42,617 nt of DNA, taken from the NCBI RefSeq assembly GCF_000384655.1, contig NZ_ARQI01000105.1, positions 1 to 42,617 on the forward strand, given 5' to 3'. This DNA is from Brachyspira innocens ATCC 29796 (GTDB taxonomy: Bacteria > Spirochaetota > Brachyspiria > Brachyspirales > Brachyspiraceae). Shown here piece by piece: positions 1 to 42,617 of the stretch; within the stretch, counting starts at the first letter, position 1, and the number at the start of each line of letters is the position of its first letter. The position numbers were made by a program, and so were the translations under genes. Under the pieces are notes generated by a model. It was not told the DNA's origin. It ran no database searches and worked only from the letters and a program-made list of their open reading frames with translations.

Positions 1-929
1 TGACTTTTTCTTAAACCAGATATTTCCTTGAAAGTTTTTAGGTTCTGTTCTAGCATTACATTATTATAGTTAGCATTGTTACTGTCTATTTTCTTTGTAA
101 TACTTTCTTCTAACTCTTCTTTTAATTTAGAAATATTTTCTTTATCTTCTTCAAAAAACTTTGATTGTTCTTCTTTACTGCTTTCTATTTGACTAGATAA
201 TTCTTCTAACTTGTTTTGATTATATTCTTTTTGTTCTTCTAGTTTAGAACTTAAATTATCTAATTCTTTTTTAGCCTCTTCTACACTGCTGTCAAACTTA
301 CTGCCTAAATTATTAATAAGCTCATCATATTTGCTGTTATTTTCTTTTATGGAAGTTTCTAAATCTTTTTGAATTTTTCTTAAACTTGAAAATTCTTTAA
401 AAGTTTTTAAATTTTGTTCCAACATTACAGAATTATTATTTATATTATTTTTTTCTATTTTCTCTGTAATACTTTCCTGAAGCTCTTCTTTTAATTTAGA
501 GATATTTTCTTTTTCTTCTTCTTTGCCGCTTTCTATCTCTTTAGATAAATATTCCAGTTTATTTTTATTATATTCTTTATGTTCATCTAATTTAATGCCT
601 AAATTATTAATAAGTTCATCATATTTAATATTATTCTCTTTAATAGCTTCATTTATATTTTTAGAAAGAGAATCTTCTAAATCCTTTTGATTTTTCCTCA
701 AACTAGATATTTCTTTAAAATTTTTCAAATTCTGTTCAAGCATTATGCTATTATATACCGAATTATTTTTTTCTATTTTCTCTTCGATACTTTCTAATAA
801 TTCATCTTGAAGCTTTGAAATATTCTCTTTTTCTTCCAAATTTTCAGATATTTCATTTAAAGATTTATCTTCATTATTTTCTTGGTTAAGACTGTCTTTT
901 TCGTTTATCATATCGTTATTTGAAGCCAT
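1..929 (-). CDS. Coiled-coil repeat protein, 5' part only (runs off window)
   Basis: The frame is open from an ATG at 929 down to the window edge, about 309 codons; the C-terminus lies outside. An AGGAA ribosome site precedes the ATG. The protein is almost entirely charged heptad-like sequence rich in Glu, Lys, Asn, Ser and Leu, with no signal peptide or membrane segment in the visible part. An internal repeat of roughly 105-125 residues occurs three times; its most conserved block reads MLEQNLK-x-FKE-(I/F)-SSLRK, at about residues 62-80, 168-186 and 290-308. Between the blocks lie segments such as ENISKL(K/Q)(D/E)EL and YDELINNLG. A cytoplasmic structural or scaffold role would fit, but I recognise no family and assign no function. 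Confidence 0.8.
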   Translation of the reverse strand, partial: MASNNDMINEKDSLNQENNEDKSLNEISENLEEKENISKLQDELLESIEEKIEKNNSVYNSIMLEQNLKNFKEISSLRKNQKDLEDSLSKNINEAIKENNIKYDELINNLGIKLDEHKEYNKNKLEYLSKEIESGKEEEKENISKLKEELQESITEKIEKNNINNNSVMLEQNLKTFKEFSSLRKIQKDLETSIKENNSKYDELINNLGSKFDSSVEEAKKELDNLSSKLEEQKEYNQNKLEELSSQIESSKEEQSKFFEEDKENISKLKEELEESITKKIDSNNANYNNVMLEQNLKTFKEISGLRKS

Positions 930-1103
930 TAAAAATTCCTTGTTTTTATATTGTTATAATATAATAAAAAATAAAAAATTAAACACTATAATAAAATATC
1001 GTCATTGTAAGTCTTATAATTTATTTTAACAAAAAAATTATTGTTGATATAATTTTATTTATGATTTATATATATATTTAGTATTTAATAAGAGGTTCTG
1101 ATA

Positions 1104-2498
1104 TTGGCTAAAGTACTTGGACAAACAACGCCTTTAAAAATAATGGCTGGAATATATAAAAGCGGAAGACTTCATCATGCCTATCTTTTTTACGGAGATG
1201 AGGGGGTTGGCAAATTTGAAAGTGCTTTGAATTATGCTAAAGCTATACTATGTGAAAGAGGAAATGGAACATACTGCGATGAATGTAAATCCTGCAAAAT
1301 GATAGATCAATATAAACACCCAGATGTTATAGTAGCAGCTACAGATGAAAGATTTAGAAATGCTGAAATATATTTTAATCAGTATTTAGAATATAAACTT
1401 CCTCATTTATTTAATAATTTTTACTCAGCCTGCAGGTCTATACTTTATAAAGTAGAAACTATGCTTTTTGATAGTTATGATAATTATCCGTCAAGCGAAC
1501 CAAAAGAATATATGCTTGGAAATAAAAAAGAAAGTTCTAGATATGCCTTAATAGAACCTTATTATTTAGCTGTAAATTACACACTAAATGAATTAAATGC
1601 TGATAATGCTGATTTTATAGATTCTATATTTAGAAATAAATCAAAAGAAGCCTTGAATATAGCTAAAAATAAAGGCGGAAAGAAAAAATTATCAATAGAA
1701 GGTGATTTTTTCGATGCTTTAAAAAAAATATATTATAATATCATTCATACAGTAATACCTCTTGATACAGTAAGAAATATTATAGAGATAACTTACAGAA
1801 AGCCGAGAATATCAAGTAAAAGAATTGTTATCATAGAAGGTATAGAACTAATGGATAAGAGGGCTCCTAATATATTTTTACGTACATTAGAAGAGCCTTC
1901 AGACAATAATATATTTATTCTAATAACTTCTGATGCTAATAAACTGGTTCAGGACGGTATGAAACCTCTAAGATCTCGTATGATGGAATTAAAATTTTCT
2001 TCTTTGTCAGAAAATACCTTAAGATCTATATTAATGAAGAGATTGAGGCTAAACGAGGAAAAAACAGCCCTTGCACTGGAAAATTCTTACGGAAGTGTAG
2101 CCAAAGCTATAAAATATGTACTTGACAAAAAATCAAATACAAGCGATAATATATACAAAGTATTGTTATCTTTTATGGACGCTTCTCTAAATAATAGCCC
2201 TTCTCAAATAGCCTCCCTAACAACTATGCTAAGCGAAGGCGATTATGAGATAGCTGATACCTTTAGAGAAATGATTAATATTCTGAAAAAATCCCTAGAA
2301 GATAAATATCTTGAAATAGAAGATAGAAATTATGTATTTCCAAGTTCTATTTCAGATGAAAGTATTGTATGGACTATTGATGAATTAGATTCTACAATCA
2401 ATACTCTAATTAATACAAATACTCAACCTAAAATGCTGCTCTATAAAACTTTAAGCAGTATTTATACTTGGTTACACAATTATAATAAAAACATATAG
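1104..2498 (+). CDS. holB: DNA polymerase III delta' subunit (clamp-loader ATPase-like)
   Basis: This is the clamp-loader subunit that helps place the beta sliding clamp on DNA. It begins with a TTG codon, supported by AGAGG eight bases upstream and by the family-typical opening (GQ..PLK....GRLHHAYLFYG). A P-loop GDEGVGK lies at residues 31-37, and a zinc-binding Cys4 set at C50, C58, C61 and C64 as in delta'/gamma subunits. The block around LRTLEEPSDNNIFILIT, followed by LRSRMM, is the usual delta' core. At 464 residues it is well above the roughly 330 of E. coli HolB: about 110 extra residues sit between HPDVIV (about 72) and the LDTVRNI helix (about 217). The next gene starts nine bases after its stop, so the two are probably co-transcribed. 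Confidence 0.88.
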   Translation: MAKVLGQTTPLKIMAGIYKSGRLHHAYLFYGDEGVGKFESALNYAKAILCERGNGTYCDECKSCKMIDQYKHPDVIVAATDERFRNAEIYFNQYLEYKLPHLFNNFYSACRSILYKVETMLFDSYDNYPSSEPKEYMLGNKKESSRYALIEPYYLAVNYTLNELNADNADFIDSIFRNKSKEALNIAKNKGGKKKLSIEGDFFDALKKIYYNIIHTVIPLDTVRNIIEITYRKPRISSKRIVIIEGIELMDKRAPNIFLRTLEEPSDNNIFILITSDANKLVQDGMKPLRSRMMELKFSSLSENTLRSILMKRLRLNEEKTALALENSYGSVAKAIKYVLDKKSNTSDNIYKVLLSFMDASLNNSPSQIASLTTMLSEGDYEIADTFREMINILKKSLEDKYLEIEDRNYVFPSSISDESIVWTIDELDSTINTLINTNTQPKMLLYKTLSSIYTWLHNYNKNI

Positions 2499-2507
2499 GA
2501 GTTATAC

Positions 2508-3566
2508 ATGAAAAAACTATTTCTTGTATTAAGCGTAATGATTCTAGCGTTAAGTCCAGTATACGCTCAGGATGAAACTACAGCAGAAACTACAGATGCT
2601 GCTGCCACAGAACAAACTACTGAAACTGCTACTACTGAAGAAAATCAAGAATCATCAGAAGTTGATACAGTAGAGGGAATAACACCTTTTGCCCCTTCTT
2701 TTACTGATTTAAGAAATACTGATGATGCTACTCTTGATAGAGAATATAATCTTCTTCAAACTAATCTTACTAAAATAAAAGAAGATTATCTTTTTAGAGT
2801 ACTTTACAAAGCTAATAAAATATTAGAGCATTATACTAATGTTAATTTCACTGATACTAATGAAATGTTCTATAATGCTGTATATTATTATGATTTAGTT
2901 GCTAACCCTATAGCTAATGATAATAATGTAGATTTGGCTCTTTCTGAATTAGATAAATCTTTCAGACTTTACGATGAAATCAAACCTATATATGAAATAC
3001 TTGGAAAAACTAATGAATTAATACAAGCAGATTATGAATTAAATCTTTATGCTGGTATTTTCAACCTATTTAAAGGAAGTGCAGGATATTATGCTAAAAG
3101 CAGATATCATTTAATGAATGCTTTACATAATGAAAGCTCTTCTAAAAATGATACTACTAACTTAATTATGTTAAACACTTATTTAGCTGGTGTTAATTAC
3201 AATTTGGCTACTATCAATCAAAATAGTGATGTAAGTAAAGTTTATTTCTTAAATGAAATGTTTAATAATCTTTGGGATTTAACTACTTTAAAAACAGCTG
3301 ATGAAAATATAAAAACAGCTAAATATAAATTATTAATCACTAAATACCATAAAGTATTATACACTACTTCTGACAGATTTAGAACAACATATTCTAAATA
3401 TTACGATGAATTAGGCTTTACTTATGGTCAAACTGAAGATGAAATATTAAGCAGAGATGTTAGACCAGTCTACAGAGATTATGAGAATGAAGCTGCTGAT
3501 CCAAATGCTACTACTGAAACAACAGATGATACTGCTGCTACAGAAACAACAGAAACAGCTAATTAA
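2508..3566 (+). CDS. Exported protein with Thr/Glu/Ala-rich ends, unknown function
   Basis: A 352-residue protein with a clear Sec signal peptide (KKLF, a hydrophobic stretch, then a YAQ-D cleavage site near residue 20-21). The mature ends are low-complexity: about 35 residues of TTAET/TTEE type after the signal and a similar TTETTDD tail. The middle (about 60-320) is helical and rich in Asn, Tyr and Leu, and looks like a repeat-helix periplasmic domain. AGGAG lies just upstream of the ATG, nine bases after holB, so it probably shares holB's transcript; a terminator follows directly. I do not recognise the family. Periplasmic or surface location is inferred from the signal peptide. Confidence 0.75.
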   Translation: MKKLFLVLSVMILALSPVYAQDETTAETTDAAATEQTTETATTEENQESSEVDTVEGITPFAPSFTDLRNTDDATLDREYNLLQTNLTKIKEDYLFRVLYKANKILEHYTNVNFTDTNEMFYNAVYYYDLVANPIANDNNVDLALSELDKSFRLYDEIKPIYEILGKTNELIQADYELNLYAGIFNLFKGSAGYYAKSRYHLMNALHNESSSKNDTTNLIMLNTYLAGVNYNLATINQNSDVSKVYFLNEMFNNLWDLTTLKTADENIKTAKYKLLITKYHKVLYTTSDRFRTTYSKYYDELGFTYGQTEDEILSRDVRPVYRDYENEAADPNATTETTDDTAATETTETAN

Positions 3567-3588
3567 TCTTTAATTAGTTACTAATATA

Positions 3589-3620
3589 AAAGGCATGCCG
3601 TAAAAGGTATGCCTTTATTT
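3589..3620 (+). terminator. Rho-independent terminator of holB operon
   Basis: AAAGGCATGCC pairs with GGTATGCCTTT (11 bp with one G-U pair, six-base loop), followed by a T-rich stretch. It closes the holB/exported-protein unit. Confidence 0.85.
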
Positions 3621-3670
3621 TATTAATAGTAATAAATATTAATAAGATATAAATATTATTTAATAAATAC

Positions 3671-3699
3671 TTGACATTAATTTAAAATAGGTTTATTAT
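3671..3699 (+). promoter_or_regulatory. Sigma-70 type promoter of sodB-rubrerythrin operon
   Basis: TTGACA at 3671-3676 and TATTAT at 3694-3699 are separated by exactly 17 bases, ahead of an AAGGAG ribosome site and the superoxide dismutase ATG at 3733. Confidence 0.75.
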
Positions 3700-3732
3700 T
3701 AATATAATAATAAAATGAAGGAGTAAAAATAT

Positions 3733-4329
3733 ATGTTTGAATTAATGAAATTACCTTATGCTAAAGAAGACTTAGCACCATATATGTCTTCAAATACATT
3801 GGATTTCCACCATGGAAAACACTTAAATACTTATGTAACAACTCTTAATGATTTAGTATCTAAAGATTCTTCATTACAAGGAAAAAGCATTGAAGAATTA
3901 ATAACTCTATCATATAACAATGCTGACAAACAAGCAGTATTTAATAATGCTGGTCAGGTTTATAACCATGAAGAGTTCTTCAAAATGCTTAAAAAAGATG
4001 TATCAATACCTGCAGAAGTAAAATCAAAAATAGAAGCAGATTTTGGTTCTTTTGACGCTTTTAAAGAAGCATTCACTACAGGCGGAAAAACTCAATTTGG
4101 TTCTGGCTGGGTTTGGCTTGTTATGAATAATGGTAAACTAGAAGTTAGAAAATATGCTAATGCTATGAACCCAGTTGCTGATAAAGTACATGGCGTTTTA
4201 ACTTGTGATGTTTGGGAACATGCTTATTATCTTGATTATCAAAACAGAAGACCAGACTTTTTAACTACTTTTGTTGATCATTTGGTAAACTGGGATTATG
4301 TAGCAGAAAGAATTAAATCAGCTAAATAA
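3733..4329 (+). CDS. sodB: Superoxide dismutase, Fe-type
   Basis: Dismutates superoxide to hydrogen peroxide and oxygen in the cytoplasm. The 198-residue length is normal for Fe/Mn-SOD. Metal ligands are visible: His in FHHGKH (about residue 27), His in QVYNHEEFF (about 79), and Asp and His in DVWEHAYY (about 156-160). The second-sphere Gln sits in AGQVYNH before the second His and the later block reads TQFGSGW; both are the Fe-type arrangement rather than the Mn-type. It is the first gene after a consensus promoter. The rubrerythrin gene follows 49 bases on without a terminator, giving a two-gene oxygen-defence unit in which the peroxide product can be reduced by the partner. Confidence 0.93.
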   Translation: MFELMKLPYAKEDLAPYMSSNTLDFHHGKHLNTYVTTLNDLVSKDSSLQGKSIEELITLSYNNADKQAVFNNAGQVYNHEEFFKMLKKDVSIPAEVKSKIEADFGSFDAFKEAFTTGGKTQFGSGWVWLVMNNGKLEVRKYANAMNPVADKVHGVLTCDVWEHAYYLDYQNRRPDFLTTFVDHLVNWDYVAERIKSAK

Positions 4330-4378
4330 TTTTATTAATTTTATATAATTTTGTTTAATTAAAAAAAGGAGAATTAAA

Positions 4379-4912
4379 ATGAATTTAAAAGGTACAAAAA
4401 CAGAAAAAAACTTAAATGAAGCTTTTGCTGGTGAATCTATGGCTAGAAACAAATATACTTATTTCGCTAGCGTAGCAAGAAATGAAGGTTATGAACAAAT
4501 CGCTGCTATTTTCCTTGAAACAGCTGAAAATGAAAGAGAACATGCTAAAATACACTTCAAATATCTTAATGGTATAGGCGACACTCTTCAAAACTTACAA
4601 GCTGCTTGGGAAGGCGAAAATGAAGAATACGAAAATATGTACCCAAGAATGGCTAAAGAAGCTACTGAAGAAGGTTTTGATGAAATAGCTCGTTCTATGA
4701 AATTAATCGGTGATGTTGAAAAAGAACACAGAGAAAGATATGCTAAATTAAGAGAAGCTGTAAAAAATGGAAGCGTTTTCAAAAAAGCTACTAAAGTTCA
4801 ATGGAAATGCAGAAACTGCGGTTTCATAGTTGAAAGTGAAGAAGCTCCAGAACTTTGCCCAGTTTGTAAACATGCTAAAAAATTCTTTGAAGTACGTGTT
4901 GAAAACTTTTAA
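4379..4912 (+). CDS. Rubrerythrin
   Basis: A non-haem di-iron peroxidase that reduces hydrogen peroxide with electrons from rubredoxin-type donors; typical of anaerobes. The N-terminal ferritin-like four-helix domain (about residues 1-135) carries the ligand motifs LNEAFAGESMARNKY, ENEREHAKIHF and the later GDVEKEHRERY. The C-terminal rubredoxin domain (about 138-177) has the two CxxC knuckles, WKCRNCGF and LCPVCKHAKKFF. Length (177) and domain order match classical rubrerythrin. AAAGGAG precedes the ATG. It is cotranscribed with the upstream superoxide dismutase, and a strong GC hairpin terminator follows. Confidence 0.95.
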   Translation: MNLKGTKTEKNLNEAFAGESMARNKYTYFASVARNEGYEQIAAIFLETAENEREHAKIHFKYLNGIGDTLQNLQAAWEGENEEYENMYPRMAKEATEEGFDEIARSMKLIGDVEKEHRERYAKLREAVKNGSVFKKATKVQWKCRNCGFIVESEEAPELCPVCKHAKKFFEVRVENF

Positions 4913-4942
4913 TTAATAATGTAATGGACTTTTAAGATTAAT

Positions 4943-4968
4943 AGGGGGCGTAAAAACCCCCTTTTTTT
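4943..4968 (+). terminator. Terminator of sodB-rubrerythrin operon
   Basis: AGGGGG pairs with CCCCCT around an eight-base loop and is followed by TTTTTTT. Confidence 0.9.
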
Positions 4969-6022
4969 ATATATTAATAACAAAAGAAGAAAATATATCA
5001 AATATTATGGGATCAATTCTTACTTCTTTTTCTAAATAGTTCTCTCTTATATATATTAAAACATCATTATAATCTGAACAATCACCATTTGAATACAATA
5101 TATTATCAAATAAATTAACTATCTCCAAAATCTTTGAAGGGAAATATGATAGAGAACTTAATTTTAAACTATCAGTATAATCAAAACTAACAATATAATA
5201 AGGCTTAAAGAATGGTTTAGTGTTTATTATAGCATTATAGTAGTTTAAAAATATACCGTCTCCATATCCGTAATATTCATTATGAAGCCCTACTATCAAT
5301 GAAACATCATCATTATATTTTAAAAAATGTTTTAAATATGAATAACATCTCATAGAATTATATTCATCTGATATATTGAAATTTACTATATCATGCCAAA
5401 ATGCTGCTAAAGAAATATTAATCATTTCATTAAACAAAATCTCTCTCAAACCGTATTTATAAACATGTTCTAATTTTGATATATTTTTATTAATATGAAA
5501 TCTTTTTAATATGCTTTTATAATATCCAGAATATCTTTTTCTAAAATTATTTTTTATATCTATAACTATATTATTATTTATACTATCATTATAATATTTC
5601 ATAAACTTTATAATAGTAAAAAATACTCTGATGCTATGAGATATACTATCATTATTTTTTAATACAGAAATATTATTAAAATTAATATCCTCATTTTTTA
5701 TGTTTTTTATATATCTTATTACAACTTTTAAAGAATAATCAATAAGCTCTTTTGAATATCTTAATTTTTTAGTAAATGATAAATCTCTTGAATTTACACT
5801 ATCAAAGCATTGTATTAAATACATTCTAGCAGCTAAAGAAAGTTTAATTAATATATCTTCTATATTTTTTATATCTTCATTAGATGAATTATGCATATTC
5901 TTTTCTAATTTTTTCGTCTCATTCACCGCTGAAGCGAGTATATCATTTACAGAAGTATTGTAATCTTTCAAGTAATTATCATATATAGAAAATAAATCAT
6001 TATTTTTATAAGTTATAGTCAT
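4967..6022 (-). CDS. Degenerate HD-GYP-like protein
   Basis: A 351-residue protein without a signal peptide, starting at an ATG behind GGAGGGG. The second half follows the order of an HD-GYP cyclic-di-GMP phosphodiesterase domain in decayed form. H129 sits in SHSIRV, where the family has H(S)xxV. The HD pair is at 210-211 (FWHDIVN, the family having LHDIGK). HNEYYGYGDG at 247-256 stands where the family has HHExxDGxGYP. LEIVNLFDNIL near 299-309 resembles the I.xVADxFDAL segment. The Lys after HD and the GYP triplet are absent, so catalysis on c-di-GMP is doubtful; it could be a sensor or a diverged HD hydrolase. The N-terminal 110 residues are helical and unrecognised. It is divergent from guaB. 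Confidence 0.55.
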   Translation of the reverse strand: MTITYKNNDLFSIYDNYLKDYNTSVNDILASAVNETKKLEKNMHNSSNEDIKNIEDILIKLSLAARMYLIQCFDSVNSRDLSFTKKLRYSKELIDYSLKVVIRYIKNIKNEDINFNNISVLKNNDSISHSIRVFFTIIKFMKYYNDSINNNIVIDIKNNFRKRYSGYYKSILKRFHINKNISKLEHVYKYGLREILFNEMINISLAAFWHDIVNFNISDEYNSMRCYSYLKHFLKYNDDVSLIVGLHNEYYGYGDGIFLNYYNAIINTKPFFKPYYIVSFDYTDSLKLSSLSYFPSKILEIVNLFDNILYSNGDCSDYNDVLIYIRENYLEKEVRIDPIIFDIFSSFVINI

Positions 6023-6303
6023 TTTACCCCTCCAAAAGGTTCAGTAAATTTTCTTTACACTTATAATATAATATATTTTTACACTTTTGTAAATATATTT
6101 TACTTAAAAATTTAGAATATATAAATATTTTTTACATAACTTTATATTATAATAAGACATTTAATACATGTATAAATACTAAAAAATATTTATTAATATT
6201 ATATAAAAAATAATTGCAATTAAAATATTTTTATTATAAAATAGTTTATTAAAATATCTATTTATTCAAATTCATATCTAAAATAATTAAAGAGGAAAAA
6301 CTT
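6023..6303. promoter_or_regulatory. Divergent promoter region, HD-GYP-like gene / guaB
   Basis: A gene-free 281-bp AT-rich spacer between two outward-facing genes. Two direct copies of AAGTGTAAA (minus-strand reading) lie in the HD-gene leader, and GTAAA-N5-TTTAC occurs at 6089-6103. On the minus strand TTTACA followed 17 bases later by TATATT could serve the HD gene. I find no riboswitch-like structure ahead of guaB. Confidence 0.4.
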
Positions 6304-7425
6304 ATGTCCATAAAGATGAGAGAAGCATTAACATTTGATGACGTATTATTAGTACCGCAAGAATCTGATATCTTACCAAAAGATGTTTCATTAAGAAGAA
6401 AACTAACAAACAAAATAACATTAAATACTCCTTTGATAAGTTCCCCTATGGATACAGTAACAGAATCCAAAATGGCAATAGCAATGGCATTATGCGGAGC
6501 ATTAGGTGTTATACATAAAAACATGTCCCTTGAACAGCAGGCAAAAGAAGTAGAAATGGTTAAAAATTTTAAAGATATAGAAGATAAAGAAAAAGCAAGC
6601 CTTTCTGCTGACGGTTCTTTAATTGCAGCGGCCGCCATTGGTATATCCGAAGACAGATATGAGAGAATAGAAAAACTTATAGAAGCTAAAGTTGATTTAA
6701 TAGTTATAGATACAGCACATGGACATTCAAAAAATGTTCTTACAGCTATAAAAGAAATAAAAGATAAATACAAACAAGTAGAGGTAATAGCAGGTAATAT
6801 TGCTACAGCAGACGGAGCTAAAGCATTAATTGATGCTGGAGTAGACGCTATAAAAATAGGTATAGGAGCAGGATCAATATGTACTACAAGAATAATAGCA
6901 GGTGTTGGTGTTCCTCAGCTTACAGCTATACATGACGCTTCTGAAGTTGCTAAAAAGAATAATGTAGGCTCTATCGCAGACGGAGGAATAAAATACTCTG
7001 GAGATATAGTAAAAGCATTTGCTATAGGTGCTGATGCTGTTATGGCTGGAGGATTATTCTCATCTACTTATGAAGCCCCTGGTGACGTTATTATAATAGA
7101 TGGTAAAAAGTATAAGCCTTATAGAGGAATGGGTTCTGTAGGTGCTATGATACATGGAAGTAAAGACAGATATTTCCAAAGCGAAGTAGTTAGCAAATCA
7201 AAATTTGTACCTGAAGGAATTGAAGGTGTTACTGAATATAAAGGACATGTTGCTGATGTTATATATCAAATAGTAGGAGGAATACGCTCTGGAATGGGAT
7301 ATATTGGTGCTAAAGATATAAAAACACTTCAGGAAAAAGCTGAGTTTATAAGAATCACTAATCAGGGTTTGGCAGAAAGCCATGTTCATGATGTAAAAAT
7401 CACTTCCAAAGCCCCTAACTATTAA
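6304..7425 (+). CDS. guaB: IMP dehydrogenase lacking the CBS (Bateman) domain
   Basis: Oxidises IMP to XMP with NAD+, the committed step to guanine nucleotides. The opening REALTFDDVLLVPQ and the SSPMDTVTE, IDTAHGHS, GNIAT and DGGIKYSGD blocks are the conserved barrel. The catalytic cysteine is C193 in GAGSICTTR, and the flap carries YRGMGSVGAM and KDRYFQ with the Arg-Tyr pair that separates IMPDH from GMP reductase. At 373 residues it is about 115 shorter than classical IMPDH: the two CBS domains normally inserted after about residue 90 are replaced by a short linker (KDIEDKEKAS). Small CBS-less forms are known in a few other organisms. The usual GPGS before the cysteine is GAGS here. AGAGGAAA precedes the ATG. 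Confidence 0.93.
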   Translation: MSIKMREALTFDDVLLVPQESDILPKDVSLRRKLTNKITLNTPLISSPMDTVTESKMAIAMALCGALGVIHKNMSLEQQAKEVEMVKNFKDIEDKEKASLSADGSLIAAAAIGISEDRYERIEKLIEAKVDLIVIDTAHGHSKNVLTAIKEIKDKYKQVEVIAGNIATADGAKALIDAGVDAIKIGIGAGSICTTRIIAGVGVPQLTAIHDASEVAKKNNVGSIADGGIKYSGDIVKAFAIGADAVMAGGLFSSTYEAPGDVIIIDGKKYKPYRGMGSVGAMIHGSKDRYFQSEVVSKSKFVPEGIEGVTEYKGHVADVIYQIVGGIRSGMGYIGAKDIKTLQEKAEFIRITNQGLAESHVHDVKITSKAPNY

Positions 7426-7459
7426 GATTAATTATTTCTTTAATATTAAAAATTATAAA

Positions 7460-7495
7460 AAATCAATAATATCTTTTGGTATTGTTGATTTTTTT
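7460..7495 (+). terminator. guaB terminator
   Basis: AAATCAATAATATC pairs with GGTATTGTTGATTT (14 bp, two G-U pairs, TTTT loop), followed by a run of T. Confidence 0.85.
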
Positions 7496-7517
7496 ATATA
7501 TTTTTTCAATTATGGTA

Positions 7518-7545
7518 TTGACAAAACACATATAAATGTTAGAAT
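7518..7545 (+). promoter_or_regulatory. Promoter of candidate small RNA
   Basis: TTGACA at 7518-7523 and TAGAAT at 7540-7545, spacer 16, lie in a stretch with no downstream gene for more than 600 bp. Confidence 0.6.
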
Positions 7546-7550
7546 ATACT

Positions 7551-7676
7551 AACAAAAGTTAGAGAACTTAAAAATTATCGTAGTCAACAACTTTGTATCC
7601 CTTAATTGATACATTATATTTTATAACCTTCATTTAATTAAACTGTTGCCCCCATTGTAATATGGGGGTATTTTTA
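7551..7676 (+). ncRNA. Candidate small non-coding RNA, about 125 nt
   Basis: A free-standing transcription unit: promoter at 7518-7545, a predicted start near 7551 and a strong terminator at 7649-7675. No ORF worth naming lies inside. Visible structure includes AAGTT-AGAG-AACTT near 7557-7570, a six-bp hairpin TGTATC/GATACA with an eight-base loop around 7597-7616, and a possible long-range pairing of CAACA with TGTTG just before the terminator. It does not match tmRNA, SRP RNA, RNase P or a tRNA by eye. A 6S-like or regulatory RNA is possible but cannot be decided from the sequence alone. Confidence 0.5.
7649..7675 (+). terminator. Terminator of candidate small RNA
   Basis: CCCCCAT (7649-7655) pairs with ATGGGGG (7662-7668) around a six-base loop, followed by TATTTTTA. 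Confidence 0.85.
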
Positions 7677-7842
7677 TTATAATAGTCCTTTTAAATGATT
7701 TTTAGTATATACCTAAACAATTAAAATTTGTCAAACTTTATTTATTTATGAATGTAATTATAATTTATAATAGTATAAAGTATTATTGAGTATTAATAAA
7801 ATAAGTTAAAAATGTATTATAATCTATATTTTGTTAAAAGAT

Positions 7843-7980
7843 ACAGTCATTCGCGTCTGTGGGTTGTGCCTGCTTCTTTGGGACACCACCAAGTAGGTGC
7901 CTTGCCTACAGCACGCAGAGCGGACGGCAAAAGAAGTGTGGGTTCGGCACGACTGTGTGATTCGCAGGGCTAGTCCCCAC
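7843..7980. repeat. GC-rich dispersed intergenic repeat, copy A
   Basis: About 138 bp of markedly higher GC than its flanks, with no credible ORF. It is bounded by ACAGTC near the left and GACTGT near 7951-7956, and holds an inner hairpin GTAGG/CCTAC. It shares the words gtgcctg, gcacgcagagc and caaaagaa-tg-ggtt in the same order with the element near 25889-26042, so the two are relatives. Confidence 0.6.
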
Positions 7981-8137
7981 AAATAACTATATTTAAGTAT
8001 ATAGAGAAATACATTATATATAATACAATTTTCTTGTTTTTAAATAACTACAATAATTCACAATTTTTTTTAAAATATAAAAAATTAAACTAGAAAATAA
8101 TTTTTTTTTATTTATAATATTTTATCAATAAAAATAT

Positions 8138-8152
8138 TTTACATAATGTAAA
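8138..8152. promoter_or_regulatory. 15-bp palindrome next to the ribosome site of the DUF486 gene
   Basis: TTTACATAATGTAAA is a perfect 7-1-7 inverted repeat two bases before the GGAGG of the next gene. Its position would suit a repressor site or a start-proximal hairpin. No regulator is identified. Confidence 0.4.
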
Positions 8153-8171
8153 CGGAGGATAAAAAATCATT

Positions 8172-8540
8172 ATGAAAGCTCTAAGTACTATATTACTTCT
8201 TATTATGTCAAATACATTCATGACATTTGCTTGGTACGGACATTTAAAATTCAGTCAAATAAAAGGATTTGAAAAACTATCACTGCCTATCATAATATTA
8301 ATAAGCTGGGGGATAGCATTATTTGAATACTGTTTTCAGGTTCCTGCAAATAGAATAGGATTTTCTGGAAACGGCGGACCTTTCTCTCTTATGCAGTTAA
8401 AAGTAATGCAGGAAGTTATAACTTTAACAATATTCACAATATTTACAGTGGTATTTTTTAAAACAGAAACTTTAAGATTAAATCATTTTATAGGTTTTTT
8501 GTGTTTGATATTAGCAGTATTTTTTATATTCAAAAAGTAA
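8172..8540 (+). CDS. DUF486 / DMT-like small membrane protein
   Basis: A 122-residue integral membrane protein with four hydrophobic segments (about residues 3-22, 36-55, 75-95 and 102-120). The SNTFMTFAWYGHLK block, the LFEYCFQVPANRIG segment after helix 2 and the LMQLKVMQEVITL segment before helix 3 are characteristic of the DUF486 family, which resembles small drug/metabolite exporters. No substrate is known for the family. The start is the ATG at 8172 with GGAGG 13 bases upstream, somewhat long; the palindrome at 8138-8152 lies just before the GGAGG. It stands alone and converges with the next gene at a shared terminator. Confidence 0.8.
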   Translation: MKALSTILLLIMSNTFMTFAWYGHLKFSQIKGFEKLSLPIIILISWGIALFEYCFQVPANRIGFSGNGGPFSLMQLKVMQEVITLTIFTIFTVVFFKTETLRLNHFIGFLCLILAVFFIFKK

Positions 8541-8566
8541 TTAAAAAAAATAATTTTTGACAAAAT

Positions 8567-8596
8567 AAAAGAGGACTTTTTTAAGCCCTCTTTTTT
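8567..8596. terminator. Bidirectional terminator
   Basis: AAAAGAGG pairs with CCTCTTTT, with an inner CTT/AAG pairing. T-rich tracts lie on both sides in the respective reading directions, and it sits between convergent genes. Confidence 0.8.
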
Positions 8597-8628
8597 ATTA
8601 TATTTTATTATAATTAAACAATAAAATT

Positions 8629-10095
8629 TTATCTTATATTATGTTTTTTTACTCTAGCTTTTGCTATATGCTCATTTTCCCATTCTATTTGAATATTATT
8701 TATTCTTTGAGAAGATAATTCTCTTCTTATACGGTTTCTAGTAGCAGCATTCAAAGTAGCTAAAGTTGCCATATTAGGTTTTTCTTCAGATATTAATTTG
8801 ATTACAGCAACTCCGTTATCAAGTTTTATAACATCACTTACAGTATTAGTTTGAAGAGAAAATACATGATTATAAAAACTTTCTGTAGAGGAATCTGGAA
8901 TAATAGTGCCGTCAGCTGTATTAAGTCTTCCCTGATTATAAGAGAAAGGAGAAGCTGGTTTATAATATCTTATATATCCGTTTCCGTTTAATCTCTGAAG
9001 ATTATTAACATTAGCAGTTGCTGCTTTTAATACTTCTGCCTGTTTAGTTTTTTCAGCTTCTAAAAGAGTATTAATATTAGCATTTAAATACTCTCTTTTT
9101 AATACATCTTGATTAACATCTGTATATTTTTCAGGCATTCTTATATCATTAACTAAAACAACATAATAATATCCGTTAGCATATATTGGCTGAAGCAGTT
9201 TTTCTCCTTTATTATCAGAGAATATTTTATTTGCAAAATCATCTGAAGGCATTTGCATTTTTGTAATATAGCCTAATTTATAATTATTAGTATTAAGCCC
9301 TTTTTCTAAAGCACTTTTTTCAAATAAGGTAATATCATCTTTTAAAGTTTTGTATAAATTATCAGCTACTCCGCCGCTTTCAAGCATTATCCAAGATACA
9401 TCAGCCTGAACAAAATTAGTTTTATTGTCTGTAAAATACTTCTCCAAATCATTAACTGCTATTTCATTAGACTGAACTATAGCAGCAACATCTATATAAA
9501 GCATTTCAATATCTCTTTTTGTAAGATTCTTTTTATATTCTCTTTGCATATCAAGAGCATTAATTTTTATACTGCTGAATAATTCAGAAGCTACTGTCTG
9601 AGATAAAATACTTTCTCTTAAATCTTTTTCTATTCTCAATTTTTCTGCCTGAGTAGAGTTTTTAATAAATGATTCATAAGCCATTTCATTATAAACCCCA
9701 TTTGTATCTATAAACTCGCTTTTCATAGCATCTACTATAAAATTATCGCTTACATTGATATTTTTTCTAGCAACATCATTTAAGAGTATAGTAGAAACAG
9801 CACGTCTGAAAGCCAAATCTTCTATATACTTATACATTTCATTATTAATCTGTATTCCTAAACTCTGATAATAAGCCTCTATCTGCTTAAAAGCTCTTCC
9901 GTACGGGCTTGTACTTGTGTAATATATAGGTGTTCCATTAACTGATCCTATAGTAGGAGTTCTCTGGCTTCCTCTGGTATCTACAACTAAAAAATACACT
10001 ATCAAAAGTATTGAAACAGCTGATACTCCAAGCCATTGCAAAGTTTTTACTACTGGGCTTTTCTTTTTTGGTACAAATTTCTTGCTAGATGACAT
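8629..10095 (-). CDS. Membrane-anchored SurA/PpiD-like periplasmic chaperone
   Basis: A 488-residue protein with a short Lys-rich cytoplasmic tail, one membrane helix (about residues 20-40) and a large outer domain. The start of that domain (VNGTPIYYT..., then long helices to about 195) resembles the SurA N-terminal chaperone fold. Around 225-335 a parvulin-like segment can be followed, ending in GEKLLQPIYANGYYYVVLVNDIRMPEKY, where parvulins have G..S.PV.T.FGYHII.V. The catalytic parvulin residues are not evident, so isomerase activity is uncertain. The likely role is folding of exported or outer-membrane proteins. AAGGAT precedes the ATG. PpiD-like is the closest call by topology. Confidence 0.7.
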   Translation of the reverse strand: MSSSKKFVPKKKSPVVKTLQWLGVSAVSILLIVYFLVVDTRGSQRTPTIGSVNGTPIYYTSTSPYGRAFKQIEAYYQSLGIQINNEMYKYIEDLAFRRAVSTILLNDVARKNINVSDNFIVDAMKSEFIDTNGVYNEMAYESFIKNSTQAEKLRIEKDLRESILSQTVASELFSSIKINALDMQREYKKNLTKRDIEMLYIDVAAIVQSNEIAVNDLEKYFTDNKTNFVQADVSWIMLESGGVADNLYKTLKDDITLFEKSALEKGLNTNNYKLGYITKMQMPSDDFANKIFSDNKGEKLLQPIYANGYYYVVLVNDIRMPEKYTDVNQDVLKREYLNANINTLLEAEKTKQAEVLKAATANVNNLQRLNGNGYIRYYKPASPFSYNQGRLNTADGTIIPDSSTESFYNHVFSLQTNTVSDVIKLDNGVAVIKLISEEKPNMATLATLNAATRNRIRRELSSQRINNIQIEWENEHIAKARVKKHNIR

Positions 10096-10237
10096 TATCT
10101 TTTATCCTTAATTTTTATATTTATTTTAGTTAAAATACATTATAAAGTATTAATTATATAAGAAGAGTTTAAAAAATTCAAGTTTTTACAAAATTAAATT
10201 TAAGTATATTGTAGTATATAAAATTTATAAAATCTTG

Positions 10238-10309
10238 TAGCACACCAGTTCTTTGAAAGTACATTAGGTATGGTGTAGTACCAACCATACGCTGTGCAAA
10301 ATACCTGTA
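10238..10309. repeat. Structured short intergenic repeat
   Basis: A GC-richer block with nested inverted repeats: GCACA near 10240 against TGTGC near 10293, and GTATGGT against ACCATAC inside. It shares CAGTTCTTT with the element at 24671 and is probably a relic of the same dispersed family. Confidence 0.4.
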
Positions 10310-10460
10310 TTTTTAAATAAAATATAGTTATTATCATACATTTTAAACTTATTTTAATAACAAATAATACTTTATTATATTTATTATAATTACATTTATA
10401 AATAGCTCAAAATTAATAAACTATATTTATGTATATATTCTGTGATAAAAATATATAAAA

Positions 10461-10492
10461 AAAGAAACGGCCTATATAAAAGCCATTTCTTT
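10461..10492 (-). terminator. Terminator of chemotaxis receptor gene
   Basis: On the minus strand AAAGAAATGGC pairs with GCCGTTTCTTT (11 bp, one G-U), followed by T residues. Confidence 0.85.
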
Positions 10493-10514
10493 TATAATTT
10501 GTATCCATATAAAT

Positions 10515-12320
10515 TTAGAATTTAAAACTATTAATTTGTTCAACCATATCTTCTATTTTTGATCTTACTTCTTTTGTAGAACTAGCATTTGCCTCTGCCA
10601 AATTGCTATTTTCACCAGTAATGGAATTAAGCTGTCTTACAGAAATATTAATCTGATTTATACTATCTGCTTCCATAACTGCCCTTTCAGATATAGAACT
10701 TAATTTAGTAAGCATATCCTGTGCTAAAGATTCTATATCGTTAAGTATTTTTGAAGAGTTTTCAACAGCTTTATTTCCAGCCTCTACTTTGGAAAGTGCA
10801 TCATTTATAGTATTTGTAATATTTTTAGCCGTTTCATCAACATTCTGAGCTAAAGAACGTATCTCGCTTGCTACTACAGCGAAACCTTTACCTTGATCTC
10901 CAGCTCTTGCCGCCTCAACCGCTGCATTTAATGCAAGTATATTTGTCTGAAAGGCAATAGACTGTATAAGTTTTGTCATTTCTGATATTTTTTTACTAGA
11001 TTCAGATATCTCGCTCATACTGCTTATAATTTCTGAAGATGATTCTACTCCTACTTTAGTAGCGTCTGCCACTTTTACGCTCATATCCTTAGCATCATTA
11101 GACTGAATATTTGTTTCATCAAGAGATGATGATAGAGATTCTATTAAACTGGATAATTCCTCAAGAGAAGAAGCCTGAGTATTAGTTCTGTCAGATAAAT
11201 TTGTACTTCCGTCAGAAACTGTATCTATTTCATTATTAATAAAATTTAATGAATCCTGTAAAGAATGTATAGAGTTTCCAAGAGATTTCTGCATATCTTG
11301 TATAGAGTTAACCAAAACTCCTGTTTGGTCTGACTTTTTTAATAATTTATCTTCAAATACTGCATTGAAATGTTTATCTGTCATATTTTTAATAACATCT
11401 ATAGCTCTGTCTAAAGTTTGAGATAATGGAGTAACATTTAACATAACAAGTATAAACTGAATTAATAAAAATCCTATAGCAACTACAACCATTATAATAG
11501 AAAGTGTAGTTATTTTGTTACTAAGGTAAGATGAACTTCCATTTCCAACTAAAAGCCAAGGAGTATTTGGTATATCATATACAGCTGTCCATTTGGATTT
11601 ACCAATATTAAAAACATAATCTTTTCCATCTAGTCTAGGAGCATTTAGTTCTGTATATATAGTTCTTTGCTTATTGAAAAGTAAAGAGTTATCTGAATAG
11701 GTAAGAAACTGACCATCTTCTAATGATATATAGTATTTGCTGTCAGTATTGCTTAATAAAAGTTCTGATATTTTTTTAAAAGATATATCTATACCAATTA
11801 CACCTATAAAAGTGCCGTTTAATGTTACGCCTTTGGATATAGTAATAACTGTTTCCTTACTTTCTGCATCTACATATGGAGAACTTATAAATATATTAGA
11901 AGGATTTTTTTTGGCTTCTATATACCATTCTCTAGTAGTTTGGTCAAATCCTTCTATATTATCTCCGTATACTATTACCAATAATCCTCCGTCTTTATAT
12001 GATACTGTTCCGCTGAAATGTATATTTTTAATCTCTTCTTTTATACTTTCTAATTCTTTAAAAGAATCAAGCATTTGAGTATAATCTGTTTCATATTTAC
12101 AATACGATGCTAAAACTTCTATTTGTGAATAATAATAATTAAGCCAAGTAGTAACTGATGTTTCATTCTTATACATATTAGATTCTATCTCTAAGGCAAA
12201 TTCTCTTTCGTACCTAGGTATAAAATATAACATCAATGCTACAACTATAACTATTATAAACGCAGCAAACGGAAGTAAAAATTTAAGCATTAATACATAC
12301 TTCTTTTTCTTATCATTCAT
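10515..12320 (-). CDS. Methyl-accepting chemotaxis protein with dCache sensor
   Basis: A transmembrane receptor that feeds ligand signals to CheA/CheW and the flagellar motor. It has a first membrane helix at about residues 13-33, an outer sensor to about 270, a second helix at about 272-295 and a cytoplasmic signalling domain to residue 601. The sensor shows dCache hallmarks: [15 protein letters not shown] followed by [19 protein letters not shown] and GVIGIDISF. The signalling tip contains the near-invariant [20 protein letters not shown] and [10 protein letters not shown]. Cache domains of this type often bind amino acids or carboxylates; the ligand here is not predictable. There is no C-terminal CheR-docking pentapeptide. 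It is monocistronic, with its own terminator. Confidence 0.92.
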
Positions 12321-12508
12321 AAATAATTCTCCAAATATTTTAATTATAAGGTATAAATTACTATATAATATATATTTTTATCTTCAATTATAATAAATTA
12401 ACATTTCTCGGAAACACTATCAAATATTATTAATTAATAATAAAAAAATTTATATTAATTAATATAATAATAAAATAAAAAAAATGCAATAAAAAAATTA
12501 AATAAAAA

Positions 12509-12540
12509 AATAGGAGAGCTAAATTAATAACTCCCCTATT
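12509..12540 (-). terminator. Terminator of PTS gene
   Basis: On the minus strand AATAGGGGAG pairs with CTCTCCTATT (one G-U), followed by TTTTTTATTT. Confidence 0.85.
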
Positions 12541-12564
12541 CTTATATTATTGATTATTTATTTT

Positions 12565-14739
12565 TTATTTTTTAACATCAAGCAAATCATCGCCTGCATT
12601 TACAGAAGAAGCACTTGTAATACCAACTTCTGAATAATCATCAGAATTTGTTACTATAACAGGAGTAAGTGTAGGATATCCTGCTCCTCTTATCTTTTCT
12701 ATATTAAATTCCAATAATAAATCACCTTTTTTAATTTTTTGTCCTTCTTCTATATGTGAAATAAAGTGTGCACCTCCCAATTTTACGGTATCCATACCAA
12801 CATGTATAAGAAGTTCAACTCCTTTATCGGAAGTTAATCCTATAGCATGTTTTGTTGGGAAAGCTGTTTCTATTATACCATCAAAAGGAGCATATACTTT
12901 GCCTTCTTTAGGTTCAATAGCTATACCTTTACCCATAGCACCGCTTGAAAATGCCTCATCTTTAACACTTTCTAATTTTACTATATTACCTTGTATAGGG
13001 GCATATACTTTATCTACCAAAGCTGATGCCTTATTTTCAGATTTTTTATCTGCTGCAGGTTCTTCTTTCTTTTCTTCCTGTTTTACTGGTTCTGCTGCGG
13101 TATTTGCAGTATTAACAGATACTTCTTCATCGCTTATAGGATCATGTAAATAATCTTCAAGTCTTGATTTTATTACAGTAACTTTAGGTCCGTATATTAC
13201 CTGTATTCCATTACCTTTTTTGATGATACCAGCAGCACCGCTTTGTTTTAATAGAGAATCATCTACTTTAGAAGCATCAAATACTGTTATACGAAGTCTT
13301 GTAGCACAGCAGTCCACATCGCTTATATTTTTCTTTCCGCCAAGTCCTGCTGTTATTAATGGAGCTTCTTCATATTTAGAGGCTGGAGATACTTCGCCTT
13401 CTTTTACTGCATTTTTAGCAGCTTCAACATCAGATCTTCTATATAGTTTAGGCTCTTCTGTATCTGGTTCTCTTCCTGGTGTTTTCCAGTCGAATTTTTT
13501 AATTAAAGCAGAGAATAAGAAATAGTAAACAAAGAAATAAACAACACCTACTATTACTATCCATACCCAATTAGTTTTAGCATTGCCTTGTATTATACCG
13601 AATAATAATAAGTCTATAAAACCGCCAGAGAATGTCATACCTACTGTAACATGAAGTATATGCATAAGCATGAAAGATATACCAGCAAGTACACAGTGAA
13701 TAGCATAGAATATAGGAGCTACAAATATAAATGTAAACTCTATAGGTTCAGTAATACCAGTAAGCATAGCAGTTAGAGCAGCAGAGAAAAGCAAAGCACC
13801 TACTACCTGTCTTTTTTCTGGTCTTGAAGTTTTATACATAGCCAAAGCAGCACCAGGTAAACCGAATATCATAAATGGGAATTTACCAGTCATAAAACGA
13901 GTAGCTTCAACACTGAAAGCAGTTGTTGTAGGAGAGCCTAACTGAGCAAAGAATATATTTTGAGCACCTTCTACCAAATTGCCGTCTATCATCATAGTAC
14001 CACCGAGTGAAGTCTGCCATAATGGAGTATAGAATACATGGTGAAGTCCGAAAGGTATTAATGCTCTTTCTATTATACCGTAGAATAAAGTGCCTATATA
14101 ACCAGAACCAGCTATTAAATCTCCTAATTTATTCATAACAACCTGTACTGGAGGCCATACATAATACATTAATATACCTACTACTAAAAATACTATAGAA
14201 GATATTATAGGAACAAATCTTGTACCGCCGAAAAATGATAATACTTGAGGAAGCTCTATATTATAATATTTATTATGCAAAGCAGCTACTCCAAGACCTA
14301 CTATAATACCGCCGAATACACCCATTTGAAGTGATAATATACCTACAACATTAGTAGTAGATCCAGCCAAAAGTTTTTCAGCTCCGCCCATAACTTGTAT
14401 CATTTTACCTATAGAAGCATGCATTACAAAAAATGCTATAGCTCCAGATAAAGCAGCTACCTCTTTTTCTTTTTTTGCCATACCTATAGCTACGCTCATA
14501 GCAAATATAATAGGCAGGTTTCCAAATATTATATTACCAGCCTCGCTTAATACTGATAATATATCATAGGCAATAGTACCCGGACCCAAGATACCCATTA
14601 AATTATAGGTTTCAAGCATTGTGGTATTAGTTAATGAACTACCTATACCTAAAAACAAACCTGCAACAGGAAGCACAGCTATAGGAAGCATGAACGATCT
14701 TCCTACCCTTTGCAGTACACCGAAAATTTTATCCTTCAT
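12565..14739 (-). CDS. PTS glucose-family transporter, EIICBA fusion
   Basis: Imports and phosphorylates a hexose at the expense of phosphoenolpyruvate. The EIIC membrane domain (about residues 1-400) carries RSFMLPIAVLPVAGL at the start, HHVFYTPLWQ and the GITEPIEFTF sugar-site motif. A linker leads to EIIB (about 465-535), whose phospho-cysteine is in DVDCCATRLR; the family usually has a single Cys there. EIIA (about 570-724) contains LIHVGMDTVKLGG with the phospho-histidine and the GKGIAIEP block. The fusion makes a complete sugar-specific permease except for EI and HPr. Glucose is the likeliest substrate, but N-acetylglucosamine or a maltose-type sugar cannot be excluded. The leader (14740-14900) holds an AAGAAT/ATTCTT inverted repeat. 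Confidence 0.9.
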   Translation of the reverse strand: MKDKIFGVLQRVGRSFMLPIAVLPVAGLFLGIGSSLTNTTMLETYNLMGILGPGTIAYDILSVLSEAGNIIFGNLPIIFAMSVAIGMAKKEKEVAALSGAIAFFVMHASIGKMIQVMGGAEKLLAGSTTNVVGILSLQMGVFGGIIVGLGVAALHNKYYNIELPQVLSFFGGTRFVPIISSIVFLVVGILMYYVWPPVQVVMNKLGDLIAGSGYIGTLFYGIIERALIPFGLHHVFYTPLWQTSLGGTMMIDGNLVEGAQNIFFAQLGSPTTTAFSVEATRFMTGKFPFMIFGLPGAALAMYKTSRPEKRQVVGALLFSAALTAMLTGITEPIEFTFIFVAPIFYAIHCVLAGISFMLMHILHVTVGMTFSGGFIDLLLFGIIQGNAKTNWVWIVIVGVVYFFVYYFLFSALIKKFDWKTPGREPDTEEPKLYRRSDVEAAKNAVKEGEVSPASKYEEAPLITAGLGGKKNISDVDCCATRLRITVFDASKVDDSLLKQSGAAGIIKKGNGIQVIYGPKVTVIKSRLEDYLHDPISDEEVSVNTANTAAEPVKQEEKKEEPAADKKSENKASALVDKVYAPIQGNIVKLESVKDEAFSSGAMGKGIAIEPKEGKVYAPFDGIIETAFPTKHAIGLTSDKGVELLIHVGMDTVKLGGAHFISHIEEGQKIKKGDLLLEFNIEKIRGAGYPTLTPVIVTNSDDYSEVGITSASSVNAGDDLLDVKK

Positions 14740-14972
14740 ATAAAGAACTCCAGATTATTAAAATATATTTTTGATAAGAATATGAGAGACATGATAAAAT
14801 AAAGTATTATGTATACTAATATCACATATAAACATCAATTCTTATTATAAGTATAATATATTTTTTTATAATTGTATATATTTTTATCAATAATTTTTGC
14901 AATTAATAATATATCTGTATTTATTTGATTAAAAAATAGGTTTAATTATAGATTTAATATATTAAATAATAC

Positions 14973-15881
14973 TTAAAATAAGCTAGGCTCTTCTTCCATA
15001 ACTTTATTTTTATATCTATTATAAACGCTGTCTTCTGTGTTAAGCTCTTCTTTAGTTTTGTATGTAATATTGTATTTTTCTTCTAATGATTCTATTTTTG
15101 AGTATAGTTTTTCTTTATATTCATCTTTAAGAAGTCCATCAGTTCCGTAAATATACAAATACTTTTTATAATGCTCTGGAAATGTACGCCTAACAAAATT
15201 AAGATATATCTTTCTGCATTCTCCTCTTAATTTTAGTACATCTGTAGCACAATAGTCTATATTATATTCTTTTACTTTTTTAAAAATATTTTCTACTTCA
15301 TTTTCTGTAATAAAAGGCATTACTGGCATAGTATGAACTGCTGTTATAGCTTTTGTTTTTTTAAACTCTTTTAATATATTTAATCTTCTCTCTGGACTTA
15401 TAACATTAGGCTCTATTAATGATGACAATTTCTCATCTAATGCTGTTATAGTGGTTGCTATTCTTACGGGTACTATACTTGAAAGCTCATCTATCAAATC
15501 AAAATCCCTTAATATCAAATCGCTTTTTGTGGATATGCACATCGGTGTTTTATATCTTATCAAGAGTTTTAAAACTTCTCTCATAAGTTTATAGTCTTTT
15601 TCTGCTTCCTGATAATTATCTGTAACACTTCCTAAATTAATAATATCTCTATTCCAATTTCTTGATGATAATTCTTTTTCCAAAACTTCTGCAATATTCT
15701 TTTTTACAAATATTTCGCCAAAAAAATCTTTTGAATTAATATATTTATGAGAATACACAGCAAAACAATAATAGCATTTATGAAGACAGCCTCTATAAAT
15801 ATTTAAATCATAGCAGAATCCGTATTCATTATCTATTTTATTTAAAGCCGATTTGCAGTTAATCTCTCTATATTTAATCAT
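14973..15881 (-). CDS. Radical SAM protein, SPL/Rv2578c-like
   Basis: A 4Fe-4S radical S-adenosylmethionine enzyme. The cluster motif CLHKCYYC sits near residue 22 when translation begins at the ATG at 15881; that start is preferred because the segment upstream is a short hydrophobic AT-rich stretch and MIKYREINCKSALNK is how relatives begin. Later blocks INLGSVTDNYQEAEKDYKLMRE, STKSDLILRD, TTITALDEKLSSLIEPN and HTMPVMPFITENE follow the spore-photoproduct-lyase-like subgroup. Members of this subgroup are widespread and mostly uncharacterised; DNA photolesion repair is established only for true SplB. It is divergent from rtcB with a 216-bp spacer. Confidence 0.82.
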   Translation of the reverse strand: MIKYREINCKSALNKIDNEYGFCYDLNIYRGCLHKCYYCFAVYSHKYINSKDFFGEIFVKKNIAEVLEKELSSRNWNRDIINLGSVTDNYQEAEKDYKLMREVLKLLIRYKTPMCISTKSDLILRDFDLIDELSSIVPVRIATTITALDEKLSSLIEPNVISPERRLNILKEFKKTKAITAVHTMPVMPFITENEVENIFKKVKEYNIDYCATDVLKLRGECRKIYLNFVRRTFPEHYKKYLYIYGTDGLLKDEYKEKLYSKIESLEEKYNITYKTKEELNTEDSVYNRYKNKVMEEEPSLF

Positions 15882-16097
15882 ATAATTTATCTCTTTTATT
15901 ATATTAAAACAATATATTAAAACATTGTATTTATATATAATACTGTATATTAATATTTTTATCAAGTAGGGTTATTATTAAAATATTAATAAAATTTTAC
16001 AAAGTTAAGAATTTTTTACTATATCATATAAATGACAATTTTTGACATTATAATAATTTATAATATTATTAATAGTTAAAGAAAGGAGTATACTTTC

Positions 16098-17360
16098 ATG
16101 ATAGAGTTAAAAGGAAAATACAATAAAGACTGCAAAATATTTACTGATAATGTTGATGAAGAGTCTTATTCTTTGATTTATAATATTTTAAATGAAAAAG
16201 CAAGCGAAAATGTAAAGGTAAGAATAATGCCGGACACTCATATTGGAAAGGGTATAGTAATAGGTTTTACAATGCCTTTAACTGACAGAGTAAATCCTTT
16301 TCATATAGGAGTTGATATAGGATGCGGAATGCTTACCTCAAAATTAAATGATAATATAAAAAATATTGAGCTTGAAAAAATTGATAAAACTATAAAACAA
16401 AATATTCCTATGGGTATTAAAACTCATAAAAAAAGTAATTATTCATTTTTTAATTTCAAAGAATTAAATGAAATTATGAGAAATTTTATAATTGCTTATA
16501 ATAAAAGATATAATACAGACTTTGCACTCTTTGAAATAGATAATGACTATATAGAAAAATTATGCCAAAGAATAGAAATGGATTTAGAAAAGTTTCATAA
16601 CTCTATAGGAACATTAGGAGGAGGAAATCATTTTATAGAGATAGGAAGTTCAATAAATAATGATTACTTTCTTACTATACATTCAGGCTCAAGAAATTTC
16701 GGTACAATGGTATGCCAATATCATGTAAGAAAAAATAAAAAAAGAATAGAAGAAGCAAAAGATTTTTTTAATAGTGTAAATGATACTAATGATAAAACAA
16801 CAAAAGAATATAATGAGTATAATGAAATAGTAAGAAACGGAGATTATATATATGGTAAGGCAATGTTTGAATACTGTATTGACATGGTAATAGCTCAGTA
16901 TTATGCCAAAATCAATCGAGAGGCTATGCTTAACATTATAAAAGATTCTCTTAATACAAAATTAGAAGATACTTTTTCATCTATACATAATTTTATAGAT
17001 TTTGAAGATTTCATAATAAGAAAAGGTGCTATAAGAAGTTATAAGGGAGAAAAAATGATAATTCCTTTTAACATGCGTGACGGTATACTAATATGCAATG
17101 GAAAAAGCAATGAAGATTGGAATTTTTCAGCACCTCATGGAGCTGGAAGAGTGTTTTCAAGAATGCAGGCAAGAAAACAAATAGATATGAAAGATTTTAT
17201 AGAATCTATGAAAGGTATTTACTCAAGCAGCATATCAAAAAATACTTTAGATGAAGCACCTCAGGCATATAAAGATTCAAAGGAAATAGAAAAATTAATA
17301 ATGCCTACAGCAGATATAATAGACAGATTAAAACCAGTACTTAATATAAAAGCCTCTTAA
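16098..17360 (+). CDS. rtcB: RtcB-type RNA ligase
   Basis: GTP- and metal-dependent ligase that joins 2',3'-cyclic phosphate or 3'-phosphate RNA ends to 5'-OH ends, used in RNA repair. Metal-site motifs are visible: MPDTHIGKGIVIG (44-56), GVDIGCGM with D73 and C76, GTLGGGNHFIEIG (about 172-184) and HSGSRNFG (about 198). The guanylated histidine is about H347 in PHGAGR, followed by DEAPQAYK. The length, 420 residues, is normal for the shorter bacterial forms. AAAGGAG precedes the ATG. No RtcA or RtcR neighbour is present, so the sigma-54 type control seen in enterobacteria is not supported here. Confidence 0.93.
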   Translation: MIELKGKYNKDCKIFTDNVDEESYSLIYNILNEKASENVKVRIMPDTHIGKGIVIGFTMPLTDRVNPFHIGVDIGCGMLTSKLNDNIKNIELEKIDKTIKQNIPMGIKTHKKSNYSFFNFKELNEIMRNFIIAYNKRYNTDFALFEIDNDYIEKLCQRIEMDLEKFHNSIGTLGGGNHFIEIGSSINNDYFLTIHSGSRNFGTMVCQYHVRKNKKRIEEAKDFFNSVNDTNDKTTKEYNEYNEIVRNGDYIYGKAMFEYCIDMVIAQYYAKINREAMLNIIKDSLNTKLEDTFSSIHNFIDFEDFIIRKGAIRSYKGEKMIIPFNMRDGILICNGKSNEDWNFSAPHGAGRVFSRMQARKQIDMKDFIESMKGIYSSSISKNTLDEAPQAYKDSKEIEKLIMPTADIIDRLKPVLNIKAS

Positions 17361-17392
17361 AAATAAATATATAAAAAATCATTAAATTACTA

Positions 17393-17421
17393 TTGAAAAT
17401 AATTATATATTATTATATACT
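17393..17421 (+). promoter_or_regulatory. Promoter of the methionine leader/metY operon
   Basis: TTGAAA at 17393-17398 and TATACT at 17416-17421 with a 17-base spacer. Transcription would start near 17428, about 30 bases before the leader-peptide ATG. Confidence 0.6.
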
Positions 17422-17458
17422 ATAAAAAATTAAGATTTAATTTTAGGAATTATAAAAA

Positions 17459-17539
17459 ATGAAATCAATCATCGTTATGAATCAAATGCTTTGTCTCATG
17501 CAAATGCGTATGTTTAATAATGATGGCTGTATAATATAA
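17459..17539 (+). CDS. Met-rich leader peptide of metY attenuator
   Basis: A 26-codon ORF from ATG 17459 to TAA 17537, with AGGA ten bases upstream. Six of 26 residues are methionine (positions 1, 7, 10, 14, 16, 18), including Met-Gln-Met-Arg-Met at 14-18, and two are cysteine (12 and 24). It lies between a promoter and a strong terminator directly ahead of metY. Codons such as ATC, CTC and CGT, unusual in this AT-rich sequence, fall where they serve RNA pairing. This is the arrangement of a leader peptide whose translation rate reports charged methionyl-tRNA. No protein function is proposed beyond being translated. Confidence 0.72.
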   Translation: MKSIIVMNQMLCLMQMRMFNNDGCII

Positions 17540-17597
17540 TATATTTTTTTATTTTGTAATTTCAGCCGTCAAATTAATTTTTGACGGCTTTTTTATT
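17470..17597 (+). promoter_or_regulatory. Transcription attenuator with four pairing segments, upstream of metY
   Basis: Segment 1 CATCGTTAT (17470-17478) can pair with segment 2 ATAATGATG (17517-17525), nine bp with one G-U. Segment 2 shifted, TGATGGCTG (17521-17529), can pair with segment 3 CAGCCGTCA (17563-17571), nine bp with one G-U. Segment 3 AGCCGTCAAA (17564-17573) can pair with segment 4 TTTGACGGCT (17580-17589), ten perfect bp, followed by TTTTTATTTTT. The pairings 1:2, 2:3 and 3:4 exclude each other as in the trp-type attenuator. Leader Met codons 7-18 lie between segments 1 and 2. A ribosome stalled early there would mask segment 1 and allow the 2:3 antiterminator; one reaching the stop codon would mask segment 2 and allow the terminator. 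Confidence 0.72.
17564..17597 (+). terminator. Attenuator terminator ahead of metY
   Basis: A perfect ten-bp stem AGCCGTCAAA/TTTGACGGCT with a six-base loop and a T tract, ending 55 bases before the metY ATG. It is not the rtcB terminator in the simple sense, because a promoter and a leader ORF lie between rtcB and it. Confidence 0.9.
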
Positions 17598-17652
17598 TTT
17601 AAATTTATACGATTAAATTTTTTGTAAGTTAAGAATAATAAAAGGAGAGTAT

Positions 17653-18948
17653 ATGTCAAGAGAATTAAAGTTTGAAACAATAGCAGCACATGCAGGTCAG
17701 GATTTTGATGATAAGTTTGGAAGCAGAGGAGTGCCAGTATACAGAACAACTTCATATTTATTTAGAGATTCTAAACATGCAGCAGATTTATTTGATTTAA
17801 AAGAACTTGGATATATATATTCAAGAATGGGAGATCCTACAACTGATGTACTAGAAAAAAGAATTACTGCTATGGAAGGCGGACTTGCTTCTATTGCTGT
17901 GTCATCTGGTACTAATGCAATATTTTATACTATAATTACGATATGCGAGGCTGGAGATGAAATAGTTTCTGCATTTAGTCTTTACGGCGGAACATATTCC
18001 CAGTTTGGTGCAATACTTCCAAAATTCGGCATTAATACAAAATTCGTTGATGCCAAAAATCCAGAGAACTTTGCTAATGCAATTACTGATAAAACCAAAT
18101 TAATATTTATAGAAACAATATCAAATCCTTCGCTTGATTTTACAGATATTGAAAAAGTAGCTGAAATAGCTCATAACGCTGGAATACCTCTTGTAATAGA
18201 CGGTACTTTTACAACACCTTATCTTTTGCAAACTATTAAACATGGTGCTGATATAGTAATAAACTCTCTTACTAAATGGATAGGTGGACATGGAAATGCT
18301 ATAGGAGGCATTATTACTGACAGCGGTAATTTTAATTGGCAAAGCGATAAGTTTCCTTTATTTTCAAAACCAGACTCTAATTATCATGGACTTCGCTGGG
18401 CTTATGATTTGCCTGATGAGCTTAAAAATGCTGCTTTTGCTTTGAGAGTAAGAACAGTGCCTCTTAGAAATTTGGGGGCTTGTCTTTCACCTGATAATTC
18501 TTGGATATTTATTCAGGGTACAGAATCTTTATCTTTAAGAATGGAAAGACATTCTTATAATGCTTTAAAAGTTGCTGAGTTTTTAGAAAAAGATAATAGA
18601 GTTGAATGGGTAAGATATCCTGGTCTAAAAAATGATCCTTCATATGCTTTGGCAAGCAAATATTTAAAAGATAAATTCGGAGGAATGGTTGTATTTGGCA
18701 TTAAAGGCGGATATGAAGCTGCTGTTAAATTTATAGACAATATAAAACTATTCTCACATTTAGTTAATGTAGGAGACGTAAAAAGTTTGGTTGCTCACCC
18801 TGCTTCTACTACGCACTCTCAATTATCAGAAGAAGAATTAATAAAGGGTGGAATAAGTAAAAACTTCATCAGACTTTCTATAGGAATAGAACATATTGAT
18901 GATATACTTTATTATTTAGATGAAGCTCTAACTATAGCAAGCAAATAA
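17653..18948 (+). CDS. metY: O-acetylhomoserine sulfhydrylase (PLP enzyme)
   Basis: Makes homocysteine from O-acetylhomoserine and sulfide in the direct-sulfhydrylation route to methionine. The opening KFETIAAHAGQ and the 431-residue length fit the OAH sulfhydrylase branch of the Cys/Met PLP family, longer than cystathionine gamma-synthases. Visible motifs are YSRMGDPTTDVLEKRI, SSGTNAIFYTI, the pyridoxal lysine K208 in NSLTKWIGGHGN and the C-terminal VGDVKSLVAHPASTTHSQL. AAAGGAGA precedes the ATG. It lies behind a Met-rich leader peptide and attenuator and ahead of metX, which makes its substrate. The leader supports methionine as the regulating end product. Confidence 0.93.
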   Translation: MSRELKFETIAAHAGQDFDDKFGSRGVPVYRTTSYLFRDSKHAADLFDLKELGYIYSRMGDPTTDVLEKRITAMEGGLASIAVSSGTNAIFYTIITICEAGDEIVSAFSLYGGTYSQFGAILPKFGINTKFVDAKNPENFANAITDKTKLIFIETISNPSLDFTDIEKVAEIAHNAGIPLVIDGTFTTPYLLQTIKHGADIVINSLTKWIGGHGNAIGGIITDSGNFNWQSDKFPLFSKPDSNYHGLRWAYDLPDELKNAAFALRVRTVPLRNLGACLSPDNSWIFIQGTESLSLRMERHSYNALKVAEFLEKDNRVEWVRYPGLKNDPSYALASKYLKDKFGGMVVFGIKGGYEAAVKFIDNIKLFSHLVNVGDVKSLVAHPASTTHSQLSEEELIKGGISKNFIRLSIGIEHIDDILYYLDEALTIASK

Positions 18949-18960
18949 TTATAAGCATAA

Positions 18961-18999
18961 AAAACAAGGGTGATAATAATATAATTCACTCTTGTTTTT
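18961..18999 (+). terminator. Hairpin between metY and metX
   Basis: AAAACAAGGGTGA pairs with TCACTCTTGTTTT (13 bp, one G-U), with a further T following. It would stop or reduce transcription into metX. Confidence 0.75.
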
Positions 19000-19028
19000 A
19001 TTAATCATATTTATCAGGGGTCTATTTT

Positions 19029-20159
19029 ATGAAGAATATAAAAAATATAATAAAAGATAAAAAAAAGAAAAAAGAAAACATTAAAGAGCAAACTATAACA
19101 GAAGAAAAAACTAATCTTAAATTTTTTCACTATAATAAAGCATTTAAATTTGAAAACGGAGCTTCAATATCAGAACTTACAATAGCTTATACTTCATCAG
19201 GACATTTAAATATCAATAGAAATAATGCCATTTTAATATGCCATGCATTTACAGGCGATGCAGATGTACTTTCTTGGTGGAGCAATTTTGTAGGAAAAGG
19301 CAAAGCAATAGATACTAATAAATATTTTGTCATATGTTCAAATGTTTTAGGAGGCTGCAGCGGAACCACTGGACCTTCTTCAAAAAAACCAAATAGTAAT
19401 TTATATTACGGAACAGATTTTCCTACATTTACAATTAAAGATATAGTAAAAGTACAAAAGATATTAATAGATTCATTAGGCATAAAAAAACTTTACTGTG
19501 TAATAGGAGGCTCTATGGGAGGAATGCAGGCTTTACAATGGACTGCTTCATATCCTCAAATGATGGAAAAAGCAATTATAATAGCAAGTACTATGACTCA
19601 TTCTCCTATGCAGATAGCTTTTAATGAAATAGCAAGAGAAGCTATAACAGAAGACAATGAATGGTACGGCGGAAAATATTACGGAATGTCTTCTCCAGAT
19701 AAAGGTCTTGCTTTGGCTAGAATGCTTGGACATATCACATATATGAGCGAAGAATATATGAGAAAAAAATTCGGAAGAAGAAGAAAAAAAGCTTTGAAAT
19801 ATTTTACTCCTTCTTTTGAAGTAGAAAATTATCTTCATTACAACGGAGAGAAATTTACAGCCAGATTTGATGCCAACAGTTTCTTATATCTTACTAAAGC
19901 TATGGATTTTTTTGATGCTAAAGATGATATAAAAAAAATTAAAAATAAGAAAAATGTATCTCTTAATAAAGTGCTTATTATATCATTTATATCTGATTGG
20001 CTCTATCCTAGTACTCAGTCAGCTGAAATAGTTTCGGCATATCAGCATGCTAATATAAACACAGAGTTTTATGAAATAGAATCTAATTACGGACATGATG
20101 CTTTTTTAATAAAAAATCCAGAACAAACTAAATGTATAAAGAAGTTTTTAAATAGTTAA
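19029..20159 (+). CDS. metX: Homoserine O-acyltransferase (acetyl type likely)
   Basis: Acylates homoserine from an acyl-CoA to give the substrate of MetY. It is an alpha/beta-hydrolase fold protein of 376 residues: oxyanion/entry block CHAFTGDAD, GGCSGTTGPSS, nucleophile elbow GGSMGGMQ with catalytic S162, Asp in SDWLYPS and His in NYGHDAF. The first 28 residues are a Lys-rich extension before the usual start (FKFENG.SI.EL.IAY). MetX-family enzymes use acetyl- or succinyl-CoA; pairing with an OAH sulfhydrylase favours acetyl. AGGGG lies upstream of the ATG. A terminator hairpin sits between it and metY, so expression probably depends on read-through or on a weak promoter I cannot place. Confidence 0.9.
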   Translation: MKNIKNIIKDKKKKKENIKEQTITEEKTNLKFFHYNKAFKFENGASISELTIAYTSSGHLNINRNNAILICHAFTGDADVLSWWSNFVGKGKAIDTNKYFVICSNVLGGCSGTTGPSSKKPNSNLYYGTDFPTFTIKDIVKVQKILIDSLGIKKLYCVIGGSMGGMQALQWTASYPQMMEKAIIIASTMTHSPMQIAFNEIAREAITEDNEWYGGKYYGMSSPDKGLALARMLGHITYMSEEYMRKKFGRRRKKALKYFTPSFEVENYLHYNGEKFTARFDANSFLYLTKAMDFFDAKDDIKKIKNKKNVSLNKVLIISFISDWLYPSTQSAEIVSAYQHANINTEFYEIESNYGHDAFLIKNPEQTKCIKKFLNS

Positions 20160-20251
20160 AGTATATATATTTTTTATAAAACACTTGTTTTTTTGATAAT
20201 ATTGTTTAGTATATAAAAAACATATATATATTTTTTAAGGTATTTAGAGAT

Positions 20252-20926
20252 ATGAAATTGATATTTTCAAGGTTTTTAATAGGAAGTGTTGTAATAATAA
20301 TAGGTGCTTACATATTGCTTCAGTATGTTTTTCATATTTATATTCCCGCATTGGCATATACACCTGTATTTACTATAATTGTTTCTTTTTTAATAATAGC
20401 TTGGGGAATAGCTTTAATTTTTGGAAGAGGCTTTTATGCTTCTAAACTTCTTTTAGGTTTGTTTGTTATAGGTGCTGGAATATATATACTAATAAGATAC
20501 TGCTTTAATATTAATATGCCTTTTATACTATATACTCCAATATTTAGAATGATTATAGGAATGATTATAATTTTCTTGGGAGCATATATATTAGTAGGAA
20601 TGCATTATGTAAGCGACAGCGTGCCTAAAAATAAGAGAACTAAATATGATGTGTATTTCAAAACTAAAACTATAGACTTATCCGATTTGGAAATAGATAG
20701 AAATAGAATTATAGATATAAACACGGTATTTGCAGATACTGTTATTTTTATAAGTGATAAAGTGCAGGTTCATATAAAGACTTCAAGTGCTTTTGGAAGC
20801 GTATCTCTTCCTACAGGAGACAGTGTAAGTTTTGGAGAGACAAACTTTGTTATGGGTACTTATGACAGTATACTTTATTTAAATGTAAATGCTGCTTTTG
20901 CTCAGATTAGAGTTTTGTATAAATAA
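20252..20926 (+). CDS. LiaF-like membrane protein
   Basis: A 224-residue protein with four N-terminal membrane helices in two similar hairpins (about 5-25, 32-52, 60-80, 88-108). The hairpins contain the repeated phrases G..II.GAYILL.Y.F.I and Y.P.F..I. A soluble C-terminal half runs from about 135. The C-terminus (INTVFADTVIFISD..VQVHIKTSSAFGSVSLPTGD..SFG) resembles the beta-structured domain of LiaF/DUF2154 proteins, which modulate cell-envelope stress two-component systems in Firmicutes. No histidine kinase lies nearby, so a LiaRS link is not supported here. rsmD follows 18 bases later, probably in the same transcript. Confidence 0.65.
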   Translation: MKLIFSRFLIGSVVIIIGAYILLQYVFHIYIPALAYTPVFTIIVSFLIIAWGIALIFGRGFYASKLLLGLFVIGAGIYILIRYCFNINMPFILYTPIFRMIIGMIIIFLGAYILVGMHYVSDSVPKNKRTKYDVYFKTKTIDLSDLEIDRNRIIDINTVFADTVIFISDKVQVHIKTSSAFGSVSLPTGDSVSFGETNFVMGTYDSILYLNVNAAFAQIRVLYK

Positions 20927-20944
20927 TTATTATTTGGAAAAAAT

Positions 20945-21514
20945 ATGTATATTATATCTGGAAATAAAAAGGGAAGAAAAATAGTAACTCCTAAAAGGGA
21001 TTTCAGACCTACTCAGTCAAAGGTAAGAGAGGCTTTTTTCAATATAGTCAATGCTGAAGGTAAAACTTTACTTGATTTATGTTCTGGAAGCGGTGCTATT
21101 GCTTTTGAGGCTTTAAGCAGAAATGCTAAACATGCTACACTTGTAGAAATAGACAGAGATGCTGTAAAAACTATATTTATAAATGCTAAAGCCATATTTG
21201 ATAATGATAATACACTTTATAAAGTAAAAAGAATATCCGCTTTAGATTATGTAAAAAGAACTAATGATAAATTTGATATAATATACTTTGACCCGCCATA
21301 TCATTCAAATATATATTTTGACTGCTTAAACGCCATAATAGAGAGAAAACTATTAAATGATGACGGAGTTTTAGCTGCAGAGTTTGGTGCTGATTATTAT
21401 AAGAATTTCTTAGAAACAGAAAATTTTAAAAGTCTCATCAAAGACATAATGCATTATGATGTAAAAAGCTATGGTGAGAGCATTTTGGTAATACTCAAAT
21501 ATATAAAAAATTAA
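20945..21514 (+). CDS. rsmD: 16S rRNA (guanine-966-N2)-methyltransferase
   Basis: Methylates G966 (E. coli numbering) of 16S rRNA during 30S assembly. The family-typical opening IISG..KGRKI..P....RPT.SKVREA.FNI is complete. The SAM site is LLDLCSGSGAIAFEALSR and the catalytic motif is DPPY (about 117-120). The length, 189 residues, is normal. The start ATG is 18 bases after the LiaF-like gene. Its TAA (21512-21514) directly abuts the TAA of the convergent apbE gene, with no room for a terminator between them. Confidence 0.9.
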   Translation: MYIISGNKKGRKIVTPKRDFRPTQSKVREAFFNIVNAEGKTLLDLCSGSGAIAFEALSRNAKHATLVEIDRDAVKTIFINAKAIFDNDNTLYKVKRISALDYVKRTNDKFDIIYFDPPYHSNIYFDCLNAIIERKLLNDDGVLAAEFGADYYKNFLETENFKSLIKDIMHYDVKSYGESILVILKYIKN

Positions 21515-22516
21515 TTAAAAACTTTCATTAGTTACAATATAAAGCTCGCCTTCTGGAGTTACTATATAAGCCTCTTTATATTTAAAAGCTTCATTTGTAA
21601 AGAAGTTAGTACCCATTAAAAATGCTGTAGTAGATAATGCATCAGCCTCTTCAGCATTGGTATGTACTATTGTAGCAGATATACTATTGTAGGTAGGATA
21701 TCCTATTTCAGCATCTATTATATGATGATAATTAGTGCCGTCCTGAGTAAAATATCTTTCATAATCTCCGCTTGTAACTATGGTACAATTTGTAGCTTCA
21801 AGTAATCCTAAATAACCGTCAGCATCATTTCTAGGATTTCTTATTGCTATAACCCAAGGGCTGCCCTTGCTATTTACTCCATTGGCATATGTATCTCCGC
21901 CATAGTCTATTAAATAATTTTTTATATTATTTTTAGCAAATACTTCTTTTAGCTTTTCTATTATATAGCCTTTTCCATATGAGCCAAAATCAAATGTTAA
22001 TGGCTTTGATAACTTTAATATTTTTTTACCGTCATCATTGGTTATTATACTCAAAGCTGAATAATCTATATATGACAAAGCCTTATCTATATCTTCCTTT
22101 AACGGAACTGTTTGATTTTCTTTAACTCCAAATCCCCAAAGCTCTATTAAAGGTCTTATACTTATATCAAATGAAGGGCTTAATTTGGAATATCTTAAAC
22201 CTGTTTCAAATATATGGGAAAGCTCATCAGATACTGATATATTAGTTTTACCGCTTAAACTCTCTTTATTTATTTTAGCTATTTCAGAATTGGCATTATA
22301 AGGATTCAATATATTATCTATTCTGTTAATCTCATTTGTGATATCCTGTGTCAATTTATTCATAACCTTATCTGAAGTTTGTGCTGTTATATTGAGTATT
22401 GTATCGCTTATTATTATAGTTGTTCTTATGTATTTATCTCTGCTTCTGTAAAATGAAATTGCTATTATTAATGCTAATGCTATTATAGGTATAGCAAAAT
22501 AAATCTTATTTTTCAT
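21515..22516 (-). CDS. apbE: FAD:protein FMN transferase
   Basis: Covalently attaches FMN from FAD to a Thr/Ser of exported flavoproteins such as Rnf/Nqr subunits. An N-terminal hydrophobic segment (about residues 5-22) without a lipobox Cys suggests a membrane anchor facing the periplasm. Family blocks seen: NP....SEIAKIN, FDISIRPLIELWGFG, TFDFGSYGKGYIIEKL, YLIDYGGDTYANG, TIVTSGDYERYF and HHIIDAEIGYPTYN, with the Mg-binding region in EEADALSTTAFLMG. The length of 333 fits. The modified target protein is not in this window: I see no FMN-attachment motif in the neighbouring genes. It is divergent from the PepSY-like gene. Confidence 0.9.
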   Translation of the reverse strand: MKNKIYFAIPIIALALIIAISFYRSRDKYIRTTIIISDTILNITAQTSDKVMNKLTQDITNEINRIDNILNPYNANSEIAKINKESLSGKTNISVSDELSHIFETGLRYSKLSPSFDISIRPLIELWGFGVKENQTVPLKEDIDKALSYIDYSALSIITNDDGKKILKLSKPLTFDFGSYGKGYIIEKLKEVFAKNNIKNYLIDYGGDTYANGVNSKGSPWVIAIRNPRNDADGYLGLLEATNCTIVTSGDYERYFTQDGTNYHHIIDAEIGYPTYNSISATIVHTNAEEADALSTTAFLMGTNFFTNEAFKYKEAYIVTPEGELYIVTNESF

Positions 22517-22833
22517 AAATAAATCCGTACGTTTTTTATTACTTAATAAAACATTTATTAAAAATGATTGTAAAAATGGTATTTTTAACTTAATTTTTAT
22601 AAAAATATATATAAAAAATTCTATAAAAGTAAAGAATATTTACTAGCATATGTAAAAGCTATATATATATTTACGCAATGTTTTATATGTAGTATATATT
22701 GATAAAAAAATAATTATTCTGTAAAAAAATTGTAAAAATAAAGTAAATTCTATTGACATTAATTACTTTTCTGCTATACTTATAATTGTAAAGATAATTT
22801 ACAGGGTATTAATAGAAATTAAGGAGATTAAAT
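22517..22833. promoter_or_regulatory. Divergent control region apbE / PepSY-like gene with GTAAA inverted repeats
   Basis: Gene-free 317 bp. AGTAAA-GAATA-TTTACT (22628-22644) and TGTAAA-GATAA-TTTACA (22787-22803) are two perfect six-bp inverted repeats with the same five-base spacing. A looser GTAAA...TTTAC pair lies at 22652-22674. The second repeat overlies the expected start of transcription of the PepSY-like gene. Confidence 0.5.
22753..22780 (+). promoter_or_regulatory. Promoter of PepSY-like gene
   Basis: TTGACA (22753-22758) and TATACT (22775-22780), spacer 16. AAGGAG lies just before the ATG at 22834. Confidence 0.7.
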
Positions 22834-23265
22834 ATGACTAAAAAATTATTTGCTTTATTAATAACATTAACAATAGTTTCAACTTCAAGTCTTTTTGCTG
22901 ATTGGGTAGTACCTGCTTCATCATTACCTCAAAAAGCAAGAACATTTATAAAAAGAGTTTATCCTCAGGCACAAATATGGAAAGTAGAAAGAGATGACGG
23001 AAAATTTGAAGTTAAATTATCAAACGGAGCTTCTATAGATTTTTCAGGCAATGGAACTTGGCTTAATATAGACGGAGAATATAACGGAGTACCTATGAGC
23101 GTATTGCCTCAGGCAGTTGCTAATACAGTAAGAAGAACTTATCCTCAGGCTAGAATGATAGATGTAGAAAAAGAATGGGGTAATTATAAAATAAAACTTA
23201 ATAATATGATGGAATTATTCGTATCAGCTAACGGACAATTAATGGGACAAAAATGGGACGATTAA
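22834..23265 (+). CDS. Exported PepSY-like (DUF2874-type) protein
   Basis: A 143-residue secreted protein: signal peptide with cleavage likely after LFA (about residue 22), then two tandem copies of a roughly 55-residue unit. Each copy starts with LPQ(K/A)(A/V)...F/VRR.YPQA and continues with W.VE...G.(F/Y)(E/K)(V/I)KL.N...(I/L)..S.NG. This is the PepSY-like fold found in small periplasmic proteins of Bacteroidetes and spirochaetes, of no settled function. It is monocistronic, with a strong promoter, a putative operator at the start site and a downstream terminator, which suggests tight regulation. Confidence 0.75.
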   Translation: MTKKLFALLITLTIVSTSSLFADWVVPASSLPQKARTFIKRVYPQAQIWKVERDDGKFEVKLSNGASIDFSGNGTWLNIDGEYNGVPMSVLPQAVANTVRRTYPQARMIDVEKEWGNYKIKLNNMMELFVSANGQLMGQKWDD

Positions 23266-23305
23266 AGCAAGGTTTATGAAAGAATACGGTTTATGAAAAA
23301 TACTA

Positions 23306-23337
23306 AAAAAGAGATGTTTTTTTAAGCATCTCTTTTT
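23306..23337 (+). terminator. Terminator of PepSY-like gene
   Basis: AAAAAGAGATG pairs with CATCTCTTTTT (11 bp). The preceding bases carry a direct repeat of GGTTTATGAAA. Confidence 0.8.
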
Positions 23338-23544
23338 ATATTTAACAATTTAATTACTTGTATTACATATATTATCACTAAAGCATCTAGTTATTTTTAT
23401 TATTGTTAATAAAAATTGTTCGCAAAAAAATATTATACAAATAAACTTATCTAATATTTTTACAAAATCACTCATTTATGCAAATAAAAATGATTTGCTA
23501 ATCAAGTCTATACAACTTTGGCTAACTTAACATCACAATTTTTA
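23338..23544. repeat. AT-rich short repeats downstream of ankyrin copy 1
   Basis: Contains AAAAATTGTTCGC near 23410 and GATTTGCTAATCAAGTCTAT near 23490. These are degenerate copies of a unit that recurs between and beyond the two ankyrin genes (24388, 24446, 24850). No ORF. Confidence 0.45.
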
Positions 23545-24306
23545 TTATTCAGCACCTAATTCTTTTAACTTTTCTATAGCCTCATCTTCATCAGCATAAT
23601 ATAAAACTCCGTCTCCATCTTCATCTGTACTATTGATATCAAAACCTAAATCTCTAACTAAATATTCAAATACTTCTGTATTATTATTCAAAGCAGCCAT
23701 ATGAAGCCCGTTTGCATCATACATATTTTTAGAGTTTACCACATCAGGATCATACTGCACAAGCATTTTAATAACATCAACATTTCCAGTACCGCAAGCC
23801 CATAAAAATGAATTCCAGCCGTCATCATCTTTTACATAAGGGTCTGCTCCATTGTCAAGAAGATATTTCATTATACCTAAATCTCTGTAGAATACGGCAA
23901 ATATCAAAGGTGTAGCACCATTAGCAGAATAACTATCATTCATAAAATCGCTGTATATACTATCATCGCCATAATAGGACTCATCAATATCTCCGCCCTC
24001 TTCTATTAATTCCATTACTCTCTTTAAGCTATGATTTTCTATAGCCTCAAATATATCATAGTCCTCGCTGTATTCTCCTTCCTCCCTGTTGGCATAGGAT
24101 AAGGCAGAGTTCATATTAACAAATTTGCCCTGTATCTTTACAACATTAGTATAAGTTTTATGATAAATATTATCAGGATTACTTACATACACAGAATTAT
24201 TGCTTATACTTACACTAACCTCTTCTTTTTTCTTGCATGATATAATAAAAATAATTGATAATAAAGAAATTAACAATATAGTTTTTAACACTTTTATTCT
24301 TTTCAT
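23545..24306 (-). CDS. Ankyrin-repeat lipoprotein, copy 1
   Basis: Starts at the ATG at 24306 (an upstream ATG at 24360 would only add a stretch ahead of the signal peptide). The signal peptide ends in a lipobox FIISC, followed by KKKEE, so it is probably a lipoprotein. The mature part has a linker with NNSVYVSNPDNIYHKTYTNVVK, then about four ankyrin repeats: IFEAIENHSLKRVMELIEEGGD, TPLIFAVFYRDLGIMKYLLDNGADP, NSFLWACGTGNVDVIKMLV and NGLHMAALNNNTEVFEYLVRD. Ankyrin repeats mediate protein-protein contacts; the partner is unknown. Its mature part is nearly identical to copy 2 at 24913-25662, while the signal peptides clearly differ. Confidence 0.83.
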   Translation of the reverse strand: MKRIKVLKTILLISLLSIIFIISCKKKEEVSVSISNNSVYVSNPDNIYHKTYTNVVKIQGKFVNMNSALSYANREEGEYSEDYDIFEAIENHSLKRVMELIEEGGDIDESYYGDDSIYSDFMNDSYSANGATPLIFAVFYRDLGIMKYLLDNGADPYVKDDDGWNSFLWACGTGNVDVIKMLVQYDPDVVNSKNMYDANGLHMAALNNNTEVFEYLVRDLGFDINSTDEDGDGVLYYADEDEAIEKLKELGAE

Positions 24307-24360
24307 AAACACCGCCGTATAGTAATTAATAATTTGTGAAGTATTATACAATAAAAACAA

Positions 24361-24535
24361 ATTATTTTCTATTATTATTAATAAAAAATTGTTCGCTAAT
24401 TGAGTCTGTCAAGTAAACTTGCCAGACGCTCACAATTTATTATTTGTTGTTGCTAATAAAAAATTGTTTGCTAATTGGGTCTAGCAAGGACTATGTCAAC
24501 CTTAAGCGAATTTGCTAGATGCTCGATTTTTTAAT
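24361..24535. repeat. AT-rich intergenic repeat units
   Basis: Two adjacent related units beginning TAATAAAAAATTGTTCGCTAA (near 24378) and TAATAAAAAATTGTTTGCTAA (near 24456), each running on into (A/G)GTCT and CAAG. A third copy, GATTGTTCGCTAATTAACTC, lies past the inserted element near 24851. Confidence 0.5.
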
Positions 24536-24539
24536 ATAT

Positions 24540-24795
24540 TAGACTTGTTTCAAAAGTACTTGACAAACAATTTTATAAGTTTGTTATTTTATACTAAATT
24601 AAATAATATTAATTATAGCTTAATTAAATGTTTTATATGTTGTATAAATTGTATGTTTAAGCTATAAAATGCAGTTCTTTTGGTTCTTTTATACCAATAA
24701 AAGAACTGGGGTTTGGGGCAAAGCCCCAACTATAATTAAAAAATATTAAATAAAAATTTATAAATATTAATAAATTTAGTTTTGAAATAAGTCTA
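24540..24795. mobile_element. MITE-like element, 256 bp, with TA-bounded inverted ends
   Basis: TAGACTTGTTTCAAAA (24540-24555) and TTTTGAAATAAGTCTA (24780-24795) are terminal inverted repeats matching at 15 of 16 positions. Both ends carry TA, as expected if a TA target was duplicated, the habit of IS630/Tc1-type elements. There is no transposase ORF. Inside are a TTATAGCTTAA/TTAAGCTATAA inverted repeat, AGTTCTTTT/AAAAGAACT (24673-24707) and a perfect TTGGGGC-AAA-GCCCCAA hairpin (24713-24729). The latter two belong to the dispersed-repeat vocabulary seen elsewhere in the window, so the element may have been a target for it. Confidence 0.55.
24671..24730. repeat. Dispersed repeat copy inside MITE-like element
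   Basis: Begins GCAGTTCTTTT and ends GGGGCAAAGCCCCAAC; made of two adjacent hairpins. The phrases GCAGT(T/C) and GGGGCAAAGCC recur at 25893 and 26026. Confidence 0.5.
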
Positions 24796-24912
24796 TTCAT
24801 CTTAACTATATTTAAGAATATACTCACAATTTTTATATTATTAATGATAAAGATTGTTCGCTAATTAACTCTATCCCATTCGGAGAATTTGCTAGAACTT
24901 ACATTAAAAAAA
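24796..24912. repeat. AT-rich repeat unit downstream of ankyrin copy 2
   Basis: Carries GATTGTTCGCTAATTAACTC and, about 25 bases further, GAATTTGCTAGAACTT; related to the units at 24361-24535. Confidence 0.45.
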
Positions 24913-25662
24913 TCATTCTTTAGCACCAAGTTCTTTTAATTTTTCTATAGCCTCATCTTCATCGGCATAATATAAAACTCCGTCTCCGTCTTCATCTGTA
25001 CTGTTTATATCAAAACCTAAATCTCTAACTAAATATTCAAATACTTCTGTATTATTATTCAAAGCAGCCATATGAAGCCCATTTGCATCATACATATTTT
25101 TAGAGTTTACAACATCAGGATCATACTGCACAAGCATTTTAATAACATCAACATTTCCAGTACCGCAAGCCCATAAAAAGGCATTCCAGCCGTCATCATC
25201 TTTTACATAAGGGTCTGCTCCATTGTCAAGAAGATATTTCATTATACCTAAATCTCTGTAAAATACAGCAAATATCAAAGGTGTAGCACCATTAGCAGAA
25301 TAACTATCATTCATAAAATCGCTGTATATACTGTCATCGCCGTAATAAGATTCATCAATATCTCCGCCTTTTTCTATTAATTCCATTACTCTTTTTAAAC
25401 TATGATTTTCTATAGCCTCAAATATATCATAGTCTTCACTGTATTCTCCTTCCTCCCTGTTGGCATAGGATAAAGCAGAGTTCATATTAACAAATTTACC
25501 CTGTATCTTTACAACATTAGTATAAGTTTTATGATAAATATTATCTGGACTGCTTACATACACAGAATTATTACTTATACTTACACTAGCCTCTTCTTTT
25601 TTACCGCAAGAAACAATAAAAGTGATCATTAAAACAAAAGAAATTAATAACAATTTTTTCAT
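24913..25662 (-). CDS. Ankyrin-repeat lipoprotein, copy 2
   Basis: Starts at the ATG at 25662, four codons inside a longer frame, because TGAGGCAG lies at ribosome-site distance from it. The signal peptide MKKLLLISFVLMITFIVSC carries a lipobox, with the mature protein beginning CGKKEEASVS. The rest follows copy 1 almost residue by residue: I find about five replacements in some 220 positions (for example EA for EV, SPDN for NPDN, EKGG for EEGG, NAFLW for NSFLW). About four ankyrin repeats lie between residues 65 and 245. The two leaders also share ATTATTAATTACTAT. The mature sequence is conserved while the signal peptide has diverged, which suggests gene conversion between copies. Function unknown. 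Confidence 0.83.
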   Translation of the reverse strand: MKKLLLISFVLMITFIVSCGKKEEASVSISNNSVYVSSPDNIYHKTYTNVVKIQGKFVNMNSALSYANREEGEYSEDYDIFEAIENHSLKRVMELIEKGGDIDESYYGDDSIYSDFMNDSYSANGATPLIFAVFYRDLGIMKYLLDNGADPYVKDDDGWNAFLWACGTGNVDVIKMLVQYDPDVVNSKNMYDANGLHMAALNNNTEVFEYLVRDLGFDINSTDEDGDGVLYYADEDEAIEKLKELGAKE

Positions 25663-25776
25663 ATACTGCCTCATAGTAATTAATAATTTCGAGTATTATA
25701 CTATAAAAATAAATAATTTTATATATACTAAAAAATTTTTAACTTTGTGAACTGATGGAATTTATATAGAATTATC

Positions 25777-26042
25777 AACTTTTTTGTCGCACAAAAAAGT
25801 TTTTGCCAAAGGCACGCTTCGCGAAAAACGCAACTGCTAGAACTTTATATTAAAAACATTACTATTAAATATAGGATATACCCTAAAAATGCAGTCTTTC
25901 GCGAAACGTATCCGAGCCTGTTGAGAGAATATAGGTTCTCGCCGCAGGAGGGCTGTGCCTGTGCCACACCGAAGGCTGACAGCGTCACAAAAGAAATGGG
26001 GTTGCCGAAGGCACGCAGAGCTGGGGCAAAGCCACCACAAAC
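25777..26042. repeat. GC-rich dispersed intergenic repeat, copy B
   Basis: Left part: perfect 11-bp hairpin AACTTTTTTGT-CGC-ACAAAAAAGTT (25777-25801). Main part from about 25889 to 26042 is GC-rich, begins GCAGTCTTTCGCG and ends GGGGCAAAGCC. Shares gtgcctg, gcacgcagagc and a caaaagaa-tgggg-tt stretch with copy A at 7843-7980. Confidence 0.6.
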
Positions 26043-26121
26043 AATAAAATAGAAAAAACTAAAATTGACAAAGTATAGTTGTTTAGGTATAGTAGCAAAA
26101 TTAAAAAATTTAAAATAAAAA

Positions 26122-26148
26122 AATACCACTCATAAAATGAATGGCATT
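26122..26148 (-). terminator. Terminator closing the ATP synthase operon after atpG
   Basis: On the minus strand AATGCCATTCAT pairs with ATGAGTGGTATT (12 bp, two G-U, three-base loop), followed by TTTTTATTTT. It ends the operon without atpD or atpC. Confidence 0.85.
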
Positions 26149-26171
26149 AATTTTCTATTATCAAAAATAAA

Positions 26172-27050
26172 TTATATAGCCTCAGAACCGCCTATAATAT
26201 CAAGAAGCTCATTAGTAATATGTTCCTGTCTTGCTCTGTTGGCTTTATTTTTCAAATCAGTAATTAATCTCTCAGCATTATCAGTAGCATTTCTCATAGC
26301 AATAGAACGTTCGGCATTCTCTGATAAAAATGAACTTGTAAGCATAAAATAAAAATAAGTTTTAATAGCCATAGGAACAATCTCTTTTAATACATCTTCT
26401 ATATTAGGCTCTATCACATAATCAAGTTTTTTCTTAATTTTATGACCTTCAATATCCTCTTCATCAGGTATCATAGGTATTAAACTTTTTATTTTAGGTA
26501 TATGAACCACCCTTGTATAATATCTTGTATATATAACTTCTACCCTTGAAGCATTATCCACAGCATATTCATGCATGAAACGCTGAACTACCGTAGCACA
26601 GTCATCAAAAGTAGATTCCTCATCTATACGCGGATATTTTCTAGCTATTGGTATACCCTGCTTTTCAAAATATGCTTCCCCCTTTTTACCAAGCACATGA
26701 AGCTGAACCTCTCTGCCATGTCTATGATGGTGTCTTATCCTCTCCATAGCCTCATCAAAAATTTTAGTATTATAAGAGCCGCATAAACCTCTGCTTGAAG
26801 TTACAACAAAAAGTATTATATTTTTTATTTTCTTTTTAGGAGCAAGAAGCGGATGCACATGATCCATATCAGAATGAGAAAGATCTTCTACTATTCTGTT
26901 GAGTTTTTGAGTAAAAGGACGCATACCCTGCTCTACTGTAAGTATTTTAGCAGTTCTTGAACGTGCTATCATATCCATAGTTTTAGTTATTTTATGTGTG
27001 CTTGTTACAGCTTTAATTCTTGCTTTTAATACATTAAGTTTCTCTGCCAT
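26172..27050 (-). CDS. atpG: F1 ATP synthase gamma subunit
   Basis: The central rotor stalk of F1, coupling c-ring rotation to catalysis. N-terminal helix KARIKAVTSTHKITKTMDMIA and C-terminal helix (AIAMRNATDNAERLITDLKNKANRARQEHITNEL..I) are the coiled-coil that enters the alpha3beta3 hexamer; VTSSRGLCGSYNT is the conserved central block. Length 292 is normal. GGAG lies seven bases before the ATG and overlaps the end of the preceding glycosyltransferase gene. It is the last gene of the operon, which is unusual because atpD and atpC normally follow. Confidence 0.95.
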   Translation of the reverse strand: MAEKLNVLKARIKAVTSTHKITKTMDMIARSRTAKILTVEQGMRPFTQKLNRIVEDLSHSDMDHVHPLLAPKKKIKNIILFVVTSSRGLCGSYNTKIFDEAMERIRHHHRHGREVQLHVLGKKGEAYFEKQGIPIARKYPRIDEESTFDDCATVVQRFMHEYAVDNASRVEVIYTRYYTRVVHIPKIKSLIPMIPDEEDIEGHKIKKKLDYVIEPNIEDVLKEIVPMAIKTYFYFMLTSSFLSENAERSIAMRNATDNAERLITDLKNKANRARQEHITNELLDIIGGSEAI

Positions 27051-27065
27051 AATCCAAACTCCAAA

Positions 27066-27905
27066 TTAATTAGAATTTTCTAAATCTTTATACAATTTAT
27101 CAATTATATCATTATCAATATTTTCATCAAACTTGCGTGCAAATAAATTATCTTTTATGTTTTCTTTTATTTTTTTATAATCTTTCATCTGCAAATTAAT
27201 AGGAGTACCTACACCCCATATAAGATATCTTAAAAAATCATTCACACATTTATCTTTAAAACTGCTTGTAAGAAGTATAGACTGAAAAAAAAACTCATCG
27301 CTTCCCCAAGTATAATTAAATCTATTTAAATACTGAGGATTTTTTTCTACATATTCAAGTATATATTTAATAGCATTATAGCTCAAATTCCACCAAGAAG
27401 AACCATAATATATATTTTCAGGTGTTTTTCTCTTTATAAATGGAATATTAGATATAGATTCTCTAAATTTCCTGCTTAACAGTTTTCTATATAGTTTTCC
27501 AAAGTTATAAGCATTAATCCTAAATGACATTTCTTTATACATACCATCATTATTTTTGATATTTTCAAATGAAATGAATTCCTTATCTTTATTTTCATCA
27601 AAAAAATTAATAATTTCTTTATTAGTTTTTAAAGGAACATCCTGACCGCTTATAAAAATATATCTTTCATAATTATTTTTAAAAGCTTCTCTCATCAAAA
27701 ATAAAGTTGCCGCAACTTGACTTACACCACCATGATAAACTTTAATACTTTTATAAATATTAACATTATCAAAACTTTTTAAGCTTAATTTGCTTTTTTT
27801 ATCAATATGCACATAAATATCAAAATCTTTTTTAAGATGATTAATTAATCTTAATAATTGACCCTGATTTTTATGTGCCGCTATCAAAAAACAAATTCTA
27901 TTCAT
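27066..27905 (-). CDS. GT14-type (Core-2/I-branching-like) glycosyltransferase inside atp operon
   Basis: A 279-residue cytoplasmic glycosyltransferase with features of the branching N-acetylglucosaminyltransferase family: opening CFLIAAHKNQGQLLRLI, YVHIDKKS, KVYHGG.SQVAATLFLM, YIFISGQDVPLKT, the acceptor block YYGSSWWNLSYNAIKYI and TWGSDEFFFQSIL, and a C-terminal LFARKFD. Bacterial members decorate capsules, lipooligosaccharide or glycans; donor and acceptor here are unknown. It begins three bases after the atpA stop and ends 15 bases before atpG, so it is cotranscribed and probably translationally coupled with ATP synthase genes. Nothing in the family links it to ATP synthase; insertion by rearrangement is the simplest reading. 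Confidence 0.85.
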   Translation of the reverse strand: MNRICFLIAAHKNQGQLLRLINHLKKDFDIYVHIDKKSKLSLKSFDNVNIYKSIKVYHGGVSQVAATLFLMREAFKNNYERYIFISGQDVPLKTNKEIINFFDENKDKEFISFENIKNNDGMYKEMSFRINAYNFGKLYRKLLSRKFRESISNIPFIKRKTPENIYYGSSWWNLSYNAIKYILEYVEKNPQYLNRFNYTWGSDEFFFQSILLTSSFKDKCVNDFLRYLIWGVGTPINLQMKDYKKIKENIKDNLFARKFDENIDNDIIDKLYKDLENSN

Positions 27906-27908
27906 AAA

Positions 27909-29408
27909 TTAAAACTTAGACTTAAACTCTTCTATAACTTTATAAAGACCGTCCATATCTTCTATATCTTTTTTCTCTCTAATATCATCAAGTACATTCT
28001 GTTTATCAGCTTTCATATACTGCAATAATCTCCATTCAAACTCATGCACTCTGTCAACTTCAATATTATCCAAGAAACCTTTAGTAGCTGCAAATATAAC
28101 AACAACCTGTTCTTCAAAAGGCATAGGACTGTATTGTTTCTGCTTTAATAATTCAACCATTTTAGCACCTCTGTCTAACTGTGCTAAAGTAGCCTTATCA
28201 AGCCCAATACCAAGCTGAGAGAAAGCCTCTAAAGATCTGTAAGAAGCAAGATCAAGTCTTAAAGTACCAGCAACCTTTTTCATAGCCTTAGTCTGAGCAT
28301 TACCGCCTACACGAGAAACGGATATACCAACATCTATAGCAGGACGTACACCGCTCATAAATAAACTAGTAAGCAAATATATCTGTCCGTCAGTAATAGA
28401 AATAACGTTAGTAGGAATATAAGCTGATACTTCATTATCCTGAGTTTCTATGATAGGAAGTGCTGTCAAAGAACCTCCTCCTAATTCATCGCTGAGTTTA
28501 GCTGCTCTTTCAAGAAGTCTTGAATGCAAATAGAAAACGTCTCCGGGGAAAGCCTCTCTTCCTGGAGGTCTTCTAAGAAGTAATGATATCTGTCTATAAG
28601 CATTAGCCTGTTTGGTTAAGTCATCATATATTATTAAAGTGTCTTTTTTCTGTTCATACATAAAGTATTCAGCCATAGCACATCCTGCATACGGAGCTAT
28701 ATAAAGAAGCGGAGCAGAATCAGCTGCAGTAGCCGCAACTACTATAGTATAGTCTAATGCCCCATGTTTTCTTAATGTATCAACAACACCAGCAACAGTA
28801 GAAGCCTTTTGTCCAATGGCTACATATACACATATTACTCCAGTGCCTTTTTGATTAATTATAGCATCTAAAGCAATAGAAGTTTTACCAGTACCTCTGT
28901 CGCCGATAATAAGCTGTCTTTGACCTCTTCCTACAGGAGTCATAGAGTCAATAGCTTTAATACCAGTCTGAAGCGGCTGTTTTACTGCCTGTCTGTCAGC
29001 AATACCGGGAGCTGGAAACTCTATTACTCTTCTTTTATCAGTAGTAATTTCTCCATGCCCATCTATAGGTACACCCAAAGGATTAACAACTCTTCCTAAA
29101 AGAGCCTCACCTACTGGAACTTCTAATATTCTTTTAAGTCTGCTTACTTTACTTCCCTCTTTAATGCCGTAATAATCACCCAAAACTATAGCACCTATAG
29201 TTTCTTCTTCCAAGTTAAAAGCAAGTCCTACCGCACCGCTTTCAAAAAGTATCATCTCATTGGCCATAACATGCGGAAGTCCAATTACTCTTGCAATACC
29301 ATCTCCTACTTCTACAACTACCCCTACTTCATTCGGAGTAAAATCAGCTTTATAATTCTTAATCTCTTCCTTAAGAACCGCTGCAATTTCACTAGCTTTT
29401 ATATTCAT
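27909..29408 (-). CDS. atpA: F1 ATP synthase alpha subunit
   Basis: Non-catalytic nucleotide-binding subunit of F1. The start is placed at the ATG at 29408 ([13 protein letters not shown]) because GGGGAA lies upstream and this is where the family begins; a longer frame to 29441 would overlap the upstream gene's end. The Walker A motif reads GDRGTGKTS, with IGQK and [29 protein letters not shown] blocks, and the arginine finger region is [10 protein letters not shown]. About 500 residues, normal. Its stop is followed after three bases by the glycosyltransferase gene. Confidence 0.97.
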
Positions 29409-29437
29409 AATCAATTCCCCAAATGTAAAAAATATAA

Positions 29438-30079
29438 TCAATTATCATCAGAAATAGAAGTTTTTAATTCTTTAAGTATTCTTCTTATACTGTAATCATA
29501 AACAATATCTTCTATCTCTATTACAATACCGCCTATAATATTTTCATCTGTATTAAATATAAAATGAACATCTCTGTCCTTAATCATATTTCTAATACAT
29601 TCTTTTAATTTTTCTATATCATCTATATTATTTATATCAGACGCCGTTATAATTCTAGCCACTGCTATATTATAATATTCGTTGCATAAGTTTTCATACT
29701 CTACTATTATAGCAAATAAAGTATGAATCAAATCTCTTTCTATTAATATAGCAATAAGGTTAAAAGTCTCCTCAGATATTTTACCTGCATATATTTTCTT
29801 TAATATACGCATTCTCAAATTGCCGTCTATAAAACTGGATTTAAAAAAATCATATATATCCTTATCAACAAGCAAAGATGAGTAAACAATATCCAAATCG
29901 CTTTTAATCACTTCTATTTTTCCAGCATCAGAAGCTACATCAAACATTGCCTTAGCATAATTTTTAGCACTTGATTCATTTTTCGTTATACGTGTGAATC
30001 TGCTAACTTTTTCTCTGGTGCTCTCTTTCATCACCTCTTTTTTCAAATCTTTTAAAATGCTGTCAGCAATAGACTCCAT
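29438..30079 (-). CDS. atpH: F1 ATP synthase delta subunit, second tandem copy
   Basis: The delta subunit (OSCP equivalent) ties the peripheral stalk to the top of F1. It starts with an ATG at 30079, nine bases from AGGAG; an ATG at 30085 lies only three bases from it. An extra Lys/Glu-rich stretch of about 35 residues precedes the domain proper ([23 protein letters not shown]). The C-terminal part ([10 protein letters not shown]... [25 protein letters not shown]) aligns with the family. It follows another delta-type gene by about 20-27 bases. Sequence identity between the two copies is modest, so this is not a recent duplication. The two may alternate, or one may have a specialised role; neither is truncated. 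Confidence 0.85.
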
Positions 30080-30106
30080 AAGCATAATCTCCTACAATAT
30101 TTAAGA

Positions 30107-30655
30107 TTAATTACCTCGCGTAAATTTACTTTGCAATAAATCTATCTGATTTTTTATACTATAATCATAAACTGTAGAACCAATATATACTATTATACCG
30201 CCTATAATACGCTCATCAACCTCTGTTTCATAAGATATTTCATTACTGGAAAAACATTTTACTGTCTGAATAATATCTTCTATTGTTTTATCATCAACAG
30301 GAGAAGCTGTAATAATACGCACTCTAACTATATTATTATAATCATCTACTATATCTTTATATAAGCCTGCTATATCGGGAAGTACATCTATACTGTCATG
30401 TTCTGCCAATATAGAAACAAAAGCATAAGTTTCTTTAGAAAGCAAAGGTTTTAACCTTTTATCTATTAATTCTTTTTTGTCTTTCTTAGAAATAAATTTA
30501 TCAAAAAAATAATTCTTTATATCAATATCCTGAAACAATTTAGAACATTCTGTAAGTTCATTATATATTTCTCTTATCATTCCAAGCTCTCTGGCTATGT
30601 CAAATATGGCATTAGCTGTGGGCTTTAATATTTCTAATTTTTCACTTTCTCTCAT
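30107..30655 (-). CDS. atpH: F1 ATP synthase delta subunit, first tandem copy
   Basis: A 182-residue delta subunit of normal length: [25 protein letters not shown] at the N-terminal helical domain, [29 protein letters not shown], and the family C-terminus [12 protein letters not shown]... [33 protein letters not shown] precedes the ATG, and atpF ends 41 bases upstream. This copy lies in the standard place (after atpF, before atpA) and is closer in length to ordinary delta subunits than the second copy. Confidence 0.87.
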
Positions 30656-30696
30656 GATATCACTTCCTAAAACACTTATGCTTTTTATAAGTTTAT

Positions 30697-31197
30697 TTAT
30701 TTATTGTTTTCTTTACCTGCATTATTAATAAACTCATTAATTATAGCCTGATTATCTTCTTTATTGATATTTCTTTTAAGAATAGTTTCTGCCATAACAA
30801 CAGCAATATCAAGTGCCTGTTTTTTAACACTATTCATAGCCTCTTCTTTAGACCTGTCTATTTCAGACATAATTTTGTTTTTATTAACTTCCGCCTCTTC
30901 TCTGGCATTATTAATAATTTTATCTCTAATTCTATTCGCCTCAACTCTTGCATTTTCTATAATAGCACTGGCTTCGGCTTTAGCATTATCAATCTGCTCC
31001 CTGTATGCTGCCAAAGATTTTTTAGCATTTTCTCTAGTTTTTTCTGCTTCTTCCAAATCTTCCTGTATTTTATCAGCACGGGCATTCAAACCTTTCAAAA
31101 TTATTTTCCAAGTAGAAGCACCTAATATAGCAAGAACTAGTAAAAATGTGATCCAAGTCCAAATGATAATACCGGGATCTATTTTTAAAAGTGCCAT
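30697..31197 (-). CDS. atpF: Fo ATP synthase subunit b
   Basis: Peripheral-stalk subunit: one N-terminal membrane helix ([21 protein letters not shown], about 9-28), then a long charged helix with the continuous Ala/Glu/Lys heptad pattern of b subunits ([29 protein letters not shown] onward) to residue 166. GGAGG lies eight bases before the ATG. Confidence 0.95.
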
Positions 31198-31223
31198 ACA
31201 TATACCTCCAAATTTTTATTTAA

Positions 31224-31460
<237 letters not shown>

Positions 31461-31496
31461 TTATTATAAAATTATAAATCATTTAATTATTTATTA

Positions 31497-32408
31497 TTAA
31501 TGCTCATCACTAATAGCAATTCCAATATAAACTGCTGATAATAATGAGAATATATAAGCTTGTAAAACCGCTACAAACATCTCAAGCACATATATAAATG
31601 CCAAAAACAACACCGCAAATGGCGAAACAAGCAAAGTTCCAGACATAATAATCAAGTACGGTATTACTATCATCATTATGTGACCGCCTGTAATGTTTGC
31701 AAAAAGACGTATAGCAAGAGCAAAAGCCCTGTTAAATAATGTAATAACTTCTAATACCCATATTATAGGTATAAGCGGTATAGGAAGCCCTTTAGGTACT
31801 AAAGATGTCCAATATCTTATAATACCTTTTTTTCTTATACCCGCAAAAATATAAACTATAAACACAATTACCGCTATTGAAGCTGTAAACCCTATATTTG
31901 CCCCAAGTCCGCCTGCTATATATGAATGACCTCCGTTTTCGGTAGGAAACTTCACCGATGCTGGTATAAGCCCCAATATATTTGAAAATAATACAAATAA
32001 AAACACAGTCAGACAAAAAGGCACATATTTTTTGCCTTCCTCGCCTAATGTAGCACCTATAACATCCTTATTCATATAGTCAATTAAACCTTCTAATATA
32101 CTTTGTAAGTATGTAGGTCTGTTAAACGGACGTTTAAGCTTATGAGCTAAATATTTCATACTAAGTACAGATAAAATACCAGCTAAAGTTATTAATATGA
32201 TATGCTTTGTTATCTTAAAATCGAAATTAATATAATGACCTAATCTTATAGGAATAGTATAAAACGGATCAGATGTATTATCTGTTATCTCCTCCATTAT
32301 ATAATCATTAATACTTTCAGCCCCATATACCATATCAGATGAAAATATAGCTGCAACAATAAAGGTTAATACAAAAATTTTCCTTAAAAAAATCACTTCT
32401 TTAATCAT
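31497..32408 (-). CDS. atpB: Fo ATP synthase subunit a
   Basis: Stator channel subunit. The essential arginine is in ALAIRLFANITGGH. Further family blocks are FVLFSNILGLIP and the C-terminal VLQAYIFSLLSAVYIGIAISDEH. An N-terminal hydrophobic segment ending VYG-AES looks like a cleavable signal sequence, as in some other long a subunits. The start is uncertain: the ATG at 32408 is used here, but a TTG at 32417 has AAGGG at better spacing, and a GTG at 32396 is possible too. First gene of the operon; the STAS gene is upstream in the same direction. Confidence 0.93.
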   Translation of the reverse strand: MIKEVIFLRKIFVLTFIVAAIFSSDMVYGAESINDYIMEEITDNTSDPFYTIPIRLGHYINFDFKITKHIILITLAGILSVLSMKYLAHKLKRPFNRPTYLQSILEGLIDYMNKDVIGATLGEEGKKYVPFCLTVFLFVLFSNILGLIPASVKFPTENGGHSYIAGGLGANIGFTASIAVIVFIVYIFAGIRKKGIIRYWTSLVPKGLPIPLIPIIWVLEVITLFNRAFALAIRLFANITGGHIMMIVIPYLIIMSGTLLVSPFAVLFLAFIYVLEMFVAVLQAYIFSLLSAVYIGIAISDEH

Positions 32409-32543
32409 AATAAACAATTACTACCCTTAACTTAAGAAAATTTCTTTGATTCAATTAAAAAATAAAAATAATTTCAAATAATTGTATAACTATTAAATAA
32501 AAAATCAACCATTATTATTTATTTTTTAATCAAAATAAAAAAA

Positions 32544-32879
32544 TCACAATTTATCCATAGCTTCAGTTTCACTTGTAAATATTGGAAAAAAGCTTGTGAT
32601 TTTTGTAAGTTCAAACACTTTTTTAACAGGTTCTGTAACTTTTACAAAACATATTTTACCATTTACCTTCTTAAAAACACCAAGTGCTGAAATAAATACC
32701 CCTATTCCGCTGCTGTCTATATAATAAACATCTTCCATATCTATTATTATTCTTTTAGCTCCTAATTCTATTTGGGAAAATATAACATCTTTCAAGTCTG
32801 ATGAAGTATATACATCTATATCTCCATCTAACTTTAGTACAGCTGTATTATTTTCAAGTTCTTTAACAGAAACTTCCAT
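32544..32879 (-). CDS. STAS-domain anti-sigma factor antagonist
   Basis: A 111-residue single STAS domain of the SpoIIAA/RsbV type. VLKLDGDIDVYTSSDLKD leads to the first helix, and IIIDMEDVYYIDSSGIGVFISAL contains the Ser (in DSSG) phosphorylated by a partner anti-sigma kinase in the family. No anti-sigma factor, phosphatase or sigma factor is adjacent. It is upstream of the ATP synthase genes with about 135 bases between; whether they share a transcript is open, since no convincing terminator is seen in the gap. Confidence 0.9.
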   Translation of the reverse strand: MEVSVKELENNTAVLKLDGDIDVYTSSDLKDVIFSQIELGAKRIIIDMEDVYYIDSSGIGVFISALGVFKKVNGKICFVKVTEPVKKVFELTKITSFFPIFTSETEAMDKL

Positions 32880-33058
32880 AAAAAAACTCCATTTAATTCT
32901 CTTAAACTTCTGATATGTTAATATTAACCTAAATAATATTTTTTACAATAGTTAATTATAAATATTTTTAATATGTATGAAATGTATAATTATTCATACG
33001 TATAAATAGTATGATATTAATTATATAAAAAATTTGTAAATTTATCATACAATATCTA

Positions 33059-33087
33059 TTGACAATAAAAACTAATTGTAATATGAT
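33059..33087 (+). promoter_or_regulatory. Promoter of tetR-tolC-RND operon
   Basis: TTGACA (33059-33064), 17-base spacer, TATGAT (33082-33087). Confidence 0.75.
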
Positions 33088-33095
33088 TCTAAAAT

Positions 33096-33119
33096 AAAAA
33101 TGACACTAGTATCATTTTT
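33096..33119. promoter_or_regulatory. 24-bp palindromic operator at the tetR operon start
   Basis: Left half AAAAATGACACT and right half AGTATCATTTTT are inverted copies with a single mismatch (11 of 12). It begins eight bases after the -10 box, over the expected start of transcription, which is where an autoregulating TetR repressor would bind. Confidence 0.65.
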
Positions 33120-33169
33120 ATTTTTTCATACTGACTTTAAAAATAAGAGGTGAACGCCAAAATAATACA

Positions 33170-33886
33170 ATGCCTAAAGTAAATCAAGAATATTTTGATA
33201 ACAAGAGAAAGATAATATTAGAAGCAGCTATGAGAGTTTTTCTAAAAAAGCCTGCTTATAGTGTTACAATGAAAGATATTATTAAAGAATCAGAATTAAG
33301 TCAAGGAGGGGTTTATAAATATTATTCAAATATAGATGATATTGTTATTTCATTACTAAATAGTAAAAAAACTAATATAAATCCTAAAGATATCATAGAA
33401 AAATATAGCGATAAACCTGAAAAAGTTATATTTGAATTATTTGAATATTTTAAAAAGTTTTTTTTCATTACGGCAAGCGAATTTGGAAAAATAATGTTTG
33501 AACTTCAGCCGATTTTTTTTAATGATAAAAAAAGATTTGAAAAGCTTAAAGAAAGCATAAATGAAGATGTTAATCTATATTTTTGGCTTACTGAATTATT
33601 TTTATTTATAGATAAAAAGATAGAGGAAAAATATTTTGTACCAATAGCTGAATATAATGATATTTATATGCAGATAATAGTGACTATAGCAGGTATAGGA
33701 ACTGAATTAATATTAACTAAATATTATGATTTTGACAGAAAATTATATTATTATAGAGATAATGTGGAACAAAATAGAAGTTTAGAGATTAATTTGAGTA
33801 ACTTAATTGATAATTTGTGTAGAACTGTATTATATTTACTTGGAAGCAAATACAGTTTTGAGAATTTGAAAAAACAAGAAGAGTAA
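33170..33886 (+). CDS. TetR-family transcriptional regulator
   Basis: A 238-residue one-component repressor. The N-terminal helix-turn-helix domain covers about residues 10-58: RKIILEAAMRVFLKKPAYSVTMKDIIKESELSQGGVYKYYSNIDDIV is the classic TetR layout. The C-terminal ligand domain is unlike any I can name. The ATG at 33170 is chosen by the domain start; the only ribosome site, AGAGGTGA, lies about 16 bases away, farther than usual, and there is no alternative start between. First gene of an efflux operon with an operator-like palindrome; it most likely represses its own operon until a substrate of the pump is bound. Confidence 0.9.
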   Translation: MPKVNQEYFDNKRKIILEAAMRVFLKKPAYSVTMKDIIKESELSQGGVYKYYSNIDDIVISLLNSKKTNINPKDIIEKYSDKPEKVIFELFEYFKKFFFITASEFGKIMFELQPIFFNDKKRFEKLKESINEDVNLYFWLTELFLFIDKKIEEKYFVPIAEYNDIYMQIIVTIAGIGTELILTKYYDFDRKLYYYRDNVEQNRSLEINLSNLIDNLCRTVLYLLGSKYSFENLKKQEE

Positions 33887-33914
33887 TTTAGGGATATTTA
33901 GATAAGGAGTGCTA

Positions 33915-35378
33915 ATGAAAATCAAAATAGAGTGTACAATATTTTTATTAATGTTTTTTACTGTGAATATTTTATATTCTCAGACCAATACATTAACTTA
34001 TGCTGCATATATGGAAACTATAAGAGATCAGATTCCAGAGTTAAAAATAAATGCTGTTACTGAAACTAATGCTGAAATGAATCTTCTTAGTGCTAAAAGT
34101 TCAGGCGATGTTAATTTATCTGCTCAGCTTGGTGCTGTAGGAAAATACGGAAGTTTATCCAGCGGAAGTACAACTTCAACATCAGCAGGACCTACAGTAG
34201 AGGCAGCTGGAATACAGGCTGGAATTGGTGTAGGTTCATTAATACCATACAGCGGAACTACTTGGTCTGTTAATTTAACACATAGTTCTTTTTTGGGCGG
34301 AAAATTATACCCAGACGGCACTCATGCTGTAGATTTTAATAATTATCTGCCTTCTCTAACAATAGAAGTTACTCAGCCTCTTTTGAGAAATTTTTTCGGT
34401 AAATTAGACAGATACCCTATTAAAGATGCTGAATATGCTCTCGCTATAGCAAAACTTCAGAGAAAATTAGATGATGCAAGTGTTATTGTTTCATATCAGA
34501 AAATCTATTATCAATGGATAATGTACGAAAAACTTCTTGCATACTACAGAAGCATGTATATCACTGCTAAAAGATTTGAAAATCAGATGAGAGACAGATA
34601 TAACAACGGACTTATAGATAATGACTCCTATCAGAATGCAAGAACTCAGACTATGGTATACAGCGATTATTATGCTCAAAATCAGGTTTATTTAGACAGT
34701 CTTTTAGCAACTGTAAGTTTCTTTATGCCAGTAACCAATATAAAACCAGATCATACCACTTGGGACGCTTATTTAGATTTGGGAAGCAATATGCAAATGG
34801 AAAGTGTACCTTTTGCAGACAGTGTAAATGGGCAAATTGCATATCAGTCAAAAATAAGGGCGGAATATACTCTTGAAGTTATGAAAAACGGAACTTTGCC
34901 TAATTTAGATTTGGTAGGAAGTGTTAGTTTGAATGGACTTAGCCCAAACAGTGACGGTTATTTTCAGTCTTTTGGAAGTATGACAAATGTTGACTTCTTT
35001 GCAGGAGTACAGTTCTCATACCCTATAGGAAACAGAGCAAATAAAGCTCAGTATCAAATGGCTGAAAACTCATTATATGGAATTATAGCTCAGTATGATC
35101 AATTAGAAAAAGATTATAATACTCAGCTTCAAACATATATTTCAAGATTTAATGCTTATAAAAATTTAATAGCAAGCAAGCAAATGCAGATAAGAGCTAT
35201 TAATTCAAGAATAGCAACTCAGCTTCAAAAATTAGATCAAGGACGTTTGGAAATTGATGATTTACTTACATCAAGATTAGACTTAGTTGCTACACAAACA
35301 GAACTTTTAAATCTTCAGTATGAGTTTATAACTACTATATTCGATTATAGAGCTTTACTTGCAATTGATTATGAATAA
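33915..35378 (+). CDS. TolC-like outer membrane efflux protein
   Basis: Forms the outer-membrane and periplasmic tunnel of tripartite pumps. Signal peptide ending near LYSQ (about residue 24). Two long helical halves show the OEP repeat character: VSYQKIYYQWIMYEKLLAYYRSMYITAKRFENQMRDRYNNGLIDNDSY in the first, and the matching ...QLEKDYNTQLQTYISRFNAYKNLIASKQMQIRAIN...LDQGRLEIDDLLTSRLDLVATQTELLNLQYEF in the second. ATG at 33915 is preferred (AAGGAG five bases before); a GTG two codons earlier is possible. It follows tetR by 28 bases and is followed by the RND gene after a hairpin. Confidence 0.88.
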   Translation: MKIKIECTIFLLMFFTVNILYSQTNTLTYAAYMETIRDQIPELKINAVTETNAEMNLLSAKSSGDVNLSAQLGAVGKYGSLSSGSTTSTSAGPTVEAAGIQAGIGVGSLIPYSGTTWSVNLTHSSFLGGKLYPDGTHAVDFNNYLPSLTIEVTQPLLRNFFGKLDRYPIKDAEYALAIAKLQRKLDDASVIVSYQKIYYQWIMYEKLLAYYRSMYITAKRFENQMRDRYNNGLIDNDSYQNARTQTMVYSDYYAQNQVYLDSLLATVSFFMPVTNIKPDHTTWDAYLDLGSNMQMESVPFADSVNGQIAYQSKIRAEYTLEVMKNGTLPNLDLVGSVSLNGLSPNSDGYFQSFGSMTNVDFFAGVQFSYPIGNRANKAQYQMAENSLYGIIAQYDQLEKDYNTQLQTYISRFNAYKNLIASKQMQIRAINSRIATQLQKLDQGRLEIDDLLTSRLDLVATQTELLNLQYEFITTIFDYRALLAIDYE

Positions 35379-35428
35379 AATATTTTTTTATTAGATATTT
35401 GATAAGGATTTAGAGGGATATATATAAA

Positions 35429-35468
35429 AATCATTCGGGGGTTAATTTTTATTAACCTCCAAATGATT
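35429..35468 (+). other. Intercistronic hairpin between tolC-like and RND genes
   Basis: AATCATT pairs with AATGATT and, after one mismatch, GGGGGTTAAT with ATTAACCTCC, loop TTTT. The stem is strong, but no T tract follows, so it is more likely an mRNA-processing or stabilising element than a terminator. Confidence 0.55.
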
Positions 35469-35524
35469 AAGTCTTTAAATTTTTAGTTAACATAAACAAA
35501 ACAGAAATAGGAGATGCAGAGATA

Positions 35525-38500
35525 ATGGAAAAAATTATAGTATTTTTTGCAAAAAACACTATGCTTGTAAATATAATAGTAATAGTAATATTATTTGTAG
35601 GGGGCTATGAATATTTTAATTTAAGAAAAGAATCAATACCTTCAACAGATTTAGACAAAATGTTAATTGCTGTGACATACCCCGGAGCTACTCCTCTTGA
35701 TGTAGAGCAGAATGCAGTTATACCTATAGAAGAAGAATTGCAGGGTATATCTGGTATAGATGAATATGAAACTACAATTATTGAAAACGTTGCTATAATA
35801 TTAGTAACATTAGATGAAACTCTTCCAGACAGACAGCCTGTTAAAGATGAAATATTCAGACAAATGCAGAACGTACCTGATTTATCAACAGATGTTGAAG
35901 AGGTTACAACTTATGACTTGAACCCTAATAAAATGTCTATATATACATTGGCTGTTCACTTCAAAGAAGGTATGGAAGGCGATGAGAGAGAATTATTTGA
36001 TGTAAGCCAAACACTTGAAAATGAGCTTGTAAGACTTGAAGGTGTAGGAGAAGTTAGAATAGAAGGAAGAACTGATCCTGAAATAAAAGTTTATATAGAT
36101 CCTATAAAAATGCAGAAAAATTATATAGCATTAAGCGATGTTGTAAATGCACTCAGCATACGGAATGTAAGAGCTACTGGAGGAGACATAGAAACGGGTG
36201 GAAAGGAACAGACTGTTGTAACTTATGGTGAGTTTCAAGACCCTATGGAATCAAGTAATGTTATAATACGTTCTACTTTTAACGGTCAGAGAGTAAGAGT
36301 TAGCGATATAGGACATGTGGAATCTGGTTTTGAAGATAAAACTACTCTTATGAGAGTTAATAGAGCTTCTGGATATTCTCTTTCTATCGTAAAAAATGAA
36401 AATGCTGATATTCTTAAAACTATTGAAACAGTAAATCAATATCTAAAAGATAATGCTGATTTAATACCTGATAATATTCAGGTATCTGTTATGGGGGATA
36501 ACTCAAGAACTATCAAATCTCTTTTGAATATTGTTACTTCAAACCTTATTCAAGGATTTATAATCATATTTATAACTTTGATTATATTCCTAGATTTCAA
36601 AAGTGCTATGTTTACAAGTTTAGGTATGGTTATTACTATGTTCTCATGCTTTATTTACATGCAGGTAACTGGAATAACATTCAATACTATGTCATTAGCA
36701 GCTATTATTACAGTACTTGGTATGATAGTAGACAACTCGATAGTAGTATCCGAAAATATATTCAACTTCAAACAGGCTGGATATAAGGGACTTGAAGCAA
36801 CAAGACTTGCTGTAAGTGATGTTGTTATGCCTATGGTGGCTTCTACTCTTACAACAGTGGCAGCATTCTTCCCTATGCTTACAATAAGCGGTATGATGGG
36901 TAAAATATTAAACCTTTTCCCAAGAATAGTTATATTTACTCTTGTTGTAAGTATGCTTCAGGCTACTTTGCTTTTACCTAACCAATTGCAGGATAAAGAA
37001 GATAAATACCAGTCATACAAACCTAAAAAGAAAAGTAAATTTAAAAACCCTCTTGATTTTGACAAAGATGCTTTATTTGATAAAATGAAAATACCTTTTG
37101 GTGTTATATTAGAAAAATTAATTCAAGTAAGATATATTGTAATAGGTGCTTTCGTAGCATTATTAATAGCTTCAATATTTTTAGCACAAAGCAGCTTTAA
37201 AAACTTCGTACTTATATATGATACTAGTGCTGATACTATAGTCATTAATATAGAAATGCCAACTGGTACTACTAAAGAAGTTACAACAAAAGAGATTGCA
37301 AAAATAGAAAATGTTGTTGCAAGTGTGGTAAAACCAGAAGAGCTTATTGCTTTATACTCACTTGTAGGAAAACAGGTTGACCAACAGGTTGTATCTGAAG
37401 AAAAAGGAAGTTTGGCTGGTATTATGGTTTATTTAGTACCTGCTGCTGAAAGAGAGAGAACTGCTGATGAACTTGTTGCTTTAATAAATGCCGAACTAGA
37501 TAAAACAGATATAAGACAGACTGTTCCTATATTTAGTATGAATACAAAAGGAAGTATTGACCCAGGAGATCCTGTAGACATAAAAATAGTAGGAAACAAT
37601 ACTGAGCTTGCTAAAAAAGCTAAAGATGAGATAAAAGAGTTTTTGGCTACAGTACCTGGTGTTATCAACATCGATGACGATGACAAAGTTGGTAAAGAAG
37701 AATTAAGAGTAATGTTTGATTATGATAAAATAGCAGAACTTGGCGTCAATGTAGCTACTGTTGCTAATGAGGTAAGAACGGCATACTATGGTACTGAAGC
37801 TACATACATACAGGAGCTTGAAAATAAATTAAACTTCAGAGTAGTATTTGATGATCCTTATACCTATGATATTCAATACCTTACTAATCTTTTAATACCA
37901 AATACAAGCGGAAGACTTATTTATCTTCATAACCTAGCAGATGTAGAAATTGCTGACGGACTTGCAACATTAAAGCACTATAATGGTCAAAGAACGATAA
38001 CTATAACTGCAGGCATTGAATATGGAAAAAATACTTCTCAGCAGGTTATGGCAGCAGTAAGCGAAAGATTTAAAGATTTCAGCAGACAGTACAGAGGATT
38101 AAAATTAGAATTCGGTGGTGAAGCAAAAGAAACTATGAAAGCCATAAGACAATTAATATTCAGTTTTGCTATGGCATTCATATTCGTATACATCGTATTA
38201 CTATTACAGTTAAACAGATTTATACAGCCTATTATGATAATGATAATTATTCCATTTGGTTTAATTGGGGTATTACTAGGCTTTGCTATACACAGAATGC
38301 CTTTATCATTTATGGGTGTTGTAGGTATTATTGGTTTGGCTGGTGTTGTAGTAAACAATGGTATTATACTTGTTGACCTCATTAACAAAATCATAGATGA
38401 AGGTGTAGAAGGCGGTAAAAAAGGTGTTGCCAAAGCTATTGTTGACGGAGCTAAGCAGCGTCTTCGTCCTGTATTCTTAACTACGGTTACTACAGTTGTT

Positions 38501-38719
38501 GGACTTTTACCTACTGTATATGGTATAGGAGGTAGAGCTGATATTATTATTCCTATAGTTATGGCATTAGCTTATGGGCTTTTATTTGCTTCTTTACTTA
38601 CTCTCATATTCTTACCTTGTATGTTTATGATTATGTTTGACTTGAGATTAATAAAAATTCCTCCTACAAAAAGTCCTTCAGAGGAGATTACTACTACTAT
38701 AACAACAACTTCAAATTAA
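35525..38719 (+). CDS. RND-family efflux transporter
   Basis: A 1064-residue inner-membrane proton-driven exporter of the AcrB/HAE class. Twelve membrane segments in the usual 1+5, 1+5 arrangement with two large periplasmic loops: opening FFAKNTMLVNIIVIVILFVGGYEYFNLRKESIPSTD, first loop with YPGATPLDVEQNAVIPIEEELQGI, and the second half beginning around residue 545. The proton-relay pair in helix 4 is D403-N404 (GMIVDNSIVVSENIF), against the Asp-Asp of AcrB. The helix-10 region reads AGVVVNNGIILVDLIN. AGGAG precedes the ATG. No periplasmic adaptor (AcrA/MFP) gene is present in this operon, so the adaptor must be encoded elsewhere, if used. The substrate is unknown. Confidence 0.92.
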   Translation: MEKIIVFFAKNTMLVNIIVIVILFVGGYEYFNLRKESIPSTDLDKMLIAVTYPGATPLDVEQNAVIPIEEELQGISGIDEYETTIIENVAIILVTLDETLPDRQPVKDEIFRQMQNVPDLSTDVEEVTTYDLNPNKMSIYTLAVHFKEGMEGDERELFDVSQTLENELVRLEGVGEVRIEGRTDPEIKVYIDPIKMQKNYIALSDVVNALSIRNVRATGGDIETGGKEQTVVTYGEFQDPMESSNVIIRSTFNGQRVRVSDIGHVESGFEDKTTLMRVNRASGYSLSIVKNENADILKTIETVNQYLKDNADLIPDNIQVSVMGDNSRTIKSLLNIVTSNLIQGFIIIFITLIIFLDFKSAMFTSLGMVITMFSCFIYMQVTGITFNTMSLAAIITVLGMIVDNSIVVSENIFNFKQAGYKGLEATRLAVSDVVMPMVASTLTTVAAFFPMLTISGMMGKILNLFPRIVIFTLVVSMLQATLLLPNQLQDKEDKYQSYKPKKKSKFKNPLDFDKDALFDKMKIPFGVILEKLIQVRYIVIGAFVALLIASIFLAQSSFKNFVLIYDTSADTIVINIEMPTGTTKEVTTKEIAKIENVVASVVKPEELIALYSLVGKQVDQQVVSEEKGSLAGIMVYLVPAAERERTADELVALINAELDKTDIRQTVPIFSMNTKGSIDPGDPVDIKIVGNNTELAKKAKDEIKEFLATVPGVINIDDDDKVGKEELRVMFDYDKIAELGVNVATVANEVRTAYYGTEATYIQELENKLNFRVVFDDPYTYDIQYLTNLLIPNTSGRLIYLHNLADVEIADGLATLKHYNGQRTITITAGIEYGKNTSQQVMAAVSERFKDFSRQYRGLKLEFGGEAKETMKAIRQLIFSFAMAFIFVYIVLLLQLNRFIQPIMIMIIIPFGLIGVLLGFAIHRMPLSFMGVVGIIGLAGVVVNNGIILVDLINKIIDEGVEGGKKGVAKAIVDGAKQRLRPVFLTTVTTVVGLLPTVYGIGGRADIIIPIVMALAYGLLFASLLTLIFLPCMFMIMFDLRLIKIPPTKSPSEEITTTITTTSN

Positions 38720-38747
38720 TTTAATTATTATAAAAAATAATTATTGA

Positions 38748-38790
38748 TATAATCCCTGATGTTTTAATAAATATCAGGGATTATAATTTT
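38748..38790 (+). terminator. Terminator of tetR-tolC-RND operon
   Basis: TATAATCCCTGAT pairs with ATCAGGGATTATA (13 perfect bp, 12-base loop), followed by ATTTTTAT. Confidence 0.85.
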
Positions 38791-38911
38791 TATATAAAGT
38801 TTAATGATTATTTATTTATGATAGTTGACAATTTTGCTATTTATAAATATTATTATTAACAAAAAATTAATGCACTGAAGCTAATTATAAATTAAGGAGC
38901 TCAATAAAATT

Positions 38912-39373
38912 ATGGCTAAGACTATTAAATGTAAATCCTGTAAAACTGTAAATGATAAATATGCCAAACAATGCCGTTCATGCGGAACTTTACTATATCC
39001 TGAAATATCATATAAAAATGCAACAATAGTTACAATTGCATTAGATGTTTTTTTTACTTTTGTATATCTTTTTGGAATATATCTTTTTATTATTAATGCT
39101 AATAATAATGAAATACCTAAATATATTACCATACTTCCTGCTCCAAATACAATACCTTACTTTTTAATAATAGTTCTATTTTTAGCATTTGCTGCTACTA
39201 AAATACTTTATATATTAAATGTATTTGTATTAAAAAAAGATATCATATTTACTATAAGACGTTTTAGTATGTTTGTTGAAGCTGTTATAATGTTTCCTGT
39301 TCAAACAATACTAGCATTATATTTTTATGAGCCTGCTACGAATCAGGATAAAATAATAAAAAAAATGGATTAG
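38912..39373 (+). CDS. Zinc-ribbon membrane protein, unknown function
   Basis: A 153-residue protein with an N-terminal zinc ribbon CKSC-x13-CRSCG (about residues 7-26), then hydrophobic segments at about 35-62, 78-105 and 118-140. The ribbon opening KCKSCKT....YAKQCRSCGTLL is typical of small bacterial membrane proteins with a cytosolic metal knuckle; no function is known. GGAG lies upstream of the ATG at normal spacing. The panC-like gene begins four bases after its stop, so the two are almost certainly cotranscribed; nothing links them functionally beyond that. Confidence 0.72.
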   Translation: MAKTIKCKSCKTVNDKYAKQCRSCGTLLYPEISYKNATIVTIALDVFFTFVYLFGIYLFIINANNNEIPKYITILPAPNTIPYFLIIVLFLAFAATKILYILNVFVLKKDIIFTIRRFSMFVEAVIMFPVQTILALYFYEPATNQDKIIKKMD

Positions 39374-39377
39374 ACTT

Positions 39378-40220
39378 ATGTCTTTAAACATCTTAAAAAG
39401 TATAAAAAGTGCTTATAAATTTATTAATGAAAATAAAAACTCTTCTTCCATTTCTTCTATTGCTTTAATCCCTACTATGGGAGCTTTGCATGAAGGTCAT
39501 ATTTCATTAATAAAAAAGGCAAAAAAAGAATGTGATGTAGTTATAGTAAGTATATTTATTAATCCGCTTCAATTTACAAAAGTAGAAGATATAGAAAAAT
39601 ACCCTCAAAATATAAATAATGATAAACAAATTTTAGAAGAATTAGAAATTGATGCACTATTCTTACCATCAGTTGAAGAGATGATACCTAATGATTACAG
39701 CACTTATATAAATATGGATAATATATCAGTAATCAAAAGACCAATATATTATAAAGGTGCCGTTACAATAACAGCAAAACTTTTTAATATATTCTCTCCT
39801 ACGCATGCTTATTTTATAGAGCATGATTATCAAAAAATATTTTTAATAAAAAAAATGATAAAAGATTTTGGATATAATATATCAGTAAAAACTATACCAA
39901 TAGTAAGAGATGAAAATATGCTTGCTTTAAGCAGTTTAAATAGTCTATTAAGTGAAAGAGAAAAAGAAGAAGCTGCTATTATATACACATTATTAAAAGA
40001 GGCAAGAGAGGAGTTTAAAAAAGCAAGTACAAAATCATCTTATTTAATGGATATAATAAAAAATAATCTGCGTACTCATAAAATGCTTAAATTAGAATAT
40101 ATTGACATTGCAGATAAAGATACTTTGACTAGTGTAGAAACTGCCACAAAAAACTCTATAATATTGATATCCTGCTACTGCGGCTCTACTAGATTATTAG
40201 ACAATATGCCTTTGAAATAA
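39378..40220 (+). CDS. PanC-like protein, divergent pantothenate synthetase
   Basis: Overall a pantoate-beta-alanine ligase: PTMGALHEGH with H38 and H41 (32-41), FINPLQF with Q65, EDIEKYP, and the fold order to the C-terminal ARE region. However, the conserved FGEKDxQQ reads FIEHDYQK (146-153), so the Gly, the essential Lys and the second Gln are Ile, His and Lys. The SSRN ATP-loop motif reads SSLN (185-188), and the GHFRGV stretch is IYYKGA. These positions bind ATP and pantoate in characterised PanC enzymes. It may be inactive, or a diverged relative with another substrate. No panB, panD or panE lies nearby. The length, 280 residues, is normal. Confidence 0.72.
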   Translation: MSLNILKSIKSAYKFINENKNSSSISSIALIPTMGALHEGHISLIKKAKKECDVVIVSIFINPLQFTKVEDIEKYPQNINNDKQILEELEIDALFLPSVEEMIPNDYSTYINMDNISVIKRPIYYKGAVTITAKLFNIFSPTHAYFIEHDYQKIFLIKKMIKDFGYNISVKTIPIVRDENMLALSSLNSLLSEREKEEAAIIYTLLKEAREEFKKASTKSSYLMDIIKNNLRTHKMLKLEYIDIADKDTLTSVETATKNSIILISCYCGSTRLLDNMPLK

Positions 40221-40285
40221 TATTTAAAAATCAATACCAAGTTCTATACTATTTTTAATAAAAATCATTTATTATTATAATAAAA

Positions 40286-40304
40286 AAGCTGGGAAACCCA
40301 GCTT
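40286..40304 (-). terminator. Terminator of nucleoside permease operon
   Basis: On the minus strand AAGCTGGG pairs with CCCAGCTT around a three-base loop, followed by TTTTATTATT. Confidence 0.85.
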
Positions 40305-40328
40305 ATATATTGTTAGACATTCTTACTC

Positions 40329-41282
40329 TTACCTAGCACCTTTATCGTAAGGAACTCCTGATGCTTTAGGAGCCTGTGAATTTTTAGAGGTAAATGCCAA
40401 AACTATTATAGTTGTAATATAAGGTATCATTTTATATATATTGTTTGATATAGGCAGATCTGAAAGTATAGGTATTCCAGAATAAGCAGAAGCCAAAGTT
40501 TTCATAAGCCCGAAGAAAAATGCCGCATAAAGTATCTTCATAGGCTTCCATTGTCCAAATATTAATACTGCCAAAGCTAAAAATCCGTAACCTGCCACAG
40601 TGGCATTAAAGTTAGTAGAAGTAGGAATAACGAATACTAATCCGCCCAAACCTCCTAAAGCTCCTGATATGGCAACACCTATATAACGCATTTTATAAAC
40701 ATTAATACCTACAGAATCTGCAGCCTGAGGATGTTCTCCGCAGCTTCTAAGTCTAAGACCAAATCTTGTTTTATAAAGCAAAAACCAAGATAAAGCTAAT
40801 ATTATAAAACCTATATATGTTGTTATGTATGTATTTTGAAAAAATAATCCGCCTATTATAGGAATGCTTCCAAGTATAGGTACAGACTCTATTCTAAAAT
40901 TATTAACAAAACTTATCTGCTGTACTGTCTGAATAGCTCTTGTTACATATATAGCAAATGCAGGGGCAAATATATTTAAAGCAGTACCGCTTATAACTTG
41001 GTCGGCACTCATACTAATAGCAGCATATGCATGAAGAAGAGAAAATATTACACCCGCTAAAGCAGATATAATCATAGCAAGAAATAATGTAACAGTAGGA
41101 GGAAAATTAGCACCTAATCTGCTTATAAAAAATATACCAGCAAAAGCTCCTATTATCATTATACCTTCAAGAGCAATATTAACAACACCGCTTCTCTCAG
41201 AAAACATTCCTCCCAAAGCTACAAGTAAAAGCGGAATAGAAAAAAACATTGTCTGCTGTACTAAAAAATAAATTGTATCCAT
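40329..41282 (-). CDS. Nucleoside-type ABC transporter permease (NupQ-like)
   Basis: A 317-residue inner-membrane permease of the BPD_transp_2 family with about nine hydrophobic helices. The opening FSIPLLLVALGGMFSERSGVVNIALEGIMIIGAF and the cytoplasmic loop LRSCGEHPQAADSVGINVYKMRYIGVAISGALGGLGG (EAA-like) match the YufQ/NupQ subfamily, which with BmpA-type binding proteins imports nucleosides in Gram-positives and spirochaetes. It is the second permease of a pair; the ATPase and binding protein are not in the window and would lie beyond 42617 or elsewhere. Start ATG at 41282, with AAAGGAG upstream. Confidence 0.87.
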   Translation of the reverse strand: MDTIYFLVQQTMFFSIPLLLVALGGMFSERSGVVNIALEGIMIIGAFAGIFFISRLGANFPPTVTLFLAMIISALAGVIFSLLHAYAAISMSADQVISGTALNIFAPAFAIYVTRAIQTVQQISFVNNFRIESVPILGSIPIIGGLFFQNTYITTYIGFIILALSWFLLYKTRFGLRLRSCGEHPQAADSVGINVYKMRYIGVAISGALGGLGGLVFVIPTSTNFNATVAGYGFLALAVLIFGQWKPMKILYAAFFFGLMKTLASAYSGIPILSDLPISNNIYKMIPYITTIIVLAFTSKNSQAPKASGVPYDKGAR

Positions 41283-41323
41283 TTAAAAAATCTCCTTTTA
41301 TCTAACTAAAGTAGCTTTAGAGT

Positions 41324-42436
41324 TTACTCATTAGCATTTTTCTCTTCTTTGTTTAGCTTTTTATATATAAACCCAACTATGGATTTAAAAAGCAAAGCAA
41401 AAGCACTGAAATATATGATAGAGGCAATAATCATCTCTATAATCTCTGGGGTAAAATTATATATCTGCATATAAAATCCCCCAACAGTAATATGGGCAAT
41501 AAAAAGACCTGCTATTAATATACCTATAGGGTGAGAAAGTCCAAGCAAAGCAATAGGTATACCCATAAATCCTTCTTCAGCAAGTACATCAACAACCTCT
41601 ATATGCTTACCTACTCCAGAAAGATATAAAAGTCCGCCTCCTAGTCCTGCCAAAGCACCAGCTATAACCATGGAAAGAACTATATTTCTTTTTTCGTTAA
41701 TACCTGCATATTTACTTGCATCTTTATTAAATCCGCAAGCCTTAAGCTCAAAACCAAATGTAGTTTTTGAAAGTATGATATATACTATTATTACAACTAT
41801 TACAGCGATGAAAAAGCCTCCATTAGCACTTGAACCTTTAAATATAACATTAAGCCCCATAGTCGGCATAGTAGCAGAAGGCGGAATATTCTGAGACTGA
41901 TTTTTAAGCATATCATAAACCGTAAGTGTAACGAGGTAATTAACTAAATACATACCAATATAATTCATCATAATGCTTGAAATAACCTCATTAACATTAA
42001 AATGAGCCTTCAAAAAACCAGGTAAATAAGCCCAAAGACCTCCAGCTATAAAAGAAACAAGCAAAGCAATAACCCAATGCAAAGCAGGAGGAAGAAATGT
42101 GCATTTAATAGCAACAAGTACAGCTGCATAAGCACCCACTATAAATTGACCAGGTGCACCTATATTAAAAAGACCGTTTTTAAAAGCAAATCCTACAGAA
42201 AGCCCTGTAAGTATCAAAGGTGTAGCAGTATATATAACCTGTCCCATTCCCCTGCTTCCTCCAGAAAAACCGCCCGAAAGTATTGTCATAAAGGCTGGAA
42301 AAGCATCATAAACATTACTTACTAAAAGTATTATAAGCCCTAAAAGCAAACCTATAATAATAGCAAGAAAAGAAGAGAATATATTAATAAATCCTTCTTT
42401 CTCCAAAATACTAGCCAATTTGTTTTTGAAATCCAT
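41324..42436 (-). CDS. Nucleoside-type ABC transporter permease (NupP-like)
   Basis: A 370-residue partner permease of the same family: GGFSGGSRGMGQVIYTATPLILTGLSVGFAFKNGLFNIGAPGQFIVGAYAA is the hallmark block of YufP/NupP proteins. ELKACGFNKDASKYAGINEKRNIVLSMVIAGALAGLGGGL is the ATPase-contact loop. About nine or ten membrane helices. Precedes the NupQ-like gene by 41 bases, with AAAGGAG before its own ATG. The heterodimer would form the pore for purine or other nucleosides; specificity is set by the missing binding protein. Confidence 0.87.
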   Translation of the reverse strand: MDFKNKLASILEKEGFINIFSSFLAIIIGLLLGLIILLVSNVYDAFPAFMTILSGGFSGGSRGMGQVIYTATPLILTGLSVGFAFKNGLFNIGAPGQFIVGAYAAVLVAIKCTFLPPALHWVIALLVSFIAGGLWAYLPGFLKAHFNVNEVISSIMMNYIGMYLVNYLVTLTVYDMLKNQSQNIPPSATMPTMGLNVIFKGSSANGGFFIAVIVVIIVYIILSKTTFGFELKACGFNKDASKYAGINEKRNIVLSMVIAGALAGLGGGLLYLSGVGKHIEVVDVLAEEGFMGIPIALLGLSHPIGILIAGLFIAHITVGGFYMQIYNFTPEIIEMIIASIIYFSAFALLFKSIVGFIYKKLNKEEKNANE

Positions 42437-42514
42437 TAAGTACTCCTTTTATAACAATACATTATTAATATTTATAAAACTTGTTAGTTAATACCGCTCA
42501 CAAGTTTTTATTTT

Positions 42515-42617
42515 ATTATTGTTATGCTCGCCTTCGCCTTAATAAGCTAGCGAGTGAACTCACTAGCTGGCTTCGGCTCGCTTGTTTAGTATAATATATC
42601 TCATTATTGTTATGCTC
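42515..42617. repeat. Structured intergenic repeat at window edge
   Basis: ATTATTGTTATGCTC occurs at 42515-42529 and again at 42603-42617, a direct repeat 88 bases apart and cut by the window end. Between them lies a long near-perfect GC-richer hairpin (around 42540-42575, arms AAGCTAGC/GCTGGCTT and AGTGA/TCACT). No ORF. It is probably an array of a dispersed repeat continuing beyond the window. Confidence 0.5.

Follow-up and report, generated by a model that had tools for sequence, protein, structure and literature searches.

To our knowledge, every ATP synthase studied so far uses its delta subunit only once, and this one-delta-per-F1 rule sets the number of peripheral stalks and hence the number of a subunits and of ions per ATP. 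The occurrence of two delta-type genes, here called d1 (upstream) and d2 (downstream), in a single Brachyspira ATP synthase operon raises the question of how such an enzyme would accommodate them. Either two versions of the enzyme are built, or the stalk is put together in a novel way. We addressed this question starting from a window of 42,617 nucleotides that contains the operon; among named records, Brachyspira sp. G79 comes closest to it.

The operon and the rest of the F1Fo set

The ATP synthase operon lies on the minus strand, in the order STAS-a-c-b-d1-d2-alpha-glycosyltransferase-gamma (Table 1). The STAS name of the gene at its head is our presumption from reading the protein by eye, and the alpha subunit starts with MNIKASEI, within the ORF 27909-29441. 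No clear internal promoter was found in the operon, the counts being only ~2 standard deviations above those of shuffles in this AT-rich genome.

TABLE 1 Features of the ATP synthase operon in the analyzed window
Feature	Position	Strand	Remarks
STAS-domain (anti-sigma-factor-antagonist-like) gene, cluster head	32544..32879	-	Place kept in Brachyspira
atpB, subunit a	31497..32417	-	PF00119
atpE, subunit c	31224..31445	-	PF00137
atpF, subunit b	30697..31197	-	PF00430; single match in genome
d1, upstream delta-type gene	30107..30655	-	182 aa; no N-terminal extension; Thr at E. coli position 11; PF00213 (residues 14-177), TIGR01145; AF2 pLDDT 87
d2, downstream delta-type gene	29438..30085	-	PF00213 (residues 40-210); AF2 pLDDT 81
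N-terminal extension of d2, ~35 codons	29975..30079	-	In all 24 d2 and 3 sister-genus deltas
atpA, subunit alpha	27909..29408	-	TIGR00962, 790.7 bits; the genome's only F1 alpha
Core-2/I-branching-type glycosyltransferase between alpha and gamma	27066..27905	-	PF02485, 6e-25
atpG, subunit gamma, operon end	26172..27050	-	TIGR01146
Terminator-like site after gamma	26148-26122	-	

Against the two deltas, which are the only places matched by PF00213 in the 3.28 Mb genome, stand a single alpha, a single beta, a single b, and a single epsilon; it follows that two deltas are available for one F1. A second ATP synthase to go with the second delta was considered and ruled out, as F1 alpha and beta each occur once in the genome. 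The remaining matches to PF00006 correspond to FliI, to V-type A and B, and to Rho, where the V-type and Rho proteins were named by eye.

Some further features of the gene set can be reported. The genes atpD and atpC are located outside the operon on two further contigs, one with beta and the other with epsilon, so that the F1 genes occupy at least three places. The V-type ATPase A and B subunits, as named by eye, imply that both rotary ATPase types are encoded in the same genome. The glycosyltransferase keeps its place between atpA and atpG in most Brachyspira and in one sister genus; its copies vary, being doubled at some loci (e.g., L044, L048, and L055), split at L061, and absent at others (e.g., L045, L049, and L051). 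Elsewhere in the window, two near-identical ankyrin-repeat lipoprotein-like genes occur in tandem on the minus strand (23545-24360 and 24913-25674), with a 300 nt direct repeat of 94% identity, 1371 nt apart.

Both genes belong to the delta/OSCP family

The sequence-only reading had described two full-length and widely diverged delta genes in tandem, each with a ribosome site and the delta C-terminal pattern, the second with about 35 extra N-terminal residues, and our analysis confirmed this description. Both ORFs are full length and score well over the cut-offs of the two family profiles (22.3 bits for PF00213 and 57.5 bits for TIGR01145), with 123.8 bits (E 9.9e-36) and 100.4 bits, respectively, for d1 and 114.6 bits (E 6.7e-33) and 94.9 bits for d2. 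Purine-rich ribosome sites are present 7 nt before the ATG of d1 (AGGAAG) and 9 nt before the second ATG of d2 (AGGAG). It is this second ATG, at 30079 (residue 3 of the listed ORF), that is conserved as the start in relatives; from it, d2 measures 213 aa (215 aa from the first ATG), and its extension over d1 is ~35 aa. The two proteins are ~30% identical; identities amount to 34/121 across the N-terminal domain and to 25/74 across the C-terminal one. Both d1 and d2 contain the C-terminal pattern RIITAS...IIGGI...VYDYSI, whose Y-D-Y-S part (Y160 and Y162) is invariant among the deltas of d1, d2, and the sister genera.

Furthermore, neither copy scores to another family. In a PDB sequence search, both match delta/OSCP chains, and the AF2 models of both consist of an N-terminal helical bundle and a C-terminal alpha/beta domain, with delta/OSCP chains as the top PDB fold matches (E ~1e-11). 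Both genes are placed in the atp operon between b and alpha, and both are members of the delta/OSCP family. That one ORF is not a delta, or that the pair stems from faulty assembly or from a gene broken in two, is hardly conceivable: we found no evidence in support of such a reading, and the pair recurs across many assemblies made independently, among them named Brachyspira records and long genomes on a single contig.

Distribution of the delta pair

The delta pair is a genus-wide trait of Brachyspira. Delta was found in 25 of the 26 Brachyspira genomes sampled, and 24 of these 25 carry d1 and d2 in tandem, with d1 split over two contigs in one of them (G020). The exception is G010, a MAG of 2.0 Mb and 99% completeness, which has only a d1-type delta, directly before alpha; no delta was seen in G008, an incomplete genome. 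Two sister genera, represented by three genomes, have just one delta gene per genome, which bears a d2-like N-terminal extension; in two of the three, an unrelated ORF separates it from alpha. Outside Brachyspira, no intact tandem pair was detected in our sample of 296 Spirochaetota genomes (133 with delta), to which the survey was confined, and pairs may occur elsewhere; the two weak delta matches of G207, an assembly of 930 contigs, are presumed to be fragments.

We also considered whether the sister genera might hide a second delta ahead of alpha and discarded this idea, the gap of ~670 bases after delta holding a different ORF. In the sister genus g2, a diphthamide-ligase-like ORF (ATP_bind_4-like, by eye) follows the single delta and precedes alpha (L062:5238-5888 and L064:5650-6324). 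As for the literature, a published description of the Brachyspira delta pair was not found in the open-access papers searched. Subunit b is among the detected proteins in a Brachyspira proteome paper (PMC4955376).

Origin of the pair and selection on both copies

A phylogeny of the two copies with other deltas, which the sequence-only reading had proposed as a check, recovers each of them as a supported group among deltas. The d1 sequences, including that of G010, form one group (support 100/100) and the d2 sequences another (100/99), both inside the family clade (97/91). Since both groups fall inside this clade, duplication within the lineage, and not transfer, accounts for the pair, whose in-lineage origin is not in much doubt. 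Horizontal transfer of d1 was considered separately and is unsupported, d1 lying within the family clade and sharing the YDYS change. In particular, d2 groups with the single deltas found in the sister genera, with d1 as a separate clade, and a reduced sequence set again links d2 with one sister genus. The AU test gave p 0.416 for d2 with the sister genera and p 0.124 for d1 and d2 as one group, and so a duplication inside the Brachyspira stem is not rejected. These results show a tandem duplication of atpH in Brachyspiraceae or in the Brachyspira stem, both products of which were kept.

Both d1 and d2 are under purifying selection, with dN/dS values (mostly 0.05-0.4) that are similar between the copies and looser than those of alpha or gamma. 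Their joint retention under such selection across the genus supports distinct roles. In this respect, we consider it very unlikely that d1 and d2 do the same job and largely duplicate each other, persisting for reasons of dosage or because loss is slow: even though either copy can be lost in some lineage, their low identity, the fixed residues private to each, and the retention of the pair in 24/25 genomes all speak against mere dosage.

In the a-b-alpha-gamma tree, G010 falls inside Brachyspira, after G006 and G021, both of which have d1 and d2; since it is nested within the genus and has no d2, G010 has lost d2. Because of this loss, and because the sister genera are without d1, each delta type can, to judge from gene content, serve alone, and G010 offers a natural setting in which to study a cell that relies on d1 only. 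The branch of G010 in the same tree is unusually long (0.3 versus a median of 0.01).

Sequence differences between d1 and d2

The positions conserved in outgroup deltas are kept to a different extent in the two copies, 48/60 in d2 and 40/60 in d1, and those lost in d1 include Tyr11 (E. coli numbering), the most telling case, and several others of the N-terminal domain. Tyr11 belongs to helix I and is part of the surface, formed by helices I and V, to which the alpha N-terminal helix binds; an aromatic residue here is conserved among deltas but does not define the family. At this site, d1 features Thr (19 sequences) or Ala (5 sequences) in 24/24 cases, including G010; Tyr occurs in 24/24 d2 and 3/3 sister deltas, and an aromatic residue in all 13 outgroup rows. 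The numbering was checked against 5t4o_L. At the sequence level, the comparison thus shows d1 as a paralogue without the extension and with a remodelled alpha-binding face, and d2 as the copy that keeps the usual F1-binding residues. In d2, a run starting with AI[IV] around E. coli positions 91-104 (the inter-domain hinge) is invariant in 24 genomes and variable in d1 and in the sister deltas.

The lower number of conserved positions in d1 and the loss of Tyr11 count in favor of a reading in which d2 alone is structural, whereas d1 would help in assembly, be kept in reserve, or act as a regulator through transient binding to F1 or b. We regard this as rather unlikely, considering the full family scores and the confident two-domain fold of d1, as well as its occurrence as the only delta of G010, beside an otherwise intact a-c-b-alpha-gamma set; with no other delta there, d1 must be structural in that genome and work with alpha.

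The d1 of G010 keeps 40/45 genus-invariant positions, the 5 changes all being conservative, and its core-position retention, 62%, is close to the 66-77% of lineages still having d2. That these positions are kept in the absence of d2 argues that the conserved d1 surface is probably not mainly a d2-binding surface. For the same reason, and since the sister genera have the d2 type only, the evidence leans away from an obligate d1-d2 heterodimer.

The N-terminal extension of d2

The extension is conserved, and AF2 predicts a helix at residues 4-29 with low confidence. Its first ~16 residues are alphaN-like and are followed by a conserved EKxxRF segment; a PDB sequence search with the extension alone returned no match. 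The alphaN-like start is in register from Met, both in the sister delta (MDSLTSSISDKLKQEIKSE) and in d2 (MDSIADNILSDLKKEVLKE). When the extension was compared to the alpha N terminus by composition shuffles, the Met-anchored p was 0.0002 to 0.07 for most rows. Alpha profiles gave upper-tail scores against a null with a thick tail, and for one row, with one of three profiles, the score lay beyond all null windows. The five-position motif [ILV]xxx[LI][KQR]xE[IV], also present in alpha, begins in most d2 at residue 8, counted from Met; among 69,982 distinct 9-mers taken from other proteins it has one occurrence, and among 435 other N termini none, figures to be read with the post hoc choice of the motif in mind. 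With columns fixed from alpha alone, the Met-anchored per-window p was mostly 0.03-0.0003 and was not significant for G011 and G028. Taken together, these comparisons are suggestive of a weak resemblance between the d2 extension and the delta-binding N terminus of alpha.

If the likeness is real, a tandem duplication of delta together with the first alpha codons, giving d1 and alphaN-d2, may be offered, as an idea only, as a simple origin of the extension, because the gene order fits.

The same likeness bears on the possibility that both deltas are part of the same ATP synthase, with d2 capping F1 and d1 held beside it in a heteromeric or doubled peripheral stalk, where perhaps the alphaN-like helix of d2 docks on the delta fold of d1. 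The two adjacent genes are conserved together under similar constraint, the alphaN-binding helix I of d1 is remodelled in all 24 cases, and the extension resembles the delta-binding helix of alpha. In addition, enzymes engineered to carry two or three delta/b2 stalks are viable, and natural ones may exist according to their authors (PMC12229609). We nevertheless hold this arrangement to be unlikely, though worth keeping in view. The sister genera have the extension and no d1 and, since they share it as single-copy lineages, the extension would not have been invented for a two-delta enzyme, unless they lost d1. Conversely, G010 has d1 and no d2, with no special release of the constraint on d1. 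Moreover, each copy keeps the full N-terminal domain, which is the stalk-limiting part in the engineered work (PMC12229609), and the extension motif was chosen after the match had been seen, the alpha-only columns not reaching significance in two genomes. More specifically, a natural heteromeric or multi-stalk F1Fo, in which d2 on F1 would recruit d1 as a second stalk anchor through its alphaN-like helix, seems to us distinctly unlikely.

Alternative delta isoforms as the favored explanation

The explanation that we favor, giving it close to an even chance, is that d1 and d2 are alternative isoforms, with one delta per enzyme and two isoforms of one ATP synthase in the cell. Their family membership, operon place, and fold suggest that both would be expressed from the one operon and serve as delta subunits, in which the N-terminal domain caps F1 on the alpha N termini and the C-terminal domain holds the b2 stalk. 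Since both keep the N-terminal domain, d1 and d2 would compete for the one axial delta site of F1, and the cell would hold d2-type and d1-type enzymes differing in how tightly the stalk grips F1. At the sequence level, the d2 type continues the N-extended delta of the family and corresponds to the single delta of the sister genera. Given that F1 offers one axial delta site and that each copy is the sole delta in some lineage, one delta per enzyme is the likeliest arrangement. In the literature, a single delta occupies the F1 axis, in contact with all three alpha N termini, and its N-terminal domain limits the enzyme to one stalk (PMC12229609, PMC6131620); delta joins after the alpha-beta hexamer has formed (PMC8904574).

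Some observations do not sit easily with alternative isoforms. The fit of d1 to alpha may be weak, given that d1 has no helix-I tyrosine, which is near-universal in deltas, and G010 is fast-evolving and a MAG. Alternative isoforms usually benefit from separate regulation, whereas here both genes are in one operon with no clear internal promoter. Should d1 and d2 be isoforms only, Brachyspira would have a bacterial ATP synthase with interchangeable stalk anchors, of which we found no description in the open-access papers searched. Should both deltas be present in one enzyme, which is the exciting case, the stalk assembly would be of a kind not yet seen in nature.

Comparison with known systems

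The Brachyspira proteins share with bacterial delta (atpH; E. coli 5t4o_L and Bacillus PS3 6n2y_I) the same family scores, the two-domain fold, and the place between b and alpha. Different from known delta, d2 has an N-terminal helix and d1 is without the helix-I tyrosine; and where known bacterial F1Fo possess a single delta gene and a single delta per F1, Brachyspira has two diverged genes in tandem.

Heteromeric peripheral stalks made of b and b-prime occur in cyanobacteria, chloroplasts, and some Proteobacteria. There, too, a peripheral-stalk gene was tandemly duplicated inside the atp operon and both copies were kept, but b fills two existing positions, whereas in Brachyspira it is delta that is doubled, for which one position is known. 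The mycobacterial b-delta fusion (7njk_d, among the Foldseek matches) is similarly a delta with an added N-terminal part; however, a whole b-like stalk is added in that case, while the addition to d2 is a helix of ~35 residues and b is separate.

The engineered multi-stalk FoF1 of Bacillus PS3 is comparable in that it bears on the number of delta/b2 stalks that one F1 can take and has delta joined to the alpha N terminus (PMC12229609). It is man-made, with the delta C-terminal domain fused before alpha and the delta N-terminal domain removed (PMC12229609); Brachyspira, by comparison, retains the N-terminal domain in both copies, and the alphaN-like helix precedes delta. In that 2025 study, changing delta changed the stalk number, and its authors asked about natural multi-stalk enzymes (PMC12229609). 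Brachyspira is a natural place to look for them: it has two conserved deltas beside one alpha and one b, and the lineages missing one copy provide built-in controls.
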